Assembly (NCBI RefSeq): GCF_009026825.1
Contig: NZ_CP045032.1
Location: forward strand, 2,170,001 to 2,234,000
Direction: 5' to 3'
Source: Corynebacterium urogenitale
Lineage (GTDB): Bacteria > Actinomycetota > Actinomycetes > Mycobacteriales > Mycobacteriaceae
Length of the DNA stretch: 64,000 nt
The position numbers and the translations under genes are program-made. The notes under the pieces are model-generated. The model saw only the letters and a list, made by a program, of their open reading frames with translations, was not told the DNA's origin and did no database searches. Positions 1-64,000 of the stretch are shown here, piece after piece. The number at the start of each line of letters is the position of its first letter. Within the stretch, counting starts at the first letter, position 1.

Positions 1-1
1 G

Positions 2-985
2 GAGAAGCCTTTGAGTGACGCAGAGGTCGCGGCATGGGGCGGCGAGCGGGTGCTGGAGTTCCTTATTCGCCAGGGAGCGCTGAAGCGCAGGCCGAAGGGG
101 ATTTTCGCTGATCTGAGTGTGGCAGAGCAGGTTCATGGCCGGGTGTCGATCCGTGGCGGGGCCGCGCGACAGGTGGCGATCGTGGATCGCGATGATGGCC
201 GGCTTTTGGGCACGGTGGATGCTGGTCGTGCCGTGGGCGATGTGCATACTGGAGCGGTGTATATCCACCAGTCGGAGACGTACTTGGTCGATGAGCTGGA
301 CTTGGAGGAATCCGTGGCGTGGGTGCACGCCGAGATGCCGAATTACACCACGTCTGTGCGCCGGGATACGGACATTGAGCTGCGGCGAACGCGATCGTCG
401 GTGAAGGTGGCCGATGGTGTGTGGTTGGCGAACGTGGACGTTGAGGTTTCGCATGCGGTGAATTCCTATGTCAAGCGGCTGCCGGGCGGGGAGATACTGG
501 AGACGGTGCCTTTGGAAGCCCCGCCTGAGCGTCTACGGACGCGTGCGGTGGCGTACACCGTGGAGCCGGATGTGCTGCTGGATTTGGGTTTGCCGGAGCC
601 AACGTGGCCCGGCGCGCTGCATGCCGCAGAGCACGCGGCGATCGGCATGCTGCCGCTGCTGGCAACATGTGACCGCTGGGACATCGGTGGTGTATCCACG
701 GTTCAGCACCCGGATACTGGCTTGCCCACGGTCTTCGTCTATGACGGCTACACGGGTGGCGCGGGCTTCGCCGAGCAGGGTTTTCTAAAGTTTGGCGAGT
801 GGATGCGTGCGACGGCGGACGCGGTGGAGGCGTGCGAGTGTGAGACTGGGTGCCCGTCGTGCATTCAGTCGCCGAAATGTGGCAATGGCAACGACCCCCT
901 GTTTAAAGCGGGAGCGGTGCTGATTCTGCGTATGTTGGCACATGCCAGCGCGGGCGAGAACCTCATTCCACAGGCCCCGCGGTAG
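2..985 (+). CDS. DEAD/DEAH-box helicase with DUF1998 (MZB) domain, 3' part
   Basis: This is the C-terminal part of a large superfamily 2 helicase; the reading frame is open to the left edge of the window, so the ATPase core and true start lie outside. The visible part ends in a cysteine cluster (CECETGCPSC, then a fourth Cys in SPKCGNGN), the metal-binding signature of the DUF1998/MZB domain found at the C-terminus of Lhr-like helicases. In Mycobacterium the equivalent gene (Rv3649) also sits beside the Tad locus, and the name 'helicase/secretion neighbourhood' is used for the small genes next to it. Its 3' end overlaps the convergent TadE-like gene by about 23 bp. Its exact DNA or RNA substrate cannot be inferred from this part. 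Confidence 0.85.
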   Translation, partial: EKPLSDAEVAAWGGERVLEFLIRQGALKRRPKGIFADLSVAEQVHGRVSIRGGAARQVAIVDRDDGRLLGTVDAGRAVGDVHTGAVYIHQSETYLVDELDLEESVAWVHAEMPNYTTSVRRDTDIELRRTRSSVKVADGVWLANVDVEVSHAVNSYVKRLPGGEILETVPLEAPPERLRTRAVAYTVEPDVLLDLGLPEPTWPGALHAAEHAAIGMLPLLATCDRWDIGGVSTVQHPDTGLPTVFVYDGYTGGAGFAEQGFLKFGEWMRATADAVEACECETGCPSCIQSPKCGNGNDPLFKAGAVLILRMLAHASAGENLIPQAPR

Positions 986-1262
986 CTTCTGCTTTTCTGC
1001 TGATCACAGCCACGGTGACGGTGACATCGTCACCGTCTACGCTGCACTCCTGCAGACTGACGCCGTTCATTTCAGCGACTGCACTGGCTGTGTCACAGGC
1101 ATCGCCATCGCCGGATAGGTGCGCAGTCGCAGCGGATAGTGCAACCATGTCCGCAGCAACAACTGCTCGCTGATCGGCAACTAATAAGCCAGCTCCCATC
1201 GCCACGATCCCCGCTGCCGCGATGACTGCCAGGATGCAAGACACCCCAAAGGTCGTACTCAC
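963..1262 (-). CDS. TadE-like 'helicase/secretion neighbourhood' membrane protein (Rv3654c-like)
   Basis: A 99-residue protein with one N-terminal hydrophobic segment (about residues 5-30), a short loop containing two Cys (DACDTAS and LQECSV) and a polar C-terminus. This matches the small pseudopilin-like proteins that end actinobacterial Tad loci. It is the last gene of the minus-strand Tad cluster, 39 bp after the preceding TadE-like gene. It probably acts at the membrane as a minor pilin or secretion component. The two Cys could form an extracytoplasmic disulfide, which is inference. The stop overlaps the end of the convergent helicase gene. Confidence 0.75.
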   Translation of the reverse strand: MSTTFGVSCILAVIAAAGIVAMGAGLLVADQRAVVAADMVALSAATAHLSGDGDACDTASAVAEMNGVSLQECSVDGDDVTVTVAVISRKAEATAGPVE

Positions 1263-1301
1263 GGTTTTCCCTCCCCTGTGCTCTCCGATTGAGCTGACCG
1301 G

Positions 1302-1607
1302 TTAGCTCTCCGGCTCGACGACAATGGTTGCGGACGCGGTAACGTCGAACAGCGCAGCTGGCTGCCGCACCTCGACGCTCACCGCATCGTGGCCAGCCAC
1401 AGTGATGGGTGCGATGCTGACCTGAGCCTCGGGTTCGCGATCCCCCGCGAGTGCGCGACCGTCACCGCCTAGTGCTTCCACCCGGGCGATATCTCGGGCC
1501 AAGGCTTCCGCCGCGGAGCGTGTTGCCACGGTGCTAAACCCTGCCAGCAACAGCCCCACCGTTGCAGCGAGCGCAGTGAACACCATCGCCCCCTCCACTG
1601 TGTTCAT
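1302..1607 (-). CDS. TadE-like pseudopilin (Rv3655c-like)
   Basis: A 101-residue protein that begins MNTVEGAMVFTALAATVG. A short N-terminus with a Glu at residue 5 is followed by one hydrophobic helix, the typical organisation of TadE/TadF minor pilins, in which the Glu lies next to the prepilin peptidase cleavage site. The remainder is a small, likely extracellular domain. It begins 3 bp after the stop of the DUF4244 gene, so the genes are probably co-translated. No prepilin peptidase (TadV) gene is visible in the window. Confidence 0.75.
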   Translation of the reverse strand: MNTVEGAMVFTALAATVGLLLAGFSTVATRSAAEALARDIARVEALGGDGRALAGDREPEAQVSIAPITVAGHDAVSVEVRQPAALFDVTASATIVVEPES

Positions 1608-1610
1608 GCA

Positions 1611-1919
1611 TTAGTTCCCTTCGTTCAAGGCTCGCTCGAAGATGCCGGAGAGCGCTTGTTCGACTGTGTCCGAAGTCACCACGGTGTACAGCAGTGCCCC
1701 CAAGGCAGCTGCGGCGACGCAGCCTAGCGCGTATTCGATCGTCGACATTCCCCTCTCATCGCGGTAGTGGTCGGAGATTGCTCGGCCGAGCTTCTCCAAG
1801 ACGCTCCGCATAGAAACATGCGTCCGGTGCATCAGCCCATGTGCCCTTTGGCTCAGCGCTGTCACATGGACGAGCGGGCTCACGGTGGACGATGTCTGCG
1901 TATAGGTAGTCATGGTCAT
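1611..1919 (-). CDS. DUF4244 Flp-pilin-like protein (Rv3656c-like)
   Basis: A 102-residue protein whose C-terminal half reads RDERGMSTIEYALG followed by a hydrophobic helix. This is the Flp/DUF4244 pilin arrangement: basic residues, Gly before the cleavage point, Glu at +5 and then a transmembrane helix. It is the best candidate for the major pilin of the Tad system. The ATG at 1919 is supported by an AGGAGGGG ribosome-binding site ending about 7 bases upstream. The roughly 50-residue N-terminal extension before the pilin motif is long for a Flp prepilin leader, so an internal start cannot be excluded. Confidence 0.75.
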   Translation of the reverse strand: MTMTTYTQTSSTVSPLVHVTALSQRAHGLMHRTHVSMRSVLEKLGRAISDHYRDERGMSTIEYALGCVAAAALGALLYTVVTSDTVEQALSGIFERALNEGN

Positions 1920-1974
1920 GTGAATTCCCCTCCTAGGGTGTTGTGTGCGTTGTTGTTACTGGGGTGTTGTGTTG

Positions 1975-3033
1975 TTACATGCCCGCCAGTCCAATGACGA
2001 GCGGTACCAGCCCTATCAGCACGAATGCTGGCAGGAAGCAGAGTGTCAGCGGCGCAGCCATAGCAACCAGAACTTTTTCTGCGCCCTCAGTCGCGCGGTT
2101 ACGCGCCTGTTGGCGAAGCCGTCCCGCTTGGGCACGTACTCCAGCGGCCAAAGTGGTGCCGGACCTTGTCTGCTGAGCCGCTTGGCGGGCGACGGCGCCA
2201 TACATTCGCTGTTTCGCCAAGGTCATCCACGCGCTCTCCCCCGCCCCCAATGCAAGGAGCGCAGTCACGCGACGAACATTCTCTTGTGCTCGGACACTGG
2301 CTATTCCCCACGCGTCTGCAGTGGGTAGTCCGGCGTCCAGTGCTGCTGCAAAAACGTCGAATTGACGTGCCACATCCAGCGGATCCTCACCGTCAGCGGG
2401 GCCGGCCCTGCCGCCCACGCCACCGAGGACGGTCACAGTCAGCGCCTCGGCCCACAGCACGCCACTGCAGGCGAGAACAGTGCCCACCAATAGCAAGGCG
2501 CTACCCAGCGGGCTGCCCACGAGAAACCCTGCAGCCCCTAAGCCCATGGATTCGCCTAAGAGGAGGGCACCAATGGGCATAGACAGCAGGACAATCATCG
2601 TCACCCGCGCGCCCGCCAGCGAACTACTGGTCGTGTTTTGCCTTCCCCGGTGCGCGTCTAGATCTTGCACGTACAGCGAGGCAAGCGTGCCGAGAGCAAT
2701 ACCGTGGCGCTCGGAGACGTGCCATAGGTGAAGGAAATGGTTGATGAATTCGTCCTTCACACGCAGCTGGCCGGGCTTATCCCCTAGGCGCACGCGGCGC
2801 ACCAGCACCTCCAGCCTCCTTTTGAGCACAGCATCCTCGACGTAGTCCACTGAATGCTCCGCCGCCACGACGGGCCGGGCACCGGCTTGCACCTCCCGAG
2901 CAACCGCATCAACAAATTCCCGAACATGTTCTGTGCGCCGAGCTTTTTGGCTCATAGAAAGGATGCGACGCATCACTGACCACGCAGTTCCCGCGATCAT
3001 GAGCACCACGGCGATGAGCACTATGGCGTTCAT
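1975..3033 (-). CDS. Fused TadB-TadC type II secretion F-family membrane protein
   Basis: A 352-residue membrane platform protein for the Tad pilus. It carries two consecutive F-domain-like units. The first (about residues 30-210) has the soluble helical part then two hydrophobic segments (ARVTMIVLLSMPIGALLLG and SALLLVGTVLACSGVLW). The second (about 220-352) repeats that plan with DVFAAALDAGLPTADAWG and ends in hydrophobic segments (LTLCFLPAFVLIGLVPLVIG). In M. tuberculosis these are two genes (Rv3658c and Rv3657c), so this appears to be a fusion. The ATG at 3033 shares an ATGA overlap with the tadA stop, which is why I prefer it to the GTG at 3063. Confidence 0.8.
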   Translation of the reverse strand: MNAIVLIAVVLMIAGTAWSVMRRILSMSQKARRTEHVREFVDAVAREVQAGARPVVAAEHSVDYVEDAVLKRRLEVLVRRVRLGDKPGQLRVKDEFINHFLHLWHVSERHGIALGTLASLYVQDLDAHRGRQNTTSSSLAGARVTMIVLLSMPIGALLLGESMGLGAAGFLVGSPLGSALLLVGTVLACSGVLWAEALTVTVLGGVGGRAGPADGEDPLDVARQFDVFAAALDAGLPTADAWGIASVRAQENVRRVTALLALGAGESAWMTLAKQRMYGAVARQAAQQTRSGTTLAAGVRAQAGRLRQQARNRATEGAEKVLVAMAAPLTLCFLPAFVLIGLVPLVIGLAGM

Positions 3034-4322
3034 GCGGGCACCTTCGCCATCGTGGGGAGACACGCGACGTCCCGAACGAATTCCTCCCAGCCTGCGCAGG
3101 GTTCACCGTCCCACACAGTCCTCACGTGCAACGCCCCATCTTCCAGGCTGAAGGTGCTGATCTGCGCGAGCCGGCGTCCCACCGCGGTGCGCTCGAGATG
3201 CAGCACGACCTCCACACCATCGGTAACTTGCTGCGCCACTGCCGCAGGGCTCATCCCAGCCATTGCTCCCAAGGCCATCAACCGGCCCGGTACGGCCTCG
3301 GTGCTATTGGCGTGAATCGTCCCCGCACTTCCCGCGTGCCCGGTGTTGAGGGCTACCAGTAAGTCCGCAATCTCCGCCCCTCGGACTTCACCGATGACCA
3401 CGCGATCCGGACGCATGCGCAGCGCCTGCTTCATCAGGTCCCTCATCGCAATCTCACCGGAACCATCAGCATTCGCCCGGCGCGTCACCAGCTTGACGTG
3501 GTTAGAGTGCTGAGGAAGCAACTCTGGCGTGTCCTCAACGATGAGCAGGCGCTGTTCCAGTCCACATTGATCAATCAACGCTTTGAGCAGGGTGCTCTTA
3601 CCCGTGCCTGTCCCACCACTAATGAGAATGTTGCGACGTGCAGCGACGAGCCCCTCCAGCACCTGCTCTACTTCCCGCGAGTACATATGCACATCCCGTA
3701 GCCCTGCCAGGCTGAAGGAGTCCCTGTGAAGCACTCGTACGCTGATGCACGCACCACCGTCCACAGGTGGGGATAGTGCTACATGAATGCGTAGCGCATC
3801 ACCCCATACTCCTCGGGGGAGCCTGGTGAGTACACCATCGGCGAATGGTGATGCATCATCGAGTCGCGCCCCACATTGTGTGGCTAACTCGACGGCCATT
3901 GCTCGCAACTGCTCTGGGGTGAATTGATGACAACACACGGCGTGGAGCCCATAGCCCCTGTCCAGGTACACATCGCCATTGGGATTGACCAACAGATCGG
4001 TCACGCCTTCGCAGGTCAGCCAGTCAGTCAGAGCGCCCAGACCACTGAGGGCTCGTTCAATGCGACGGGCCTGACTCACTCTGTCGTAAGCATTTCCTGC
4101 CTCGCTTTCCTCCTCGCCGATAACCTGTTCACCAATAACCTGCTGTTCGAAGGCGGTAAGGGCGTCTACAACATCGTCAATTTCTGGATGGACTATCCCC
4201 TTTTCCGCCATGACATGGCGGACTGCGGACGTGAGGTCTTCCTCCCCGTCACCGGTTTCCCACCACTCATCGTCCTCAGCACGCTTCTTCGTCAATTGCC
4301 CGATTGCGGCCATGAGGTTCAT
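3030..4322 (-). CDS. tadA: TadA/CpaF-type secretion ATPase (Rv3659c-like)
   Basis: A 430-residue VirB11/TadA-family ATPase that powers assembly of Tad pili at the cytoplasmic face of the membrane. Walker A is GGTGTGKSTLL at about residues 236-246, and further TadA landmarks follow: the acidic ILVEDTPEL-like segment, RPDRVVIGEVRG (Walker B/Asp box region) and NTGHAGSAGTIHANS (His box). The N-terminal region (about 1-100) is a poorly conserved acidic helical domain. It overlaps ssd by 4 bp upstream and the tadBC start by 4 bp downstream (ATGA), so the block is a translationally coupled operon. Confidence 0.92.
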   Translation of the reverse strand: MNLMAAIGQLTKKRAEDDEWWETGDGEEDLTSAVRHVMAEKGIVHPEIDDVVDALTAFEQQVIGEQVIGEEESEAGNAYDRVSQARRIERALSGLGALTDWLTCEGVTDLLVNPNGDVYLDRGYGLHAVCCHQFTPEQLRAMAVELATQCGARLDDASPFADGVLTRLPRGVWGDALRIHVALSPPVDGGACISVRVLHRDSFSLAGLRDVHMYSREVEQVLEGLVAARRNILISGGTGTGKSTLLKALIDQCGLEQRLLIVEDTPELLPQHSNHVKLVTRRANADGSGEIAMRDLMKQALRMRPDRVVIGEVRGAEIADLLVALNTGHAGSAGTIHANSTEAVPGRLMALGAMAGMSPAAVAQQVTDGVEVVLHLERTAVGRRLAQISTFSLEDGALHVRTVWDGEPCAGWEEFVRDVACLPTMAKVPA

Positions 4323-5446
4323 GCCGCCTCCCCTAACTCAAGCGTTTCCGCCGCTCGAGAGGCGACGATGCTCGCGCCCACAGCATGACTAGCCTTATGC
4401 AGAGCAGTAGAACGTAGGTTCAGTGCGCCCCGGTCAAGATCAAAGGCAAGATCGTCATCAAAGGCCCATTCCGCCTCTGGCTTGGTATCGAGCAGCACCA
4501 TGGCCATGGCTCCGGTGGTCGCAGAGTAAGGTACTCGCCGCACCACATGCATCGGATCCCCCAGCCCCGCATCCTCCACTGCGAATCCCATGTCTTTGGC
4601 GCCTGCCAGGCCCGCCACTGTCAGGCTGCTCACGACCACCACGGCATCCGGAATCACCGCTCCCCACTGTTTCTCCCACACTTCACTGCCCGGCGTCGTA
4701 CGACCACAATCGACCACAATGACAGCCCGCTGGATGATATTCATCAGCCGATGCAGTGGCAGCTCGTGTTCTTCGCTCCGCTGACAGGTGACAAACCCGC
4801 CTCCCATCCTGCCGAGAACTTGCACCCCGTCAATTTCCTGGCAGTTCTGCAGCAGTTCCTTTTCCGTGACAGACGCACGCACATCATCGGCCATCCACCC
4901 CGGCTGGTTCTCTATCCCCAGTACCGTAGCCAAACCCTGCGAGTGTGGATCGCGATCAATGAGCAGCGCATCGCGCGCGAGGATATCCTTGAGAGCCGCC
5001 GCCAACCCAGCGGCAAACAGTGATGTTCCCGCCCCACCGTGCGCCCCAATAACGGCAATTCTGAGCGGATCCTCCCGTCCAATCATCTCCGCGAGATCCA
5101 CGCTTCCGCCCTCAGCGAGATTCGGTTCCATGAGGTCCACCCGGTGGACGCGTACCCCTGGCACAGAGCACAGAGGTGTTGAACGATCGACGAGGAGGAT
5201 CAGCCCACCGCGTCCTGGGTGCCCATCGCCCAGTACCGAACGTATTCGCTCCTGTTGGGCGCTTGCCTCCGGCCCCGAGTCCTCCGAGAGGATCACCGTT
5301 TGTCTCCCTGTCACGGAGGCGACGAGTTTCGCCTCCTCCAGCCACACGGGATCCTCAATATCGATCACGATCGGCCGCAATCCTAGATCTTCGATGGCCT
5401 TAGTGGCCTTGGCTTTGAAAGTTTTCCGTCCCCACTTTGTTCCCAT
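4319..5446 (-). CDS. ssd: TadZ/CpaE-like septum-site-determining protein (Rv3660c-like)
   Basis: A 375-residue MinD/ParA-superfamily protein with an N-terminal receiver-like domain (about 1-120) and a deviant P-loop region at AVIGAHGGAGTSLFAAGLA (about 130-150). The loop has GGAGTS in place of the usual KGGxGKT, as in CpaE/TadZ and the mycobacterial Ssd protein. Members of this group position the secretion machinery or affect septum placement. It is the first gene of the minus-strand Tad operon and is divergent from the HAD hydrolase gene. The shared upstream region holds two DnaA-box-like sequences. The call rests on fold and synteny. Confidence 0.82.
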   Translation of the reverse strand: MGTKWGRKTFKAKATKAIEDLGLRPIVIDIEDPVWLEEAKLVASVTGRQTVILSEDSGPEASAQQERIRSVLGDGHPGRGGLILLVDRSTPLCSVPGVRVHRVDLMEPNLAEGGSVDLAEMIGREDPLRIAVIGAHGGAGTSLFAAGLAAALKDILARDALLIDRDPHSQGLATVLGIENQPGWMADDVRASVTEKELLQNCQEIDGVQVLGRMGGGFVTCQRSEEHELPLHRLMNIIQRAVIVVDCGRTTPGSEVWEKQWGAVIPDAVVVVSSLTVAGLAGAKDMGFAVEDAGLGDPMHVVRRVPYSATTGAMAMVLLDTKPEAEWAFDDDLAFDLDRGALNLRSTALHKASHAVGASIVASRAAETLELGEAA

Positions 5447-5497
5447 GGCATCACTGTGGCAGGGACGCTCTGTCGGTGGCCAGCAACAATTTTCAGA

Positions 5498-5554
5498 TGT
5501 GGATAACTCCCGCTCCGCTGACGAAAATAGGCCTAGAGACCTGTGGATAACTCC
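5498..5554. repeat. Two 13-bp direct repeats, each with a perfect DnaA-box sequence
   Basis: The sequence TGTGGATAACTCC occurs twice, at 5498-5510 and 5542-5554, with start points 44 bp apart. The first nine bases are the exact complement of the consensus DnaA box TTATCCACA. Both copies lie on the same strand in the divergent region between ssd and the HAD hydrolase gene. They could be regulatory DnaA sites or titration sites; no origin-like AT-rich region is seen beside them. Confidence 0.6.
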
Positions 5555-5588
5555 AATCGACCCGAAGCACTAGTGGCAAATGTGACGC

Positions 5589-6410
5589 ATGGTGCCTATG
5601 ATGACTGGTGTGACTCGAAACCAGGGCCACGGGGCGAAGCTGGCGATCTTCGACCTCGACAAGACCATCATCAACACCAGCGCCTCTATGGCGTATGGTC
5701 GCCCCCTCGCCGAGCGCGGCCTCATCGGCACTCCCGAAGTGCTGCGCATGATGGTTCACCTGGGCAATTACATGCTCACCACCCACACCGAGGAAAACAT
5801 GCAAGCCACAAAGCATGCCCTCCTCGGCATGGTTCGCGATCGTGAAGAAGAGGCCCTCCGCAGCGTCGCCCAAGACGCCCTCCAGGAGGTCATCACCCCC
5901 TACATCTACGCCGAGGCCCGCACACTCCTCGAGGAGCACCGCGAGCAAGGCCACCGCATTGCGATCGTCACCGCCTCCCCTTCCGTGATGGTGGAACCCA
6001 TCGCTAACGAGCTCGGCGTGGACCACCTCATCGCCACCGAACTAGAGGTCAAGGACGGCCTGTTCACCGGCGAGGTACTGCACTTCAATAAGGGCATATC
6101 CAAGGTCGAACACATTCGCGGACTGGTGGAGGCAGAGGGCTACGACCTCGAAAACTCCTTCGCCTACTCCGATTCCTTCACCGACCTGCCAATGCTGCAG
6201 CTCGTCGGCAACCCCACCGCCGTCAATCCGGACCGTCCGCTGCGCAAGTACGCGCTAGAGCACAACTGGCCGATCCTTCGTTTCGAAAACCCTGAGCCCC
6301 TCTTCCAGCAGAGCGCCGTCCTGGCCGGCGCCGGCGCAACCCTCGCCCTCCTCGGAGCCGTGGCCACCGGCCTGGCTTTCTGGTTTAAGTCCCGCGACGA
6401 AGACACTTGA
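5589..6410 (+). CDS. HAD-IB family hydrolase, SerB-like (Rv3661-like)
   Basis: A 273-residue phosphatase of the haloacid dehalogenase superfamily, subfamily IB. Motif I is FDLDKTII (nucleophile Asp and general-acid Asp), motif II is IVTASPS, and motif III is YSDSFTDLPM. A hydrophobic helix near the C-terminus (about residues 240-265, AGAGATLALLGAVATGLAF) suggests membrane anchoring with the catalytic domain in the cytoplasm. The family includes phosphoserine phosphatases and lipid phosphatases, and the substrate cannot be set from sequence. Alternative in-frame starts lie 9 and 18 bp downstream. It is divergent from the Tad operon. Confidence 0.85.
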   Translation: MVPMMTGVTRNQGHGAKLAIFDLDKTIINTSASMAYGRPLAERGLIGTPEVLRMMVHLGNYMLTTHTEENMQATKHALLGMVRDREEEALRSVAQDALQEVITPYIYAEARTLLEEHREQGHRIAIVTASPSVMVEPIANELGVDHLIATELEVKDGLFTGEVLHFNKGISKVEHIRGLVEAEGYDLENSFAYSDSFTDLPMLQLVGNPTAVNPDRPLRKYALEHNWPILRFENPEPLFQQSAVLAGAGATLALLGAVATGLAFWFKSRDEDT

Positions 6411-6471
6411 AGGCGCCGTCGCGCTAGCTAGGGCACCGAAGCTAAGCGCCGACTAGACACCGAGCAACGAG

Positions 6472-7269
6472 CTACTTCGCGTCTGCAATCGACTTCGCTT
6501 CCAGCGACCCCTCCGACAGCCCCTCGGCGTGGAAGATGATCCATTCCGCCACGCCCTCGGCCGTCCCCTCAGCAAACCCGGCCGCCTTAGAGCGGTATTC
6601 TTCACGCCTGCGGTTCCACCACACCTCTGGCACACCCAACCCGCGCGGATCCAGGCCGCCGGAGATCGTCGCCAACCTGGAGCAAGCCCTAGCGGTGACG
6701 CCATTGGCGTCAGCGAAGGGGGACAGGGCGAGCAGCTCACCATGGATGATGGCAGACAGGACTACCGAGTTCACCTTCGTACCACCGCTAATCAGCCGCC
6801 CAAGCAGTTGGAGGCGCCCATCCGCATCCCGCTTCGGCCGGCCGGGGACAAGGAACTCTGCGCTGCCCGCCGCCTTGGCACGGAAGGCCTCATCCGACAT
6901 CTGCGGGCTGGCGACCGCGTTGATGCGTGCGATGACCTGCAATGGGGCACGACGCCAGGTGGTCTGCGTTTCCGTAATTCCATCCGGAGCTAGCATCTCT
7001 GCCGCCCGCAAGGAGCCCGCGAGGATGGGATCCTCCACCTGACCGTCTTCCGGCAACCACGGCGTCCCGCCATCCAACTGGGCTGACGCACGCGCGCCGC
7101 GCAACACGGATTCCGCGCCGGTCACATCCCAGCCACGCAGGTTGGCAGGATGGCGATGCACCCGGGCAATGTAATCGTTTGCTTTATCTACGGCCTCCTC
7201 CACACCGGGCAGGTGAGCGAGGGGTTCGAGGGGGTCAGAAGTGCGTTGCGCGTCAGACATAGTCACCAC
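6472..7269 (-). CDS. Fic-domain-like protein with degenerate active site
   Basis: A 265-residue protein I relate to the Fic family. The region LALSPFADANGVTAR (about residues 183-197) aligns with the Fic core HPFxDGNGRxxR, but the catalytic His is Ser, the second Gly is Ala and the following Arg is Val. Upstream, SAQLDGG resembles the inhibitory (S/T)xxxE(G/N)-type helix of Fic proteins. AMPylation activity is therefore unlikely and a structural or binding role is more plausible. A GTG at 7269 is preferred because AAAGGGTG precedes it, with ATG at 7260 as alternative. Similar mycobacterial proteins at this locus are annotated only as conserved hypothetical, as far as I remember. Confidence 0.6.
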   Translation of the reverse strand: MVTMSDAQRTSDPLEPLAHLPGVEEAVDKANDYIARVHRHPANLRGWDVTGAESVLRGARASAQLDGGTPWLPEDGQVEDPILAGSLRAAEMLAPDGITETQTTWRRAPLQVIARINAVASPQMSDEAFRAKAAGSAEFLVPGRPKRDADGRLQLLGRLISGGTKVNSVVLSAIIHGELLALSPFADANGVTARACSRLATISGGLDPRGLGVPEVWWNRRREEYRSKAAGFAEGTAEGVAEWIIFHAEGLSEGSLEAKSIADAK

Positions 7270-7361
7270 AATAATTCACCCTTTCGCGCGAGATTCCCGC
7301 CGGTCTGGCAAACTAGATGGAGTAAATCTGCGAAGTAACTGATATTTCTGGGAGTAATTCC

Positions 7362-7877
7362 GTGAGCAAGAACACCAGCGAAGGCCTCTACACCGACCGC
7401 GATAGCTTTAACCCGCAGGTCAACGCTATTCCTCTGTCCGACGCAGACTCTCACGCACAGGGTCAGGGCAGCATCGGGGATCTGGTGAAAGACGCCTCTG
7501 CTCAGATTTCCTCCCTCGTGCGCTCCGAGATCGAGCTGGCGAAGACCGAGGTTGCGACCTCCGCGAAGAAGGCTGGTATTGGCGGTGGCCTGTTCGCCGC
7601 CGCAGCTGTGATCTTGGCCTACAGCTCCTTCTTCCTGTTCTTCACCATCGCCGAGGCTTTCGATACCTTCATGCCTCGCTGGCTGGCGTTCCTCGTTGTC
7701 TTCCTCATCATGCTGGCTCTCGTGGCCATCCTTGCCCTGATCGGCCTGAAGCAGGTCAAGGGCGTGAAGAAGCCTGAAAAGACCATCGAGTCCGTTAATG
7801 AGCTGAAGTCCGTGGTGCCTTCCAAGGGCAAGTCCTCCAAGCCTGCAAGCAATTCCCAGGGTGGCATGTTCTCCTAA
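7362..7877 (+). CDS. Phage holin-X-like membrane protein (Rv3669-like)
   Basis: A 171-residue protein with a soluble N-terminus, an amphipathic helix (IGDLVKDASAQISSLVRSEIELAKTEV, broken here as about residues 35-60), two transmembrane helices (about 70-95 and 103-128) and a basic Ser/Lys-rich tail. This is the 'actinobacterial holin-X, superfamily III' layout, which despite its name is a chromosomal housekeeping membrane protein and not a sign of a phage. The GTG start is preceded by GGGAG seven bases upstream. It is followed 27 bp later by the alpha/beta hydrolase, the same order as in mycobacteria. Confidence 0.78.
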   Translation: MSKNTSEGLYTDRDSFNPQVNAIPLSDADSHAQGQGSIGDLVKDASAQISSLVRSEIELAKTEVATSAKKAGIGGGLFAAAAVILAYSSFFLFFTIAEAFDTFMPRWLAFLVVFLIMLALVAILALIGLKQVKGVKKPEKTIESVNELKSVVPSKGKSSKPASNSQGGMFS

Positions 7878-7904
7878 GAGCACACGTCAAAGCACACTTC
7901 CACA

Positions 7905-8825
7905 GTGACTGCAGATCCTGCCGCGCACGCCCCGGAGCCAGTGTTCATTCACTCCCGGGGCGTGCGTATTCATGCCGACGTCCAGGGCCCGCGCAATGCA
8001 CCACTGGTGCTGCTGATTCATGGCTTTGGCGGCGGCAGCTTCGATTTCCGCGGGCTGATGGAGGAGCTCGCGGGCCACGATGTGCGTGTGGCCGCCGTCG
8101 ATCTGCGCGGTTATGGCCGCTCCGATAAAACTCCTCGCGGCTACGACCTGACCACCGCCGCCAGCGACATGGCCGGCGTGATTCGGGGCTTGGGCTATGC
8201 GAATGCCCTTGTCGTCGGCCACGGCTACGGTGGGCTAGTCGGCTGGACGCTCGCAGCACACGAACCAGCCCGTGTCCGCCGCCTCATCACCATTTCCTCC
8301 GCACACCCCTTGGTGCAGACATCACGCATCGCCCGCGATCCATTGGGCAATTGGAACCGCACGCGCCGCATACTCGGCGCCCAACTCCCCCGCGTGCCTG
8401 AGTCCCGGTTGACGAAGAACGACGCAGCCCTCGCCGAAAAACTCTTTCGTGCCGGCTGTGCACCGGGCTTCCGTGATACGGACCTCTACAAAACCCACGC
8501 CCAGTTGCGGCGCCAGACCATGCTGGCGGATAAAACTGCGCACCTGGCCAGCGAGTACCAGCGCTGGCTGTTCCGGATTCGCTGGCGCCCGGAAGGCCTC
8601 ATGTTCGACCGCACCTTCCCGCAGAGAATTGAGGCGCCGGTGCTGGCGATCGATGGCAGCATGGACCCCACCTACAACCACACCGTGACGGAGAAGTCCA
8701 TCGCGCGCGCCCACCCGGATCTCTCCACGGCCGTGCTCATGTACGGCACGGGGCATTACCCGCACATCGAGGACGCACCCGCCGTCGCAGAGCATGTCCT
8801 CGGCTGGGTCGAGCCCACTGCCTAA
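7905..8825 (+). CDS. Alpha/beta-hydrolase, epoxide hydrolase EphE-like (Rv3670-like)
   Basis: A 306-residue alpha/beta-hydrolase. The oxyanion-hole motif HGFGGG lies after strand 3, the nucleophile elbow reads VVGHGYGG, and a late His is in YGTGHYPHIED. At the elbow the residue between His and Tyr is Gly, where epoxide hydrolases have Asp and esterases have Ser (G-x-Nu-x-G gives GHGYG). The usual nucleophile therefore appears to be missing, unless the alignment shifts. Synteny fits the mycobacterial ephE locus. I would treat the enzymatic assignment as uncertain. The GTG start has no strong ribosome-binding site. Confidence 0.75.
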   Translation: MTADPAAHAPEPVFIHSRGVRIHADVQGPRNAPLVLLIHGFGGGSFDFRGLMEELAGHDVRVAAVDLRGYGRSDKTPRGYDLTTAASDMAGVIRGLGYANALVVGHGYGGLVGWTLAAHEPARVRRLITISSAHPLVQTSRIARDPLGNWNRTRRILGAQLPRVPESRLTKNDAALAEKLFRAGCAPGFRDTDLYKTHAQLRRQTMLADKTAHLASEYQRWLFRIRWRPEGLMFDRTFPQRIEAPVLAIDGSMDPTYNHTVTEKSIARAHPDLSTAVLMYGTGHYPHIEDAPAVAEHVLGWVEPTA

Positions 8826-8939
8826 ACCCCTCGGCCCCAGCCCCCAAGCCCAACAGCCTAGAAGGCCTAGGCCCTACAGCGCCCCGCCCCTCGGCCCGGC
8901 GCCCACAGCCTGAGAGGGCAGCAGGCTAAGCCCAAGAGG

Positions 8940-10151
8940 CTAGTCCAGGACGCACGCGCCCGTCTCCACTGGCTGTGTCCACTTGTTCAGATCCCCCACG
9001 TGGCTCATCACCTCTGCCCGGGTCAGCGCGTAACCAGTCTCCTCCTGGTTCACATCCGCGCCGAAGATGAGCCCAAGCACTTGGCCCTGTTCGTCGATGA
9101 GTGGCCCACCGGAGTTGCCCTGCACCACAGTTCCGCGCAGGGAGTAGGCCTCCCGCTCCACGCGATTATCGGCATAGATATTCGGTCCGGAGACGAGGAA
9201 GCGATCGCGAATACGCGCTGGTGAGGCTTTAAACGGCCCGCCCTGTGGGAAGCCCAGGACGATCGCGCTCTCCCCCTGCTCGCCATCGGTCTCATCCCAG
9301 CGCAGGGCGTTGAAGTTGTAGCCCTCCACCTTGAGCAGGGCAATATCCTGCTGCGGGTTGTAGTAGGTGACGTAGGCGTCCACCATGCCATCGACGGTAT
9401 CCAGTTGCACCATGTCTGTTCCAGCAACGACGTGCGCATTCGTCATCACCGTATCCGGTGCGACGGCGAACCCGGAGCCCTGCAGTAGGCGGCGGCACTG
9501 TTCCGCCTGGCCTACCACGCGGACGATGCTGGAGCGGGCGGCCTTGACCTCGGGAGAGGCAGCCAGTCCGGAATCTGGTGCCTCTACTTCCCGCTGCGGC
9601 ACACTATCGAAAGGGTCCGTGATGACGGGGAAACCATTGGCGTTGATCAGCGTGGAGACCTGCGTGGGCAGATTCTTCACGAAATCCGGGGCACTGTTCT
9701 CCACGGCGGAGAGTACCCGGGACCCGCGCACGGACTTGCCGAAGTCGGAGGTATCACCTGCCACGAGCGGCACGAGCACCAGCCAAATGACCGTCAGTGT
9801 GGTGATGACCTGCACGCCCGCGCCCACCACGGATTCCACCTTGAAGATGGACTTGGTCCGAATCTGGTCGCGCAGCCGTGCACCCAGCGCCGTTCCCAGT
9901 GCGTAGCCGATCACCACGCCGAGGGTGATCGTCGCCAGTGCAGCTAGGAAGCGCATCCCGTCGCTCGACTGCTCGGCCAGGTTGTCCACCTGATCCAGCA
10001 CCCACGGCATGGATGTCACGCCCACGTAGCCGCCCACGAGCACGCCGATGAGGCTGAGCACTGCGGAGAAGCCACCTTGGCGGTAGCCGGAGACCATCGC
10101 ACCGATGGCGATGATCACGAGGATGATGTCTACCACTAGCGATCCGCTCAC
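8940..10151 (-). CDS. marP: MarP-like membrane serine protease with CvpA domain
   Basis: A 403-residue protein with four N-terminal transmembrane helices forming a CvpA/colicin V production-like domain (about 1-135), then a periplasmic trypsin-like protease domain. The catalytic triad is visible: His240 in TNAHVV, Asp269 in QQDIAL and Ser347 in GNSGGP. Cys219 and Cys400 match the pair that forms the regulatory disulfide in mycobacterial MarP (Rv3671c), which is needed for acid and oxidative stress resistance. The GTG start overlaps the stop of the Nudix gene (GTGA), so the two are translationally coupled. Confidence 0.92.
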   Translation of the reverse strand: MSGSLVVDIILVIIAIGAMVSGYRQGGFSAVLSLIGVLVGGYVGVTSMPWVLDQVDNLAEQSSDGMRFLAALATITLGVVIGYALGTALGARLRDQIRTKSIFKVESVVGAGVQVITTLTVIWLVLVPLVAGDTSDFGKSVRGSRVLSAVENSAPDFVKNLPTQVSTLINANGFPVITDPFDSVPQREVEAPDSGLAASPEVKAARSSIVRVVGQAEQCRRLLQGSGFAVAPDTVMTNAHVVAGTDMVQLDTVDGMVDAYVTYYNPQQDIALLKVEGYNFNALRWDETDGEQGESAIVLGFPQGGPFKASPARIRDRFLVSGPNIYADNRVEREAYSLRGTVVQGNSGGPLIDEQGQVLGLIFGADVNQEETGYALTRAEVMSHVGDLNKWTQPVETGACVLD

Positions 10152-10966
10152 GGTGCTCCTCCTTCCTCTCCTGCTTCGGTGAACCCTTCGGCTAGTTCTT
10201 GCAGCGCTTCCTTATTGGCTGATCTCTTCAATGCCGCAAAGAGTTCTATCGGCTCTTGGTCTTCACCCCACGGCTGCTCCCACCCGGCGCGCTGGAGCAG
10301 TGCGGTGATCACCGAACCTGTAAAGCCCCACAGCACCATGCCTTCCACGTCGAAGGCCGGCCCGCGCCATTGCATGAAGCTCACCCAGTAGCGTTGTGCC
10401 GGATCCACGAGGTGGGATAGGGGCACAGGCGCCACCCAGTCGTTTTCCGGAGTCGCCGGGTAGACCTTCATGGGGTCCTTCCAGTACGCCAACACGGGCA
10501 CCACTGCGAAGTTCGTGCGGTCGATGTAAATCGGTTCCAGTACTGCTAGCGGCTGCACGCCGTCCGGGTCCAGCCCGGTTTCCTCCTGCGCTTCGCGAAT
10601 CGCGGTGTGGATGGGGCTGGGATCTTGATCCTCACGGCCACCGCCGGGGAAGGCCATCTGTCCGGAGTGGGTGCGCATGCTCGGCGCGCGGTGTGTCAGC
10701 AGCAGTGTGGCGTCCTCGGGGAACAGCTTTTCCCCTTGCGGCACGAATAGCGAGTCGCCACCGATCAGCACCAGCACCGCGGAGTAGCGCGGAGGTGTTC
10801 CCTCCGGCCCTTTCTCCGGCACCCGGCGGGAGTGATCGTCGAGCAGATCGTGGATGCGCCCGCTGCGGGCTTCCAGCACGAAGTCCCGTAGCCACACCGG
10901 GACTTCGGCTGGTAGCGGTGGCTGCTGCTGGATCTGTTCCATCCACTGTTGCTGCGTATAGCTCAT
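10148..10966 (-). CDS. NUDIX hydrolase, CoA pyrophosphatase type (Rv3672c-like)
   Basis: A 272-residue Nudix protein. The Nudix box runs from GGGREDQDPSPIHTA through IREAQEETGL, preserving the GX5EX7REUXEEXGU pattern. The preceding HRAPSMRTHSGQMAFPGG segment is the UPF0035 signature of coenzyme A pyrophosphatases (NudL/YeaB), so cleavage of CoA or CoA esters is the likely reaction. It sits between the TlpA-type thioredoxin gene (3 bp gap) and marP (4 bp overlap) in a minus-strand operon that appears to start at nth. Confidence 0.87.
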   Translation of the reverse strand: MSYTQQQWMEQIQQQPPLPAEVPVWLRDFVLEARSGRIHDLLDDHSRRVPEKGPEGTPPRYSAVLVLIGGDSLFVPQGEKLFPEDATLLLTHRAPSMRTHSGQMAFPGGGREDQDPSPIHTAIREAQEETGLDPDGVQPLAVLEPIYIDRTNFAVVPVLAYWKDPMKVYPATPENDWVAPVPLSHLVDPAQRYWVSFMQWRGPAFDVEGMVLWGFTGSVITALLQRAGWEQPWGEDQEPIELFAALKRSANKEALQELAEGFTEAGEEGGAP

Positions 10967-10969
10967 GGT

Positions 10970-11674
10970 CTACGCCTCCCCTACTGCCTGCGCGACAAGC
11001 TGCTGCATTTCCTGTACATCGTCAAAGGTCCGCACGAAGAGCTCGGCGCGTGTCCCATCTGGGTTGTAGACGAGCGTCACGGGCACCACCTTGGGGATCG
11101 CTGTGGCGGCATCGAAGGTGTGATTGCTGTCCTGGTAGCTGGCAAATTTCGTCACCTCCAGCTCCTTGAGGAAGTCCACGCCCGCTTGCGCCTTCGCGTC
11201 GAGGTGCACACCGACGACATTCCACTGCGGGTTGTTCTCCGCGAGCTGCTGCATCACGGGCAGTTCATCGCGGCATGGCCCGCACCACCATGCCCACACG
11301 TTGACGACCGTCGGTTTGCCAGCCCACTGCTCTGCCAGGCTGGTCTGTCCCTGTTGTCCCCCGTCCGTCAGGCAGGGAAGGAAGACGTCCTTGAGTTCCG
11401 CGTCCTCTGCGATGGTCGACGCCACCGCGCCCGCATCCCCAGGATCCGGGCACATCACCGGGTTGTCCACGGTGACAGCTTCGGAGGAGGGGCTGGTGGC
11501 GTCGGGCTCAGAGGAGGGAGAGGCAGCAGAGGAGCTGGCCGCAGGTGGCTGCGCCGTTGGTTCGGAGAAGACGGAGGCGATGAGCGGGATGGAGGCAACC
11601 GCGAGGCCAATGATCACGGTGAGGGTGACGATGACAATGCGGGTGCGGTCGGAGCGGGCAGACATGCTAGCCAT
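10970..11674 (-). CDS. TlpA/ResA-type extracytoplasmic thioredoxin (Rv3673c-like)
   Basis: A 234-residue membrane-anchored thioredoxin. An N-terminal helix ([18 protein letters not shown]) is followed by a Ser/Pro/Ala-rich linker (about 30-70) and a thioredoxin fold with active site WWCGPC. The expected role is reduction or isomerisation of disulfides outside the membrane, for example in cytochrome c maturation or MarP regulation; the partner is not evident. The ATG at 11674 is chosen because AGGAAAGGAACA precedes it; it overlaps the end of nth. A second ATG lies 9 bp downstream. Confidence 0.85.
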
Positions 11675-12482
11675 TGTTCCTTTCCTGCTCGCCAGTTCCA
11701 AAGCCCGCCAGGTCCAGCAGGTGCTCGCGGTCGGGGGACTTCATCAGCTTCGCCGCCGCCTCTGGGTCCGTTGGCCCTGCATAACCGAAGCTCGGGCATT
11801 GACGGGCCAACAGGCATGCGCCACAGGCCGCTTTACGGGAATGGCACACACGCCGGCCGTGGAAGATGGCGCGGTGGGAGAACATCGTCCACTCTTTGCG
11901 CTCAATGAGCTGCATGAGGTCCGCTTCCACCTTGACCGGGTCCTCGTGCTCGGTGAGCTTCCAGCGGCGAGCCATGCGCCCCAGGTGCGTGTCCACGGTG
12001 ATACCGGGCACGTCAAAAGCATTACCGAGCACCACATTCGCGGTCTTGCGGCCCACACCCGGCAGTTTCACTAGATCTTCAAGGCGGCCAGGAACCTCCC
12101 CGCCGAAGTTATCCACCAGGGCGGTGGCCAGCCCGAGGATGGATTTCGCCTTCGAACGGTAGAAGCCCGTGGGGCGGATGAGCTCCTCCAGCTCCTCCTG
12201 ATCCGCCTCCGCATAAGCCTGAGCCGTTGGATACTTCGTAAAGAGGGTCGGTGTGACCATATTCACACGGACATCGGTACACTGGGCGGAGAGTACGGTT
12301 GCGACGAGCAACTCCAACGGAGTGGTGAAGTCCAACTCGGCGTGCGCATCCGGATAGGCCTCCGCCAACATGCGGTTGATTTTCCGAGCGCGGCGAGTTC
12401 GCCCAAGAGGGGTTTCCCTCCCCTTGGCGGCGAGGTGACTACCAGGACGGGGGAGTTTCGGAGCAGCGGTGCCGGACGACAT
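11667..12482 (-). CDS. nth: Endonuclease III (DNA glycosylase/AP lyase)
   Basis: A 271-residue base-excision repair enzyme that removes oxidised pyrimidines and nicks abasic sites. The helix-hairpin-helix ([14 protein letters not shown]) carries the catalytic Lys, the catalytic Asp follows in ITVDTHLGR, and four Cys near the C-terminus ([17 protein letters not shown]) match the C-X6-C-X2-C-X5-C ligands of the [4Fe-4S] cluster. The N-terminus is about 40 residues longer than in E. coli. I choose the ATG at 12482 because AAGGTGG lies just upstream; that sequence sits in a perfect hairpin. Confidence 0.94.
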
Positions 12483-12483
12483 G

Positions 12484-12505
12484 CCCACCACCTTAACGTG
12501 GTGGG
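12484..12505 (-). promoter_or_regulatory. Hairpin covering the nth ribosome-binding site
   Basis: CCCACCAC (12484-12491) and GTGGTGGG (12498-12505) form a perfect 8-bp stem with a 6-base loop directly upstream of the nth ATG. On the minus strand the likely Shine-Dalgarno AAGGTGG is partly in the loop and partly in the stem, so the hairpin could limit nth translation. No T-run follows, so it does not look like a terminator. Confidence 0.45.
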
Positions 12506-12634
12506 CGGACTATACAGGGCTAAACCTCCCAAGAGAAACCTCACAGTCCCCCTTGGAATTCGGGGTTAATCTTGCGGTTTTATGTCGTGCGTCACTGCGA
12601 AACTGTAGTGTAAAGCGAAGTAAAGAATGCACCA

Positions 12635-12660
12635 CCGGGGCCCGCTAACCACGGGCCCGG
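12635..12660 (+). promoter_or_regulatory. GC-rich hairpin in the glxR 5' leader
   Basis: CCGGGGCCCG (12635-12644) pairs with CGGGCCCGG (12652-12660) around the loop CTAACCA, with a single bulged G. The structure ends 24 bases before the glxR ATG. No T-run follows, so it looks like a 5'-leader structure that could affect stability or translation of glxR. The effect is inference. Confidence 0.45.
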
Positions 12661-12684
12661 ATTTCAGCGAGAGTGATGTACCCG

Positions 12685-13368
12685 ATGTCTGAAGTATCCG
12701 AGATTCTGTCCCGAGCAGGAATCTTCCAGGGCGTTGACCCAAGCGCGGTCCGCTCCCTGATCGAGCAGCTGGATACCGTGAAATTCCCGCGTGGCACCAC
12801 CATCTTCGACGAAGGTGAGCCGGGCGACCGTTTGTACATCATCGTTAGCGGAAAGGTGAAGCTCGCGCGCCACTCCGTTGATGGTCGCGAAAACCTGCTC
12901 ACCGTCATGGGCCCCTCCGACATGTTCGGCGAACTGTCTATCTTCGACCCAGGCCCACGAACCTCCTCCGCTATCTGCGTCACGGAAGTCACGGCGGCGA
13001 CGATGGATTCCACGATGCTGCACCAGTGGATCAGCGACCACCCAGAGATCCCGCAGCAGCTCCTTCGCGTGCTGGCCCGCCGCCTGCGCCGCACCAACAA
13101 CTCCCTGGCGGATCTCATCTTCACCGACGTCCCAGGCCGCGTTGCCAAGGCTCTGCTGCAGCTGGCCAACCGCTTCGGCACCCAGGAGGGCGGCGCACTG
13201 CGCGTGCACCACGACCTCACCCAGGAAGAGATTGCCCAGCTGGTCGGCGCCTCCCGCGAGACTGTGAACAAGGCTCTAGCGGAGTTCGCCCACCGCGGTT
13301 GGATCCGCCTGGAGGGCAAGTCCGTGCTGATCTCTGACACGGAGCGCCTGGCGAAGCGCGCTCGCTAG
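12685..13368 (+). CDS. glxR: GlxR, CRP/FNR-family global transcription regulator
   Basis: A 227-residue cAMP receptor protein homologue. The N-terminal cyclic-nucleotide-binding domain (about 10-120) contains [17 protein letters not shown] and the phosphate-binding region [16 protein letters not shown]. The C-terminal winged helix-turn-helix contains [19 protein letters not shown]. In C. glutamicum GlxR controls a very large regulon of carbon metabolism, respiration and aggregation genes through TGTGA-N6-TCACA sites. The ATG at 12685 gives the same N-terminus type as C. glutamicum GlxR ([14 protein letters not shown] follows); a GTG 12 bp upstream is less likely. It is divergent from nth. Confidence 0.95.
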
Positions 13369-13407
13369 TCGCGGGGCTGGAGCGGCCATCGCGCGCTGAA
13401 AACAGAG

Positions 13408-13441
13408 AACTCCCAGGCAGCCACATAGGCGCCTGGGAGTT
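13408..13441 (+). terminator. Terminator downstream of glxR
   Basis: AACTCCCAGGC at 13408-13418 and GCCTGGGAGTT at 13431-13441 form an 11-bp perfect stem with a 12-base loop. The flanking A and T bases let it work for both glxR and the convergent small membrane gene. Confidence 0.8.
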
Positions 13442-13475
13442 ATGGTTGACGCGATGTCTCAGCCAGGTGATCGAG

Positions 13476-13745
13476 TTATCTCTGCCTCTTCAAGTCCCGA
13501 ACAGCCTGGTGGGTTGAGACACCCGGGTTCTCTCGGCGATACTTCCGAACCTCCTGCGGGGTGGGGTTCTCGGATGTTCTGTTCATGCGCGATCCATTAC
13601 CAGGGTTAAATTTCCAGAACCAAAAGACGATGGCCGCTGCAAGTGCACATCCAGCAGCCAGAAGTGATTCTCCCGCGAAGCCGTAACCTATTGCCGAGAT
13701 GAGCAATAGGACTCCTCCGCTGAAAACGAGTCCTTTCTCCATCAT
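13476..13745 (-). CDS. Small membrane protein of unknown function
   Basis: An 89-residue protein that I do not recognise. Two hydrophobic helices (about residues 6-24 and 29-45, the second ending IVFWFWKF) are followed by a polar, basic tail with the segment ENPTPQEVRKYRRENPGVSTHQAVRDLKR. The tail looks like a small helical or DNA-binding-like module. It lies convergent to glxR and about 120 bp from the MBL hydrolase gene. Start choice is between two adjacent ATGs (13745 and 13742). Codon use looks somewhat less GC-rich than its neighbours. The length and the clear membrane pattern support a real gene. Confidence 0.6.
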   Translation of the reverse strand: MMEKGLVFSGGVLLLISAIGYGFAGESLLAAGCALAAAIVFWFWKFNPGNGSRMNRTSENPTPQEVRKYRRENPGVSTHQAVRDLKRQR

Positions 13746-13864
13746 ATCTCTCGCATCCTAGGGGGTTGTGCTGGAGTTAGCTAAACCAAGAGTCGAGGAC
13801 AGAAACGACGCCAAGGAATTCGCCCACAAGTGGGTCACAAGCCCCACCGAAGAGCGAAACCGCC

Positions 13865-14701
13865 CTACTTCTGGCTCTGCAGGTAACGCAGGGTCACGCG
13901 AGTGGACTGCTCCGCAGCGCTACGCAGCACTGGGTCCACGTCGGTGTAGATGTGGTTGACGATGTCATTGACCGGCGCGTCCTCACCCAGCTCGTCCAGA
14001 GCCTCACGCACCTGCTTGAGGCGCAGCTCGCGGCGATCGATGTACTTCTGCGCGAATTCGGAGAGATCCGGCAGATCAGGACCGTGGCCTGGCAGCAGCG
14101 TCTTGCCTTTGCCACGCTCGTTGAGCGTGCCCAGCGTCTCCAGGTAACGGCCAAGGTCGCCGTCGGTTTCGGAGATCATAGTGGTGTGGCGGCCGGCGAT
14201 CGTATCGCCGGTCATGATGCCCTCCACGTCGGAATCATCGGAGCCACCGTTGGAGTGGACGAAGAAGCACACGGAATCAGAGGTGTGGCCTGGGCTGTGA
14301 ACGACCTCAATGGTCGGGGTCAGCCCCTCGATAGAGATGATCTCCCCGTCCTTGAGCGGCTCCCCACCAAGGCACTCATGCTCGTTAAAGGCCCGCACTG
14401 GAGCTCCGGTGATTTGGCGGAATCGCAGTGCGCCTTCCGCATGGTCGGAGTGGCGATGAGTGAGGAGTACGAGGGCGATTTCGCAGGGCTTGTCGCCGTT
14501 CTGTGTTGCCTTGTAGTTGAGGACGTTGAGGTGGCCTTCATCCTGCGGACCCGGGTCGACAACAACGCACACGTTGTCGTTTTCTCCCCGGATCACCCAG
14601 GAGTTCGTGCCCTCAAGGGCTCCGTAACTCGGGTTCGGCGCCAGCACGACGCCAGCGTTCGGTGTGACGGGACGTAGTTGACTGTAGGCAGGATGCTCCA
14701 T
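13865..14701 (-). CDS. MBL-fold metallo-hydrolase (Rv3677c-like)
   Basis: A 278-residue metallo-beta-lactamase-fold protein of the LACTB2/RNase-Z-like hydrolase type. The metal motif THRHSDHAEG and later ligands HSPGHTSDS, MTGDTI and LLPGHGPD are all present. The C-terminal winged-helix part (about 215-278) is as in LACTB2, which acts on single-stranded RNA in mitochondria. The bacterial substrate is not known to me. The ATG at 14701 (MEHPAYSQLRPV) is preferred over 14731 by comparison with the corynebacterial family. The downstream order RidA, DUF4177, WhiB follows the M. tuberculosis arrangement. Confidence 0.87.
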   Translation of the reverse strand: MEHPAYSQLRPVTPNAGVVLAPNPSYGALEGTNSWVIRGENDNVCVVVDPGPQDEGHLNVLNYKATQNGDKPCEIALVLLTHRHSDHAEGALRFRQITGAPVRAFNEHECLGGEPLKDGEIISIEGLTPTIEVVHSPGHTSDSVCFFVHSNGGSDDSDVEGIMTGDTIAGRHTTMISETDGDLGRYLETLGTLNERGKGKTLLPGHGPDLPDLSEFAQKYIDRRELRLKQVREALDELGEDAPVNDIVNHIYTDVDPVLRSAAEQSTRVTLRYLQSQK

Positions 14702-14814
14702 GTGCCCTATTTTACGACGATTACGCGCCATCGCCCTGCCCTTTCCGGTGGAACTAACCCCGAATTAAGCCAGCACAGTGGGGTTAATCACGTCGGCTGG
14801 CCCTGAGGCGGCTC

Positions 14815-15273
14815 TTAGCCACGCACGCGCACGATGATTTCCACCTCAACGGGCGCGTCGAGCGGCAGTTCGGCCACACCGACGGCCGCGCGGGCATGCA
14901 CGCCGGCGTCGCCGAAAATCTCCCCAAGGACCTCGGATGCGCCATTGATGACGCCCGGCTGCCCGCCGAAGTCCGCAGCGGAGGCGACGAAGCCGTTGAC
15001 TTTGACGATCTGCTCGATGTTATCGACGCCACCAGCCACCTCAGCGGCGGCTGCCACCGCGTTGAGGGCGGCGATGCGGGCAAGGTCATAGCCCTGCTCT
15101 GGGGTGACTTCCGCACCGACCTGACCGGTTGCTGGCAGGGAGCCATCCACGAAGGGAAGCTGGCCAGAGGTGTAAATGTGATCGCCGGACTTCACGGCGG
15201 GCACGTAGGCGGCCACGGGGGCAGCCACGGGTGGCAGTTCGATGCCGAGCTCTTTGAGACGCTCGCTATGCAT
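14815..15273 (-). CDS. RidA (YjgF/YER057c/UK114) family protein (Rv3678c-like)
   Basis: A 152-residue RidA-family protein; these proteins hydrolyse reactive enamine/imine intermediates formed by PLP enzymes, or act as related deaminases. Family landmarks are DHIYTSGQLPFVDG in the N-terminal half and the C-terminal HARAAVGVAELPLDAPVEVEI, which keeps the Arg that binds the substrate carboxylate in active members. It starts 3 bp after the stop of the DUF4177 gene and is likely co-transcribed with it. Confidence 0.87.
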   Translation of the reverse strand: MHSERLKELGIELPPVAAPVAAYVPAVKSGDHIYTSGQLPFVDGSLPATGQVGAEVTPEQGYDLARIAALNAVAAAAEVAGGVDNIEQIVKVNGFVASAADFGGQPGVINGASEVLGEIFGDAGVHARAAVGVAELPLDAPVEVEIIVRVRG

Positions 15274-15276
15274 GGT

Positions 15277-15429
15277 TTACAGCTCCCTCTTCATGTAGGC
15301 CACGTGCTGCTCGCCCGTAGGACCTGGCAGTACGGAGACGAGCTCCCAGCCGTCTTGTCCCCAGTTATCGAGGATCTGCTTGGTGGCGTGGGTGAGCAGT
15401 GGCACGGTGACGTATTCCCATTGAGTCAT
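15277..15429 (-). CDS. DUF4177 small protein
   Basis: A 50-residue protein beginning MTQWEYVTVPLLTHA and containing NWGQDGWELVSVLPG, the DUF4177 signature (a small beta-hairpin plus helix fold of unknown function). The ATG at 15429 is preferred over an upstream start because homologues begin at this point. It lies between the whiB-like gene and the RidA gene, as in mycobacteria. No function is assigned. Confidence 0.8.
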   Translation of the reverse strand: MTQWEYVTVPLLTHATKQILDNWGQDGWELVSVLPGPTGEQHVAYMKREL

Positions 15430-15536
15430 GACGACCAGTGTATAAGGAAAAGCTCGGCTGCGAGGCACAAAAAAGAGCCCCCGTGGCGAGGGCTCTGGCT
15501 GCGAAAGAAAGTGTGCGGTTGGCCGGAAAGGAACGC

Positions 15537-15920
15537 CTAGGAGGCCGCTGCGGACCTGCGGGCCTGGGAGGCTTCCAGCTGGCCGGCGAAGAAGTCCGCC
15601 CAGGAATCAATCTCTGGGTGCTTACGTAGCAGGGCGCGGCGCTGGCGCTCGGTCATGCCACCCCAGACTCCGAACTCCACGCGGTTGTCGAGGGCGTCCG
15701 CGCGGCACTGCAGCACTACCGGGCAGTGGCGGCAGATAGCGACGGCCTTGCGCTGTGCGGCACCCTTCACGAACAGCTCTTCGGGATCGACGTTGCGGCA
15801 ATGAGCCTGCGTAATCCACTCTCCGCGGTTGTTGAAGGACTCACGGTGCGTCACCTGGTTTGCCTGCTGGCGTGTAGGCGCCGTGGTGCTGGCAGTCGGG
15901 CGAGCAAGCGATGCAGTCAT
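15537..15920 (-). CDS. whcA: WhiB-family iron-sulfur regulator (WhiB4/WhcA-like)
   Basis: A 127-residue WhiB-like protein. The four cluster ligands are Cys41, Cys63, Cys66 and Cys72 (C-X21-C-X2-C-X5-C), followed by the GVWGG turn at 84-88 and the basic C-terminal segment TERQRRALLRK. Such proteins bind a [4Fe-4S] cluster and sense oxidants. The position beside ponA corresponds to M. tuberculosis whiB4 and, from memory, C. glutamicum whcA, a regulator of oxidative stress genes. The symbol is assigned by synteny. It is divergent from ponA. Confidence 0.85.
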   Translation of the reverse strand: MTASLARPTASTTAPTRQQANQVTHRESFNNRGEWITQAHCRNVDPEELFVKGAAQRKAVAICRHCPVVLQCRADALDNRVEFGVWGGMTERQRRALLRKHPEIDSWADFFAGQLEASQARRSAAAS

Positions 15921-16372
15921 TGTTATCTTCCTCCGAAAACAGCCTTGGAGCTGGTGAATGTCTTTCGCTGATGTTGGAGGTAATTTTATTCACACGTTTT
16001 TAGAAGTGTCGAGTGCGTCACATTATGGGGGTAAGTGACGCCTGCGGCACAAATATCCACTATGGGGCGAGTAGAACACTCTCTTTTGCACCCTCACGCA
16101 AGAAACATCAGACAATCCCCTTCAGCGAACCCTCGATATCCACTTTAATGACGCAGGTCACACTGCAAACCAGCCGCACTCACCCCATTTGCATACTAAG
16201 GCAGCGCTTAACCTTTTTGCTCAACAAAACTTCCCCGCGCCCCACCATCAAGTTCACCCTCTGTATACGCGGTATCAACCTCAAGTCCACACCCCCGTGC
16301 AAGTTTTCTTCATCACTTTCCCCACCAGATTCCAGGGGCATGGAGTAGGGAGTCTCAGCTAGGGTAAGTGCA
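15921..16372. other. 452-bp divergent intergenic region between whcA-like and ponA genes
   Basis: No convincing coding sequence is seen. The region is A/T-rich relative to its surroundings and contains a perfect inverted repeat (annotated separately) about 100 bp upstream of the whcA-like start. Open frames inside it lack recognisable protein features. Confidence 0.6.
16015..16041. promoter_or_regulatory. Inverted repeat GCGTCAC-N13-GTGACGC, candidate operator
   Basis: GCGTCAC (16015-16021) and GTGACGC (16035-16041) are a perfect 7-bp inverted repeat separated by 13 bases. The left arm overlaps TGTCGAGTGCGTCACA (16007-16022), which resembles a GlxR site (TGTGA-N6-TCACA) with a degenerate left half. 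It lies in the whcA-like/ponA divergent region, so it could regulate either gene. Confidence 0.4.
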
Positions 16373-18634
16373 ATGAACTCCGCAAGTAATTCACCGCTCG
16401 GCGCCATGGGAAAGCTCTTTGCCACCATCGTCGTGGGCGGACTGCTCTGCGCCCTCGCTCTGGCTCCCTTCGCCACCGCGGGTGGCTGGGCCATTAATTC
16501 CAGCGTGGATACGATGAATTCCAACTTGCAGGACATCTCGGAAAATGACTCCGTCCCACTCACCACCACCATCACCGATCGCGATGGCAAGCCGCTGGCA
16601 TGGCTGTACGACCAGCGCCGGTATGCAGTGGAATCGGACGAGATCTCTCAGGAGATGAAAGATTCCATCGTCGCCATCGAGGACCGTCGCTTCTACGAAC
16701 ACGGTGGCGTCGACCTTCGCGGCACGCTCCGCGCCTTGGCGGCCAACCTCACCAGCGGCGGAGTGAGCGAGGGCGCCTCCACCCTCAACCAGCAGTACGT
16801 CAAAAACTATCTTCTGCTGATCAACGCCGAGAACGACGATGAGCGCAATGCCGCAATTGAAACCTCCATCCCCCGCAAGCTGCGTGAGATGCGCATGGCC
16901 AGCGATCTGGATAAGGAATTTTCGAAGGACGAGATCCTCACCCGCTACCTCAACCTCATCAGCTTCGGCCGGGGCGCCTACGGCATCGAGGCCGCAGCCC
17001 GCACCTTCTTCGGCATTCCCGCCTCCAAGTTGAACACCGCGCAGTCCGCTTTCCTCGCCGGCGTGGTGCAATCCACCAGCGCACTGGATCCTTATGAAAA
17101 CCCCGAGGGCGCGAAGAACCGCCGTAACGCCGTATTGCAGGCGCGCGTCACCGCCGGCACGCTCACCCAGAAGGAGGCCGACGCCGCCGCTGCTCAGCCC
17201 CTCGGAGTGCTGAAGAAGCCGAAGAGCGACCCCAATGGCTGCATCGGCGCCGGTGGCGCTGGGTTCTTCTGCGACTATGTCCTGGAGTACTTGGAGGGCA
17301 AGGGCTTTTCCAGGGAGCAGCTGGCCTCCGGCGGCTACACCATCAAGACCACGCTTGACCGCAATGCCCAGGAGGCCGCGGAGCAGGCTACTGCCAATAA
17401 CGTGTCCCCCGAACAGCCTGGCGTGTCCGCCACCGCTAACTTCATCGCCCCACGCAATGACAATCACGAGGTCGTGGCGATGGCCTCCTCCCGCACCTAT
17501 GGCCTGGATTCCAACAAGCAGGAAACGGTCAATCCAGTCACCCACTCCATGCAGGGGCACGGAGCAGGCTCGATTTTCAAGATTTTCCCCGCCGCCCTCG
17601 CCATTGAGGATGGCATGGGCCTCAACACCGTCTTGGCCGTCCCCAACCGCGTGGAAGTCGACGGCATGGGCGCCGGCGGCGCAGAGAACTGCCCGCCCAC
17701 GAAGTACTGCGTAGAAAACGTCTCCTCCTACAAGCCCACGATGACTCTCAAGGAGGCTCTGGCACAGTCGCCAAATACGCCGTTCATCACGGTGCTTAAA
17801 GATGTCGGAGTGGGCCGTGCGGTGGACCTGGCCGTGAAGCTGGGCTTGCGGTCCTATGCGGAGAAGGGCACCCACGATGAGGACACGTCCCTGCAGCAGT
17901 ACATTAAGGACGCGAACATGGGCTCCTTCGCCTTGGGCCCCACCGCAGTGGATCCACTGGAGCTTTCCAACGTGGCCGCCTCCATCGCTGATAACGGTCG
18001 CTGGTGCGAGCCGCTGCCCGTGCTCCGCATCACTGACCGCAATGGCAAGGCAGTGAAGCTCGACAAGACTCCGTGCGAGCAGGCCCTGAAGAAGGAGACC
18101 GCGAACGCCCTGTCCAACGCTATGGGCTCCGATGTCTCTTCCGGCACCGCCTCCGCCTCCGCATCGGCGACGGGCTGGTCCGGCCCGATGTCCGCCAAGA
18201 CCGGCACCACGGAAACCAGCTACTCCGCCGCCTTCATGGGCTTCACCCCGGGATGGGCCGGCTCCACCTACATCTTCAACGATGGCGGCACCGCCCAGAA
18301 CCTCTGCACCGGCCCCGTCCGCCAGTGCGCCGATGGCAACCTCTACGGCGGCCTGGAGCCCGCGCGCATCTACTTCTCCTCCACCCTGCCGGTGATCGGC
18401 GATTATGGTGGCCCGCAGCTGCCTAGCTACGACCGGAAGTTCGACCGTGGAACGAACCCGCCGAAGGATGCCGCGCCGCCGGCGTCGTCGCAGCCAGAAC
18501 AGGGAGGGAACGCCCCCGCGCCCGCGGAGCGACCACGCCGCCCACAGCGCACCCCGCGGCAAGACTGGGAACGCTTCCGCAATGACGCGGAGGAGTTCCT
18601 CAGCAATCTGGACTCCGCACTGCGGGGCTTCTAA
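16373..18634 (+). CDS. ponA: Bifunctional class A penicillin-binding protein 1A
   Basis: A 753-residue peptidoglycan synthase with one N-terminal membrane helix (about 15-38). The glycosyltransferase domain carries the catalytic Glu in EDRRFYEH (103-110), and the chain STLNQQYVKN is typical. The transpeptidase motifs are complete: Ser400-I-F-Lys403, Ser466-P-Asn468 and Lys609-Thr-Gly. The C-terminus (about 690-753) is a Pro/Arg-rich cytoplasmic or periplasmic tail, with no PASTA domain. The place between the whiB-like gene and the metallophosphoesterase equals M. tuberculosis ponA2 and C. glutamicum pbp1a. It probably builds polar cell wall. Confidence 0.95.
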   Translation: MNSASNSPLGAMGKLFATIVVGGLLCALALAPFATAGGWAINSSVDTMNSNLQDISENDSVPLTTTITDRDGKPLAWLYDQRRYAVESDEISQEMKDSIVAIEDRRFYEHGGVDLRGTLRALAANLTSGGVSEGASTLNQQYVKNYLLLINAENDDERNAAIETSIPRKLREMRMASDLDKEFSKDEILTRYLNLISFGRGAYGIEAAARTFFGIPASKLNTAQSAFLAGVVQSTSALDPYENPEGAKNRRNAVLQARVTAGTLTQKEADAAAAQPLGVLKKPKSDPNGCIGAGGAGFFCDYVLEYLEGKGFSREQLASGGYTIKTTLDRNAQEAAEQATANNVSPEQPGVSATANFIAPRNDNHEVVAMASSRTYGLDSNKQETVNPVTHSMQGHGAGSIFKIFPAALAIEDGMGLNTVLAVPNRVEVDGMGAGGAENCPPTKYCVENVSSYKPTMTLKEALAQSPNTPFITVLKDVGVGRAVDLAVKLGLRSYAEKGTHDEDTSLQQYIKDANMGSFALGPTAVDPLELSNVAASIADNGRWCEPLPVLRITDRNGKAVKLDKTPCEQALKKETANALSNAMGSDVSSGTASASASATGWSGPMSAKTGTTETSYSAAFMGFTPGWAGSTYIFNDGGTAQNLCTGPVRQCADGNLYGGLEPARIYFSSTLPVIGDYGGPQLPSYDRKFDRGTNPPKDAAPPASSQPEQGGNAPAPAERPRRPQRTPRQDWERFRNDAEEFLSNLDSALRGF

Positions 18635-18658
18635 AGCATCACCGCTAAACTAGGCCGG

Positions 18659-19630
18659 GTGAGTACCAAGCTTGTTCAAACCCTCCTGGCCACTGGAGCT
18701 GGCCTGGCCGCCGCTGGTATCGGCGTGCTGTTCGCCGCTAACCGCGAGATCCGCCAGTTCGAGCTGAAGCAGGTGACCGCGCCCGTGCTGGAGCCTGACA
18801 CCTTCGAGGACCCAGAGACGGAAGCTTTCACCATCCTCCACGTCTCCGACCTGCACATGCTGGATCGCCAGAAGCTGAAGCAGGCGTGGGTGGCGGGCTT
18901 GGAAAGCTATGATTTCGATATCGTCATCAACACCGGCGATAACCTGGGCGAGGACAAGGGCGTGCCTGGTGTCCTGCGCGCCCTCGACCCGCTGATGCAC
19001 CACCCCGGCGCGTTCGTCTTCGGCTCGAATGACTATTTCGCCCCGCGTCCGGTCAACCCTTTCATTTATCTCTTAGGCAAAAAACGCAAGCCGAGCAGGG
19101 TGGAGCTGCCGTGGCGCGGCATGCGCGCTGCGTTCATCGAGCGGGGTTGGAACGACGCCACTCACCGCCACGTGGAGTTCTCCGTGGAGCCTCGGGAGGA
19201 TGCCACCTTCCCACGCCACCACAAGTTCAACCTTGATATCGCCGGTGTGGATGACCCCCACCACGAGCTCAACGACTTTTCACAGATCGCCGGTGGCCCG
19301 AACCCCGATGCGGACCTGGCGATTGGCCTCACGCACTCGCCGGAGCCGGAAGTGCTGGATCAGTTCGCGGCGGAGGGCTACCAGTTGGTGCTGTCCGGGC
19401 ACACCCACGGCGGTCAGCTGTGCCTGCCGGGGAGCCGGGCGATCGTAACAAACTGTGGCCTTGACCGTTCCCGCGTGCAGGGCTTGTCGCGGTGGAGCGA
19501 GCGCCTGTGGTTGCACGTGTCCAATGGGCTGGGAAACTCCAAGTACGTTCCTTTCCGCACGTTCTGCCGCCCATCGGCCACGCTGATCCACGTGGTGGAG
19601 CGCGACCAGGCCGATCCTCGGGAGCAGTAA
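18659..19630 (+). CDS. Metallophosphoesterase (Rv3683-like, YkuE/PP2A-type)
   Basis: A 323-residue calcineurin-like phosphoesterase with an N-terminal signal-anchor (about 5-28). Metal-binding motifs appear in order: HVSDLHM, NTGDNLGE, FGSNDYFAP (the usual GNHD is GSND here), THSPE and LSGHTHGGQ. The His of the GNHE/D motif is replaced by Asp-flanked Asn, so metal binding may differ slightly. YkuE-type enzymes act on phospholipids or UDP-linked substrates at the membrane. It starts 25 bp after ponA and is probably co-transcribed. The start is GTG. Confidence 0.85.
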   Translation: MSTKLVQTLLATGAGLAAAGIGVLFAANREIRQFELKQVTAPVLEPDTFEDPETEAFTILHVSDLHMLDRQKLKQAWVAGLESYDFDIVINTGDNLGEDKGVPGVLRALDPLMHHPGAFVFGSNDYFAPRPVNPFIYLLGKKRKPSRVELPWRGMRAAFIERGWNDATHRHVEFSVEPREDATFPRHHKFNLDIAGVDDPHHELNDFSQIAGGPNPDADLAIGLTHSPEPEVLDQFAAEGYQLVLSGHTHGGQLCLPGSRAIVTNCGLDRSRVQGLSRWSERLWLHVSNGLGNSKYVPFRTFCRPSATLIHVVERDQADPREQ

Positions 19631-19712
19631 CCTGCCCGCCTCTCTCCACCGGGATGAACAGGCGTTTTGTGGGCATGTTGGCTCAGGAGTACAGTGACAG
19701 TCTGTAACAGAC

Positions 19713-19789
19713 CGGGATATGGCGCAGTTTGGTAGCGCACCTCGTTCGGGACGAGGGGGTCGCAGGTTCAAATCCTGTTATCCCGACCA
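19713..19789 (+). tRNA. tRNA-Pro (anticodon CGG)
   Basis: A 77-base cloverleaf with encoded CCA. The acceptor arms CGGGATA and TATCCCG pair fully. The anticodon stem CCTCG/CGAGG encloses the loop TTCGGGA with anticodon CGG. The T-loop GGTTCAAATCC is canonical. Confidence 0.96.
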
Positions 19790-19793
19790 CGCA

Positions 19794-19826
19794 CCCGCCC
19801 TCATCAGACGATGAGAGGCGGGTTTT
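19794..19826 (+). terminator. Terminator after tRNA-Pro
   Basis: CCCGCC plus CTCATC (19794-19805) pairs with GATGAG and GGCGGG (19810-19822, one bulged A), with an AGAC loop and a TTTT tail at 19823-19826. It is a strong Rho-independent terminator 4 bases after the tRNA. Confidence 0.88.
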
Positions 19827-20024
19827 CTGCACCCCAGTACACTAGTCCGACCCCCCGAAAAGGTGAGGATGGGCAACTGATACACTGATCTAGTCGCATA
19901 ACTTTCCGTCCATGTTCCGAGTGGACGCGTGTCGCCTTGACACTTCGATCACGCGGGACCTGTGGTTCTTTGTGTGAGGTTGCTTAACGTTTTCGACCAT
20001 TGAAGAGTTGGGGTGTAAACACGC
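19827..20024 (+). promoter_or_regulatory. mrp operon leader region with several small hairpins
   Basis: This 198-bp stretch precedes mrpA and codes for nothing convincing. It holds CGTCCA/TGGACG (a 6-bp stem around TGTTCCGAG, near 19909-19929) followed at once by GTGTC/GACAC around GCCTT. I do not recognise a known riboswitch class. The promoter was not fixed with confidence. Confidence 0.3.
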
Positions 20025-23000
20025 GTGGCTCTTTTCGCCGTCCCCGCAATTATCGCCGTGGCCCTCGCCGTGGTCCCGTTATTGGTCAAAGTCCTTGACC
20101 GAAACGCCGGCTGGCCACTAGCCATCACATTCATCGGCACTGCCGCATATGTGATCAAACATGCCGATCCCATACTCCACGGCCACGAAGCAGTGTGGTC
20201 CGTGACGTGGATCAAAGGCCTCCTAGCCTCCCCGGACGGCGGCGCCAACGATGTGGAATTCGTTTTCCGCATGGACGCACTGAGCCTCTTCTTCACCCTC
20301 CTAGCACTACTCATCGGCGCGGTGGTCTTCATCTACTCCACCCGCTACCTGCACCGAGGCACGAAGATCATGAGCTTCTACCTGCTCATGACCGCCTTCA
20401 TGCTCGCCGTGCTGCTGCTGGTGCTCGCGGATGACGTGATGCTGTTGTTCATCGGCTGGGAGCTGGTCTCCCTGGCCTCCTTCTTCCTCATCGCGCGCTC
20501 CGGTTCCGGTGGTGAAGCTGGCTCCACTCGTACGCTGATCCTCACCTTCACCGGTGGCCTGCTCCTGCTGGCAGCGATCGGCATGATGGTCGCCACGACC
20601 GGCACCACGCGCCTGTCGGAGATCATCGCCTCCCCAGCCTGGGAGGGCGATCCGGTACGCATTGGCCTGCTGGCCGTGCTCATCGCTTTGGCAGGATTCT
20701 CTAAGGCCGCGCAGATTCCCTTCCACTTCTGGCTACCAGAGGCCATGGCCGCAGACACCCCAGTATCCGCGTTCCTGCACGCCGCAGCAGTGGTCAAGGC
20801 GGGCATCTATCTGCTCATGCGCTTCTCCGGCCTGTTCCAAGACGTGATGCTCTGGCACCTGATGCTGATCATCGTCGGCATGACCACCGCCATCATGGCC
20901 GCCATCTTCGCCATGCAGAAGACGGATCTGAAGAAGCTCACCGCCTACTCCACCGTCTCCCAGCTGGGCTGGATCGTCACCACCATCGGCGTGGGCACGC
21001 CCTTCGCCCTCGCAGCTGCCCTGGTGCACACCGCATCCCACGCACTATTTAAGTCCTCCCTGTTCATGCTCGCCGGCGTGATCGACCACCAGACGGGCAC
21101 CCGCGATATCCGTCGCCTCGGCTCCATCTGGCGCCGCATGCCCTTCACCTTCGTGGCAGCGGTCATCGCAGCAGCCTCCATGGCGGCAGTTCCCCCAACC
21201 TTCGGCTTCGTCTCCAAGGAGGGCATGCTGGAGGCCTTCGAGGGCGCACCGCTTCCACATGCCGGGGTCATCGCGCTTCTGGTGGCCGCTGGCGTCGGCG
21301 CCTTGGCTACGTTCCTGTACTCCGCGCGCTACGTCACCGGAGCCTTCATCGACGGCCCGCGCGACATGAGCAAGGTCAAGGAAGCATCCCCACTGCTGCT
21401 GATCCCCGCCGCGCTGCCTGGTGTGCTCTCCCTGCCGGTCGTGTTCTTCATGGGGCGCTTCGACCACTCCATTGACTCCGTGGTCGCATCCACCGGAGTG
21501 GGAACTGCGGAAACGCACCTCAAGCTCTGGCACGGCCTGACCGTACCTCTGTACATCTCCGTAGCCGTGCTAGTCCTCGGCGTGGTGGGCGTGGCATACC
21601 GCCACCGCATTTCGCGCGTCATGGAGGGGCGTCGACTCGGCATCGCCACCGGCTCACAGATCGTTTCCCGCGGTGCAGAGATGGCCACCAACTGGGGTCG
21701 TCGGGTCGGTCGCATGGCCAATTCCCAGTCGCCCAACCGCCACGTGCTGTGGATCTTCGCCCTCATCATCGGGTTGGCCGTCGCCGGCTTCATGGCCCCT
21801 GGCCGCCTGGCGGGCCTGGCTTCCCTGGATCCACGCATAGAGAACATCGACCGCCCAACGGACCTCATCGCACTAGCGCTCATCGCGCTGCCCGTGCTGG
21901 GCATCATCTCCACCCGCTCCCGCCTGGCGTCGATCATCCTGCTGGGCATCGTCGGCGTGGGCGTGTCCTGGATGATGCTGACCCTCGGCGCACCAGACGT
22001 TGCCCTGACCAACCTACTGGTGGAATTCTGCGTGGTCGTGATCATGATGATGGTGCTGCGCCATCAGCCGCGCCTGTACCTGCGCGAGGGCGAAAACCGC
22101 ACGAAGTTCGCCACCGCGCTGGCCGTGATCATCGGCATCATCACCTTCTTCGGCGTGTTCTTCCTCATGGGCCGCCACGACAAGCCAGAGATCGCCAAGT
22201 GGTACCTGGACAACACCCCAGAGATCTCCGGCGCCAACAACGTGGTCGCGGTCATCCTCGTGGAATTCCGCGCATTCGATACTCTGGGCGAGCTCACGGT
22301 GCTCGGCATGGCAGGCATCGTCATCGCCGCGATCATCGGCTCTATCCCGCGCTCCCCACTGCCGGGCTACGGTCCCGGCTCCACCGCCGAGTTGTTCCGC
22401 GCGGAGGGCTCCACCCGCTTCCCTGATGTCCACAAGGTGCCGGAGCTCGCGCCGTTCTACTCCAAGTACCTGCGCTCCGCGCACCTGAACTCTATCCCGG
22501 GCCGAATGACGCTCTACCCGGTGCTGCCATTCGTCGGCATCGTCTCCCTCGTCACCTTCTGGCGCGGGCACCAAGCCCCGGGCGGCGGCTTCCTCGCGGC
22601 CCTCGTCGCCGCGGGTGGATTGTTCCTCTGGTACGTCTCCCAACCCCGCGCACGCAAGCTGGGATCCGATGAAATGGGCTACCGCTTCATCGGCGTCGGC
22701 GTGATCGTCGCCCTCGTCACCGGCCTCATCGGCTACTACAAGGGCAGCTTCCTCGCGCCGATCCACGGCGAGATCCTCGGCCAGCACGTCTCGTCCTCGC
22801 TCATCTTCGACCTCGGCGTGTACTTCGCGGTGGTCGGCCTCATCATCGTGGTGATCAACCAGCTCGGTGGGAAAGACCGCCCAGGCACGGATCCGACGAA
22901 GAAACCAGGCCCACAGCAGACGCCCCTGGGCATCGCCCCCTCCGCGTCGAACCGTGGCAAATCCAGCCGCAGTTCCCAGGCACGCCGAAAGCTCGGCGAG

Positions 23001-23243
23001 GCGTTCACACAGCCGGATCGCAAGCCATCACCGGTGGAGGCTCATGTTCCCAACGAGCACGCAGACTCCAAGGTCGCGGTCATGGTGCCGGGATCGAACA
23101 TCGTGCTCAACCCCTCCGCGGTGGATGAGGAGAGACGCCGAGCGGCCGAGGTACACCGCCAAGAACGCGAGGCCGCGAAGAACCGCTCCAGCAAGAAGCC
23201 AGAAACTAGTGACAAGACCAGCGAGAAGGAGGATAACCAGTGA
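20025..23243 (+). CDS. mrpA: Mrp Na+/H+ antiporter subunit A fused to subunit B
   Basis: A 1072-residue multi-pass membrane protein, the largest subunit of the Mrp (Mnh/Sha) cation/proton antiporter. Residues about 1-520 are the NuoL-like proton-translocating part, with GWELVSLASFFLIARSGSG, the conserved lysine region FSKAAQIPFHFWLPEAM and MQKTDLKKLTAYSTVSQLG. About 590-760 are MbhE/DUF4040-like helices, and about 810-950 form an MrpB-like domain (WRGHQAPGGGFLAALVAAGG). A polar, basic tail of about 120 residues follows. No separate mrpB exists in the operon, which fits this fusion. The start is GTG at 20025 and the stop overlaps mrpC (GTGA). Confidence 0.94.
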   Translation: MALFAVPAIIAVALAVVPLLVKVLDRNAGWPLAITFIGTAAYVIKHADPILHGHEAVWSVTWIKGLLASPDGGANDVEFVFRMDALSLFFTLLALLIGAVVFIYSTRYLHRGTKIMSFYLLMTAFMLAVLLLVLADDVMLLFIGWELVSLASFFLIARSGSGGEAGSTRTLILTFTGGLLLLAAIGMMVATTGTTRLSEIIASPAWEGDPVRIGLLAVLIALAGFSKAAQIPFHFWLPEAMAADTPVSAFLHAAAVVKAGIYLLMRFSGLFQDVMLWHLMLIIVGMTTAIMAAIFAMQKTDLKKLTAYSTVSQLGWIVTTIGVGTPFALAAALVHTASHALFKSSLFMLAGVIDHQTGTRDIRRLGSIWRRMPFTFVAAVIAAASMAAVPPTFGFVSKEGMLEAFEGAPLPHAGVIALLVAAGVGALATFLYSARYVTGAFIDGPRDMSKVKEASPLLLIPAALPGVLSLPVVFFMGRFDHSIDSVVASTGVGTAETHLKLWHGLTVPLYISVAVLVLGVVGVAYRHRISRVMEGRRLGIATGSQIVSRGAEMATNWGRRVGRMANSQSPNRHVLWIFALIIGLAVAGFMAPGRLAGLASLDPRIENIDRPTDLIALALIALPVLGIISTRSRLASIILLGIVGVGVSWMMLTLGAPDVALTNLLVEFCVVVIMMMVLRHQPRLYLREGENRTKFATALAVIIGIITFFGVFFLMGRHDKPEIAKWYLDNTPEISGANNVVAVILVEFRAFDTLGELTVLGMAGIVIAAIIGSIPRSPLPGYGPGSTAELFRAEGSTRFPDVHKVPELAPFYSKYLRSAHLNSIPGRMTLYPVLPFVGIVSLVTFWRGHQAPGGGFLAALVAAGGLFLWYVSQPRARKLGSDEMGYRFIGVGVIVALVTGLIGYYKGSFLAPIHGEILGQHVSSSLIFDLGVYFAVVGLIIVVINQLGGKDRPGTDPTKKPGPQQTPLGIAPSASNRGKSSRSSQARRKLGEAFTQPDRKPSPVEAHVPNEHADSKVAVMVPGSNIVLNPSAVDEERRRAAEVHRQEREAAKNRSSKKPETSDKTSEKEDNQ

Positions 23244-23728
23244 TCATCGCAGCAATCATTGCCATCCTCATCGCCGGCGGCGTGTACATGATCATGCAAC
23301 GCGGCATGTTCCGCCTCATCGTTGGCCTCACCCTGCTCAGCCACGGCGTGAACCTGCTAATCCTCGCCGCAGGCATCGGGGCCTGGCGCTTCGAGCCACT
23401 CATGGACCGGGCGACCACGGATCAGGCAGCGGATCCTTTGCCGCAGGCGTTCGTGCTGACTGCCATCGTGATCTCCATGGCCTCCACCGCCGTGATGCTC
23501 GTCCTCGCCGCCCTCGGCCGCGACGACGACACGCGCACCACCGAAACGCCAGAGCGTTCCGCCCAGAAGCTACGTGCGTTGCAGACCATGGGCCGAGAGG
23601 CGGGGCACATCGACCCAGATTCCACCCGCGCAACGAAGCGCACGCAGCGCGATGACGCCGCCCGTGGAGCCAACCAGCATTACGGACCGACCACGAAGAC
23701 CTCGTCCACGAAGGGAGAGTCCAAGTAA
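23240..23728 (+). CDS. mrpC: Mrp antiporter subunit C (NuoK-like)
   Basis: A 162-residue membrane protein with three transmembrane helices in the first 95 residues, of the NuoK/MnhC type (GMFRLIVGLTLLSHGVNLLI and DPLPQAFVLTAIVISMASTAV). The remaining ~65 residues are a polar tail (DDDTRTTETPERSAQKLRAL and onward) that is longer than in typical MrpC proteins of about 112 residues. It overlaps mrpA by 4 bp and mrpD by 1 bp (TAATG). It is part of the proton-conducting membrane arm. Confidence 0.93.
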   Translation: MIIAAIIAILIAGGVYMIMQRGMFRLIVGLTLLSHGVNLLILAAGIGAWRFEPLMDRATTDQAADPLPQAFVLTAIVISMASTAVMLVLAALGRDDDTRTTETPERSAQKLRALQTMGREAGHIDPDSTRATKRTQRDDAARGANQHYGPTTKTSSTKGESK

Positions 23729-25413
23729 TGGCCGCTGGAGCGTACCTTTCCCTTTTCATCCTGGTTCCACTGATGGCCGCCGCGATCGCGGCAATCGTGC
23801 CCTCACTATTCATCCGTCGCCTCATCGGCCTCGCCATCCCGGCGGCGGGTGCGGTCGGGGCGGGTTACCTGCTGTACTACCTCTCCACCTCCGGCGGGCC
23901 GGTGCTCGCCGATAATATCGGCGCCTTCACGGGCGGCATTTCCATCCCGCTGGCCGCCGATACCCTCACCGCAGTAATGCTGCTGGCAACCTCCGTGGTG
24001 GCTTTCGCCGCGAACTGGTTCGCCGATGCGGTTGGTGAAACGAAGACGCGCTTTTTCCCAGCGCTGTCGGTGATGCTCATCGGCGGCGCCTGGGGTGCGC
24101 TGCTGACGGCTGACCTGTTCAACCTCTTCGTGTTCATCGAGGTCATGCTCATGCCGTCCTTCGGCTTGCTGGCGATGACCGGCACGTGGGCCCGCCTCGC
24201 CGCGGCCCGCATGTTCATCATCGTCAACCTCGTGACCTCACTGATCCTGCTCGCGGGTGTGTCCACCACCTACGCCGTGGTCGGCACCACGAACCTCGCG
24301 GCCCTCGCCGGTGCTGCTGGTCCGCGCGGCCAGGTCTTCGCCGATGGTGTCTTCGGCAACCAATGGCAGCTGATGGTCGCCCTGGGCATGGTGCTGCTGG
24401 CGCTGTCCGTCAAGGCTGGCATGGCACCAGTTCACACCTGGCTGCCGCGCGCATACCCCGCTACCTCCCCTGCGGTGATGGCGCTGTTCTCCGGCCTGCA
24501 CACGAAGGTGGCCGTCTACGCGATCTTCCGCATCTACCTGGTGGCCTTCGAGGGCGATGAGTCCTTCGGCTGGGGCATCCTGGGCTTCATGGTCGCGGGC
24601 ATGCTCATCGGCGCTTTCGCGGGCTTGGGTGAATCCACCCTGCGTGGCGTGGTGGCCTATCAGATGGTCAACGGCATCCCGTTCATGCTGGTCGCCCTGG
24701 TCTTCCTCAGCGAGGATGCCCGCCTGATGCTTTCCGCCTCCCTGTTCTACATGCTCCACCACATGGTCGTGGCCAGCGCCCTGATCATGGCCACGGGCTC
24801 GATCGAGGAGACGTACGGCACCGGGCGTATCAGGCCACTGTCGGGTCTGTCGCGCCGCGATCCTTTCCCTTCGATCATCTTCGCCCTTGGCGCGCTCGCC
24901 ATCATCGGCTTCCCGCCGTTTTCCGGCGTGCTTGGCAAGGTGGGCATCGTCATGGGCATCGCCCAGGACGGCACGTGGAAGGCGTGGATCGCCATCGCCG
25001 CCATCATCATTGCTGGTCTCGGCGCTCTTCTGTCGATGCTGTACGTATGGCGCGAGGTCTTCTGGGGCCGCTCAATGAACGCCAACGAGTGCGACCCTTC
25101 CCTCGCCGTCCGCAATCGCTTCGTCTACCCTTCCGCTGCGATGATCGTCCTCTCCGGCGCGATGTTCTTCGGCGCGGGCCCGATTTTCGACGCCACTGGC
25201 CGCGCCGCTGACGATCTCACCGACACGACAGCCTATGTGGAGACAGTGCTCGGGGATCCGGATCAGGCCATCGGTATGGTTCTCGAACCCGGACCAAGTG
25301 GCCTCGCCAACGTTCCCGAGGGCGCCTTGGATTCCATCTCCGAGGCCGCCCAGCGCGAGCAGGAGATTCGCGAGAGACAGATCACCACCACGGATCAGGA
25401 GGCTGATCAGTAA
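23728..25413 (+). CDS. mrpD: Mrp antiporter subunit D (NuoN/NuoM-like)
   Basis: A 561-residue polytopic antiporter-like subunit related to NuoM/NuoN. Landmarks are LFVFIEVMLMPSFGLLAMTG, the lysine segment LALSVKAGMAPVHTWLPRAYPATSPAV and GLHTKVAVYAIFRI, with the conserved Lys/Glu residues for proton transfer. A polar C-terminal extension (about 500-561) ends ERQITTTDQEADQ. It is translationally coupled to mrpC before and mrpE after (TAATG overlaps of one base). Confidence 0.94.
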   Translation: MAAGAYLSLFILVPLMAAAIAAIVPSLFIRRLIGLAIPAAGAVGAGYLLYYLSTSGGPVLADNIGAFTGGISIPLAADTLTAVMLLATSVVAFAANWFADAVGETKTRFFPALSVMLIGGAWGALLTADLFNLFVFIEVMLMPSFGLLAMTGTWARLAAARMFIIVNLVTSLILLAGVSTTYAVVGTTNLAALAGAAGPRGQVFADGVFGNQWQLMVALGMVLLALSVKAGMAPVHTWLPRAYPATSPAVMALFSGLHTKVAVYAIFRIYLVAFEGDESFGWGILGFMVAGMLIGAFAGLGESTLRGVVAYQMVNGIPFMLVALVFLSEDARLMLSASLFYMLHHMVVASALIMATGSIEETYGTGRIRPLSGLSRRDPFPSIIFALGALAIIGFPPFSGVLGKVGIVMGIAQDGTWKAWIAIAAIIIAGLGALLSMLYVWREVFWGRSMNANECDPSLAVRNRFVYPSAAMIVLSGAMFFGAGPIFDATGRAADDLTDTTAYVETVLGDPDQAIGMVLEPGPSGLANVPEGALDSISEAAQREQEIRERQITTTDQEADQ

Positions 25414-26357
25414 TGAAATACCTGCGCATGTTCACCCACTCCATCGGCTACGGAGTCTGGCTGGTCGGGCAGATCATCAAGGAATCGGTGGTCATGGCTG
25501 TCGATACCCTGGGCACCGGCCGGAACATCGCCCCGGTTGTCATCTACTACCCACTGCGCGTGACCAGCGAGCGCAATATCGCAGCCTTTACCGCCTCCAT
25601 CACGATGACGCCGGGCACCCTGGCCCTCGGCATCACCGGTCCGAAGGAAGTGGATTATGACGCGGAGGCTGGCAACCGCACCCGCCGCAACGCCTTCGCC
25701 GTGGGCGAGAATGAATTCCAAACCCACGGCCTCGACCGCGTGCAGCGCTTCCTCGCCGTCCACGCGATGTACGGCAGCAACCCGCAGGAGCTGCTCGATG
25801 ATCTCGCGCACATGGAGGAAAAGCTAGCCCCGAGCGTCAAGGGCAAAAAGATCGACTACGACGTGAAGTACCTCGTGGAGCGCGGCCGTCCCGGCCCGCG
25901 TGGCTTCCGCGGCAGCCGCGGTGGCCGCGTCTCCGACGAAACAGTCTTCGACCTAGAGAAGGTGGATTCCACCCCACACGCCGCAGCCTTCGTCGCGGCG
26001 ATCCTCTCGCAGGATGATGAGGAAGGCTCCCCCGAGGATGTTGCGGGCATGAACCGAGAAGACCGCTACGAGGTGGCGCGCCGCAACGTCGAACGCGCCA
26101 AGTCCCGCCGCGCACAGCACCCGAAGAAGGGTCCCGTGCCGGATGTCGATACCTTCGCCGGCGACAACCTCGGCGCATCCACACCTGACCGGGAGGGTCG
26201 AACCAAACCGGGTGAAACCCTCTACGATCCGCTTTACCCTAAGAGCAACCCGAAGGATGGCGACGTGGACGGCTCCAAACGGAGCACACCAGTACCGAAG
26301 CAGTACGAGGTGGCGTCGAATAAAAAGAAAAAGAAGAAGGGAAAGGAGCCACAGTGA
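25413..26357 (+). CDS. mrpE: Mrp antiporter subunit E with long C-terminal extension
   Basis: A 314-residue protein. The first ~150 residues match MrpE/MnhE: a short hydrophobic N-terminus, then VVIYYPLRVTSERNIAAFTASITMTPGTLALGI and a soluble domain with FLAVHAMYGSNPQELLDDLAHMEEKL. The rest is hydrophilic, rich in Arg, Pro and Lys and low in complexity, ending KKKKKKGKEPQ. Typical MrpE proteins are about 160 residues, so this extension is unusual and is probably cytoplasmic. Overlap with mrpF is GTGA. Confidence 0.9.
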   Translation: MKYLRMFTHSIGYGVWLVGQIIKESVVMAVDTLGTGRNIAPVVIYYPLRVTSERNIAAFTASITMTPGTLALGITGPKEVDYDAEAGNRTRRNAFAVGENEFQTHGLDRVQRFLAVHAMYGSNPQELLDDLAHMEEKLAPSVKGKKIDYDVKYLVERGRPGPRGFRGSRGGRVSDETVFDLEKVDSTPHAAAFVAAILSQDDEEGSPEDVAGMNREDRYEVARRNVERAKSRRAQHPKKGPVPDVDTFAGDNLGASTPDREGRTKPGETLYDPLYPKSNPKDGDVDGSKRSTPVPKQYEVASNKKKKKKGKEPQ

Positions 26358-26632
26358 CCCCACAGGACTTCCTCAACATCACATCGGTCGCCGCTGCGGT
26401 CATCGTGGTCGTGGCGCTGATGATGGTTCTCTGGCGCGCCGTCACCACACGCAACGACGCGCGCCGTGCCGTACTCTCCGACGTCATCTTCCTCTCCATG
26501 GCAGCACTGTTCATGTGCTACAGCATCTATGATCGCACCGCGGTGACCTACGAAGTCGTGCTATTCGCCGGATTCTTCGGTGCACTGTCCACCGCCGCTT
26601 ATGCGCGCGTAATCACCCGAGGGAGGCGCTGA
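26354..26632 (+). CDS. mrpF: Mrp antiporter subunit F
   Basis: A 92-residue protein with three transmembrane helices and the MrpF-type segment WRAVTTRNDARRAVLSDVIF (a helix start with the conserved region around D and R residues). The start is GTG at 26354, overlapping mrpE by 4 bp, and the stop shares the sequence TGATG with mrpG. Confidence 0.9.
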   Translation: MTPQDFLNITSVAAAVIVVVALMMVLWRAVTTRNDARRAVLSDVIFLSMAALFMCYSIYDRTAVTYEVVLFAGFFGALSTAAYARVITRGRR

Positions 26633-27039
26633 TGACAACCGTCACTGTTCTCGCAGCGGGCGCTGGCGAGCTCAAGGAGTTCAACGAGCCGAACTGGCCA
26701 GCAGCGATCCTCACCGGAGTCCTCGCACTGCTCGGCGCGCTGTTCGTCTTCGTCTCCGCCCGCGCAATGTACCTGGCACCCGATGCTATCTCCCAGATCA
26801 ACATGCTGGGTCCCGCCACGGGTGTGGGACTGCCGCTGCTGATCCTCGCGAACCTGGTGCATTCTTGGAGCCTGCACGGCTGGGAAACTGGGGAGTTCAT
26901 CCGCGCGATCGGCGCGATCTTCCTGCTGCTCATCGTCCAGTCGGTTGGTTCCTACATCATGGGCCGTTCACTGCACGCCACGCACTGGGACCACACGGTA
27001 CCACTGTCCGGCGGCCAGCGCGCGAAGGAACCAAAGTAG
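26632..27039 (+). CDS. mrpG: Mrp antiporter subunit G
   Basis: A 135-residue membrane protein with three transmembrane helices; the MrpG/PhaG family feature is the segment AILTGVLALLGALFVFVSARAMYL followed by DAISQINMLGPATGVGLPLL. It closes the six-gene mrp operon. A strong terminator lies 15 bp downstream. Together the subunits exchange Na+ (or K+) for H+ and support alkali and salt tolerance. Confidence 0.92.
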   Translation: MTTVTVLAAGAGELKEFNEPNWPAAILTGVLALLGALFVFVSARAMYLAPDAISQINMLGPATGVGLPLLILANLVHSWSLHGWETGEFIRAIGAIFLLLIVQSVGSYIMGRSLHATHWDHTVPLSGGQRAKEPK

Positions 27040-27053
27040 CCTTCACATACGAC

Positions 27054-27097
27054 AAACCCCCGCGGTTGCTCTTTAACATGAGCGCCCGCGGGGGTTT
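27054..27097. terminator. Bidirectional terminator between mrpG and ohr
   Basis: AAACCCCCGCGG (27054-27065) and CCGCGGGGGTTT (27086-27097) make a perfect 12-bp stem with a 20-base loop. The A and T flanks allow use from both strands, fitting the convergent mrpG and ohr genes. Confidence 0.88.
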
Positions 27098-27123
27098 CGC
27101 TGTACTTCTAGGCAGCGTGCAAT

Positions 27124-27549
27124 TTAGGCAGCGGTTGCGGTGACCTCGGTCTCCACGTTGCCGCGCATGGCCTTGGAATAAGGGCAGAACTCGTGGGCCT
27201 TCTGCACGAGCTCATCGGCCTGTGCCTGGTCCACGTCAAAGATCGTTGCGGCGATGGTGGCGGTGAGGAACATGCCCTCCTCGCCCTTGTTGAGGGTCAT
27301 GGTGACCTTGACCTCAGGGGTCTGGTCGGACTTCACGCCCGCGTTCTTCATCATCAGCTGCAGTGCGCCGTTGAAGCAGGAAGCCCAACCTGCGGACACG
27401 AGCTGCTCCGGGTTGGTGCCTTCGCCGCTGCCACCGAGCTCCTGCGGTGGGCGAACGTCAACGTCCAGCTTGCGGTCGTGAGTGGCCACGTGGCCGTCTC
27501 GGCCGCCGCCGGTGGATAGTGCCTTTGCTGTGTAGAGTGCCTCACTCAT
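27124..27549 (-). CDS. ohr: Organic hydroperoxide resistance protein Ohr
   Basis: A 141-residue OsmC/Ohr-family peroxidase that reduces organic hydroperoxides with lipoyl-dependent recycling in known members. The catalytic Cys58 is in AGWASCFNGAL and the resolving Cys122 is in EFCPYSKAMRGN, with Arg and Glu residues (RPPQELGG) near the N-terminus. No OhrR/MarR-type regulator lies beside it. The neighbouring catalase gene suggests a peroxide-defence context. Confidence 0.93.
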   Translation of the reverse strand: MSEALYTAKALSTGGGRDGHVATHDRKLDVDVRPPQELGGSGEGTNPEQLVSAGWASCFNGALQLMMKNAGVKSDQTPEVKVTMTLNKGEEGMFLTATIAATIFDVDQAQADELVQKAHEFCPYSKAMRGNVETEVTATAA

Positions 27550-27633
27550 TGTGCGCTCCTTTTCCTCATCGTTTCGTGGGGCGCCGTGTTTGTGTGCCCG
27601 ACGCCACTAGTCCCCTTGATACAGGAATTGCCG

Positions 27634-29244
27634 CTAGCTCGCGGTGAAGATCTCCTTCACGCGGTCGCGCAGGTTTTCATCCACATGGCCCCAGTAGGTC
27701 CAGCACTGCTCGGCCACCTGGTCGGACACGCCTTCCATGGCGCCAGCAATGTTGTTGGCGAGGCGCTCACGCTGGGCGTCGTCCATCACTTCGCGAACGA
27801 GGATGCCTGCCTGGATGAAGTCATCATCCTCTTCGTGGCGTACGTAGGCGCCGCGGGTGAAATCCGTTCCGTGCAGGTCATCGAACAGCCCCAGGTCGGA
27901 GGCGGTGCCGATGGCGGATTCTTGGCCGCGGCCGAAGCCGTACTTGGACTGGCCTGGCTCCACGCCCTGCTGCACGGCACCGGAGCCGTCAGCGATATCC
28001 TCCACGCCCTCGCCACGCTCGAAGCGGTTCGGGGAGTACACAGGGGTGCCCGCTGGTGGGAACTCCTGGGTGCCAGCGCCATCCTTGGCAGTGTAGAGGT
28101 TCTTGTTCTCCACCACCGGGCGGTTGGATGGCAGCTGGTGGAAGTTCACGCCGAGGCGGTAGCGCTGGGTGTCTGCGTACGCGAAGGCACGAGCCAGCAG
28201 CATTTTGTCGGGGGAGAAGCCCACGCCCGGCACGATGTTGGACGGCGCGAAAGCCGCCTGCTCGATCTGGGCGAAGAAGTTCTGCGGGTTCTGGTTGAGG
28301 GTGAAGTGGCCCACGGGGATCAGTGGGTAGTCCTTCTGGGACCAGACCTTCGTCAGGTCGAAGGGGTTCCAGCGGTAGTTTTCTGCCTCCGCCACTGGCA
28401 TGATCTGCACCTTCACGTCCCACGTTGGGTAGTCGCCGCGCTCGATGGCCTCGTAGAGGTCCTTGCGGGAGCTATCGAACTCACCCGGGCCGACCAGCTC
28501 GGCGGCCTCATCGTCCGTGTAGGTCTCCCAGCCTTGGCGGGTCTTGAAGTGGTACTTCACCCAGAAGCGGTCGCCAGCCTCATTGATCCACTGGTAGGTG
28601 TGGGAGCCGAAGCCGTCCATGTGGCGGAAATCCTTCGGAATGCCACGGTCGCCCATGAGGTAGGTGACCTGGTGGGCAGTCTCTGGGGAGCGGGTCCAGA
28701 AGTCCCACTGCATGTCATTGGAGCGCAGGCCGGAATCCGCCAGGCGCTTCTGGGAGCGGATGAAGTCTGGGAACTTCACACCATCACGGAGAAAGAACAC
28801 CGGGGTGTTGTTACCCACGATGTCGTAGTTGCCCTCCTGGGTGTAGAACTTCAGCGAGAAGCCGCGGACGTCGCGCACGGCATCGGGGAAGCCCTGCTCA
28901 CCGGCAACCGTGGAGAAGCGGGCGAGCATCGGGGTGACGCGACCTGGCTGGAACAGGTCGGCCTTGGTGTACTTGGAGACATCCTCGGTGATCGTCAGCT
29001 CACCGAATGCTCCGGAGCCCTTGGCGTGAACGTTGCGCTCCGGAATGCGCTCGCGGTTGAAGTGCGCATTCTTCTCGACCAGGTGGACATCGCTGAGCAG
29101 CAGCGGCCCCTGCTCACCGACGGTGGCGGAATGCTCCTCGGTACGAACAGGCGCGCCATTCACATTGGTGGAGTGCCCGGAGTAAGGGCACACGCCTCGA
29201 TCTGCAATATCCTTAGCTGTGTAGTTCTTCTCATTGGCAGTCAT
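27634..29244 (-). CDS. katA: Monofunctional haem catalase
   Basis: A 536-residue clade-type catalase that breaks down hydrogen peroxide. The distal His is in the segment RERIPERNVHAKGSG, the Asn region is FSTVAGEQGFPDAVRDVRGF, and the proximal haem-ligand Tyr is in AYADTQRYRLG. The ATG at 29244 (MTANEKNYTAKD) is chosen over an upstream start because GGAGG lies 11 bases before it and the upstream extension reads like shadow sequence. It is divergent from the sigma factor gene, as in C. glutamicum katA-sigC. A shortish C-terminus without the flavodoxin-like domain marks it as a small-subunit catalase. Confidence 0.94.
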   Translation of the reverse strand: MTANEKNYTAKDIADRGVCPYSGHSTNVNGAPVRTEEHSATVGEQGPLLLSDVHLVEKNAHFNRERIPERNVHAKGSGAFGELTITEDVSKYTKADLFQPGRVTPMLARFSTVAGEQGFPDAVRDVRGFSLKFYTQEGNYDIVGNNTPVFFLRDGVKFPDFIRSQKRLADSGLRSNDMQWDFWTRSPETAHQVTYLMGDRGIPKDFRHMDGFGSHTYQWINEAGDRFWVKYHFKTRQGWETYTDDEAAELVGPGEFDSSRKDLYEAIERGDYPTWDVKVQIMPVAEAENYRWNPFDLTKVWSQKDYPLIPVGHFTLNQNPQNFFAQIEQAAFAPSNIVPGVGFSPDKMLLARAFAYADTQRYRLGVNFHQLPSNRPVVENKNLYTAKDGAGTQEFPPAGTPVYSPNRFERGEGVEDIADGSGAVQQGVEPGQSKYGFGRGQESAIGTASDLGLFDDLHGTDFTRGAYVRHEEDDDFIQAGILVREVMDDAQRERLANNIAGAMEGVSDQVAEQCWTYWGHVDENLRDRVKEIFTAS

Positions 29245-29335
29245 CTTCGGTGTGACCTCCTCATCATCGGGGTGTCCCTCCAGCCTGCCAGAAATGAACT
29301 CTGCTCGCAGAAACCCCAGTGCTAAGCTGATCTGC

Positions 29336-29947
29336 ATGAGCCCCCAGCACAGCGAAGCACACGATGCTGCCGTCACTGACTTCGCGCTCAAAGCCGCGCG
29401 TGGCGACCGCGCTGCGCTGACCCAATTCATCACCGAAACCCACGACGATGTGTGGCGCCTGCTCGCCCACCTCGCGGATGCCGACCGCGCCGATGACCTC
29501 ACCCAAGAGACCTACCTGCGGGTTCTCGGCGCACTCCCCCGCTTCGCCGCGCGTTCCACTGCTCGTACCTGGATCCTTTCGCTCGCCCGACGCGTGTGGG
29601 TCGATTCCGTCCGCCATGACTTAGCCCGTCCACGCAAGTCCGCAGGCGATTGGAACGAGGCCGCGTCCGGACACACCGCGCAGGAAACAACCGGTGGCCA
29701 GACCTGGGCCGAATGGGTGGATACCCGTTCCCTCATCGACCAGCTGGAACCGGAGCGTCGCGAGGCACTGGTCCTGACCCAAATGCTGGGCTACACCTAC
29801 GCCGAAGCCGCTGGCATCGCTGGCGTGCGCGTGGGCACTATCCGCTCCCGTGTGGCCCGCGCCCGCGCCGACCTCGTCGAGATGTCCCAGCCGCGTGCCG
29901 GCTCCCCTGAATGCTCTTCCCAGGCCGGCTCGACCCACAGCGCTTAA
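29336..29947 (+). CDS. sigC: ECF RNA polymerase sigma factor, SigC-like
   Basis: A 203-residue extracytoplasmic-function sigma factor. Region 2 carries DRADDLTQETYLRVLGALPRF and the Trp-containing TARTWILSLARRVWVDSVR. Region 4 carries LEPERREALVLTQMLGYTYAEAAGIAGV, split here around the helix-turn-helix VGTIRSRVARARADL. No anti-sigma factor gene follows directly. C. glutamicum has sigC next to katA (from memory), which supports the symbol; there SigC controls the cytochrome bd branch. The ATG at 29336 avoids a long overlap with katA. Confidence 0.85.
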   Translation: MSPQHSEAHDAAVTDFALKAARGDRAALTQFITETHDDVWRLLAHLADADRADDLTQETYLRVLGALPRFAARSTARTWILSLARRVWVDSVRHDLARPRKSAGDWNEAASGHTAQETTGGQTWAEWVDTRSLIDQLEPERREALVLTQMLGYTYAEAAGIAGVRVGTIRSRVARARADLVEMSQPRAGSPECSSQAGSTHSA

Positions 29948-29974
29948 TTCCCTCACCTCCGTACACTGGCGCCC

Positions 29975-31285
29975 ATGAGCACCATCACCTTCACCCAAGT
30001 TCTCGACGCCCCGCTCGACGAGGTCTGGGATGTGCACACGCGCCCGGGTATCGTCAATCGCCTGATGCCGGGCTTTAGCCGCTTCCGCACCGTGCAGCAG
30101 GCCTCCAACCTGCGCGATGGCACCACCCTATTCAAACTCCCCGGCGGCTTAAGTTGGAACTCCACCCACGATCCGGCGGGCTACGAGGACAAGCACTACT
30201 TCACGGATATCTGCGTCACCCCAGGCCTGGGGCCCATCACCGGCTGGCGCCATAAGCACCAGTTCGAGGCCATCTCTGACACCCAGACGCTGCTGACAGA
30301 CCAGATCACGCTGAACCTTCCCACAGCACTCGCGAAGCCACTGCTCAAGCGTGTCTTCGCCCACCGCCACCACACACTCGCGGGCGACCTCGCGAGGATG
30401 AAGGAGTGGCGCACCGCCGATGCCAAGACCATCGCCGTCACCGGCTCCAGCGGCCTGGTGGGCACGCAACTCTGCGCACTGCTCGAGGTCTCCGGCCACG
30501 AGGTGATCCGCGTGGGCCGAGACGAGGTGGCGTCGATCGATCTGACCGGAGTGGACGCGGTGGTGCACCTGGGCGGGCATCCGATCGCGGGGCGGTTCAC
30601 GGACGCGCACCTAAAGAAAGTCCGAGATTCCCGCGTGGAGCCGACGCGTGCCCTGGCGGAAAACGCCGCGCGCCGCGGTGTACAGACCTTCGTGTGCGCC
30701 AGCGCCGTCGGTTTCTACGGCAATGACCGCAGCGAACTCGCCGATGAAACAGCTGCTCAGGGCCGCGGTGAACTGGCGCAGATCGTCGCCGAGTGGGAGA
30801 CCGCCTGCCAGCCAGCGCGGGACGCGGGCCTGCGTGTCGTCAACGTCCGCTCCGGCCTCGTCCTCGCCGGCGGCTCGCCCATGCTCGACCTGCTCACCGC
30901 CTCCGTGCGCGTGGGCGGCGGCAAACTGGGCACAGGTCGGCAGCACTTCGCGTGGGTGAGCCTCGATGACGTGGTCGATATCTACTACCGTTCCATTTTC
31001 GACGCCACTCTGGACGGCGCTGTCAATGCCGTCGGACCTGACAGGGTGACCAACGAGGAGTTCACACGCGAGCTCGCGCGCGTCGCGAAGGGCAAAGACC
31101 TCATTCCTGTCCCCAAAGCGGCCCCCACGGCGCTGCTTGGCGAGCGTGGCGCGGAGGAGTTAGCCCTCGCCGACCAAAACGTCGAGCCGGCTGTATTGCA
31201 TCGGGCAGGGCACCGTTTTCGCCACGCCACGGTGCGCGACGCGCTACTGCATGAGGTCGGCGGCGAGGAGCCGCTGACTAGGTAG
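29975..31285 (+). CDS. SRPBCC domain fused to TIGR01777 NAD-dependent epimerase (SDR39U1-like)
   Basis: A 436-residue two-domain protein. Residues 1-145 are a START/SRPBCC-like fold (TQVLDAPLDEVWDVHTRPGI). Residues about 148-436 are an extended short-chain dehydrogenase with the nucleotide-binding loop TGSSGLVGTQL, the acidic loop VVHLGGHPIAGRF and SAVGFYGND with the YxxxK-type region. This arrangement is common in actinobacteria. The substrate is unknown. It is 28 bp downstream of sigC and 11 bp upstream of cpfC, in one probable operon. Confidence 0.85.
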   Translation: MSTITFTQVLDAPLDEVWDVHTRPGIVNRLMPGFSRFRTVQQASNLRDGTTLFKLPGGLSWNSTHDPAGYEDKHYFTDICVTPGLGPITGWRHKHQFEAISDTQTLLTDQITLNLPTALAKPLLKRVFAHRHHTLAGDLARMKEWRTADAKTIAVTGSSGLVGTQLCALLEVSGHEVIRVGRDEVASIDLTGVDAVVHLGGHPIAGRFTDAHLKKVRDSRVEPTRALAENAARRGVQTFVCASAVGFYGNDRSELADETAAQGRGELAQIVAEWETACQPARDAGLRVVNVRSGLVLAGGSPMLDLLTASVRVGGGKLGTGRQHFAWVSLDDVVDIYYRSIFDATLDGAVNAVGPDRVTNEEFTRELARVAKGKDLIPVPKAAPTALLGERGAEELALADQNVEPAVLHRAGHRFRHATVRDALLHEVGGEEPLTR

Positions 31286-31295
31286 ACTGGCATGC

Positions 31296-32522
31296 ATGAC
31301 GAAATCTGCACTGCTTCTGCTGTCCTTCGGTGGTCCGAATAAATCCGAAGACGTTGTTCCTTTCCTGGAGAACGTGACCCGTGGCCGTGGCATCCCACGC
31401 GCTCGCCTAGAGCAGGTCGGTGAGCACTACTTCACCCTCGGTGGCAAGTCCCCGATCAACGAACAGAACCTGCAGATCATCGCCAATCTTGAGGCTGAGC
31501 TGTCTCGCAGGGGCATCGACATGCCGGTGTACTTCGGCAACCGCAACTGGGAGCCCTACGTGGAAGATGCGACCGTGCAGATGGCCAAGGATGGCATCGA
31601 GCACGCGTACGTATTCGTGACGTCCGCCTGGGGTGGCTACTCGGGTTGCTCCCAGTACCAGGAGGACATCCAGCGCGCCATCGCCGCGTGCGAGGAGGCC
31701 AATGTGACCGCGCCGACCATGGAGCGCCTGCCGCACTTCCACTCCAACCCAGCTTTCATCGCGGAGTTCGCCTCCGCCGTGGATTCCGCCCGCAACGAAC
31801 TGCCGGCGGAGGTGCGCGAGGACGCGGATCTGATCTTCGCGGCCCACTCCGTCCCGACGGCGGCGGACAAGGAGGCGGGCCCGCACAAGTTCGGCGGCAA
31901 CCTCTACTCCCAGCAGGTGCTTAATGCCGCGCGCCTGGTGCAGGAGGCCAGCTCCTTCAAGGGCAAACCGGGCTCCGGTGCCTCCTATGCCTGGACCGGT
32001 CAGCTCGCGGAGCACAAGCCGGTCGGCGGCCGTGGCGATGGTCCGGCCAACACGGGCGAGACGGTGGGCGTGGACCTGGGTGTGGGCACCGAGCACGACG
32101 TGGAACTTGTGTGGCAGTCCCGTTCGGGATCGCCGCACACCCCGTGGTTGGAGCCGGACGTGTGTGATCACATTGAGGCTCGCGCGGAGGAGGGCAATAA
32201 GCGCGCGATTGTGCTGTGCCCGATCGGCTTCATCACCGACCACATGGAAGTCGTGTGGGACCTGGACACCGAGGCCAAGGAGGCCGCGGCGGAGGCGGGC
32301 ATCCCCTTCATTCGCTCCGCCTCCCCAGGATTGAGCGCTTCCTTCGCGACGATGGTCGTGGACATGGTCGCGGACTGCGCCAAGAGCATCGAAAAGTCCG
32401 CTCAGACCGAGGATCAGAAGGCTGCGGAGGCGATCGCCAAGAAGCTCTCCACCGTGCCGAACTTCGGCCACACCACCAACGGCGCCTTCTGTGCGCCGGG
32501 TTGCTGTGGCTCCGAGCGCTAG
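31296..32522 (+). CDS. cpfC: Coproporphyrin ferrochelatase
   Basis: A 408-residue ferrochelatase of the actinobacterial type that inserts iron into coproporphyrin III in the coproporphyrin-dependent haem pathway. It begins with the family landmark LLLSFGGPNKSEDVVPFL and carries the FVTSAWGGYSGCSQYQED region. The C-terminal FCAPGCC (Cys399, Cys403, Cys404), with a further Cys in SGCSQ, fits the [2Fe-2S]-binding ligands known in mycobacterial ferrochelatase. The stop abuts the convergent amidohydrolase stop with no gap. Confidence 0.93.
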   Translation: MTKSALLLLSFGGPNKSEDVVPFLENVTRGRGIPRARLEQVGEHYFTLGGKSPINEQNLQIIANLEAELSRRGIDMPVYFGNRNWEPYVEDATVQMAKDGIEHAYVFVTSAWGGYSGCSQYQEDIQRAIAACEEANVTAPTMERLPHFHSNPAFIAEFASAVDSARNELPAEVREDADLIFAAHSVPTAADKEAGPHKFGGNLYSQQVLNAARLVQEASSFKGKPGSGASYAWTGQLAEHKPVGGRGDGPANTGETVGVDLGVGTEHDVELVWQSRSGSPHTPWLEPDVCDHIEARAEEGNKRAIVLCPIGFITDHMEVVWDLDTEAKEAAAEAGIPFIRSASPGLSASFATMVVDMVADCAKSIEKSAQTEDQKAAEAIAKKLSTVPNFGHTTNGAFCAPGCCGSER

Positions 32523-33500
32523 TTAGAGCCCGTAGAGCGTGCGGGCATTGTCGAAGAGCACCGCGTCGATCTCCTCCTGGCCCAGGTTGGCTTCCCGAAT
32601 GTAGTTGAAGGCACGCACGTACTTGTCCTTCTGGAAGTACGGGAAATCCGATCCGCCCAGGATCTGTCGCGCGCCGAAGGTTTCGGCCGCCAAGCGCAGT
32701 GATGGCTCGTGGAAATTCGCGGCGTCGAAATACATCTTGCGCATCTGCTGCAGCGGTGAGGCGGGGAACGCATCCCAATCGTCGTAGTTATCCTCAATGC
32801 GCCGAGCCAAAAACGGCAGGTCGCCGCCCAAGTGCGCGATGTGGAAGGTGATGTTCGGGAAACGGCGGGGCACATCGGCCTTCAGCAACTGGAGCGTGGC
32901 CGTGGCATCCTCCACCGGTGCGCCATTGACCCACTCCAGCTGGGAGCCGAGCAACATCTCAGAACATGCGCCGGAGCCAGTGGGGTGAATGTTCACGACC
33001 GCGCTGTGCTCGTTCAATGCCTCCCACACCGGATCCAACGAAGGGTCGTTGAGGAAGAAATCTCCCTGGGTGATGGTGGAAACGGACACCCCAACGACAT
33101 CCAGTTCGCCGAAGATTCGCGGAATCTCCTCCAAGGATTGCTCGATGTGCGGCAGGGGCAGCGCCCCATATGCGCGGAAGCGGCCGGGGTACTGGCGGAC
33201 GATGCGTGCATAGTCGTCATTGATGATGCGGGCGGCCGCCAAGGAATGCTCCGGGCTGGGCAAGGAGGGTACCTGCGGGGTGGCCGCAATGATCTGCGTG
33301 GCCACCCCGGCGCGGTCCATCCACTCGATGCGCGCGGACATCTCGTCCTCGCTGGAATCGGCATTCATCCCGCGAGCAATGGCGATCTCCCGCTCCGGGC
33401 GGCCGTGCTCCTGCAGGTAATCCAGGTAGGCGCCGCTAAACACATGGGCGTGCGTGTCGATGGCGCCATCGTGACCGTACACCACTGGGTTGTTTGTCAT
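32523..33500 (-). CDS. Amidohydrolase 2 family (aminocarboxymuconate semialdehyde decarboxylase-like)
   Basis: A 325-residue TIM-barrel metal enzyme of the amidohydrolase-2 family, which includes ACMSD and gamma-resorcylate decarboxylase. The metal motif DTHAHVF is at residues 16-22 and the later His/Asp ligands are in NIHPTGS, FHIAHLGGDLP and LGGSDFPY. It likely decarboxylates or hydrolyses an aromatic or cyclic acid. Its start is preceded by GAGGAGT. It is followed upstream by an MFS exporter and a divergent Lrp-type regulator, which together look like a small catabolic unit. Confidence 0.82.
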   Translation of the reverse strand: MTNNPVVYGHDGAIDTHAHVFSGAYLDYLQEHGRPEREIAIARGMNADSSEDEMSARIEWMDRAGVATQIIAATPQVPSLPSPEHSLAAARIINDDYARIVRQYPGRFRAYGALPLPHIEQSLEEIPRIFGELDVVGVSVSTITQGDFFLNDPSLDPVWEALNEHSAVVNIHPTGSGACSEMLLGSQLEWVNGAPVEDATATLQLLKADVPRRFPNITFHIAHLGGDLPFLARRIEDNYDDWDAFPASPLQQMRKMYFDAANFHEPSLRLAAETFGARQILGGSDFPYFQKDKYVRAFNYIREANLGQEEIDAVLFDNARTLYGL

Positions 33501-33533
33501 ACTCCTCGCCTTTCAATCGCCTTCCAATAGTAA

Positions 33534-34985
33534 TTAATCGTGCAGCTCCACCGTGGTCGCGACGAAGCGATCGGACTTGCGGGCCGCGAGCGCCAGCGCC
33601 GTCGCCACGGCACCCATGACAATTGCAATGGTCGCCACGATGTTCAGCGCGCTGGAGGAAGGCACTGGGCCGCTAGCACTCTGAACAGTCAGGGTTGCTG
33701 TGATAGCTGCGACCATCGCGGAGGAGACCGCCATGCCGATGGATCGCATGAGCGCGTTGACCGCGTTGGCGGAGCCGGTCTCGTGAGCTGGGACGTAGCG
33801 CACGATCATCATGGGAAGTCCCGCGTAGCCGATGCCCACACCAATAGCGATGATCGTGGCCCAGACGACCACGAAACCGCCTTGTGGTGCCACCAGTAAA
33901 CGCGCGATGTAACCGATGGTGGTGATCGCGGCACCGGTTACGATCACGATGCGAGCGCCGAAGCGGGAAGCCAGGCGGGCACTGATCGGAGCCACTGCGA
34001 GCATGGATGCCGCGGAGGGGAGCATAGCCAAGCCAGCCGTCGTCGGGGACCAGCCAAAGCCACCTTGGGTGGTCGGATTCTGCAACTCCAGTGTGGTCAG
34101 CAGCAAGTTAGTGAACATCAAAATACCGAGGAGGATGGAGGCGATGTTCGTCAACAACACTGGGCGATCAGCGGTGGTACGCAGGTTGACCAGCGGGGAT
34201 TGCTGCCGCAACTCGTAGTAACCCCACGCGAAGAAGATCACGATGCCCAGCACCAACAAGCCCAGGGTCAGCATGCTGCCCCAGCCCCAGGCACCACCCT
34301 GGGACACGGCGGTGAGCACTGACGTGAGACCGAGGGAGAGCAGGATGGCGCCGATATAATCGAAGCCACCGCGGTTGGCGGATTCATCGCGCGGCACTGC
34401 AACAAGGATCAGCGCGATGGACACCACGGCGAGGACAGCCGCGATCCAGAACATTGCCTGCCATCCCAAGGTGGAAAGAATCACACCGCCCAGCGGGATA
34501 CCCAATCCACCACCGATGCCGAGCATCGCACTGAGGAGCGCGAGCGCACCCGGGATGCGGTGGCCGGGAAGGCTGTAACGCATCTCCGCCATGGCGACGG
34601 GAATCAGCGCTGTACCCATACCCTGCAGTGCACGGCCGATGATCACCGTGGTGATGCCACCGAGAGGTGCGATGATGGAGCCAACGAGGACCAAGGCCAT
34701 GGTGAAGACCATGACTCGGCGGCGTGGCATGAGGTCACCCAGGCGGCCGATGACTGGAGTGGCGATGGCGCCCGTGAGCAACGTGGCGGTCACCAGCCAA
34801 GAGACGGTGGTGGCGCTGGTGCCGAGAATTTGAGGGAACTGTGGCACCGCAGGCACCACGAGAGATTGCAGCAAGGTCACCACGAGGCAAGAAAAGGCAG
34901 CGACCGCGATCAGCAGCCCCGCCCCCTGCGCTTGATCCGCCTGGTGTTGTGTGTTGTGTTCAGTCTGATGGTCAGTCTGGGTCAC
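33534..34985 (-). CDS. MFS drug/solute exporter, DHA2-like
   Basis: A 483-residue major facilitator with 14 predicted membrane helices. Motif A is visible as GRLGDLMPRRRVMV and motif C-like glycine-rich helices (GIGGGLGIPLGG) are present, the pattern of the DHA2 family. GTG at 34985 is supported by AGGAGA seven bases upstream; the longer open frame upstream is not. It lies between the amidohydrolase gene and a divergent Lrp/AsnC regulator, so it may move the substrate or product of that enzyme. Confidence 0.85.
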   Translation of the reverse strand: MTQTDHQTEHNTQHQADQAQGAGLLIAVAAFSCLVVTLLQSLVVPAVPQFPQILGTSATTVSWLVTATLLTGAIATPVIGRLGDLMPRRRVMVFTMALVLVGSIIAPLGGITTVIIGRALQGMGTALIPVAMAEMRYSLPGHRIPGALALLSAMLGIGGGLGIPLGGVILSTLGWQAMFWIAAVLAVVSIALILVAVPRDESANRGGFDYIGAILLSLGLTSVLTAVSQGGAWGWGSMLTLGLLVLGIVIFFAWGYYELRQQSPLVNLRTTADRPVLLTNIASILLGILMFTNLLLTTLELQNPTTQGGFGWSPTTAGLAMLPSAASMLAVAPISARLASRFGARIVIVTGAAITTIGYIARLLVAPQGGFVVVWATIIAIGVGIGYAGLPMMIVRYVPAHETGSANAVNALMRSIGMAVSSAMVAAITATLTVQSASGPVPSSSALNIVATIAIVMGAVATALALAARKSDRFVATTVELHD

Positions 34986-35120
34986 GAAGAGTCTCCTTTC
35001 GCCGTTGTCTACATCGTGTATGTGTCGCACCGGCAACACCGTACGGGAGCTTCTTAGCGCGGTGGAGTAGCATGCAAGAAACTGACAATTCAGCGATAAA
35101 CCACACTTTGATGGACATAT

Positions 35121-36065
35121 ATGGATTCAAAGCGCAGAGAAAATAACAATCCGATCTGGAATCTGGACACCCTCGACCGCAAACTGATCGCATCCGTGGC
35201 CCAAGATCCGGCCGCGCCCTACTCCCAGTGGGCCGAGGATTTGGGAGTCTCCTCCCGCACCATCGCGCGCCGCTTTGGACAATTGGTCCGTCGCAAAATT
35301 GTGCGTGTGTATGGCCGAACCCTTCCGGATTTCGGGGGACGGGTCGCTTGGCTGGCGCGTATTCACGGCTCGCCCTCTAGGCTGGGTCCCATCGGTGTTG
35401 AGCTGGCGGAGCTCGAGACCACCCGGTGGGTGCGCTTATCTAAGGATCGCGGCGAGATGATCTGTGGCATCATCACCAGCCCCTCCGCCTACACCGATAT
35501 CCTGTTCCGTCTACATTCAGTGGTGCCGTCCCGCGACATTCGGATCCACCAGCTGCTCACGGTGTGGGGCGAGCCCGGCAGTGTGACCTCCGGCGCGGAA
35601 AGCATCGACAACGTCGACCGGAAACTGTTGGCTGTGTACGCGCGGGACGGCCGCGCCACCGCCAGTGCGGTCGCGGCGGAGCTACATATCGATGCCGCCA
35701 CGGTCTCCCGGCACCGGCGCAAACTCGTGGAATCCGGCGTACTCTACTTTGAGGCGGACGTGCACCCGGACGCGCTGGGGACGGGTGGTGATGTGCTGCT
35801 CTGGCTGCGCGTGTCCCCAGGCCATATCGAAAAACTGGGCCGCCACTTGAGGAGTCTGCGCGTCACCCGCTTCGTCGCAGCCACCAGCGGGGAGCACCAG
35901 ATCGTCGCAAACGTGGTGCTGCCCACCGCCGCCGATGTCATCATGTTCGTTGACGGGCTCGCCGGCCACGGAGTCACCCATGTGGAAACCGTGCCGATGG
36001 GATACGCCTATAAGCGTTCCGCGCCACCGACGATGCCCGCGCGGCGCACGCCGACAACCTCCTAG
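35121..36065 (+). CDS. Lrp/AsnC-family regulator with two helix-turn-helix units
   Basis: A 314-residue transcription regulator. The N-terminal HTH is LDRKLIASVAQDPAAPYSQW followed by EDLGVSSRTIARRFGQLV. A second similar unit (VDRKLLAVYARDGRATASAV, AELHIDAATVSRHRRKLV) starts near residue 173, and each is followed by a ligand-type beta-sheet domain. Tandem Lrp proteins of this type are known but less common. It is divergent from the MFS gene (135-bp gap), suggesting it controls that exporter and the amidohydrolase. The ligand is unknown. Confidence 0.82.
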   Translation: MDSKRRENNNPIWNLDTLDRKLIASVAQDPAAPYSQWAEDLGVSSRTIARRFGQLVRRKIVRVYGRTLPDFGGRVAWLARIHGSPSRLGPIGVELAELETTRWVRLSKDRGEMICGIITSPSAYTDILFRLHSVVPSRDIRIHQLLTVWGEPGSVTSGAESIDNVDRKLLAVYARDGRATASAVAAELHIDAATVSRHRRKLVESGVLYFEADVHPDALGTGGDVLLWLRVSPGHIEKLGRHLRSLRVTRFVAATSGEHQIVANVVLPTAADVIMFVDGLAGHGVTHVETVPMGYAYKRSAPPTMPARRTPTTS

Positions 36066-36087
36066 AAGCCTGCTCGGCTGGAGAAAA

Positions 36088-38435
<2,348 letters not shown>

Positions 38436-38578
38436 GTGGCTTTCACCCCTTCATGCGCGCTGACCTGACAGACGCGCGAGTTCGTTCGTCTTGTTGCGCC
38501 GATAGTACCCCAGTTATCCACCATTCGGACAGGGTAGGTACGGTTTTTCTCCCCCGCGTGCATTAGATTTGTTTATCG

Positions 38579-39457
38579 ATGTATGAGAACAACCTTTTGG
38601 CGATTTTCTTCGCACTGCTTTCCGCGCTGACGATTGCGTGGGGCACGGTGATTCGCCATCGGGTTGCGGAAAACACCGCCGAGGGGGACGTGCCGATCAT
38701 GGCGGCGCTCCGTTCGAAGTGGTGGTGGGCGGGGCTTGCTGGGGCGATGGCTGGCTATGGTTTGCAGATCGTCGCGCTGCGCTTCGGCACGTTGCTCATC
38801 GTTCAGCCGATTTTGGTGCTGAGCTTGATGTTTACGTTGCCGCTGGCGTCGTTGATGGACGGCAGACGGATCAGCAAGGCGGAGACGACGTGGGCGGCTT
38901 TCTTGACGGTTGCCGTCTCCGTGCTCGTCGTTCTTGGCCGTCCGACGTCAGCAACCGCTCATCCCAGCGCCACCACATGGATCATCGCATTTCTCGTTGG
39001 GGTGGTTCTCATCGCGCCGGTCTATGTGCTAACGCAGAGATGCGCCAGGCCGATACGCGCGCTGCTCCTCGGCGGTGTCACGGGGGCAATCATGGGCTAC
39101 TTGGCGCTCATGTCCAAGGCGGTGGTGGATGTGTACGCGCACTCGGGGCCGGGAGGGGTTGCCACGAGTTGGGAGATCTATGCGCTACTGGCGCTGGCCG
39201 GTGTGGGGACGGCGGTGCAGCAGGCCAGTTTTAATGCTGGCGATTTGAAGAATTCCTTACCAGCAATGACTATCGTTGAACCCATTGTTGCCTTCGCGTT
39301 GGGATACATCGTGCTGGGCGAGCATTTCCAAGTGGCGTCCTCCGCCGGCTGGGCGATCATGGGCGCAGCCTTCACTATCATGGTCGGCGCCACCTTCGCG
39401 CTCAGCAGGATGGGTGCCCAGATGAACGAAGTCCCAGGCGATCGGATGCCGAACTAA
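38579..39457 (+). CDS. DMT-superfamily (EamA-like) transporter
   Basis: A 292-residue membrane protein with about nine or ten helices of the drug/metabolite transporter type. The sequence has two homologous halves, for example AIMGYLALMSKAVVDVY in the second. Its substrate is unknown. A TAGATT hexamer at 38564-38569 lies about 10 bases before the ATG, so transcripts may be leaderless. It is divergent from lysC and just upstream of the MBL gene. Confidence 0.8.
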   Translation: MYENNLLAIFFALLSALTIAWGTVIRHRVAENTAEGDVPIMAALRSKWWWAGLAGAMAGYGLQIVALRFGTLLIVQPILVLSLMFTLPLASLMDGRRISKAETTWAAFLTVAVSVLVVLGRPTSATAHPSATTWIIAFLVGVVLIAPVYVLTQRCARPIRALLLGGVTGAIMGYLALMSKAVVDVYAHSGPGGVATSWEIYALLALAGVGTAVQQASFNAGDLKNSLPAMTIVEPIVAFALGYIVLGEHFQVASSAGWAIMGAAFTIMVGATFALSRMGAQMNEVPGDRMPN

Positions 39458-39473
39458 GAGGAAGTGAATAACA

Positions 39474-40310
39474 GTGACCATCAGCACGAGATTCGCAGGA
39501 GTGGCCAACGTCCTCATCACGGATGGTGAAAGCAGCATTCTCGTCGACGGATTTTTCTCTCGTCCGACGATTCCCCAGCTCGCGCTCGGTAAGCTACATC
39601 CGGATCGCGAGCGCATTTCTGCGGGGTTGAAACAGCTAGGCGTGAACAGCCTCGATGCCGTGATGGTGACCCACTCCCACTACGACCACGCGCTGGACTC
39701 CCCCACGGTGGCGGAAATGATGGGCGCCACGATCCACGGCAGTCCCTCCACGCGGAAGATTGCCGAAGGCTATGGGGCGTTGGCGGCAGGTGTCGATTTC
39801 CGCGAGATGCACGACCGGGAGCCGATCACCGCCGGTAAGTTCACCATCACTCCCATCCACGGGCTGCACAGCGAGCCAGACCGCTTCCCAGGAAAGATCA
39901 CCGAGCCGGTCTCCACCCCCGCCTCTGCAGCAGACTTCCGCATGGGCGGCTGCTTCTCCCTCCACATCGCCCATCCAGAGGGCAGTGTGTTCGTGCACCC
40001 CTCCGCGAACTTCATTCCGGGTGCGCTGCAGGACTTTGAAGCCGATGTTGTGTACCTAGGCATCGGTGCGGCGGGCAGCCAGCCGGAGGAGTGGATCCGC
40101 GAGTACTGGAAGGAAACCGCCGTGGCCTTGAGCGCGAAGACGGTGAGACTCATCCACTGGGATGCATTCTGGCGGCCACTGAGCAAGCCACTCAAGCCGA
40201 TCCCTTGGCCTTTCGACCGTGTGGGCAAAACGATGCGCATTTTCCGCGAAGAAGCAGGCCAGCAGGTCGATGTGCGTCTGGCGGAGCTATGGACGAGCCT
40301 CGACGTCTAG
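39474..40310 (+). CDS. MBL-fold metallo-hydrolase
   Basis: A 278-residue metallo-beta-lactamase-fold protein. The metal motif is THSHYDHALD. A second His follows in PIHGLHS, and the domain ends with LIHWDAFW. The protein is related to the lactonase UlaG-type and phosphodiesterase-type hydrolases; the substrate is not known. The GTG start has GAGGA upstream. It lies 17 bp downstream of the DMT gene and ends 7 bp before the convergent pgsC. Confidence 0.78.
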   Translation: MTISTRFAGVANVLITDGESSILVDGFFSRPTIPQLALGKLHPDRERISAGLKQLGVNSLDAVMVTHSHYDHALDSPTVAEMMGATIHGSPSTRKIAEGYGALAAGVDFREMHDREPITAGKFTITPIHGLHSEPDRFPGKITEPVSTPASAADFRMGGCFSLHIAHPEGSVFVHPSANFIPGALQDFEADVVYLGIGAAGSQPEEWIREYWKETAVALSAKTVRLIHWDAFWRPLSKPLKPIPWPFDRVGKTMRIFREEAGQQVDVRLAELWTSLDV

Positions 40311-40317
40311 GCAACCC

Positions 40318-41328
40318 CTAAGCGAAAGCAAACACTGAAGCCGCAGCAGCAATGACGCCGGTCGAGACACCCATTCCTGGCAGCGTGCGCTTATACCCGT
40401 AGTTCAGCAAATCGTTGGCTATCACAGCTGGGAGAATGCAGAAAACCAGGTTTTCCGTCCGGAAGAACTGCATGTCGAAGTAGCGTGCCAGCAGGAACTC
40501 GCTGAAGGAGACCAAGGCGAAAGAGAACAGGCACAGGAACACAAACCTGTGCTTTCCGAAGAGAGGAACCTGGCGGAGGTAGAATCTTCCGGCGGCGTAG
40601 ACGACGGCGGTGGAGAAAAGCAGAACCCAGAGGTAGTTCACATTGAACACTGCTGCGGCAATGAAGCCGGCCGAAACATAGCCACCAGTACGCCAGCCCA
40701 GTTTCTTTAGCGGTCCCTCCTGGATAAACAGCGCCAGGCAGACGGAAACTGCAGCCATGAGAATGAGGTAGAGGTGGTCAATCCCTCGACCAAAGAGGTC
40801 GTCCTCTGCAATTGAGCCGAACACAGACCTCGAAAGCAAGGCCAGTAGCAACCCGGCTCCGGCGCTCAGAGGTACCAGCCATAAGGCTGGGATCAAGGTT
40901 TTACCGATGCCCTGCTTCATGAAGGAGTTGCACAGCATTCCAGGGATGACCACTCCAATCACCGCCAGGCCCAAGGCCTGTGGTTGGGAATCAAGAACGA
41001 CAACGCTGAGCACTTGCCACAGAATCTCGAGGAAGACGCCCACCAAAAGACCAATTGCGAAGATGACTCGAGGGCGGGGGAGCCACAGTTTGAGCACGCC
41101 ATAGCGAATGAGCGAGTGCGCAACAAACGCGATCAAGATGGTTAGGACGACTCTGCCAGGCATGTAGAGCGACGCAGCGAGGTAGCCAATACCAAGACTG
41201 CCGCCCACCATGATCTGCTTTTTGCGGAAGTAGAAGTAGGAGGCCAACAACCCACAGAAAAATGTGAGGTGGATGTACGCGGCCGTGAACTCCGGGTTTT
41301 CGAAGTATTGATGGTGAAGAAATTGCAT
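40318..41328 (-). CDS. pgsC: PgsC/CapC-like poly-gamma-glutamate membrane protein, duplicated
   Basis: A 336-residue polytopic membrane protein. Classical PgsC/CapC proteins have about 150 residues, and this one holds two PgsC-like units: about 14-165 (GGSLGIGYLAASLYMPGRVV, IGVVIPGMLCNSFMKQGIGK) and about 190-330 (GGYVSAGFIAAAVFNVNYLW, FCILPAVIANDLLNYGYK). PgsC works with PgsB in gamma-glutamyl polymer synthesis and membrane export. It starts 2 bp after pgsB, consistent with translational coupling. Base composition is richer in A/T than the flanking chromosome. It ends 7 bp before the convergent MBL gene. Confidence 0.82.
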   Translation of the reverse strand: MQFLHHQYFENPEFTAAYIHLTFFCGLLASYFYFRKKQIMVGGSLGIGYLAASLYMPGRVVLTILIAFVAHSLIRYGVLKLWLPRPRVIFAIGLLVGVFLEILWQVLSVVVLDSQPQALGLAVIGVVIPGMLCNSFMKQGIGKTLIPALWLVPLSAGAGLLLALLSRSVFGSIAEDDLFGRGIDHLYLILMAAVSVCLALFIQEGPLKKLGWRTGGYVSAGFIAAAVFNVNYLWVLLFSTAVVYAAGRFYLRQVPLFGKHRFVFLCLFSFALVSFSEFLLARYFDMQFFRTENLVFCILPAVIANDLLNYGYKRTLPGMGVSTGVIAAAASVFAFA

Positions 41329-41330
41329 TA

Positions 41331-42566
41331 TTAGACCGCGACCTTGCTTTCTTGTCCCTCAACAAGTGCGTCGATGTAATGACGCATCTTTGTCACCTGC
41401 TCGGTATGGATGTTGACCATGCCGAAGAGTGCGACTTCATCATGATCAAGGTCTTCCACTGCGCGGTTAATCAATTCCCTTCCGCTGCAATCTTCTTCGA
41501 AGTCATTGGTCTGGACAACGTGTTCTTCCGAGAAGCCCTCGTCCAGCAGCATCTGGTAGACGGCGTCTTGCAGCTCTCCGTACAGAACAATCCGATCGAT
41601 CTCATCCCGCAATTCGCTGGAGATGAGGTCGAGGAACATTTTCGCGCGGTCCGTACGGTCTTCACGGTTGTTCAGTGCCACTACCCTGGCCGCCCCTTGC
41701 GGCAGGGACTCCTCCGCCACAGACTGAAAAACCTTCACGGTCGACTCCCAGTCGTTAATCGCAAACATTGGGACCCAGAACAAATCCTTTCCATCGCTGA
41801 GGGATACCTCGGTCACGGTAATGGTGCCTGGATCCGGCTTTGCGCTGAGCATTCCTTCGCAAGCAGTTTGCGGGTCGATGCCGATGATCTCCGCTACAGC
41901 GAGGGCGACGGCCACATTTTCCTCGAACTGGTGGTAATTGAACTTCTTCACCAAGGAATGCGATAGTTCGCTTGGGTCGGCGAAGACTACTTCCGCACCC
42001 TTGAGGTCAGCTTCCTCTTGAATTACCTCACGGAGCTCTGGGTCACGCTCGCCGGTAACGACGATTCCTCCCTCAGGAATCGTTGTGCACAGTGACCGCG
42101 CAATTTCCTCGAGGGTGTCGCCCATTTCCTCTTGGTGATCCAGGCGCACGTTAGTGATGACTGTGATGGGGGATTTCAAGATATCGCACTGGCAGATCTC
42201 CTGGTATCGCGGCTTCACCGCCATGCACTCGGTCACGAGACCACGAACCTCGGGGCCGATCCATTTCCGCAGAAAGTCGTACTGCTCACCAATATTCGCA
42301 GGGCCGGTGCGCTTGATGGGGTGCTCTTCGGCATCCGGGCTAATCACACATGCGTAGGTGCCAGTGGTTTTAGCGATCGTTGGAATACCGGCAGCGCGAA
42401 CAACACCACCGAGCATGCGAGTCACCGTGGACTTACCTCGAATTCCATTGACGTGAATGTTGACATCGAGCCTATTCAAGCGTTCATTATGGGCTTTCTC
42501 GCTCCGCCAAAACAAGGTACCGAAACCTATCACAAAAACTAACGATAAAAAGAAAAAGAGGAACAT
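41331..42566 (-). CDS. pgsB: PgsB/CapB-like poly-gamma-glutamate synthase
   Basis: A 411-residue Mur-ligase-like amide ligase. An N-terminal membrane helix (about 1-20) is followed by the ATP-binding loop NGIRGKSTVTRM (40-51), then TVITNVRLDHQEEMGDTLEEIA, a classic PgsB/CapB segment, and VVALNNREDRTDR. The enzyme adds glutamate through the gamma-carboxyl to build poly-gamma-glutamate. The ATG at 42566 is supported by TTAAGGAGA. It lies between capD (67-bp gap) and pgsC (2-bp gap). Confidence 0.87.
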   Translation of the reverse strand: MFLFFFLSLVFVIGFGTLFWRSEKAHNERLNRLDVNIHVNGIRGKSTVTRMLGGVVRAAGIPTIAKTTGTYACVISPDAEEHPIKRTGPANIGEQYDFLRKWIGPEVRGLVTECMAVKPRYQEICQCDILKSPITVITNVRLDHQEEMGDTLEEIARSLCTTIPEGGIVVTGERDPELREVIQEEADLKGAEVVFADPSELSHSLVKKFNYHQFEENVAVALAVAEIIGIDPQTACEGMLSAKPDPGTITVTEVSLSDGKDLFWVPMFAINDWESTVKVFQSVAEESLPQGAARVVALNNREDRTDRAKMFLDLISSELRDEIDRIVLYGELQDAVYQMLLDEGFSEEHVVQTNDFEEDCSGRELINRAVEDLDHDEVALFGMVNIHTEQVTKMRHYIDALVEGQESKVAV

Positions 42567-42633
42567 TTCATCTCCTTAAACTGTTAACGTGGTGAAGAAT
42601 TAATAATTTGTCGTGTACTTGCGCCTGGAAACC

Positions 42634-44637
42634 TTATTGCTTCTCAGTTCCTCCCAGCGCTAGCCCCATCCGGCGAGGGTCGGACACCGCGTGCACTTCC
42701 CCATCGGTGAGCGCAACAACGCTCAGACCTGAATCCGCCACTCGCTCCACACGAGGAACGTCATCCTCGCTATCCTCGGATTTCTTTGAGCTCTTGCCCC
42801 TTTGCCGATCACTCGTGCGTTGTTCCGGCGGATCAGCTTCGACATACTCTTTCGAGCGATTCGCTGCTCCATAATTCGGCAACAGCACCGCCTCTTCGGC
42901 CGTTAAATCGAGATCGAGGATCCCCACCAGTACTTTCAGGACATAGGAAGGGATTTTGGAACCACCCGGAGACCCCACAGCCACGGTGGGCTGACCATTG
43001 TCCAGCACCATCAATGGAGACATCATCGTCTTCGGGTGCGCGGCAGCCTTCCGGATATTTGCCCGCTCCCCTTTTCCTTTTTGCGAAGAGAAATTATCGA
43101 GACTGTTGTTGAGGAAGAAACCATTGACAAAAATTCCGGATCCGAAATTTTTCTGCAACGTTGTTGTCGTACTTACCCAGTTTCCGTATTGATCTTTAAC
43201 GGTGATTTGGGACGTGCCTTCCTCCTCGAAGTCCTCGTATTCCTCCTCTACTCCAGGGAGCTTGTAGGGTTCAGGTTCCTTCGCTATCCGGCCGTCTGCG
43301 GCATCGTCAGCAGCATCCTTAGCCCGGCCCTTATCGCGAACAACCTCATCCAGGTACCCCTCGGTAACACGATGAGCCATCGACGGGTCACCCATGTAGG
43401 TATTGGCATTCGCCATAACTACGCGCTGAACATCAGAGAGAACTTTCCTCGACTCATCGTCCTGAGTTTCCGAAGTGCTCTTGGCCCCCTTCGGAGCGAT
43501 CGCATCTTCTGGCAGATGAGAAAAGATATTGAGCGTGTGGCTAACAAAAGTGAAGCCCGTAGCAGGAGAGGAATTCCCGCACACCTGTTTTTCCCTGTAG
43601 TCCACACAGACGGCGTCATCGGTACGGGTCATAGCCCGATCTTCTTCCGCACCAATCCAGTCCGTAGCGAGCGTTTTCGCTTGCTTTAATCTTTCATCTT
43701 TCTTGGTCCTCTTGGATGCAGCCCTGTCATCGGTCCGCTGCAAGTCCAAAGCCTGTTCAGCTATGTCATCAGCGACGTCATCGACATCCGCACCATTGGT
43801 CCCGAAGATGGGTTGATCATCCGCAATCCGCTGGACAGTTTTTGCATAATCTGGATTTTTGATTCGCGAATCTTCATCCGCATCTGCAAGCTTCCGCAGG
43901 TATTTCTCGCTCTGTGTATGGTCCGAGTCGAACATGTCACTACGGCTGCCCACGGCTTCCACCAACCTTGGCGAGGGTTTGAAACCTTTGTTCGCCCTGT
44001 CGATGACCGGCTGGAGAATCCGCTGCTTATCCAGCTTCCCGTGGTCCGCGTGCAGCGTGCGCATCACTTCAAGTGTGCGCGGCACACCAACCCGGCCAGC
44101 AGCCCCTGCGCGCTCCGGTTTTTCAACGTCACCGTATGGCGCGTTGACGGTCCCATCCAGAGAAACAAGCTTGTCGGCTTCTGCGTCGTAATACACGGAG
44201 ATCGCGCCACCACCAGGCCCCGAGGATTGCGGCTCTGTCAGGCCGAGCATCATCTGCGCCGCAAACGTGGCGTCTGCGGCAGTTCCCCCTTGGGCTAAAA
44301 CCTCACACCCTGCGAACGTCGCCGCGGGGTTCGGGGTAGATATTGCGAACGCATCTGTGCTGTTTAGGCTCACCTCATTGGAAGAATCAACCTGGCTAGC
44401 GCTCTGTTTGCTACTTCCACCTTGCGGGTCTTTTCCACAGGCCTCGAAGGTGCGCGGAGGCGTTATGGAAGATGGAGTGGAAGGTTGTTGCTGAGAGCTC
44501 GTCGGCTTTTGCTCCGAGGAAGTCTCGTGGGGCTGGCCAGCATCCTGACCACTACCACACGCAGCAAGAACCGTCGCCAGTGCAGCGGTAGCGCTCAGCA
44601 GCCCTACAGCACGGGTATGTTTCCATTGCCTCAGCAA
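42634..44637 (-). CDS. capD: CapD/gamma-glutamyltransferase-like lipoprotein
   Basis: A 667-residue Ntn-hydrolase related to gamma-glutamyltranspeptidase and the B. anthracis capsule-anchoring enzyme CapD. A lipoprotein signal precedes Cys27 (LAAC). Family features are AQGGTAADATFAAQMMLGLTEP, SGPGGGAISVYYD and the auto-cleavage site GTSQITVKDQYGNW, with Thr475 as predicted nucleophile; the second Thr of the usual TT pair is Ser and the His is Gln. Between the two core halves lies a long charged segment rich in Lys, Asp and Arg. TTG at 44637 is supported by AAGGAG six bases upstream. It is the first gene of the cluster. Confidence 0.78.
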   Translation of the reverse strand: MLRQWKHTRAVGLLSATAALATVLAACGSGQDAGQPHETSSEQKPTSSQQQPSTPSSITPPRTFEACGKDPQGGSSKQSASQVDSSNEVSLNSTDAFAISTPNPAATFAGCEVLAQGGTAADATFAAQMMLGLTEPQSSGPGGGAISVYYDAEADKLVSLDGTVNAPYGDVEKPERAGAAGRVGVPRTLEVMRTLHADHGKLDKQRILQPVIDRANKGFKPSPRLVEAVGSRSDMFDSDHTQSEKYLRKLADADEDSRIKNPDYAKTVQRIADDQPIFGTNGADVDDVADDIAEQALDLQRTDDRAASKRTKKDERLKQAKTLATDWIGAEEDRAMTRTDDAVCVDYREKQVCGNSSPATGFTFVSHTLNIFSHLPEDAIAPKGAKSTSETQDDESRKVLSDVQRVVMANANTYMGDPSMAHRVTEGYLDEVVRDKGRAKDAADDAADGRIAKEPEPYKLPGVEEEYEDFEEEGTSQITVKDQYGNWVSTTTTLQKNFGSGIFVNGFFLNNSLDNFSSQKGKGERANIRKAAAHPKTMMSPLMVLDNGQPTVAVGSPGGSKIPSYVLKVLVGILDLDLTAEEAVLLPNYGAANRSKEYVEADPPEQRTSDRQRGKSSKKSEDSEDDVPRVERVADSGLSVVALTDGEVHAVSDPRRMGLALGGTEKQ

Positions 44638-45080
44638 TCAGCGCTCCTTAGGAGATATCCAGTACAGCCCCATTCCCAATCGACCACATGGAAAACTCAA
44701 CCCATGACAGCGACGAACACTCTCGCGCGCTTAGCTTTCCAAGAATCAGATCAGAGCGAGCAGTACTCCTCGGTTTCTTTTTCGCCTCGGTAGCCCCAGC
44801 ACCCCTACCCCCATTCGGAACGCAGACGCGACTGCTTGCCACAGGGGTAGCGACACTGTCTCCTGCTCACACAGCTATTGACCACGCTTTTCATTAAAAG
44901 CCCGAGTGCTACCTGGCGCGGTCAGAATACTGTCAGACAAACCCACGCGCAATACTTTTCTCAAGCTATAAAAAATCTATGTTCACCTGCGAATATACAA
45001 TTAACCTGAAATTCATATTCAACATAGTTTCATCAAACAAAGGTAACCCTAAGTAACCACACCCTTCCGGCTTCAATTCT
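44638..45080. other. Intergenic region upstream of capD, A/T-rich
   Basis: This stretch of 443 bp precedes the minus-strand capD gene. It is visibly rich in A and T (for example around 44985-45050) and has no recognisable protein. It presumably holds the capD promoter, but I could not fix a -35/-10 pair. CTCC-TTA-GGAG, a small palindrome next to the capD start (44646-44656 region), overlaps the ribosome-binding site. Confidence 0.5.
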
Positions 45081-45087
45081 CAAATTG

Positions 45088-45127
45088 TGAGACGTTTTAG
45101 ATTCTTATGCCACGAGTTGAGACGTTT
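45088..45127. repeat. Direct repeat TGAGACGTTT upstream of leuA
   Basis: The 10-bp sequence TGAGACGTTT is present at 45088-45097 and 45118-45127, with starts 30 bp apart (about three helical turns). Each copy is part of an imperfect ACGT-centred palindrome (TGAGACGTTTTA, for the first). The second copy overlaps the proposed -35 box of the leu leader. They may be operator sites, possibly for an IclR-type leucine regulator such as LtbR. Confidence 0.45.
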
Positions 45128-45135
45128 GTTATAGT
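45117..45135 (+). promoter_or_regulatory. Candidate promoter for the leuA leader
   Basis: TTGAGA (45117-45122) and TATAGT (45130-45135) give a close -35/-10 set, with a spacer of only 7 bases; a more normal spacing would require a different upstream hexamer. TATAGT is the likely -10, with transcription starting near 45142-45143, at the leader-peptide ATG. Confidence 0.4.
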
Positions 45136-45142
45136 GGTTCCC

Positions 45143-45205
45143 ATGATGCAGATGCACCAGCCCCTCAAGGGCCACCGGCTCCTTATGAGCCGCGGCGGGA
45201 TTTAG
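45143..45205 (+). CDS. Putative leuA leader peptide
   Basis: A 20-residue open frame (M-M-Q-M-H-Q-P-L-K-G-H-R-L-L-M-S-R-G-G-I) directly after a TATAGT -10 box, so it may be translated from a leaderless transcript. Three Leu codons, two of them tandem, fit transcription attenuation of a leucine gene. A stem GCAGGG/CCCTGC follows about 80 bases later, before leuA. No clear T-run follows the stem, so the mechanism is uncertain. Confidence 0.4.
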   Translation: MMQMHQPLKGHRLLMSRGGI

Positions 45206-45329
45206 TTCCCCGAGCAAGCCTCACCGCAGGCTGGCGACCGGCCCCCGTCGCGGACGATACGCCCCTTTCACGCAGGGCAGCTTTTACCCTGCCGGCCGTC
45301 CTTCCATTTCGTGCGCGACCTTTCCATAG

Positions 45330-47270
<1,941 letters not shown>

Positions 47271-47286
47271 CGCATCACATAGCTCA

Positions 47287-48201
47287 TCACACTGGGTTCG
47301 CCGCTCGCGGCGCACCCATCCCCGGATCGATCTTCGTCGGCCCGTCTTTGCCAGGGCGGATGTCGAACTCGATCGGCGCCGCGCCCAGCAGCAGGTATGC
47401 CTGCTCCGGGGTGTAGCCGAAAGTCGTCAGGTAGTCGATGGCATGCAGGATCGCCCGCTGGTACGCCAAGTGGGAGTCGAGGTATCGCTGCTCCCCCTCC
47501 AAGGTGACGGAGGTACCACTGAAGGCCAGCCACTCCGAATAATCGGGCCCGGCCTTGCCCGGCATGAAGATCGCATTTTCCTCCACGCCGTACGTGGCCA
47601 TTCCGCCCTTGATGATGTCTACGTGCAACTCCATGAAGCCGCCCATTTCAATGGCTCCACAGAAGGTGATCTCTCCATCACCTTGGGAGAAGTGCAGGTC
47701 GCCGAAGGAGAGGTTCGCACCGTCCACGAAGACCGGGTAGAAGACGCGTGTTCCCTTCGTCAGGTTCTTAATGTCCTGGTTACCGCCATTTTCTCGCGGT
47801 GGTGCGGTGCGCGCAGCCTCCGCCGCAACGCGCGCGAATTGCTCCTCGCTCAAAGAACCGAGGATCGCCCCATCCGGCTCCGGTGGCAGCGCCAGCGGCC
47901 CTTCCTCGTTCGGGATCGGTCCGATGTCCACGATGTCCACAATCAGCAGATCTCCGGGCTCGGCTCCCTCGATATGAAAAGGGCCGGTGAGGGTATGGAC
48001 AGTGTGCAGCGGCGCGTCGCGGATGTCCTCGGCGGAATCATCGTTCTTGATGAAGCCATCGAACCACTCGCGGCAGTCCGCCCGGAATGTCGTGCCCGGT
48101 TTGATGGTGGCCACCGGCGGAATTTCCGGGTGCCAGCGGTTGTGCCCCAGCTTCTGCCAACGTTCACGGCGGAGACGATCTTGGGCGCGGGTTCGGCACA
48201 T
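47287..48201 (-). CDS. fmdA: Shortened acetamidase/formamidase (FmdA/AmdA) family protein
   Basis: A 304-residue protein of the acetamidase/formamidase family, which hydrolyses short amides to ammonia and acid. GHNRWHPEIPPVATIKPG, NDDSAEDIRDAPL, SQGDGEITFCGAIEMGG and EQAYLLLGAAPIEFDI are clear family segments. From memory, members are about 400 residues. Here the normal N-terminus of about 20 residues, an internal block after VDIVDIGPIPNEEG and the strip near the C-terminus (GRISGVVDIPNAC-like) are missing. The gene overlaps fmdB by 259 bp in another frame. It may be decayed or a minimal form. Confidence 0.6.
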   Translation of the reverse strand: MCRTRAQDRLRRERWQKLGHNRWHPEIPPVATIKPGTTFRADCREWFDGFIKNDDSAEDIRDAPLHTVHTLTGPFHIEGAEPGDLLIVDIVDIGPIPNEEGPLALPPEPDGAILGSLSEEQFARVAAEAARTAPPRENGGNQDIKNLTKGTRVFYPVFVDGANLSFGDLHFSQGDGEITFCGAIEMGGFMELHVDIIKGGMATYGVEENAIFMPGKAGPDYSEWLAFSGTSVTLEGEQRYLDSHLAYQRAILHAIDYLTTFGYTPEQAYLLLGAAPIEFDIRPGKDGPTKIDPGMGAPRAANPV

Positions 48202-48293
48202 TCCGGGCAGTCAGTGATCCGCGGGAAGTCCGTGATGGAGTAGCGCTGCTCAAAAACCCCGCAGTCGGGGCACTGGTATTCGTATATCGGCAT
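47943..48293 (-). CDS. fmdB: FmdB-type zinc-ribbon protein, merged with fmdA region
   Basis: A 116-residue frame. Its first ~46 residues are a clear FmdB zinc ribbon (MPIYEYQCPDCGVFEQRYS, then CPECAEPAPKIVSAV) with four Cys. After about residue 47 it runs through the fmdA gene in another frame, and this tail looks like shadow sequence rather than protein. AAAAGGAG precedes the ATG at 48293. It looks like an fmdB gene that lost its own 3' end by a deletion joining it to fmdA. Confidence 0.6.
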   Translation of the reverse strand: MPIYEYQCPDCGVFEQRYSITDFPRITDCPECAEPAPKIVSAVNVGRSWGTTAGTRKFRRWPPSNRARHSGRTAASGSMASSRTMIPPRTSATRRCTLSIPSPALFISREPSPEIC

Positions 48294-48446
48294 CCTCGAA
48301 AACTCCTTTTGGTGTGTCTGCAAATTGACGCTACCGCCGCATTTGCCCACGTAGGAGCCCATCGATTGACTGTAAACAGTTCTTCATCGCCCAGTAACAC
48401 TTGCACCCCTGCCACCCGCTGTGGGGCGTCTAGTACTCTCGAACTC

Positions 48447-49766
48447 ATGAGTAATAGAAGGCGGCCGCGTCGCACCGTTCACCGCCGCGCAGCCCCGCCC
48501 TCTTCTTCGCCCGACGCCACCCCGTCCCCAGCCCCAAGCCCCCAGCCCAAGGCTGACACTTTCCCCTCCGTCGAGGAGGCGCCGCTGGTTACCCTCTCAA
48601 TCGTCACCTCGGGCATCCACCCCACGACAGCACGCCTGGTCGCACTGTCCGTGGTGTTCTACTCCGAGGGGCACGAGGAACTCGCCAGCTGGACCCGCCA
48701 CCTCAACCCCGGCGAGGATGCCGGCCCGTGGCACTTGCACGGCTACCAGCCGAGCGATCTGGCCCAGTCCTTAGGGTTCGTGAGCTCCTCCGAGCTGGTG
48801 CGCGAAGCACTCGACGGACGCACCGTGATCCTCCACCAGGCGGGCTACACCTGGGGCTTCATCACCCACGAGTTCAAGCGTGCGCAGCGCTCTGCGAACC
48901 GCGGCCGCCGCGGCCGCGGGCGCAACCGCCCCGCGCGCAAGGTGCCAACCCCCAACCCGGTGGAGATCATCGACACGCTCGCCACCGCGCGCCGCCAGTC
49001 CACGGAGTGCTACGATTTCCGGCTCCGCGCCATCGTGGACAGCTACAATACCGGCCCACACGCCCTGCAGGCTCCTGCCGAAGCCCTGCCGGACGTGGGC
49101 GCGGTGGCGTCGGTCGAAAGGGGAAAGATCGACCCCGATACCCTCCTAGAGGCGGATGCCCGCCTGACCATGGCACTCTACGATGCGCAGCTCAAGGCGG
49201 CGGGCGTGGGCGCAGGGATGATCGAGAAGATCGATCCCGCAAACCTCACCTCCGACATGTTCGGCCTGCAGCGCTCCAAGGTGCGCGTGGATGCCGCCAA
49301 TGCTCCCCGACCGCACGAAAACCCCGGCCCGTGGAAGCAGGGCGGCAAGCTCGTGCAGGGGATGGAGTTCGTGGTCAGCCCAGATGTCTCCGCGGAGCCC
49401 GACGAGATCATCGGGCGCGGGGTAGCCGCCGGTCTGGTGTACTCGGAAAAGCTCAACCGCCGCAGCTCGCTGGTCGTGTGCAACACCACCACCGATCTGC
49501 GCGGCAAGGCGATGCACGCCGAGCGGAAAAACATCCCGCTCATCGATGACTCCCTGTTCCTCGAACTGCTCGACGACGTGGAAGCAGGCACCGAGGCAGC
49601 CACTCCCGCCAGCCCGCAGGCCGGGGTGCGCCCCGCAACTCAGGGCATGAGCACCCCGCGTCGCAGCAACCCCCGCAGCAACCCCCGCAACAGATCCGGG
49701 AACCGCATCCCAGAACCTCAAAAGGGTGGGAATCGCCGCCGCAAGAGGCGTCGCAGCAACGGCTAA
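48447..49766 (+). CDS. DnaQ-like exonuclease-fold protein with BRCT domain, catalytic acids lost
   Basis: A 439-residue protein found at the position of the C. glutamicum gene annotated as a DNA polymerase III epsilon-like exonuclease. The N-terminal fold is recognisable (VTLSIVTSGIHPTTARLVALSVV), but the ExoI acids (DxE) are Ser and Thr; in the ExoII-like region HQAGYTWGFITHEF the Asp is Thr; and the ExoIII His/Asp is not evident. A BRCT-like domain is at the C-terminus (about 325-400: MEFVVSPDVSAEPDEIIGRG). It probably does not cleave DNA. The ends are Arg/Pro-rich and basic. Confidence 0.78.
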   Translation: MSNRRRPRRTVHRRAAPPSSSPDATPSPAPSPQPKADTFPSVEEAPLVTLSIVTSGIHPTTARLVALSVVFYSEGHEELASWTRHLNPGEDAGPWHLHGYQPSDLAQSLGFVSSSELVREALDGRTVILHQAGYTWGFITHEFKRAQRSANRGRRGRGRNRPARKVPTPNPVEIIDTLATARRQSTECYDFRLRAIVDSYNTGPHALQAPAEALPDVGAVASVERGKIDPDTLLEADARLTMALYDAQLKAAGVGAGMIEKIDPANLTSDMFGLQRSKVRVDAANAPRPHENPGPWKQGGKLVQGMEFVVSPDVSAEPDEIIGRGVAAGLVYSEKLNRRSSLVVCNTTTDLRGKAMHAERKNIPLIDDSLFLELLDDVEAGTEAATPASPQAGVRPATQGMSTPRRSNPRSNPRNRSGNRIPEPQKGGNRRRKRRRSNG

Positions 49767-49793
49767 GCAACCCGCTCCGCTACTCTGGGGCGC

Positions 49794-51107
49794 GTGAACT
49801 CGAAGCGAAGCAAGACCGGTATACGTCACCGCGCGGCCGTGCTGGCCGCTGACCTCGCCACGTGGGCGAGCAAGAAAACCGGACGCGGTTCGGGCGGCAT
49901 GATCGGCGGACTAATCGCGGGAGCGATCGACCCGAACCTCATGTCCTCCCTGGGTAACGGTCGCCCGGTTGCGCTGATCACCGGCACGAACGGTAAGTCC
50001 ACCACCACCCGCATGCTGGCCGGTGCCGTGCGAACCAAGCACAGCGTCGCCACGAACGAGGGCGGCGACAACATGGACGCGGGCGTCATCTCCGCACTGC
50101 TGGCTGGCCGCGACGGGGAGGCCGTGGTGCTTGAGGTCGATGAGCTACACGTCCCCAATATCGCCGAGAAGCTGGATGCCTCCGTGCTGGTGCTGCTCAA
50201 CCTCAGCCGCGACCAGCTGGACCGTGTCGGCGAGATCAACAAGATCGAGCGCACCCTGCGCGCCTGCGTGGATGCCCGCCCCGACATGACGGTGATCGCC
50301 AACTGCGACGACGTGGGCGTGACCTCCGTGGCATGGGACAGCCCCAACGTCGTGTGGGTTTCCGCTGGCTTCGGGTGGGTTGGCGATTCCACCTCCTGCC
50401 CACGCACCGGCGGCGCGATCATCCACGAAAAGCGCGCCGATGGCATCCTTGACTGGTACGCCGTGAAGAAACTCCCCGATGGTCGGGAGTTCCGGCGACC
50501 GGAGCCGCAGTGGCGCATCACGAACGAGGGAATTATCGACGCCACCGGCCAGCTCCACCAGCTGAACCTGAAGCTCCCCGGCAATGCCAACCGTGGTAAC
50601 GCCACGCAGGCGGTGGCCGCGGCGGTGGCTCTTGGCGTCGAGACGGAGACGGCGATTCGGGCGGCGGAGCAGGTCGATAACGTGGCCGGGCGTTACTCCA
50701 CGGTCGAGTTCGAAGGCCGCGATGTGCGCCTGATGCTGGCGAAGAACCCCGCGGGCTGGCAGGAGGCGCTGTCCATGGTGGATCGGAGCGCGGATTCCTT
50801 GGTGATTTCCGTCAATGGTCAGGTCGCCGACGGGCAGGACTTGTCGTGGCTGTGGGACGTGGTGTTTGAGCACTTCGAGGACTTGAAGGTTGTCGCCGCC
50901 GGTGAGCGGGGTACGGACCTGGCCGTGCGTCTCGGCTATGCCGGGGTGGAGCACGAGCTGGTGAAGGACACCGTTGAGGCGATCCGTTCCTGCCCACCGG
51001 GGCGCGTGGAAGTACTGGCGAACTACACGGCGTTCCGGGACCTGAAGCGCGTGCTGGATCGCGAAGGAACGACGAAGGACGACGCTGCGAAGGGCGAGGA
51101 GAAGTAA
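49794..51107 (+). CDS. murT: MurT, lipid II isoglutaminyl synthase subunit
   Basis: A 437-residue Mur-ligase-like subunit that, with GatD, amidates the D-glutamate of lipid II. The ATP-binding loop is GTNGKSTTTRM (64-74), and the C-terminal DUF1727 domain includes VAAGERGTDLAVRLGYAG. The zinc ribbon that I recall in most MurT proteins (two CPxC-type pairs) appears reduced: only SCPRTGG carries a Cys, and the second pair reads WYAVKKLPDGREFRRP. The start is GTG. It is followed directly by gatD. Confidence 0.92.
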   Translation: MNSKRSKTGIRHRAAVLAADLATWASKKTGRGSGGMIGGLIAGAIDPNLMSSLGNGRPVALITGTNGKSTTTRMLAGAVRTKHSVATNEGGDNMDAGVISALLAGRDGEAVVLEVDELHVPNIAEKLDASVLVLLNLSRDQLDRVGEINKIERTLRACVDARPDMTVIANCDDVGVTSVAWDSPNVVWVSAGFGWVGDSTSCPRTGGAIIHEKRADGILDWYAVKKLPDGREFRRPEPQWRITNEGIIDATGQLHQLNLKLPGNANRGNATQAVAAAVALGVETETAIRAAEQVDNVAGRYSTVEFEGRDVRLMLAKNPAGWQEALSMVDRSADSLVISVNGQVADGQDLSWLWDVVFEHFEDLKVVAAGERGTDLAVRLGYAGVEHELVKDTVEAIRSCPPGRVEVLANYTAFRDLKRVLDREGTTKDDAAKGEEK

Positions 51108-51842
51108 ATGAGCGAGCTCACTATTGGACTGGTCCTTCCCGATGTTCTCGGCACGTACGGCGATGACGGCAATGCCTTGGTTCTACGGCAGCGCGCCCGC
51201 ATGCGTGGGCTGACGGCCGAGATTCACAAGATCACGTTGGGCCAGCCTGTGCCGGAGGGCTTGGATGTGTACACCGTCGGCGGTGGCGAGGATGTGGCCC
51301 AGCTTCTGGCTGCGGAGCACCTCATTGCGGATGGTGGCCTGAACCGTGCCGCGGAGGCCGGGCGCCCGATCCTGGCTATTTGTGCAGGTCTGCAGGTTCT
51401 TGGCCATTCCTTCCGCGCGTCCGGCAAGATCGTGGACGGCCTTGGTTTGCTCGACGCCACCACGGGCTCGCTAAAAAAGCGCATGATCGGCGAAATCATC
51501 AGTGATCCGCTGCTGCCGGGGATCACGGAGCCGCTCACGGGCTTCGCGAATCACCAGGGCTCGACGATCCTCGGTGCCGACGCAAAGCCGCTGGGTTCCC
51601 TGACGAAGGGCACGGGCAACTGCGATGAGGGCGAGCAGGTGAGCTACGAGGGTGCGCTGCAGGGGTCGGTCGTGGCAACGTACATGCACGGCCCCGCGTT
51701 GGCTCGGAACCCGCAACTCGCGGATTACCTGTTGGCACAGGCCATGGGTATCAGCGTGGAGGAGTTGCCACCGCTGGAGGGGTCGTTCGCCCGACAGCTG
51801 GGTGACGAGGTTGTCCAGCTGCGCAAGGAGCGCCTGCGCTAG
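51108..51842 (+). CDS. gatD: GatD, glutamine amidotransferase subunit of lipid II isoglutaminyl synthase
   Basis: A 244-residue class I glutamine amidotransferase of the CobB/CobQ type, which supplies ammonia to MurT. The nucleophile Cys92 is in LAICAGLQVLGH and the catalytic His194 is in TYMHGP. It begins at the base after the murT stop. The 3' end overlaps the convergent HNH gene by 4 bp. Confidence 0.93.
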   Translation: MSELTIGLVLPDVLGTYGDDGNALVLRQRARMRGLTAEIHKITLGQPVPEGLDVYTVGGGEDVAQLLAAEHLIADGGLNRAAEAGRPILAICAGLQVLGHSFRASGKIVDGLGLLDATTGSLKKRMIGEIISDPLLPGITEPLTGFANHQGSTILGADAKPLGSLTKGTGNCDEGEQVSYEGALQGSVVATYMHGPALARNPQLADYLLAQAMGISVEELPPLEGSFARQLGDEVVQLRKERLR

Positions 51843-53377
51843 AAGGGAATCGCCTCCTCCTGCTGCAGGCCGTTATTCGGGTACGTGACGAGGAGGCGGG
51901 CTCGCTCGGTAGCGATCTTCTCGACATCCCTGAAGCCCCAGATGTAGCCCAGGTGCTTTCCCTTGTTCGCTTCTTCGCGTGCGAGGTTGGCGACGAGCTG
52001 CACCCAGTCTTCGCGACGCGCACGTTCGGTGTTGTAGTTCGCGAGATTCTTCGTTCGGCGCACGGCGAAGTGCTCGAAGGTCTCCCGGCCAAGCACGCCT
52101 CCTGGTTCTGTGGTGACGGTGTGGCCGTCGCCGTGGGAGCTCCACGTCTCCGTGCCATCGGGGTGGAGGGTGACATCCCATTGCCCAGCGGTTTTCATGC
52201 GGTGATGCTTGCGGCAGAGGCAGTGCAGGTTGGCGGTGGAGGTTTCGGAGCACCCACCCTGAGGAGCCTCGTGATCCCACCGGTGGACGTGGTCGAGATC
52301 GCAGCGTTCGGCTGGGACTTCGCAGCCAGGGAAGCGGCAGTGCCCGTCGCGCCCCATTACGCTGGCCCTGATCGACGGTGTGGGGTGATAGCCCTCGCAC
52401 TTGTCGTAACCGGGGGCGGCGATGTGCGTGACGCGTTCCATCCACTGGGCACCAACCATCGCTGATAGCCATTGGCCGGCGGCGTGGATGGATCCTTCTT
52501 CCCATTGCTGTGCACTCGTCGCCCCTGCACTCGCACCGGCGTTGACTGGACGATAGATGTTCAGAGTCACCTCGGCGGTGGTTTGGCCGCGAACGAGCCG
52601 CATGAGGGCCTCGCCACGTGTGCAGCCATCGTGGGTTGCAACATACTGGATGGCTTGAACCAGCTCCGTCGAATCGATCTTGTTGAGCCGCAGGAAGAAG
52701 TCAGTGAACTCGGGCTTCGAGGAGTTCCAGTTCAGCTCGGGTTCCTGCACCTCAGGGGGAGGGCCTGGCGGCAACGGCTGATCCTCCTTCGGGCGCGCGG
52801 GTGGATGATGCTTGTCAATCACCTCCCGAGCGATCTGCCGCAAGCGCGTGACCGTCAGCGTGGCCTGGCACGGCCGTCTCGGCTGCAGGCGAGCGAGCAT
52901 ATCTTCCTCTACACTCGGCCGATGTTCCTCCGGAACGCACTCCACGCAATCGGCGATCGCACGCACGTGTTCGAAGGACAAGTGCCCTTGCCCCACATAG
53001 TGCGCTAGGCCGTGCCACTCCTCTAAGAAAAGCCCAACCAGGATGTACGGGAGCGCTCGGGATTCCCTGAGACCCATACGTACAGCCACACGAGAGACGA
53101 CATCAGAGACAACCTCCGTACGCTCCGGCGTACAGGCGCGGGCAATACGAAGATGGTGCTTGTTCAGTGCTACAGTGCTGGCGCTCAATGGGTCGTCTTC
53201 ATCCAGCACACGCCACGAAGGTTCGGACGGTCGCAGTAGTACCCGTTCACCTCCCGTCATTGTGCCCTGATCAGTCTCTCCGCCTTGCTGCTGAGACTCA
53301 TGTTGGTCTGCGCTTTTTCCTTCGCCTGTTGCTCCGCAAGAAGTAGCGAAGTCGGTAGTGAAGAGAAGGGTGTCCAT
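51839..53377 (-). CDS. DUF222/HNH endonuclease-type protein
   Basis: A 512-residue protein of the 13E12-like actinobacterial family, with a DUF222 helical region (about 40-330) and a C-terminal HNH motif. That motif is CRFPGCEVPAERCDLDHVHRW followed by NLHCLCRKHHRMK, with Cys, His and Asn residues for zinc and catalysis. Such proteins occur in many copies in actinobacteria, often with mobile-element-like spread, and their biological role is poorly known. ATG at 53377 is chosen for its GGGGAT ribosome-binding sequence and because it follows the upstream shadow region. It overlaps gatD convergently by 4 bp. Confidence 0.8.
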   Translation of the reverse strand: MDTLLFTTDFATSCGATGEGKSADQHESQQQGGETDQGTMTGGERVLLRPSEPSWRVLDEDDPLSASTVALNKHHLRIARACTPERTEVVSDVVSRVAVRMGLRESRALPYILVGLFLEEWHGLAHYVGQGHLSFEHVRAIADCVECVPEEHRPSVEEDMLARLQPRRPCQATLTVTRLRQIAREVIDKHHPPARPKEDQPLPPGPPPEVQEPELNWNSSKPEFTDFFLRLNKIDSTELVQAIQYVATHDGCTRGEALMRLVRGQTTAEVTLNIYRPVNAGASAGATSAQQWEEGSIHAAGQWLSAMVGAQWMERVTHIAAPGYDKCEGYHPTPSIRASVMGRDGHCRFPGCEVPAERCDLDHVHRWDHEAPQGGCSETSTANLHCLCRKHHRMKTAGQWDVTLHPDGTETWSSHGDGHTVTTEPGGVLGRETFEHFAVRRTKNLANYNTERARREDWVQLVANLAREEANKGKHLGYIWGFRDVEKIATERARLLVTYPNNGLQQEEAIPF

Positions 53378-53560
53378 GTTGTCGATCCCCTTTGCTGATC
53401 CCTCGGTGTCTACTTTCGAGGCCTTTCCCCTTACAAAAGTAACCCCTGAATTCAATGTGCCCATTCACCATAAAACACCCCTGGGACAGCGGACCCTCAC
53501 TGCCTCCATAAAATCGAACACATATTCGAACCCTCGAAGGTAATCCCTGCTTAGGGCGGG

Positions 53561-53962
53561 CTAGTGGCGTCGTAAAGAAAGCAGGGAGAGCGCCATCGGC
53601 ACCTGCAGAGGCACACGGGCGAAAGCGATCGCGCGCGGCAACATAGGTTTGTTGCGCCAGTCCCACGCCATCTTGATATTGCCCGGCCACACAGCGGCCA
53701 ATAACGCAGCGCCCGCCACACCCACCGCGGGGCGGGCATCGGGACGCGCGAACGTAGACAGCAGAGCCGCAGACATAGCCAACTCCGCTACACCCGAGCC
53801 GTACGTCCACGCCCGCTGCGAGCCGGGGAGATCGGGCGGCACCAGCGCATCAAAAATCGCGGGCCGAACGAAATGCAGCACACCGGCAGCACCGAATACA
53901 CCAGCCCACGCACCAGCACGGATTCGGTGTGCACGCTCAGAAGAAGTGTGTGAAGAAAACAT
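53561..53962 (-). CDS. DoxX-like membrane protein
   Basis: A 133-residue protein with about four membrane helices and the DoxX-family features GVLHFVRPAIFDALVPP, ELAMSAALLS and GNIKMAWDWRNK. DoxX-like proteins are thought to take part in redox or membrane processes; the role of this one is not known. ATG at 53962 is preferred, GTG at 53971 is possible. It lies downstream of recR, 18 bp apart. Confidence 0.75.
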   Translation of the reverse strand: MFSSHTSSERAHRIRAGAWAGVFGAAGVLHFVRPAIFDALVPPDLPGSQRAWTYGSGVAELAMSAALLSTFARPDARPAVGVAGAALLAAVWPGNIKMAWDWRNKPMLPRAIAFARVPLQVPMALSLLSLRRH

Positions 53963-53988
53963 AGCACCCACGCTACGCCCCGCAGCCC

Positions 53989-54618
53989 CTACAGCGCCGT
54001 ACGGCCAGCGAAAGCGCGCGACAGGGTCAGCTCGTCCACGAATTCCAAATCGCCGCCCATCGGAATGCCGGAAGCCAGACGGCTCACCTTCAACCCAGGG
54101 AAATCCCGCAACAAACGGCCCAGGTAAGCAGCAGTCGCTTCACCCTCCGTGTTCGGGTCCGTGGCAATGATCACCTCGGCAACCTCCGGCGCGGACTCCC
54201 CCTCGTCCACATCCGGCAATGCGCCACCCACGCGCTGCACCAGAGGCGTGATATTCAGCTCCTTCGGCCCGATGCCACCAAGCGGATCCAGCGCACCACC
54301 GAGCACGTGGTAGCGCCCACGGTATTCCCCGGTGCGCTCAATCACCTGAATATCCTTCGATTCCTCCACCACGCACACCAGAGATTTATCGCGCGAGGAA
54401 TCGGCGCAGACGCGGCACACCTCCTCCTGGGAGATGTTGTGGCAGATTCGGCAGAACGTCACACCATCCTGCAACCGGCCCAGCGCAGCCTGAAAGCGCT
54501 GCAGATCCTCCGGATCCTCATCCAGGAGGTGCAGCGCAATACGTTGGGCGCTTTTCGGCCCGATGCCGGGCAGCCGGGAGAATTCGTCGATGACGTCCTG
54601 AAGTGGCCCTTCGAACAA
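53989..54618 (-). CDS. recR: Recombination protein RecR
   Basis: A 209-residue DNA-binding protein of the RecFOR repair pathway. An N-terminal helix-hairpin-helix ([17 protein letters not shown]) is followed by a four-Cys zinc finger ([16 protein letters not shown]) and a Toprim domain ([17 protein letters not shown]). It is 3 bp downstream of ybaB, the usual dnaX-ybaB-recR arrangement. Confidence 0.95.
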
Positions 54619-54621
54619 GTC

Positions 54622-54936
54622 CTAGAAGCCCATTCCGCTCATGCCCTGGGACAGTGGCCCCATCTTTTCCTGGGCGAGCTGCTGCAGCTTGTTGTTAGCG
54701 TCCGTGAAGGCGCCGAGCACCAGGTCCTGGAGGGTTTCGATGTCCTCAGGGTCAACGATCTTTGGGTCGATGGTGAGGGACTTCACGTCGCCGGAGCCTG
54801 CCATTTCCAGTGTCACCAGGCCGTTGCCTGCCTCACCGGTCACGATAGAAGCAACAATTTCCTTCTGTGCTTCCTGCAGCTGAGCCTGCATAGCCTGTGC
54901 CTGCTGCATCAGTGCGTTCATGTCTGGCTGGTTCAT
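54622..54936 (-). CDS. YbaB/EbfC-family nucleoid-associated protein
   Basis: A 104-residue DNA-binding dimer of the YbaB/EbfC type. It starts MNQPDMNALMQQAQAMQAQL and contains GNGLVTLEMAGSGDVKSLTIDP, both typical. It sits in the conserved dnaX-ybaB-recR order. The ATG at 54936 is preferred to the upstream start because homologues begin here. Confidence 0.9.
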   Translation of the reverse strand: MNQPDMNALMQQAQAMQAQLQEAQKEIVASIVTGEAGNGLVTLEMAGSGDVKSLTIDPKIVDPEDIETLQDLVLGAFTDANNKLQQLAQEKMGPLSQGMSGMGF

Positions 54937-55004
54937 TGGTGGAAGTATCCTTTCCTTTTGTGTGGCTCTCACGGCCATGTACTTGTGCCACTGTACCTGG
55001 CGTT

Positions 55005-57329
55005 TTAGCGCAAGCGTTGGCCACCCAGGTGTTTCTCAACAAGTTCCCCGGCAATGTCCAGCGGCTTCCTGTGGTCCATCTCGCCGGGTCCCTGCGCGAT
55101 CTGGTCGAGGATCTCGTCCTCTTCCCTCCTTTTCGACGCCACCGCGTCCCCAGGAGCGGCATTCTGCGGAGGCCCAGGCGGGTAGCTGTCCGGCGGGCCG
55201 CCGTCCCACGGATCGGCGGGCGGCTCCGGTGGCAGTGGCACGCCGTTGAAGGTGTTCGCCTCCGCCTCCCTGCTGCGATTCTTCAACCTTTCGGCCCGGG
55301 CCTTCCAACCGGAGAGGGGTTTATCCTCGACCGGCTGCGTGGGCTGGACCGGCTTGGGCTGAGGAGTCTTGTGGGCCTCGGCCATGGCGCGGGCTCGCTC
55401 GAGCGCAGAGCTGGAGGCGCTGCGGAGCTCGCTGGGGTTCAGCCCCTGCTCCGCTGGGATGGGGCTGTGCTGCTCGGAGGGTTGCTCGTCAGGAGTGCTT
55501 GTTTTGGGTTGTTCCTGAGTGGCGGCCTGCGGGGCCGCTTCAGCTTTTCCCGGCTGATCAGCCTCCCGCGGAGCAGCCCCTTGCTTTGTAGCCCCTTGTA
55601 CGGTGGCGATGATCGTCAGTGCTTCACCCGTTGCCCGCTCAGCTGCGGCGGAGTACACGGGCTGGTTCTTGTTGACGAAGGCTGCCAAGGCACCGGTGTG
55701 GTGCGTGATGTGGAGCTCGTCATCCTTGGGCTGTTCTTGGGATGGCTTCGCATCCCTCGCAGCGATCCAGGCGCTGAGATCAATGTCCTTCGCCGCCTCG
55801 AGGATCGCGGCCCACTGGGAGTGCACATCCCGAGAGCTTGGAGCCGGTGCCGCCGAGGCAGCAGTGGCAGCGGCCGTGGCCTGCCGATTGCGATCCATAA
55901 TCTCGCGGGCGCGGCGAGCCTCAGCGATCGCCGGATCCTCGGTGGGATGTGCCGCGGTTTCCTGCGGCTTGGAATCTTGCTGCTTGGGCTCGGGTCGTGG
56001 AGCAGGCGCAGGTTGCGGCGTGGGCTTTGCTTCAGGTTGTGTTTCCTGCTTGGGCTCTGCCACCTGTGCCGACTCTGCCGCCGCACGGCGAGAGGGACGC
56101 TCGTAGCGCCTCCCCGAGGACAGCCCCGGCGCAGCTTCCCCGCCAACGGACACGCTGCTAGCGGTGCCACCACCAGAAGCACGGCCCTGTTCCAATGCCT
56201 CCACGCGCTGAGCCAGCGCCTCCACGGTCATACCCGCCGCGGGCAGGGCCATGCGCGCGCACAAAATCTCCAGCAACAGGCGCGGTGCTGTCGCGCCACG
56301 CATCTGCGCTAGCCCCTCGTTCACCAGGGCTGCGCACCGCGTGAGGGTGGCCTGCCCCAGCGCCTGCGCCTCGGCGACCAGCACTTCCTGCGCCCCAGCG
56401 GGCGCATCCACCAGCCCGCGCTCGAAAGCATCCGGCACGGCCTGCACAATCAGCAAATCGCGGAAGCGGTCCAGCAGATCTGTAGCGAAGCGGCGCGGGT
56501 CGTAGCCGGCGTCGATCACATCATCGACTACACCGAACAGGGCGGCTTGGTCCTGATCAGCCAACGCGTCCACGGCCTTGTCGATGAGCGCGGCATCCGT
56601 GACCCCGAGCAGCGCCAATGCACGCTGGTAGGTCACGCCCTCCGGCCCAGAGCCCGCGAGCAGCTGATCCATCACGGACAGCGAATCACGCGGAGAGCCA
56701 CCGCCCGCGCGCACCACCAGGGGGTATACAGCATCCTCGATCTGCTTGCCCTCGCCCTCCACCACGCGCTCCAGCAGACCGCGCATCGCAGGTGGCGTGA
56801 GCAGTCGGAAGGGGTAATTGTGCGTACGGCTGCGAATCGTCGCCAGCATCTTCTCCGGCTCGGTCGTCGCGAAGATAAAGATGAGGTGCTCCGGCGGCTC
56901 CTCCACGATCTTCAGCAGAGCGTTGAAACCTTCCTTGGAGATCATGTGCGCCTCGTCGATGATGAACACGCGATAGCGCGAATCCGCCGGCGCATAGAAG
57001 GCACGATCACGCAGCTCACGCATGTCATCCACACCATTGTGCGTGGCGGCATCCAGCTCCGTGACATCCAAATTGCCCGGCCCACCAGGAGCCAGGGACA
57101 CGCAGGAATCGCACACGCCACACGGGGTGGAGGTCGTCCCCTTCACACAGTTCAGCGAGCGCGCGAGGATGCGCGCGGAGGAAGTCTTACCGCAGCCACG
57201 CGGACCGGAGAACAAATAGGCATGGTTAATCTGACCGCTGTCGAGCGCGATGGACAACGGTTCAGTCACATGCTCCTGTCCCACAACCTCAGCAAAGCTG
57301 GCGGGGCGATACTTCCGGTATAAAGCCAC
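55005..57329 (-). CDS. dnaX: DNA polymerase III subunit gamma/tau
   Basis: A 774-residue clamp-loader ATPase of the replisome. Walker A is GPRGCGKTS (42-50), the zinc-binding Cys are Cys60, Cys69, Cys72 and Cys75, and Walker B is IIDEAH. The sensor and collar regions follow to about residue 380. The remaining half is a low-complexity linker rich in Pro, Ala, Gln and Glu, then a short C-terminal domain. I did not identify a programmed-frameshift site. It is the first of the dnaX-ybaB-recR genes. Confidence 0.95.
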   Translation of the reverse strand: MALYRKYRPASFAEVVGQEHVTEPLSIALDSGQINHAYLFSGPRGCGKTSSARILARSLNCVKGTTSTPCGVCDSCVSLAPGGPGNLDVTELDAATHNGVDDMRELRDRAFYAPADSRYRVFIIDEAHMISKEGFNALLKIVEEPPEHLIFIFATTEPEKMLATIRSRTHNYPFRLLTPPAMRGLLERVVEGEGKQIEDAVYPLVVRAGGGSPRDSLSVMDQLLAGSGPEGVTYQRALALLGVTDAALIDKAVDALADQDQAALFGVVDDVIDAGYDPRRFATDLLDRFRDLLIVQAVPDAFERGLVDAPAGAQEVLVAEAQALGQATLTRCAALVNEGLAQMRGATAPRLLLEILCARMALPAAGMTVEALAQRVEALEQGRASGGGTASSVSVGGEAAPGLSSGRRYERPSRRAAAESAQVAEPKQETQPEAKPTPQPAPAPRPEPKQQDSKPQETAAHPTEDPAIAEARRAREIMDRNRQATAAATAASAAPAPSSRDVHSQWAAILEAAKDIDLSAWIAARDAKPSQEQPKDDELHITHHTGALAAFVNKNQPVYSAAAERATGEALTIIATVQGATKQGAAPREADQPGKAEAAPQAATQEQPKTSTPDEQPSEQHSPIPAEQGLNPSELRSASSSALERARAMAEAHKTPQPKPVQPTQPVEDKPLSGWKARAERLKNRSREAEANTFNGVPLPPEPPADPWDGGPPDSYPPGPPQNAAPGDAVASKRREEDEILDQIAQGPGEMDHRKPLDIAGELVEKHLGGQRLR

Positions 57330-57338
57330 GGCTACAGA

Positions 57339-57989
57339 CTACAGTTCCGCCGGGACACGCCACACGTCGTTGAGGTCAATGCCCTGTGCAGCGATGTGAT
57401 CCTGCACAGCATTGAGCCCCTCGGTCAACGCGATGCGGTATTCCTCGTCGTTGAGCATCACCAGCTGGGCCGGAACCGTCAGGCGGCCAGGATGAGTGAA
57501 CTCGAACTCCTTGTCGCTTTTGTCCTTGCTCCTCTTTCCGCCCGACGTCACCTCATGCACATGCGGCACCCCCTCAGCCCACACGAAAGGCGCGAGCAGC
57601 AGACCGTGCTTGGCGGTGATCGTCGGATCCACGTGCGCTCCCAAATGAGGCAGGAACGTCCCGGGCTGCGGGGTGCGCACTCGGGGGTCCTCGGCGATCA
57701 TCGCAAACGCGGCAGCCAGCAACTGACCGGCCGTGTCCGTGTGCCCAGACGTGATCGTGATGAATTCCACGCGCAGGTCGGAGCCGTCCTCCGTCTCCAA
57801 CTGGGGGTCCAGCTGGGAGGCGTTGAGGGTCATCGCGACCGTCTCGGGACGGGAGGGCGTGGCGTCGGATTCAACAGAGAGCTCGGCCACCGTCACGGCG
57901 GGGAAGGACGGGCCGACCTGATGCGACGCCACAGTGGGCTCGCCCGGCAACAGATCGAGCACCCAGGCAAGCGTCTCCTGCTGATTCAT
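57339..57989 (-). CDS. Conserved hypothetical protein, suppressor-of-fused-like
   Basis: A 216-residue soluble protein. Segments such as GLLLAPFVWAEGVPHVHEV and LTVPAQLVMLNDEEYRIALTEGLNAV are reminiscent of the suppressor-of-fused (SUFU) fold found in bacterial proteins of unknown role. It lies between dnaX and aspT on the same strand, 6 bp downstream of aspT. Function is not assigned. Confidence 0.55.
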   Translation of the reverse strand: MNQQETLAWVLDLLPGEPTVASHQVGPSFPAVTVAELSVESDATPSRPETVAMTLNASQLDPQLETEDGSDLRVEFITITSGHTDTAGQLLAAAFAMIAEDPRVRTPQPGTFLPHLGAHVDPTITAKHGLLLAPFVWAEGVPHVHEVTSGGKRSKDKSDKEFEFTHPGRLTVPAQLVMLNDEEYRIALTEGLNAVQDHIAAQGIDLNDVWRVPAEL

Positions 57990-57995
57990 AGGTGC

Positions 57996-59264
57996 TTAGG
58001 CCTCCAGTGCCTCGATAGTGGCGAGCAGGACGCAGGTGGCAAAGCCATCCATAGCCGTGTCCAACTGGTCGATCGTCGGCATGGATGGAGCAAGGCGCAG
58101 GTTGCGGTCGTTCGGGTCCTGCTTGAGCGGGAAGGTGGAACCAGCGCCGGTGAGCGCTACGCCGGCCTCCTTCGCCAGCTGCACAACACGTGAGGCGGTG
58201 CCGTCCACGAGATCCACGGAGATGAAGTATCCACCGGCAGGGTTGGTCCAATCGGCCACGTTGTACTCCCCCAGGCGACGCTCCAGGATCTCCACAACAC
58301 GGGTGAACTTTGGCGCCAAAGAACCGGCGTGCTTGCGCATAACATCGCGCACGCCCTCGGCATCACCGAAGTACTGCAGGTGAGCCAGCTGATTGACCTT
58401 GTTCGGGCCAATCCCGCGGATGTTGGCAATCTTGCCGTACCAGTCCAAGTTCGCCTTGGAGGAGGCAAAGAACGCCACGCCGGCGCCCGCTAAGGTGATC
58501 TTCGAGGTGGAGGACATGAACCAGAAACGATTAGGGTGGCCAGCCTTCTCCGCCAAATCGAGGACGTTGATGACCTCGGGGAACTCATCATTGAGGACAT
58601 GCACGGCGTACGCGTTATCCCAGACAATGCGGAAGTCCGACGCGGCGGTGTCCATCTCGGCGAGCTCGCGGGCGACCTCCTCCGTGATGGTGATTCCCGT
58701 CGGGTTGGCGAACATCGGCACGGTCCACATGCCCTTCACTGCCGGATCCTTCACCAACTCGCGCACGGCATCCATGTCCGGACCACTCTCCGTCATCGGG
58801 ACGGTCACCATCTCAAAGCCGAAGAGCTCCGTGATGGAGTGGTGCCGGTCGTAGCCGGGAACAGGGCAAATCCACTTTAGATCCTCCTCCACGGCCCATG
58901 GCTTTGGCGAATCGTTGTTACCAAAGGTGTAGGACCAGGAGATCAGGTCGAACATGATGTTGAGGGAGGAGGCATCGCCCGCGATGACGTTATCGGCCGG
59001 TACCCCAAGCAGCTGAGCCCACAACTCACGCAGTTCGGCGAGACCGTTTAACCCACCGTAATTGCGGGTATCCACCCCACCAGGAGTGGTGAAATTCTTT
59101 CCCGGAAGGCTCAGCAAGTCGGTGGCGAAATCCAGCTGCTCTGCGCTGGGCTTTCCGCGCGTCAGATCCAACTTCAGGCCCGCTGCCTTCAGCTCCTCAT
59201 AAGCTGCGGTGACCTCTGCCTTCGCGGCGAGAAGTTGATCCTTTTTCACGTCGTCGAGCTGCAT
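57996..59264 (-). CDS. aspT: Aspartate aminotransferase (AspT-type, class I/II PLP)
   Basis: A 422-residue PLP enzyme that transfers the amino group between aspartate and 2-oxoglutarate; C. glutamicum AspT at this locus has the same length class. The PLP-binding Lys is in SSTSKITLAGAG, the PLP-phosphate and ring contacts in WDNAYAVHV, and the start is RGKPSAEQLDF-type. It is upstream of the SUFU-like gene and downstream of the SRP RNA gene. Confidence 0.92.
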   Translation of the reverse strand: MQLDDVKKDQLLAAKAEVTAAYEELKAAGLKLDLTRGKPSAEQLDFATDLLSLPGKNFTTPGGVDTRNYGGLNGLAELRELWAQLLGVPADNVIAGDASSLNIMFDLISWSYTFGNNDSPKPWAVEEDLKWICPVPGYDRHHSITELFGFEMVTVPMTESGPDMDAVRELVKDPAVKGMWTVPMFANPTGITITEEVARELAEMDTAASDFRIVWDNAYAVHVLNDEFPEVINVLDLAEKAGHPNRFWFMSSTSKITLAGAGVAFFASSKANLDWYGKIANIRGIGPNKVNQLAHLQYFGDAEGVRDVMRKHAGSLAPKFTRVVEILERRLGEYNVADWTNPAGGYFISVDLVDGTASRVVQLAKEAGVALTGAGSTFPLKQDPNDRNLRLAPSMPTIDQLDTAMDGFATCVLLATIEALEA

Positions 59265-59404
59265 AGACTTCTAAGCCTCCTACAACATGCCCTGAGCTGG
59301 GTGTTTTGGGCATGCAGTTCTAATGAACGATTGTCGAGGCCAAGTCTAGTCTGTCGCCGAGACATTGGCTGCGAGCCCCTGTGCCCTCCCCTGAAAATAA
59401 AAGG

Positions 59405-59490
59405 GGACCCCGCGCACCCGGTAGAGCTCACTGACCCTTGCTGCATTCCTGCCCTGGGGGAGTTCATGAGATAGCCGCCGCACGGAATCC
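59405..59490 (-). ncRNA. ffs: Signal recognition particle RNA (small bacterial 4.5S type)
   Basis: The minus-strand transcript includes GGGCAGGAATGCAGCAAGGG, the conserved apical loop of SRP RNA that binds Ffh. The ends pair: GGATTCCGTGC (59480-59490) with GCGCGGGGTCC (59405-59415) over 11 bp. The CCCCTTTTATTTT tail gives a T-run after the 3' end. The boundaries are approximate. Confidence 0.85.
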
Positions 59491-59623
59491 GCCACCATCC
59501 TAACCCACGGGGCAAGTCGCTGACAAAGATCCACACAGAGATGCAGCGGATTTTGTTTCAACGGCCGCTGTTGTGTATTCTTCTTCGAGTACACGGAAAG
59601 CTTCGGCTTAAAGTGTTCGGCAT

Positions 59624-59712
59624 GGAGGATTCGACTAGCGGCCTATGTCACACGCCTGGAACGCGTGCGGGAGTTACATCCCTCAGGGGTTCAAATCCCC
59701 TATCCTCCGCCA
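59624..59712 (+). tRNA. tRNA-Ser (anticodon GGA)
   Basis: An 89-base tRNA with encoded CCA and a long variable arm. The acceptor arms GGAGGAT and ATCCTCC pair fully, the anticodon stem CACGC/GCGTG holds anticodon GGA, and the T-loop GGTTCAAATCC is canonical. Confidence 0.96.
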
Positions 59713-59716
59713 CTGC

Positions 59717-59744
59717 AACCCCCGGTCTTCGGATCGGGGGTTTT
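59717..59744 (+). terminator. Terminator after tRNA-Ser
   Basis: AACCCCCG (59717-59724) and CGGGGGTT (59735-59742) form an 8-bp stem followed by T residues. It starts 5 bases after the tRNA. Confidence 0.82.
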
Positions 59745-59751
59745 GCGTACA

Positions 59752-61179
59752 ATGGCGCCCATGTTTTCCAGTGCCAGCGCCAGCACCACCGGCTACCACG
59801 CCACCCACACCGACCGCCTCGTGGTGGTCACCGGAGCCACCGGTTACGTTGGCGGGTGCCTCATCAGCGAACTACTGGAAGCCGGTTTCCGCGTCCGAGC
59901 CTCCTCCCGTAACGCGAAAAACCTGGAGCGTTTCCTTGGCATGACCAGGTGGAGGTAGCCGAGGCCGATCTCCAAGAACAAGACAGCACCGAAGCTCTTT
60001 TCGCCGGAGCCGACACCGTCTTCTTCCCTGCCCATTCGATGGGTGGGAAGAACGAAGACTTCGAGGAAGCCGAACAGCACACGGCGCGAACGGTGGCGTC
60101 GGCGGCAGAAAAAGAAGGGGTACGGCAGATGGTCTACCTCTCCGGCCTCCATCCCAAGGACATGCCCATAGAGAGGCTCTCCAAGCACATGCGTTCACGG
60201 GAAAAGGTTGAGCTGACTTTCCTGGACAGCGCGGTGCCGACAATCGTGCTGCAAGCAGCGACACTCATCGGTTCCGGTTCCGCCAGCTACGAGATGATCC
60301 GCCACCTGACGGAGCGCCTGCCGATCATGATCGCACCGAAGTGGATCAACAACATGATCGAGCCGATCAGTATCCGCGATACCCTGTACTACCTGCTGGC
60401 TACCGCGGATCTCGAAAAGCCGGTGAATGAGGCCTTCGATATTGGTTGCGGCACCCAGTACCGTTTTTCCGATCTGCTGCGCCTGCACGCCAAGGAGCGC
60501 GGACTGCGACGATTCATCAGTGCGGTACCTCTGTCACTGCCTCTGGATCACCTGTCCGGGCTGTGGATCTCCCTGGTCACACCCGCGCCTTATGGCCTCG
60601 CCGTGCCGTTGGCGCAGTCCATGGCAAAGGACTGCGTCACCGCAGATCGGCGTATCCGAGACCTGATCCCCGACCCAGAAGGCGGCCTGGCCGATTATCC
60701 GACGTCCGTGCACCGCGCCCTGCAGCGAGAGACCGAATCTACGGTTCCCACGAGCTGGGATGATAGTTGGAAGCACGTGGATTCCATCACCGACTCCCTA
60801 CCAACCGATCCCGACTGGGCGGGTCACACGGTGTTCACCGATGAACGGGAACGGATCACCGATGTGTCGCGAGAGAAGCTGTGGCAGGTGATTGAGGGCA
60901 TTGGCGGCGCACATGGCTGGTATTCATCGCCGTCGTTGTGGGCTTTTCGTGGGCTCATCGACAAGCTCGTGGGCGGCCCGGCGCGATCGCTACTCCCTGG
61001 CCGCCAACGACCGCGTGGACTGGTGGAGAGTGGAATCCATCGAGCACGGGAGGCGGCTGGTGCTGCGCGCGGAGATGAAAGCGAGCGGCCGGGCCTACTG
61101 GCTTGCGGTGATGCCCTTCCATGCGGTGATCTTCCCGGTGATGGTCCGCAATATCATCGACGCCGCTCGTCGGGCTTAG
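59752..61179 (+). pseudogene. NAD(P)H-binding SDR/DUF2867-type gene with two frameshifts
   Basis: Three frames read as one protein of about 475 residues. The first part (59752-59934) has the nucleotide loop VTGATGYVGGCLISELL. After RF at about 59934, the frame shifts by -1 and continues with PWHDQVEVAEADLQEQ. The body, with VVYLSGLHP-type and LIGSGSASYEMIRHL segments, runs to about 60975. There the frame shifts again and continues as DRYSLAANDRVDWWRVES to a stop at 61179. The missing bases look like a deletion in TTTCC(C)TT and two bases near GGCCCGGCGCG. It is a disrupted gene, unless these are sequencing errors. Confidence 0.75.
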
Positions 61180-61666
61180 GGTCAGGCCGCAAGTCATCCA
61201 GGCTGGCTTGGAGCGCTTCGGCATCCAGCACCCAATCGTCCTTCGGCGTGGCTTTCTCGTACTTCAGCTTCAGATCAGCTGGCAGCCAGTCCGTGAACTC
61301 AATTCCGGCCTCGCTGGCCGGCCCGCAGATCATGGCGTCCTCCACCTTCACGCCTTCCTTCTCCGTCTTCCCGTCGGCGGCGCGTAGGTAGAAGTACTGG
61401 TAATCATCGCGATCGGCCAAGTCTTCCACATCATCCTGCTTAATGCCGTACTTCGTGGCGATCACTTCTTGCCCTTCGTGCGGGCACTGAATGGCGAATT
61501 CCTCCCACTGCCCGCCGTACACATCCTGGACGGAGGCCTCCGACAGCTGAAGACGGTTGCTGTCCAGATACTTGGACATGTTCTCACCGCAACCCGCGAG
61601 CAGCAGCACCGCTGGAATGGCGACGCTCGCAGCCACCACTCGTCTCCGCGTCCGAGGCAACATCAC
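61154..61666 (-). CDS. Putative lipoprotein of unknown function
   Basis: A 170-residue protein with a lipoprotein signal peptide ending LLLAGC (Cys26) after an Arg-rich n-region. The rest is acidic and hydrophilic, with two more Cys, and I do not recognise a family. It lies on the minus strand next to the Na+/H+ antiporter gene and overlaps the end of the frameshifted SDR gene by 26 bp. The DUF is not known to me. Confidence 0.7.
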   Translation of the reverse strand: MMLPRTRRRVVAASVAIPAVLLLAGCGENMSKYLDSNRLQLSEASVQDVYGGQWEEFAIQCPHEGQEVIATKYGIKQDDVEDLADRDDYQYFYLRAADGKTEKEGVKVEDAMICGPASEAGIEFTDWLPADLKLKYEKATPKDDWVLDAEALQASLDDLRPDPKPDERRR

Positions 61667-61702
61667 ACCATGAGTATAAGAGACGGCAGGACTGAAGTGT
61701 TC

Positions 61703-63052
61703 TTACAAGACCATCGCCGCGACCCAGCCGGAGATAAGCAGCGGGATATTGTAGTGAATGAAGGTTGGGATGACCGAATCGCGAATGTGGTCGTGCTGCC
61801 CATCCGCATTCAGGCCCGCGGTGGGGCCAAGCGTGGAGTCCGACGCCGGCGAGCCCGCGTCTCCCAGTGCACCCGCAGCACCGATGATGGCGACCGTGGC
61901 GGCGGGGGAGAATCCGAGCGTGGTGCACAGTGGCACGTAGATGGTAGCGATGATCGGCAGCGTGGAGAAGGACGAACCAATACCCATTGTCACGATGAGG
62001 CCGACGAATAGCATCGCGGCGGCAGCGGCACCCTTGTTATCCCCCACGATTTCAGCGGAGGCGGTGACGAGACCCTCAACCTCACCGGTAGCGGACATGA
62101 CCGCGGCGAAGCCCTGAGCGGTGATCATGATGAAGCCAATCAGGGCCATCATGCGCATGCCGGAGGTGAAGACATCATCCGCCTGCTTCCAATTCACCGC
62201 TCCCGTGAGCATGAAGATAGCCAGGCCCACGAGCGCGCCAATCAGCAGGGAATCTGCTTCCGTCTCCAGCTTCTGCATCATGATCTGCACCACGAAGGTG
62301 GCAACCACCGCAATAATGGCGACGATGATCTTGTAGCGGGAGACTTCCTCTTCATCCTTCGCATCCGCGATGGGACGATCCTCGTAGGTGCGCGGCTTGC
62401 GGTAAGAGATGAAGATCGCGATCAGCAGACCCGCGAGCATACCCAGAGCCGGGATACCCATGACCTGCATGATGTTAATTTCTGCGGTGTTCATCCCCGC
62501 TGCTTCAATATTTCCAAGCAGGATCTCATTGAGGAAGATATTGCCGAAGCCCACAGGGATGTACATGTAGGTGGTGACCAGGCCGAAAGTCAGCACACAC
62601 GTCACCAGACGGCGGTCCAGTTGCAGGCGGTTCATCACGGCCAGCAACGGCGGAATGATGAGCGGGATGAAGGCGATGTGCACCGGGATCAGGTTCTGGG
62701 ACATGATGGCCATCGCGAGGATGCCCGCGACCATCAGCCACTTGGTCACACCAACTGCCTTGGATACCGTGCCCGGATCATCCTCGCCGATTTTGCTCAT
62801 GACCCAGCGGGCGAGCAATGCCGGCAGGCCGGAGGAGGCCACCGCCATGGCAAAGGCGCCGAGCAAGGCGTAACTCAGTGCAATCTTTGCGCCTCCAGAT
62901 AGCCCCTCCTGGAAGGCCACCATTGTGGCGTCGAGGCCGATACCACTGAGTAGGCCGCCGGTGAGCGCGCCGATGAACAGTGCCAGCACCACATGGACTC
63001 GTAAAACCGCGAGCACCAGCATGACGATCACGGCGATCAAAACAGCATTCAT
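61703..63052 (-). CDS. Na+/H+ antiporter family transporter (NhaC/GntP-like)
   Basis: A 449-residue membrane protein with about 11 helices. It has the ion-transporter features ALLGAFAMAVASSGLPALLARW, FITVQGFAAVMSATG-type helices (ITAQGFAAVMSATGEVEGL) and GAAGALGDAGSPASDSTLGPTAGLN. This is the bacterial Na+/H+ antiporter family (YuiF-like); a role in pH or Na+ balance is likely. It is transcribed away from the LLM gene (82-bp gap). Confidence 0.85.
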   Translation of the reverse strand: MNAVLIAVIVMLVLAVLRVHVVLALFIGALTGGLLSGIGLDATMVAFQEGLSGGAKIALSYALLGAFAMAVASSGLPALLARWVMSKIGEDDPGTVSKAVGVTKWLMVAGILAMAIMSQNLIPVHIAFIPLIIPPLLAVMNRLQLDRRLVTCVLTFGLVTTYMYIPVGFGNIFLNEILLGNIEAAGMNTAEINIMQVMGIPALGMLAGLLIAIFISYRKPRTYEDRPIADAKDEEEVSRYKIIVAIIAVVATFVVQIMMQKLETEADSLLIGALVGLAIFMLTGAVNWKQADDVFTSGMRMMALIGFIMITAQGFAAVMSATGEVEGLVTASAEIVGDNKGAAAAAMLFVGLIVTMGIGSSFSTLPIIATIYVPLCTTLGFSPAATVAIIGAAGALGDAGSPASDSTLGPTAGLNADGQHDHIRDSVIPTFIHYNIPLLISGWVAAMVL

Positions 63053-63134
63053 GTCGAAAAATATACGTCAGCGTAAATACTTTTCACTACTTCCGGACGA
63101 ACTTCGGCGGAACGCGGGGGCAATGGCGCAAGAA

Positions 63135-64000
63135 TTATTCATTCGCGGGGAATTCGGGCAATACGTACTCACCGAGTTCCGCAAGTACCTCACTGGCCGG
63201 CCGATCACCCAACCGCAACCCGAAACTGAGGTGGTGCACCCCCATATCCCGCAGTGTGCCGAGCAGCTCTAGGAGATAGTTCCTCCCCAGGCGCATGCCC
63301 AAGTGCAGACCCTCCGGCTTCTTGTTCGGATCCTCTGCAAGATCCAACCCCATAGACTGTGCGAAGGGCTGGAACTCGCCACTACCATGCCGCTCGCACG
63401 CCGCATTCCACTGGGCGATAACCCCACGCTGCTGCTCGATCGGGGCGGTGTACGTCATCCAGCCGTGGCCATTTTCCGCACGCCACTCCATGGATTGCTG
63501 CGCACTGCCAATAACCAGCGTCGGCACCTCATCCGCCAGTGGTTTCGGCACCACATCCGCCGACCACATTCGGCCACGCGACCACTTGATGCCCCGCTGA
63601 TCCGTGGTCCACGCCTTCTTCAAAACACCGAAGTGCTCCCGAAAGACCTCTCCCCTCTTACCCACATCCAGGCCAAATGCGGGAAACTCTTCCGGGCGAT
63701 CACCGCTGGCCACGCCCAGCAACAGACGGCCACCGCTCAGGTGATCCACACTCGCCGCCTGCTTGGCCAGGATCAGCGGATGAGCCAAAGGCACGACAAT
63801 AGCTGCCGTTCCGAGGGCGATGCGTGACGTCGCCCCGCAAAGAAGGCCAAGATAAGTCCACGGGTCGAGAACCTGCCCCAGGTCCCCGAACGATGGCACG
63901 CGCAGAGGGACATCACGCAACCACAGCGCCGCGAACCCGGCGGCATCTGCCTGGTGGACCAGCTCCACTTGCTCGGTGAAGTCTGTGGCGCTCCCTTGCC
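63135..64000 (-). CDS. LLM-class flavin-dependent oxidoreductase, partial (5' end outside window)
   Basis: The C-terminal ~288 residues of a bacterial luciferase-like monooxygenase. The frame is still open at the right edge of the window (codons reading ...ATDFTEQVEL), so the true start is outside. Family features are GFAALWLRDVPLRVPSFGD, ATSRIALGTAAIVVPLAHP, ILAKQAASVDHLSGGRLLLGV and ERLGDRP-like repeats near the end (GLRLGDRPASEVLAEL). It probably uses FMN or F420 in a redox reaction; the substrate is unknown. Confidence 0.85.
   Translation of the reverse strand, partial: QGSATDFTEQVELVHQADAAGFAALWLRDVPLRVPSFGDLGQVLDPWTYLGLLCGATSRIALGTAAIVVPLAHPLILAKQAASVDHLSGGRLLLGVASGDRPEEFPAFGLDVGKRGEVFREHFGVLKKAWTTDQRGIKWSRGRMWSADVVPKPLADEVPTLVIGSAQQSMEWRAENGHGWMTYTAPIEQQRGVIAQWNAACERHGSGEFQPFAQSMGLDLAEDPNKKPEGLHLGMRLGRNYLLELLGTLRDMGVHHLSFGLRLGDRPASEVLAELGEYVLPEFPANE

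Follow-up and report, generated by a model that had tools for sequence, protein, structure and literature searches.

A putative poly-γ-glutamate cassette without CapA and with a γ-glutamyltransferase-fold surface enzyme in Corynebacterium

Poly-γ-glutamate (PGA) is the polymer found in natto slime and in certain bacterial capsules, and capD is part of the cap operon of Bacillus anthracis. The role of CapA/PgsA has long been disputed, the protein being held essential, stimulating or dispensable. According to the excerpt of PMC5542703 used here, the operon is CapABCDE, and the PGA model of CapsuleFinder treats CapB and CapC as mandatory and CapA and CapE as accessory, and forbids PgsS, a PGA-digesting enzyme. 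The locus described below is probably a horizontally acquired γ-PGA cassette, predicted from its genes to perform synthesis by PgsBC without CapA and to cut the polymer, perhaps L-rich, with a surface enzyme of the γ-glutamyltransferase (GGT) fold.

Layout and composition of the locus

The window is the whole 64-kb stretch of the Corynebacterium urogenitale chromosome that was analysed. According to the ORF list, which covers frames of at least 70 aa, the cassette occupies window positions 40318-44637 on the minus strand as three consecutive ORFs. The features used in this work are as follows.

37170-38435: lysC
38579-39457: DMT transporter gene, between lysC and the MBL-fold gene
39474..40310, plus strand: MBL-fold hydrolase gene, convergent with pgsC (PF12706, 43 bits)
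40318..41328, minus strand: pgsC/capC, membrane protein with two fused CapC domains (336 aa; PF14102, 138 bits in two stretches)
41331..42566, minus strand: pgsB/capB, ATP-dependent amide ligase whose N-terminus is hydrophobic (411 aa; TIGR04012, 333.5 bits; tree)
42426..42446, minus strand: P-loop GIRGKST of PgsB, read in the sequence
42634..44637, minus strand: GGT-fold surface lipoprotein, first gene of the cassette (667 aa, TTG start, lipobox LAAC; PF01019, 257.4 bits)
43093..43104, minus strand: codons S512 to N515, with S512 and N515 in place of GGT Gln430 and Asp433 (E. coli numbering)
43213..43215, minus strand: codon of T475, predicted autoprocessing and catalytic threonine, aligned with the N-terminal residue of the small subunit in solved GGT structures
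44149..44151, minus strand: codon of T163, in place of GGT Arg114 (α-carboxylate clamp)

The sequence-only reading had placed three minus-strand genes here, separated by 67 and 2 bp and probably forming one operon between lysC and leuA, in a block richer in A/T than its neighbours. ORFs of 336, 411 and 667 aa were indeed found, with gaps of 2 bp (pgsC/pgsB) and 67 bp (pgsB/GGT-fold gene) and an operon-like layout, and the GC content was 54.6% against 62.6% in the rest of the window. When the 64-kb window was scanned with 299 sliding windows of 4.32 kb, GC was as low or lower in five, all of which overlapped the cassette. The position between lysC and leuA was also confirmed, the DMT transporter and MBL-fold genes likewise lying between lysC and pgsC. 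The MBL-fold gene possibly came along with the insert; a match of more than 60 bits to it was found in none of the 11 other loci compared. A promoter and terminator scan did not exceed shuffled controls (one site in total, 2.4 expected), and the minus strand held no promoter-like site, which counts against the PGA-cassette reading. No RNA family was matched in 36000-48000.

PgsB, PgsC and the missing CapA

The score of PgsB lies well above the equivalog cut-off of TIGR04012 (222.7 bits), and folylpolyglutamate and Mur ligases, named by the sequence-only reading as the assignments that would overturn its own, were rejected by far (folC, 46.1 bits, cut-off 162.65; murC, 24.9 bits, cut-off 335.1). 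The motif G.RGKS[TS] was present in 32/32 PgsB rows. In a PgsB tree from which L044, L056, L057, L063 and L077 were omitted (no clean frame) and which L010, L047 and L049 entered as open pieces, the 27 corynebacterial rows formed one long-branched clade (support 100/99), with two other actinobacterial double-CapC systems as neighbours. PgsC belongs to the CapC family, its PF14102 score exceeding the cut-off of 27 bits; its 81.6 bits to TIGR04011 fall below the equivalog cut-off of 96.45, which counts against the PGA-cassette reading. The two halves of PgsC are homologous to each other (hhalign probability 85, E 5.9e-6), and two CapC matches were obtained in its own genome. A relative of PgsC with a solved structure was sought by sequence and not found.

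The separate, long-branched PgsB clade and the double-domain, sub-cut-off PgsC would suit a product other than γ-PGA, such as another amide polymer or a short γ-glutamyl oligomer, linked for example to a wall component. In the open-access papers searched, moreover, no report of native corynebacterial PGA was found, in line with the earlier remark that a PGA capsule is not known to have been described in Corynebacterium. A different product is nevertheless judged unlikely in view of the PgsB score and of the two unrelated kinds of partner protein described below, one from a γ-glutamyl enzyme family and one with a PGA-hydrolase-like fold.

CapA had been called absent, which is correct for the cassette and incorrect for the genome: two PGA_cap (PF09587) homologues were detected, both some 1.6 Mb from the cassette by contig position, and the reading frame of one contains an in-frame TAG. 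The same genome encodes an intact CapA lipoprotein of 407 aa at L007:8437-9660, which could in principle complete a conventional PgsBCA complex in trans. This arrangement is improbable, because CapA and the pgs genes are unlinked across the genus: among 242 genomes, CapA exceeded the cut-off in 3 of the 31 pgs-positive ones against 3.7 expected (Fisher p 1.0, kinship ignored), and coupling of CapA to the pgs genes was thus rejected. Nor does the missing CapA prove an incomplete system, since B. subtilis pgsBC without pgsA over-produces PGA (26 g/L, D/L 5/95; PMC6029982, excerpt). Older Bacillus work that found pgsA essential, as told in the same excerpt, and a review that credits PgsA with moving the chain out (PMC4928254, excerpt) count against the PGA-cassette reading. 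When the CapsuleFinder rule was applied to the profile matches, both CapB and CapC were found in the cassette, and its GGT-fold enzyme may itself digest the polymer. According to the same review excerpt, C. glutamicum engineered with Bacillus pgsBCA produced 18 g/L PGA, so that a corynebacterial envelope is able to export PGA.

If the operon is expressed, PgsB would act as a P-loop amide ligase at the membrane, extending the chain with glutamate at the expense of ATP, and the double-domain PgsC would serve as its membrane partner and likely as the exit path. CapA would be required for neither synthesis nor exit, and the polymer made without it may be L-rich.

The GGT-fold lipoprotein and an alternative partner

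The lipoprotein had been described as CapD/GGT-like; the GGT family and the lipobox were upheld, and descent from CapD was not, the protein falling into a separate GGT-derived clade. A lipobox pattern occurs in 14 of the 20 pgs-linked GGT rows, the window protein among them, and T475 is invariant in these 20 rows and in the linked-GGT profile set (A3). With the linked-GGT profile, the two chains of CapD (3G9K) scored 93 and 88 bits and those of B. licheniformis GGT 152 and 106 bits. In a GGT tree calculated without UNLINK_L088_706 (non-GGT frame), the linked clade was placed next to the housekeeping GGTs of corynebacteria and separately from L082, an actinobacterial CapD-type proxy that stood in the tree for CapD itself. 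CapD orthology was rejected by this tree together with the profile scores and the residues.

The gene is the sole PF01019 gene of the genome, as would be expected if an ordinary housekeeping GGT lay by chance beside pgsBC. Its score to TIGR00066 (179.8 bits) is below the cut-off of 357.85, and T, S and N replace the housekeeping substrate residues Arg114, Gln/Glu430 and Asp433, of which Gln430 presumably takes part in substrate recognition. For Arg114 and Asp433 such roles are given in the excerpt of PMC8062742. The Ser/Asn pair, here meaning Ser for Q430 and Asn for D433 together with an unchanged catalytic Thr, was found in all 21 GGT rows adjacent to pgs genes (from 20 loci) and in three GGT rows encoded elsewhere in pgs-positive genomes, amounting to 21 genomes, every one pgs-positive; it was found in 0/33 GGT loci of pgs-negative genomes and in 0/8 housekeeping GGTs of pgs-positive genomes. 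By profile score (best five candidates per genome), the linked type was confined to 21 of the 242 genomes, all pgs-positive (Fisher p 4.8e-23, kinship ignored), a gap partly due to construction because A3 was made from linked GGTs, the residue test being independent of A3. The window protein differs from the 33 loci of pgs-negative genomes in its replaced substrate residues, and its type adjoins pgsBC in 20 genomes with different neighbourhoods; a chance housekeeping GGT is therefore very unlikely. The surface enzyme was apparently re-tooled from an ordinary γ-glutamyl enzyme for polymer processing.

The public Corynebacterium GGT rows P0005, P0016 and P0021, compared as GGT rows alone, also carry the Ser/Asn pair. 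A third type of GGT-like gene, with Arg at the D433 column, was observed in the pgs-positive L090 and likewise in 3 of the 33 loci of pgs-negative genomes.

Residue changes like those of the window protein are not unique to polymer enzymes, which counts against the PGA-cassette reading: according to the excerpt of PMC8062742, Asn occupies position 433 in class IV cephalosporin acylases and Ser position 114 in some extremophile GGTs. The same excerpt reports that B. licheniformis GGT R109S keeps 85% of its activity and R109M/L 4-5% of hydrolysis, that B. subtilis GGT D445N loses 90%, and that E. coli GGT D433N keeps hydrolysis with transpeptidation abolished. Loss of residues that hold the free α-amino and α-carboxylate groups of a terminal γ-glutamyl fits an in-chain donor whose nitrogen is already acylated. 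The enzyme, predicted to be lipid-anchored and self-cleaving, would cut γ-glutamyl bonds of the polymer outside the cell and, given the E. coli D433N result, would probably be mainly a depolymerase or releasing enzyme, transfer to the wall being possible.

Covalent attachment of PGA to the envelope in the manner of B. anthracis CapD, yielding a true capsule, is a possible but less favoured role of a surface lipoprotein encoded next to pgsBC. Position K561 is basic in 16 of the 20 linked rows and R656 in 19, and these sites, here taken to correspond to Arg423 and Arg520 of CapD, may match its acceptor residues; Asn likewise occupies the D433 column in the proxy L082. Arg423 and Arg520 are named as the CapD acceptors in the excerpt of PMC8062742. 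R656 is, however, common to most other GGT rows (9/13 unlinked, 12/14 in the remaining group), the D433N and R109M/L results cited above speak against anchoring, and a hydrolase-like protein fills the same slot in five genomes.

These five pgs-positive genomes lack the linked GGT type and carry another protein (cluster c9) beside pgsC (best nine candidates per genome scored). One such protein is encoded at L048:6878-7648. In a second look confined to Foldseek's own list, the fold predicted for the partner was similar to those of PGA hydrolases and further zinc hydrolases; its candidate relatives, which are not those of the window gene, are the PGA hydrolases PghP (3a9l) and YndL (5onj) and N-formylglutamate amidohydrolase. 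Motifs first suggested PghP; the FGase match had an E of 0.0019 (under the cut-off), and of 7.5e-7 in another member. Pfam gave zero matches at 1e-3, and PHROGs, NCBIfam and PDB sequences gave nothing useful. In five further pgs-positive genomes neither partner was found, and the pgs genes were broken or partial. Taken more broadly, corynebacteria could carry a mobile PGA system that naturally lacks CapA, is based on a duplicated PgsC and persists only with a surface partner that cuts the polymer, one such partner having been re-invented from ordinary GGT by swapping the residues for the free γ-glutamyl end and the other recruited from zinc amidohydrolases, with partner loss accompanying synthase decay; the chances of this wider proposal are regarded as about even.

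Distribution in the genus and comparison with known systems

pgsB and/or pgsC were found in 31 of the 242 Corynebacterium genomes searched, in about 16 neighbourhoods, a count that is approximate because some contigs are short (flanks of 7-9 kb on each side at most). The locus is thus not an isolated oddity, and its genes are already named in public records of several species. Of the 23 other CapC-matching genomes, 19 were followed up, the four weakest being left out. Nine genomes were taken from the 40 in which lysC was matched, and seven relatives showed a lysC-leuA interval lacking the cassette. This absence, the low GC, the many neighbourhoods and one cassette copy on a mobilizable plasmid (pCgly1 of C. 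glyciniphilum AJ 3170) support the earlier suggestion of acquisition.

The cassette lies beside lysC in two other genomes, in one of which (G143) it has decayed, counting against the PGA-cassette reading. Copies are broken or partial in G040, G095, G141, G143 and G194, and pgsB is interrupted or end-divergent in three of four genomes of the C. kroppenstedtii group, a species without mycolates. Such decay, together with the low GC, could mean that the window copy is an acquired relic without function in the present organism; with frames intact and catalytic residues kept in all three window ORFs, this is quite improbable.

A genus that apparently runs PgsBC without CapA makes the CapA question directly testable, an L-rich polymer being predicted. 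The GGT residue switch is a simple sequence test that may separate polymer-processing from ordinary GGTs in Corynebacterium. If PGA is made, it would be a native surface polymer in several species, absent from the corynebacterial papers searched, with a bearing on envelope and biofilm; some carrier species are animal- or human-associated. If the reading of duplicated PgsC and partner is true, PGA would add a further outer polymer to a mycolate-type envelope.

As in Bacillus PgsBCA(E)/CapBCADE, the PgsB ligase and the PgsC membrane protein are encoded in tandem, and as in B. anthracis a GGT-family enzyme is part of the operon. The corynebacterial cassette differs in lacking CapA, in its PgsC being a fused duplication, and in the GGT-fold gene coming first in 15 of 20 adjacent cases. 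With B. anthracis CapD (3G9K) the linked GGT shares the family, the catalytic Thr, the surface location and the genomic link with a PGA synthase, but it lacks the Arg kept in the printed CapD large-chain alignment. The engineered B. subtilis PgsBC (PMC6029982, excerpt) likewise combines PgsB and PgsC without PgsA; its PgsC is single-domain, whereas the cassette is natural and has a double-domain PgsC and a dedicated surface partner.

Cassette genes and their place beside lysC

Three consecutive minus-strand genes, taken in the sequence-only reading for a minimal capD-pgsB-pgsC cluster for poly-gamma-glutamate (PGA), were confirmed and assigned by profile scores to the PgsC, PgsB and gamma-glutamyltransferase (GGT) families.

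Cassette genes in the window
40318-41328, (-), pgsC (PF14102, 138 bits)
41331-42566, (-), pgsB (TIGR04012, 333.5 bits; equivalog cut-off 222.7)
42634-44637, (-), GGT-family gene (PF01019, 257.4 bits)

The intergenic gaps are 2 bp (pgsC/pgsB) and 67 bp (pgsB/GGT gene), and the N-terminus of the GGT-fold protein is a lipoprotein signal. Scores of PgsB with the FolC and Mur models were far below the cut-offs of those families, and a grouping with such ligases, the alternative raised in the sequence-only reading, was therefore dismissed. GC content is 54.6% in the cassette vs 62.6% in the remaining window.

The gene order is asd, lysC, DMT transporter, MBL-fold gene, pgsC, pgsB, GGT, leuA. For comparison, nine genomes, all pgs-negative (pgs-positive meaning with pgsB and/or pgsC), were fetched among 40 with a lysC match; lysC, DMT and leuA stood together in one stretch in seven of the nine, and neither the cassette nor the MBL gene was seen at the lysC place in any of them. 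The site beside lysC and DMT is common to two further surveyed genomes, G018 (leuA outside the fetched stretch), probably C. auriscanis from identities to the window equal to those of named matches, and G143, possibly C. resistens, in which pgsB has two stops and the GGT gene is gone. Near the G018 cassette, SdrD_B and SpaA repeats occur in an open frame of 1800 aa (locus L041, 12598-18000, (-)).

The MBL-fold hydrolase gene (39474-40310, (+)), convergent with pgsC, had no match above 60 bits at the same place in 11 other loci compared, and may have arrived together with the insert. Directly upstream of leuA, a short ORF read by eye (MMQMHQPLKGHRLLMSRGGI, 45143-45205, (+)), preceded by a promoter-like site (45107-45135), is possibly a leuA leader peptide; an Rfam search of this region gave no matches.

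Spread and decay in Corynebacterium

PgsB and CapC were each above cut-off in 29 of 242 Corynebacterium genomes, every CapC genome having two CapC matches; the union was 30 genomes, or 31 including G141 (PgsB fragments). C. glyciniphilum AJ 3170 carries the cassette on pCgly1, a plasmid with a MOBF relaxase that was classed as mobilizable and whose record already names pgsB, PgsC/CapC and gamma-glutamyltransferase. From such names in public records, the cassette genes are already machine-annotated in several species, and with 31 of 242 genomes positive the rarity first supposed did not hold. Acquisition did: the cassette is real and acquired, given its absence from the lysC place in 9/9 fetched genomes, its low GC, the about 16 neighbourhoods into which the loci of the pgs-positive genomes fall, and the plasmid copy. 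In C. tapiri, a SpaA-type pilin gene (L011, 10577-12193, (+)) lies immediately downstream of pgsC.

Five pgs-positive genomes (G040, G095, G141, G143 and G194) have neither partner, that is, neither a GGT-fold enzyme nor the protein with a PGA-hydrolase-like predicted fold found in five others, and their pgs genes are broken or partial. The converse is not strict, as in the C. kroppenstedtii group the partner is present, yet pgsB is interrupted or end-divergent in three of four genomes. Flanking genes are common to G141, G095 and G094 (L056, L049 and L048); in two of them remnants of pgsB are all that is left, suggesting that it was lost where it stood.

The window genes probably form a working PGA cassette. 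Within the open-access PMC literature covered, no paper on native corynebacterial PGA was found; C. glutamicum engineered with Bacillus pgsBCA gave 18 g/L PGA, as told in a review (PMC4928254).

The GGT-fold partner

A GGT gene adjoins pgsBC in 20 genomes (hereafter the linked type). In 15 it precedes pgsB and shares its strand; in four it follows pgsC, G178 among them having a second such gene ahead of pgsB; and in one it lies beside pgsC on the opposite strand. Additional linked-type copies occur in G019 and G209. Six columns were set against E. coli GGT substrate residues (numbering as in that enzyme), among which is Gln430. Arg114 binds the alpha-carboxylate and Asp433 the alpha-amino group (PMC8062742). 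All 21 linked rows from 20 loci keep the catalytic Thr, with Arg114 replaced by T/V/I, Gln430 by S and Asp433 by N; in G178 (L059), GGT-type genes on both sides of pgsBC have this Ser/Asn pair. Three GGT rows elsewhere in pgs-positive genomes (L089, L091, L092) share the S and N replacements and carry T/V/S in place of Arg114, eight housekeeping GGTs of such genomes (L083-L088, L093, L094) keep Arg, Gln and Asp, and the GGT-like row L090 is a third type. In the GGT loci taken one from each of 33 pgs-negative genomes with a profile-search match, the Arg114 column holds Arg in 32 and a gap in one (L111), the Asp433 column Asp in 30 and Arg in three, and the Ser/Asn pair is found in 0/33. By profile score, the linked type occurs in 21/242 genomes, all 21 pgs-positive (a single match of at least 705 bits in 17, two pieces in four; next score, 470).

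In the GGT tree, the linked type is one clade (26 rows, 100/100). It joins (97/99) two other GGT rows and the housekeeping GGTs of corynebacteria, and stands apart from L082, an actinobacterial protein adjoining pgsBCA with 206 and 136 bits to the two CapD chains. L082 has Asn at the Asp433 column, yet keeps Arg and Gln. With L082 as the CapD-type proxy in the tree, the CapD identity first proposed was not borne out; from its placement, the partner does not look descended from CapD, but rather as though it had been recruited independently out of the ordinary GGTs.

The residue switch would change the donor from a free gamma-glutamyl end to an acylated-nitrogen residue inside PGA. According to the cases given in PMC8062742, E. 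coli D433N abolished transpeptidation, kept 82% hydrolysis and gained glutaryl-acylase activity; B. subtilis D445N lost 90% activity; B. licheniformis R109M/L kept 4-5% hydrolysis only and R109S 85% activity; position 114 is Ser in some GGTs of extremophiles, and the Asp433 position is Asn in class IV cephalosporin acylases. Neither change is exclusive to polymer enzymes.

Double-domain PgsC and CapA

The window PgsC (336 aa, two CapC domains) is, by its sequence, a duplication, and its halves are homologous, aligning in hhalign across 133 columns at 17% identity (probability 85, E 5.9e-6). In a phylum sample of 396 genomes, 24, including the window's own, had a CapC match at E 0.001 (above cut-off in 21). 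The arrangement of the window, two close matches sharing a frame, occurred in three others (G298, G354, G380), two separate copies in G423, and single matches, four of them weak, in the rest. In the PgsB tree, midpoint-rooted with long branches and bootstrap not fully settled, 27 corynebacterial rows form one clade (100/99) adjoined by G354 and G298, and three single-CapC rows lie apart.

CapA was searched in 19 of the 23 other CapC-matching genomes. Among the 16 without double PgsC, its distance from CapC was about 500 bp or less in 12 and about 5 kb in three (G369, G423, G593), and it was not found in G595 (77% complete). In two of the three double-domain genomes, a long frame immediately downstream matched CapA; G298 had no adjacent CapA, its contig ending nearby.

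CapA-domain matches in long open frames directly downstream of double-domain PgsC, other actinobacteria
L077 5266-7581, 771 aa
L078 4372-8418, (-), 1348 aa

The C. urogenitale genome has two PGA_cap proteins, both far from the cassette and about 14 kb from each other.

CapA homologues of C. urogenitale
L007 8437-9660, intact CapA lipoprotein, 407 aa
596256-596975 (L006 about 6255-6975), (-), second CapA (PGA_cap) homologue, frame with in-frame TAG

CapA was above cut-off in 29 of the 242 Corynebacterium genomes and coincided with pgs in 3 of the 31 pgs-positive ones (G000, G183, G209) vs 3.7 expected; CapA is therefore not a regular component of the corynebacterial pgs system. Judged from its genes, the cassette is a variant, CapA-free, with a double-domain PgsC and a putatively independently evolved surface enzyme. 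CapsuleFinder counts CapA as accessory (PMC5542703), and older work cited in PMC6029982 held pgsA essential. In B. subtilis, pgsBC without pgsA gave 26 g/L PGA at D/L 5/95, as reported in PMC6029982, a precedent for the CapA-free corynebacterial cassette.
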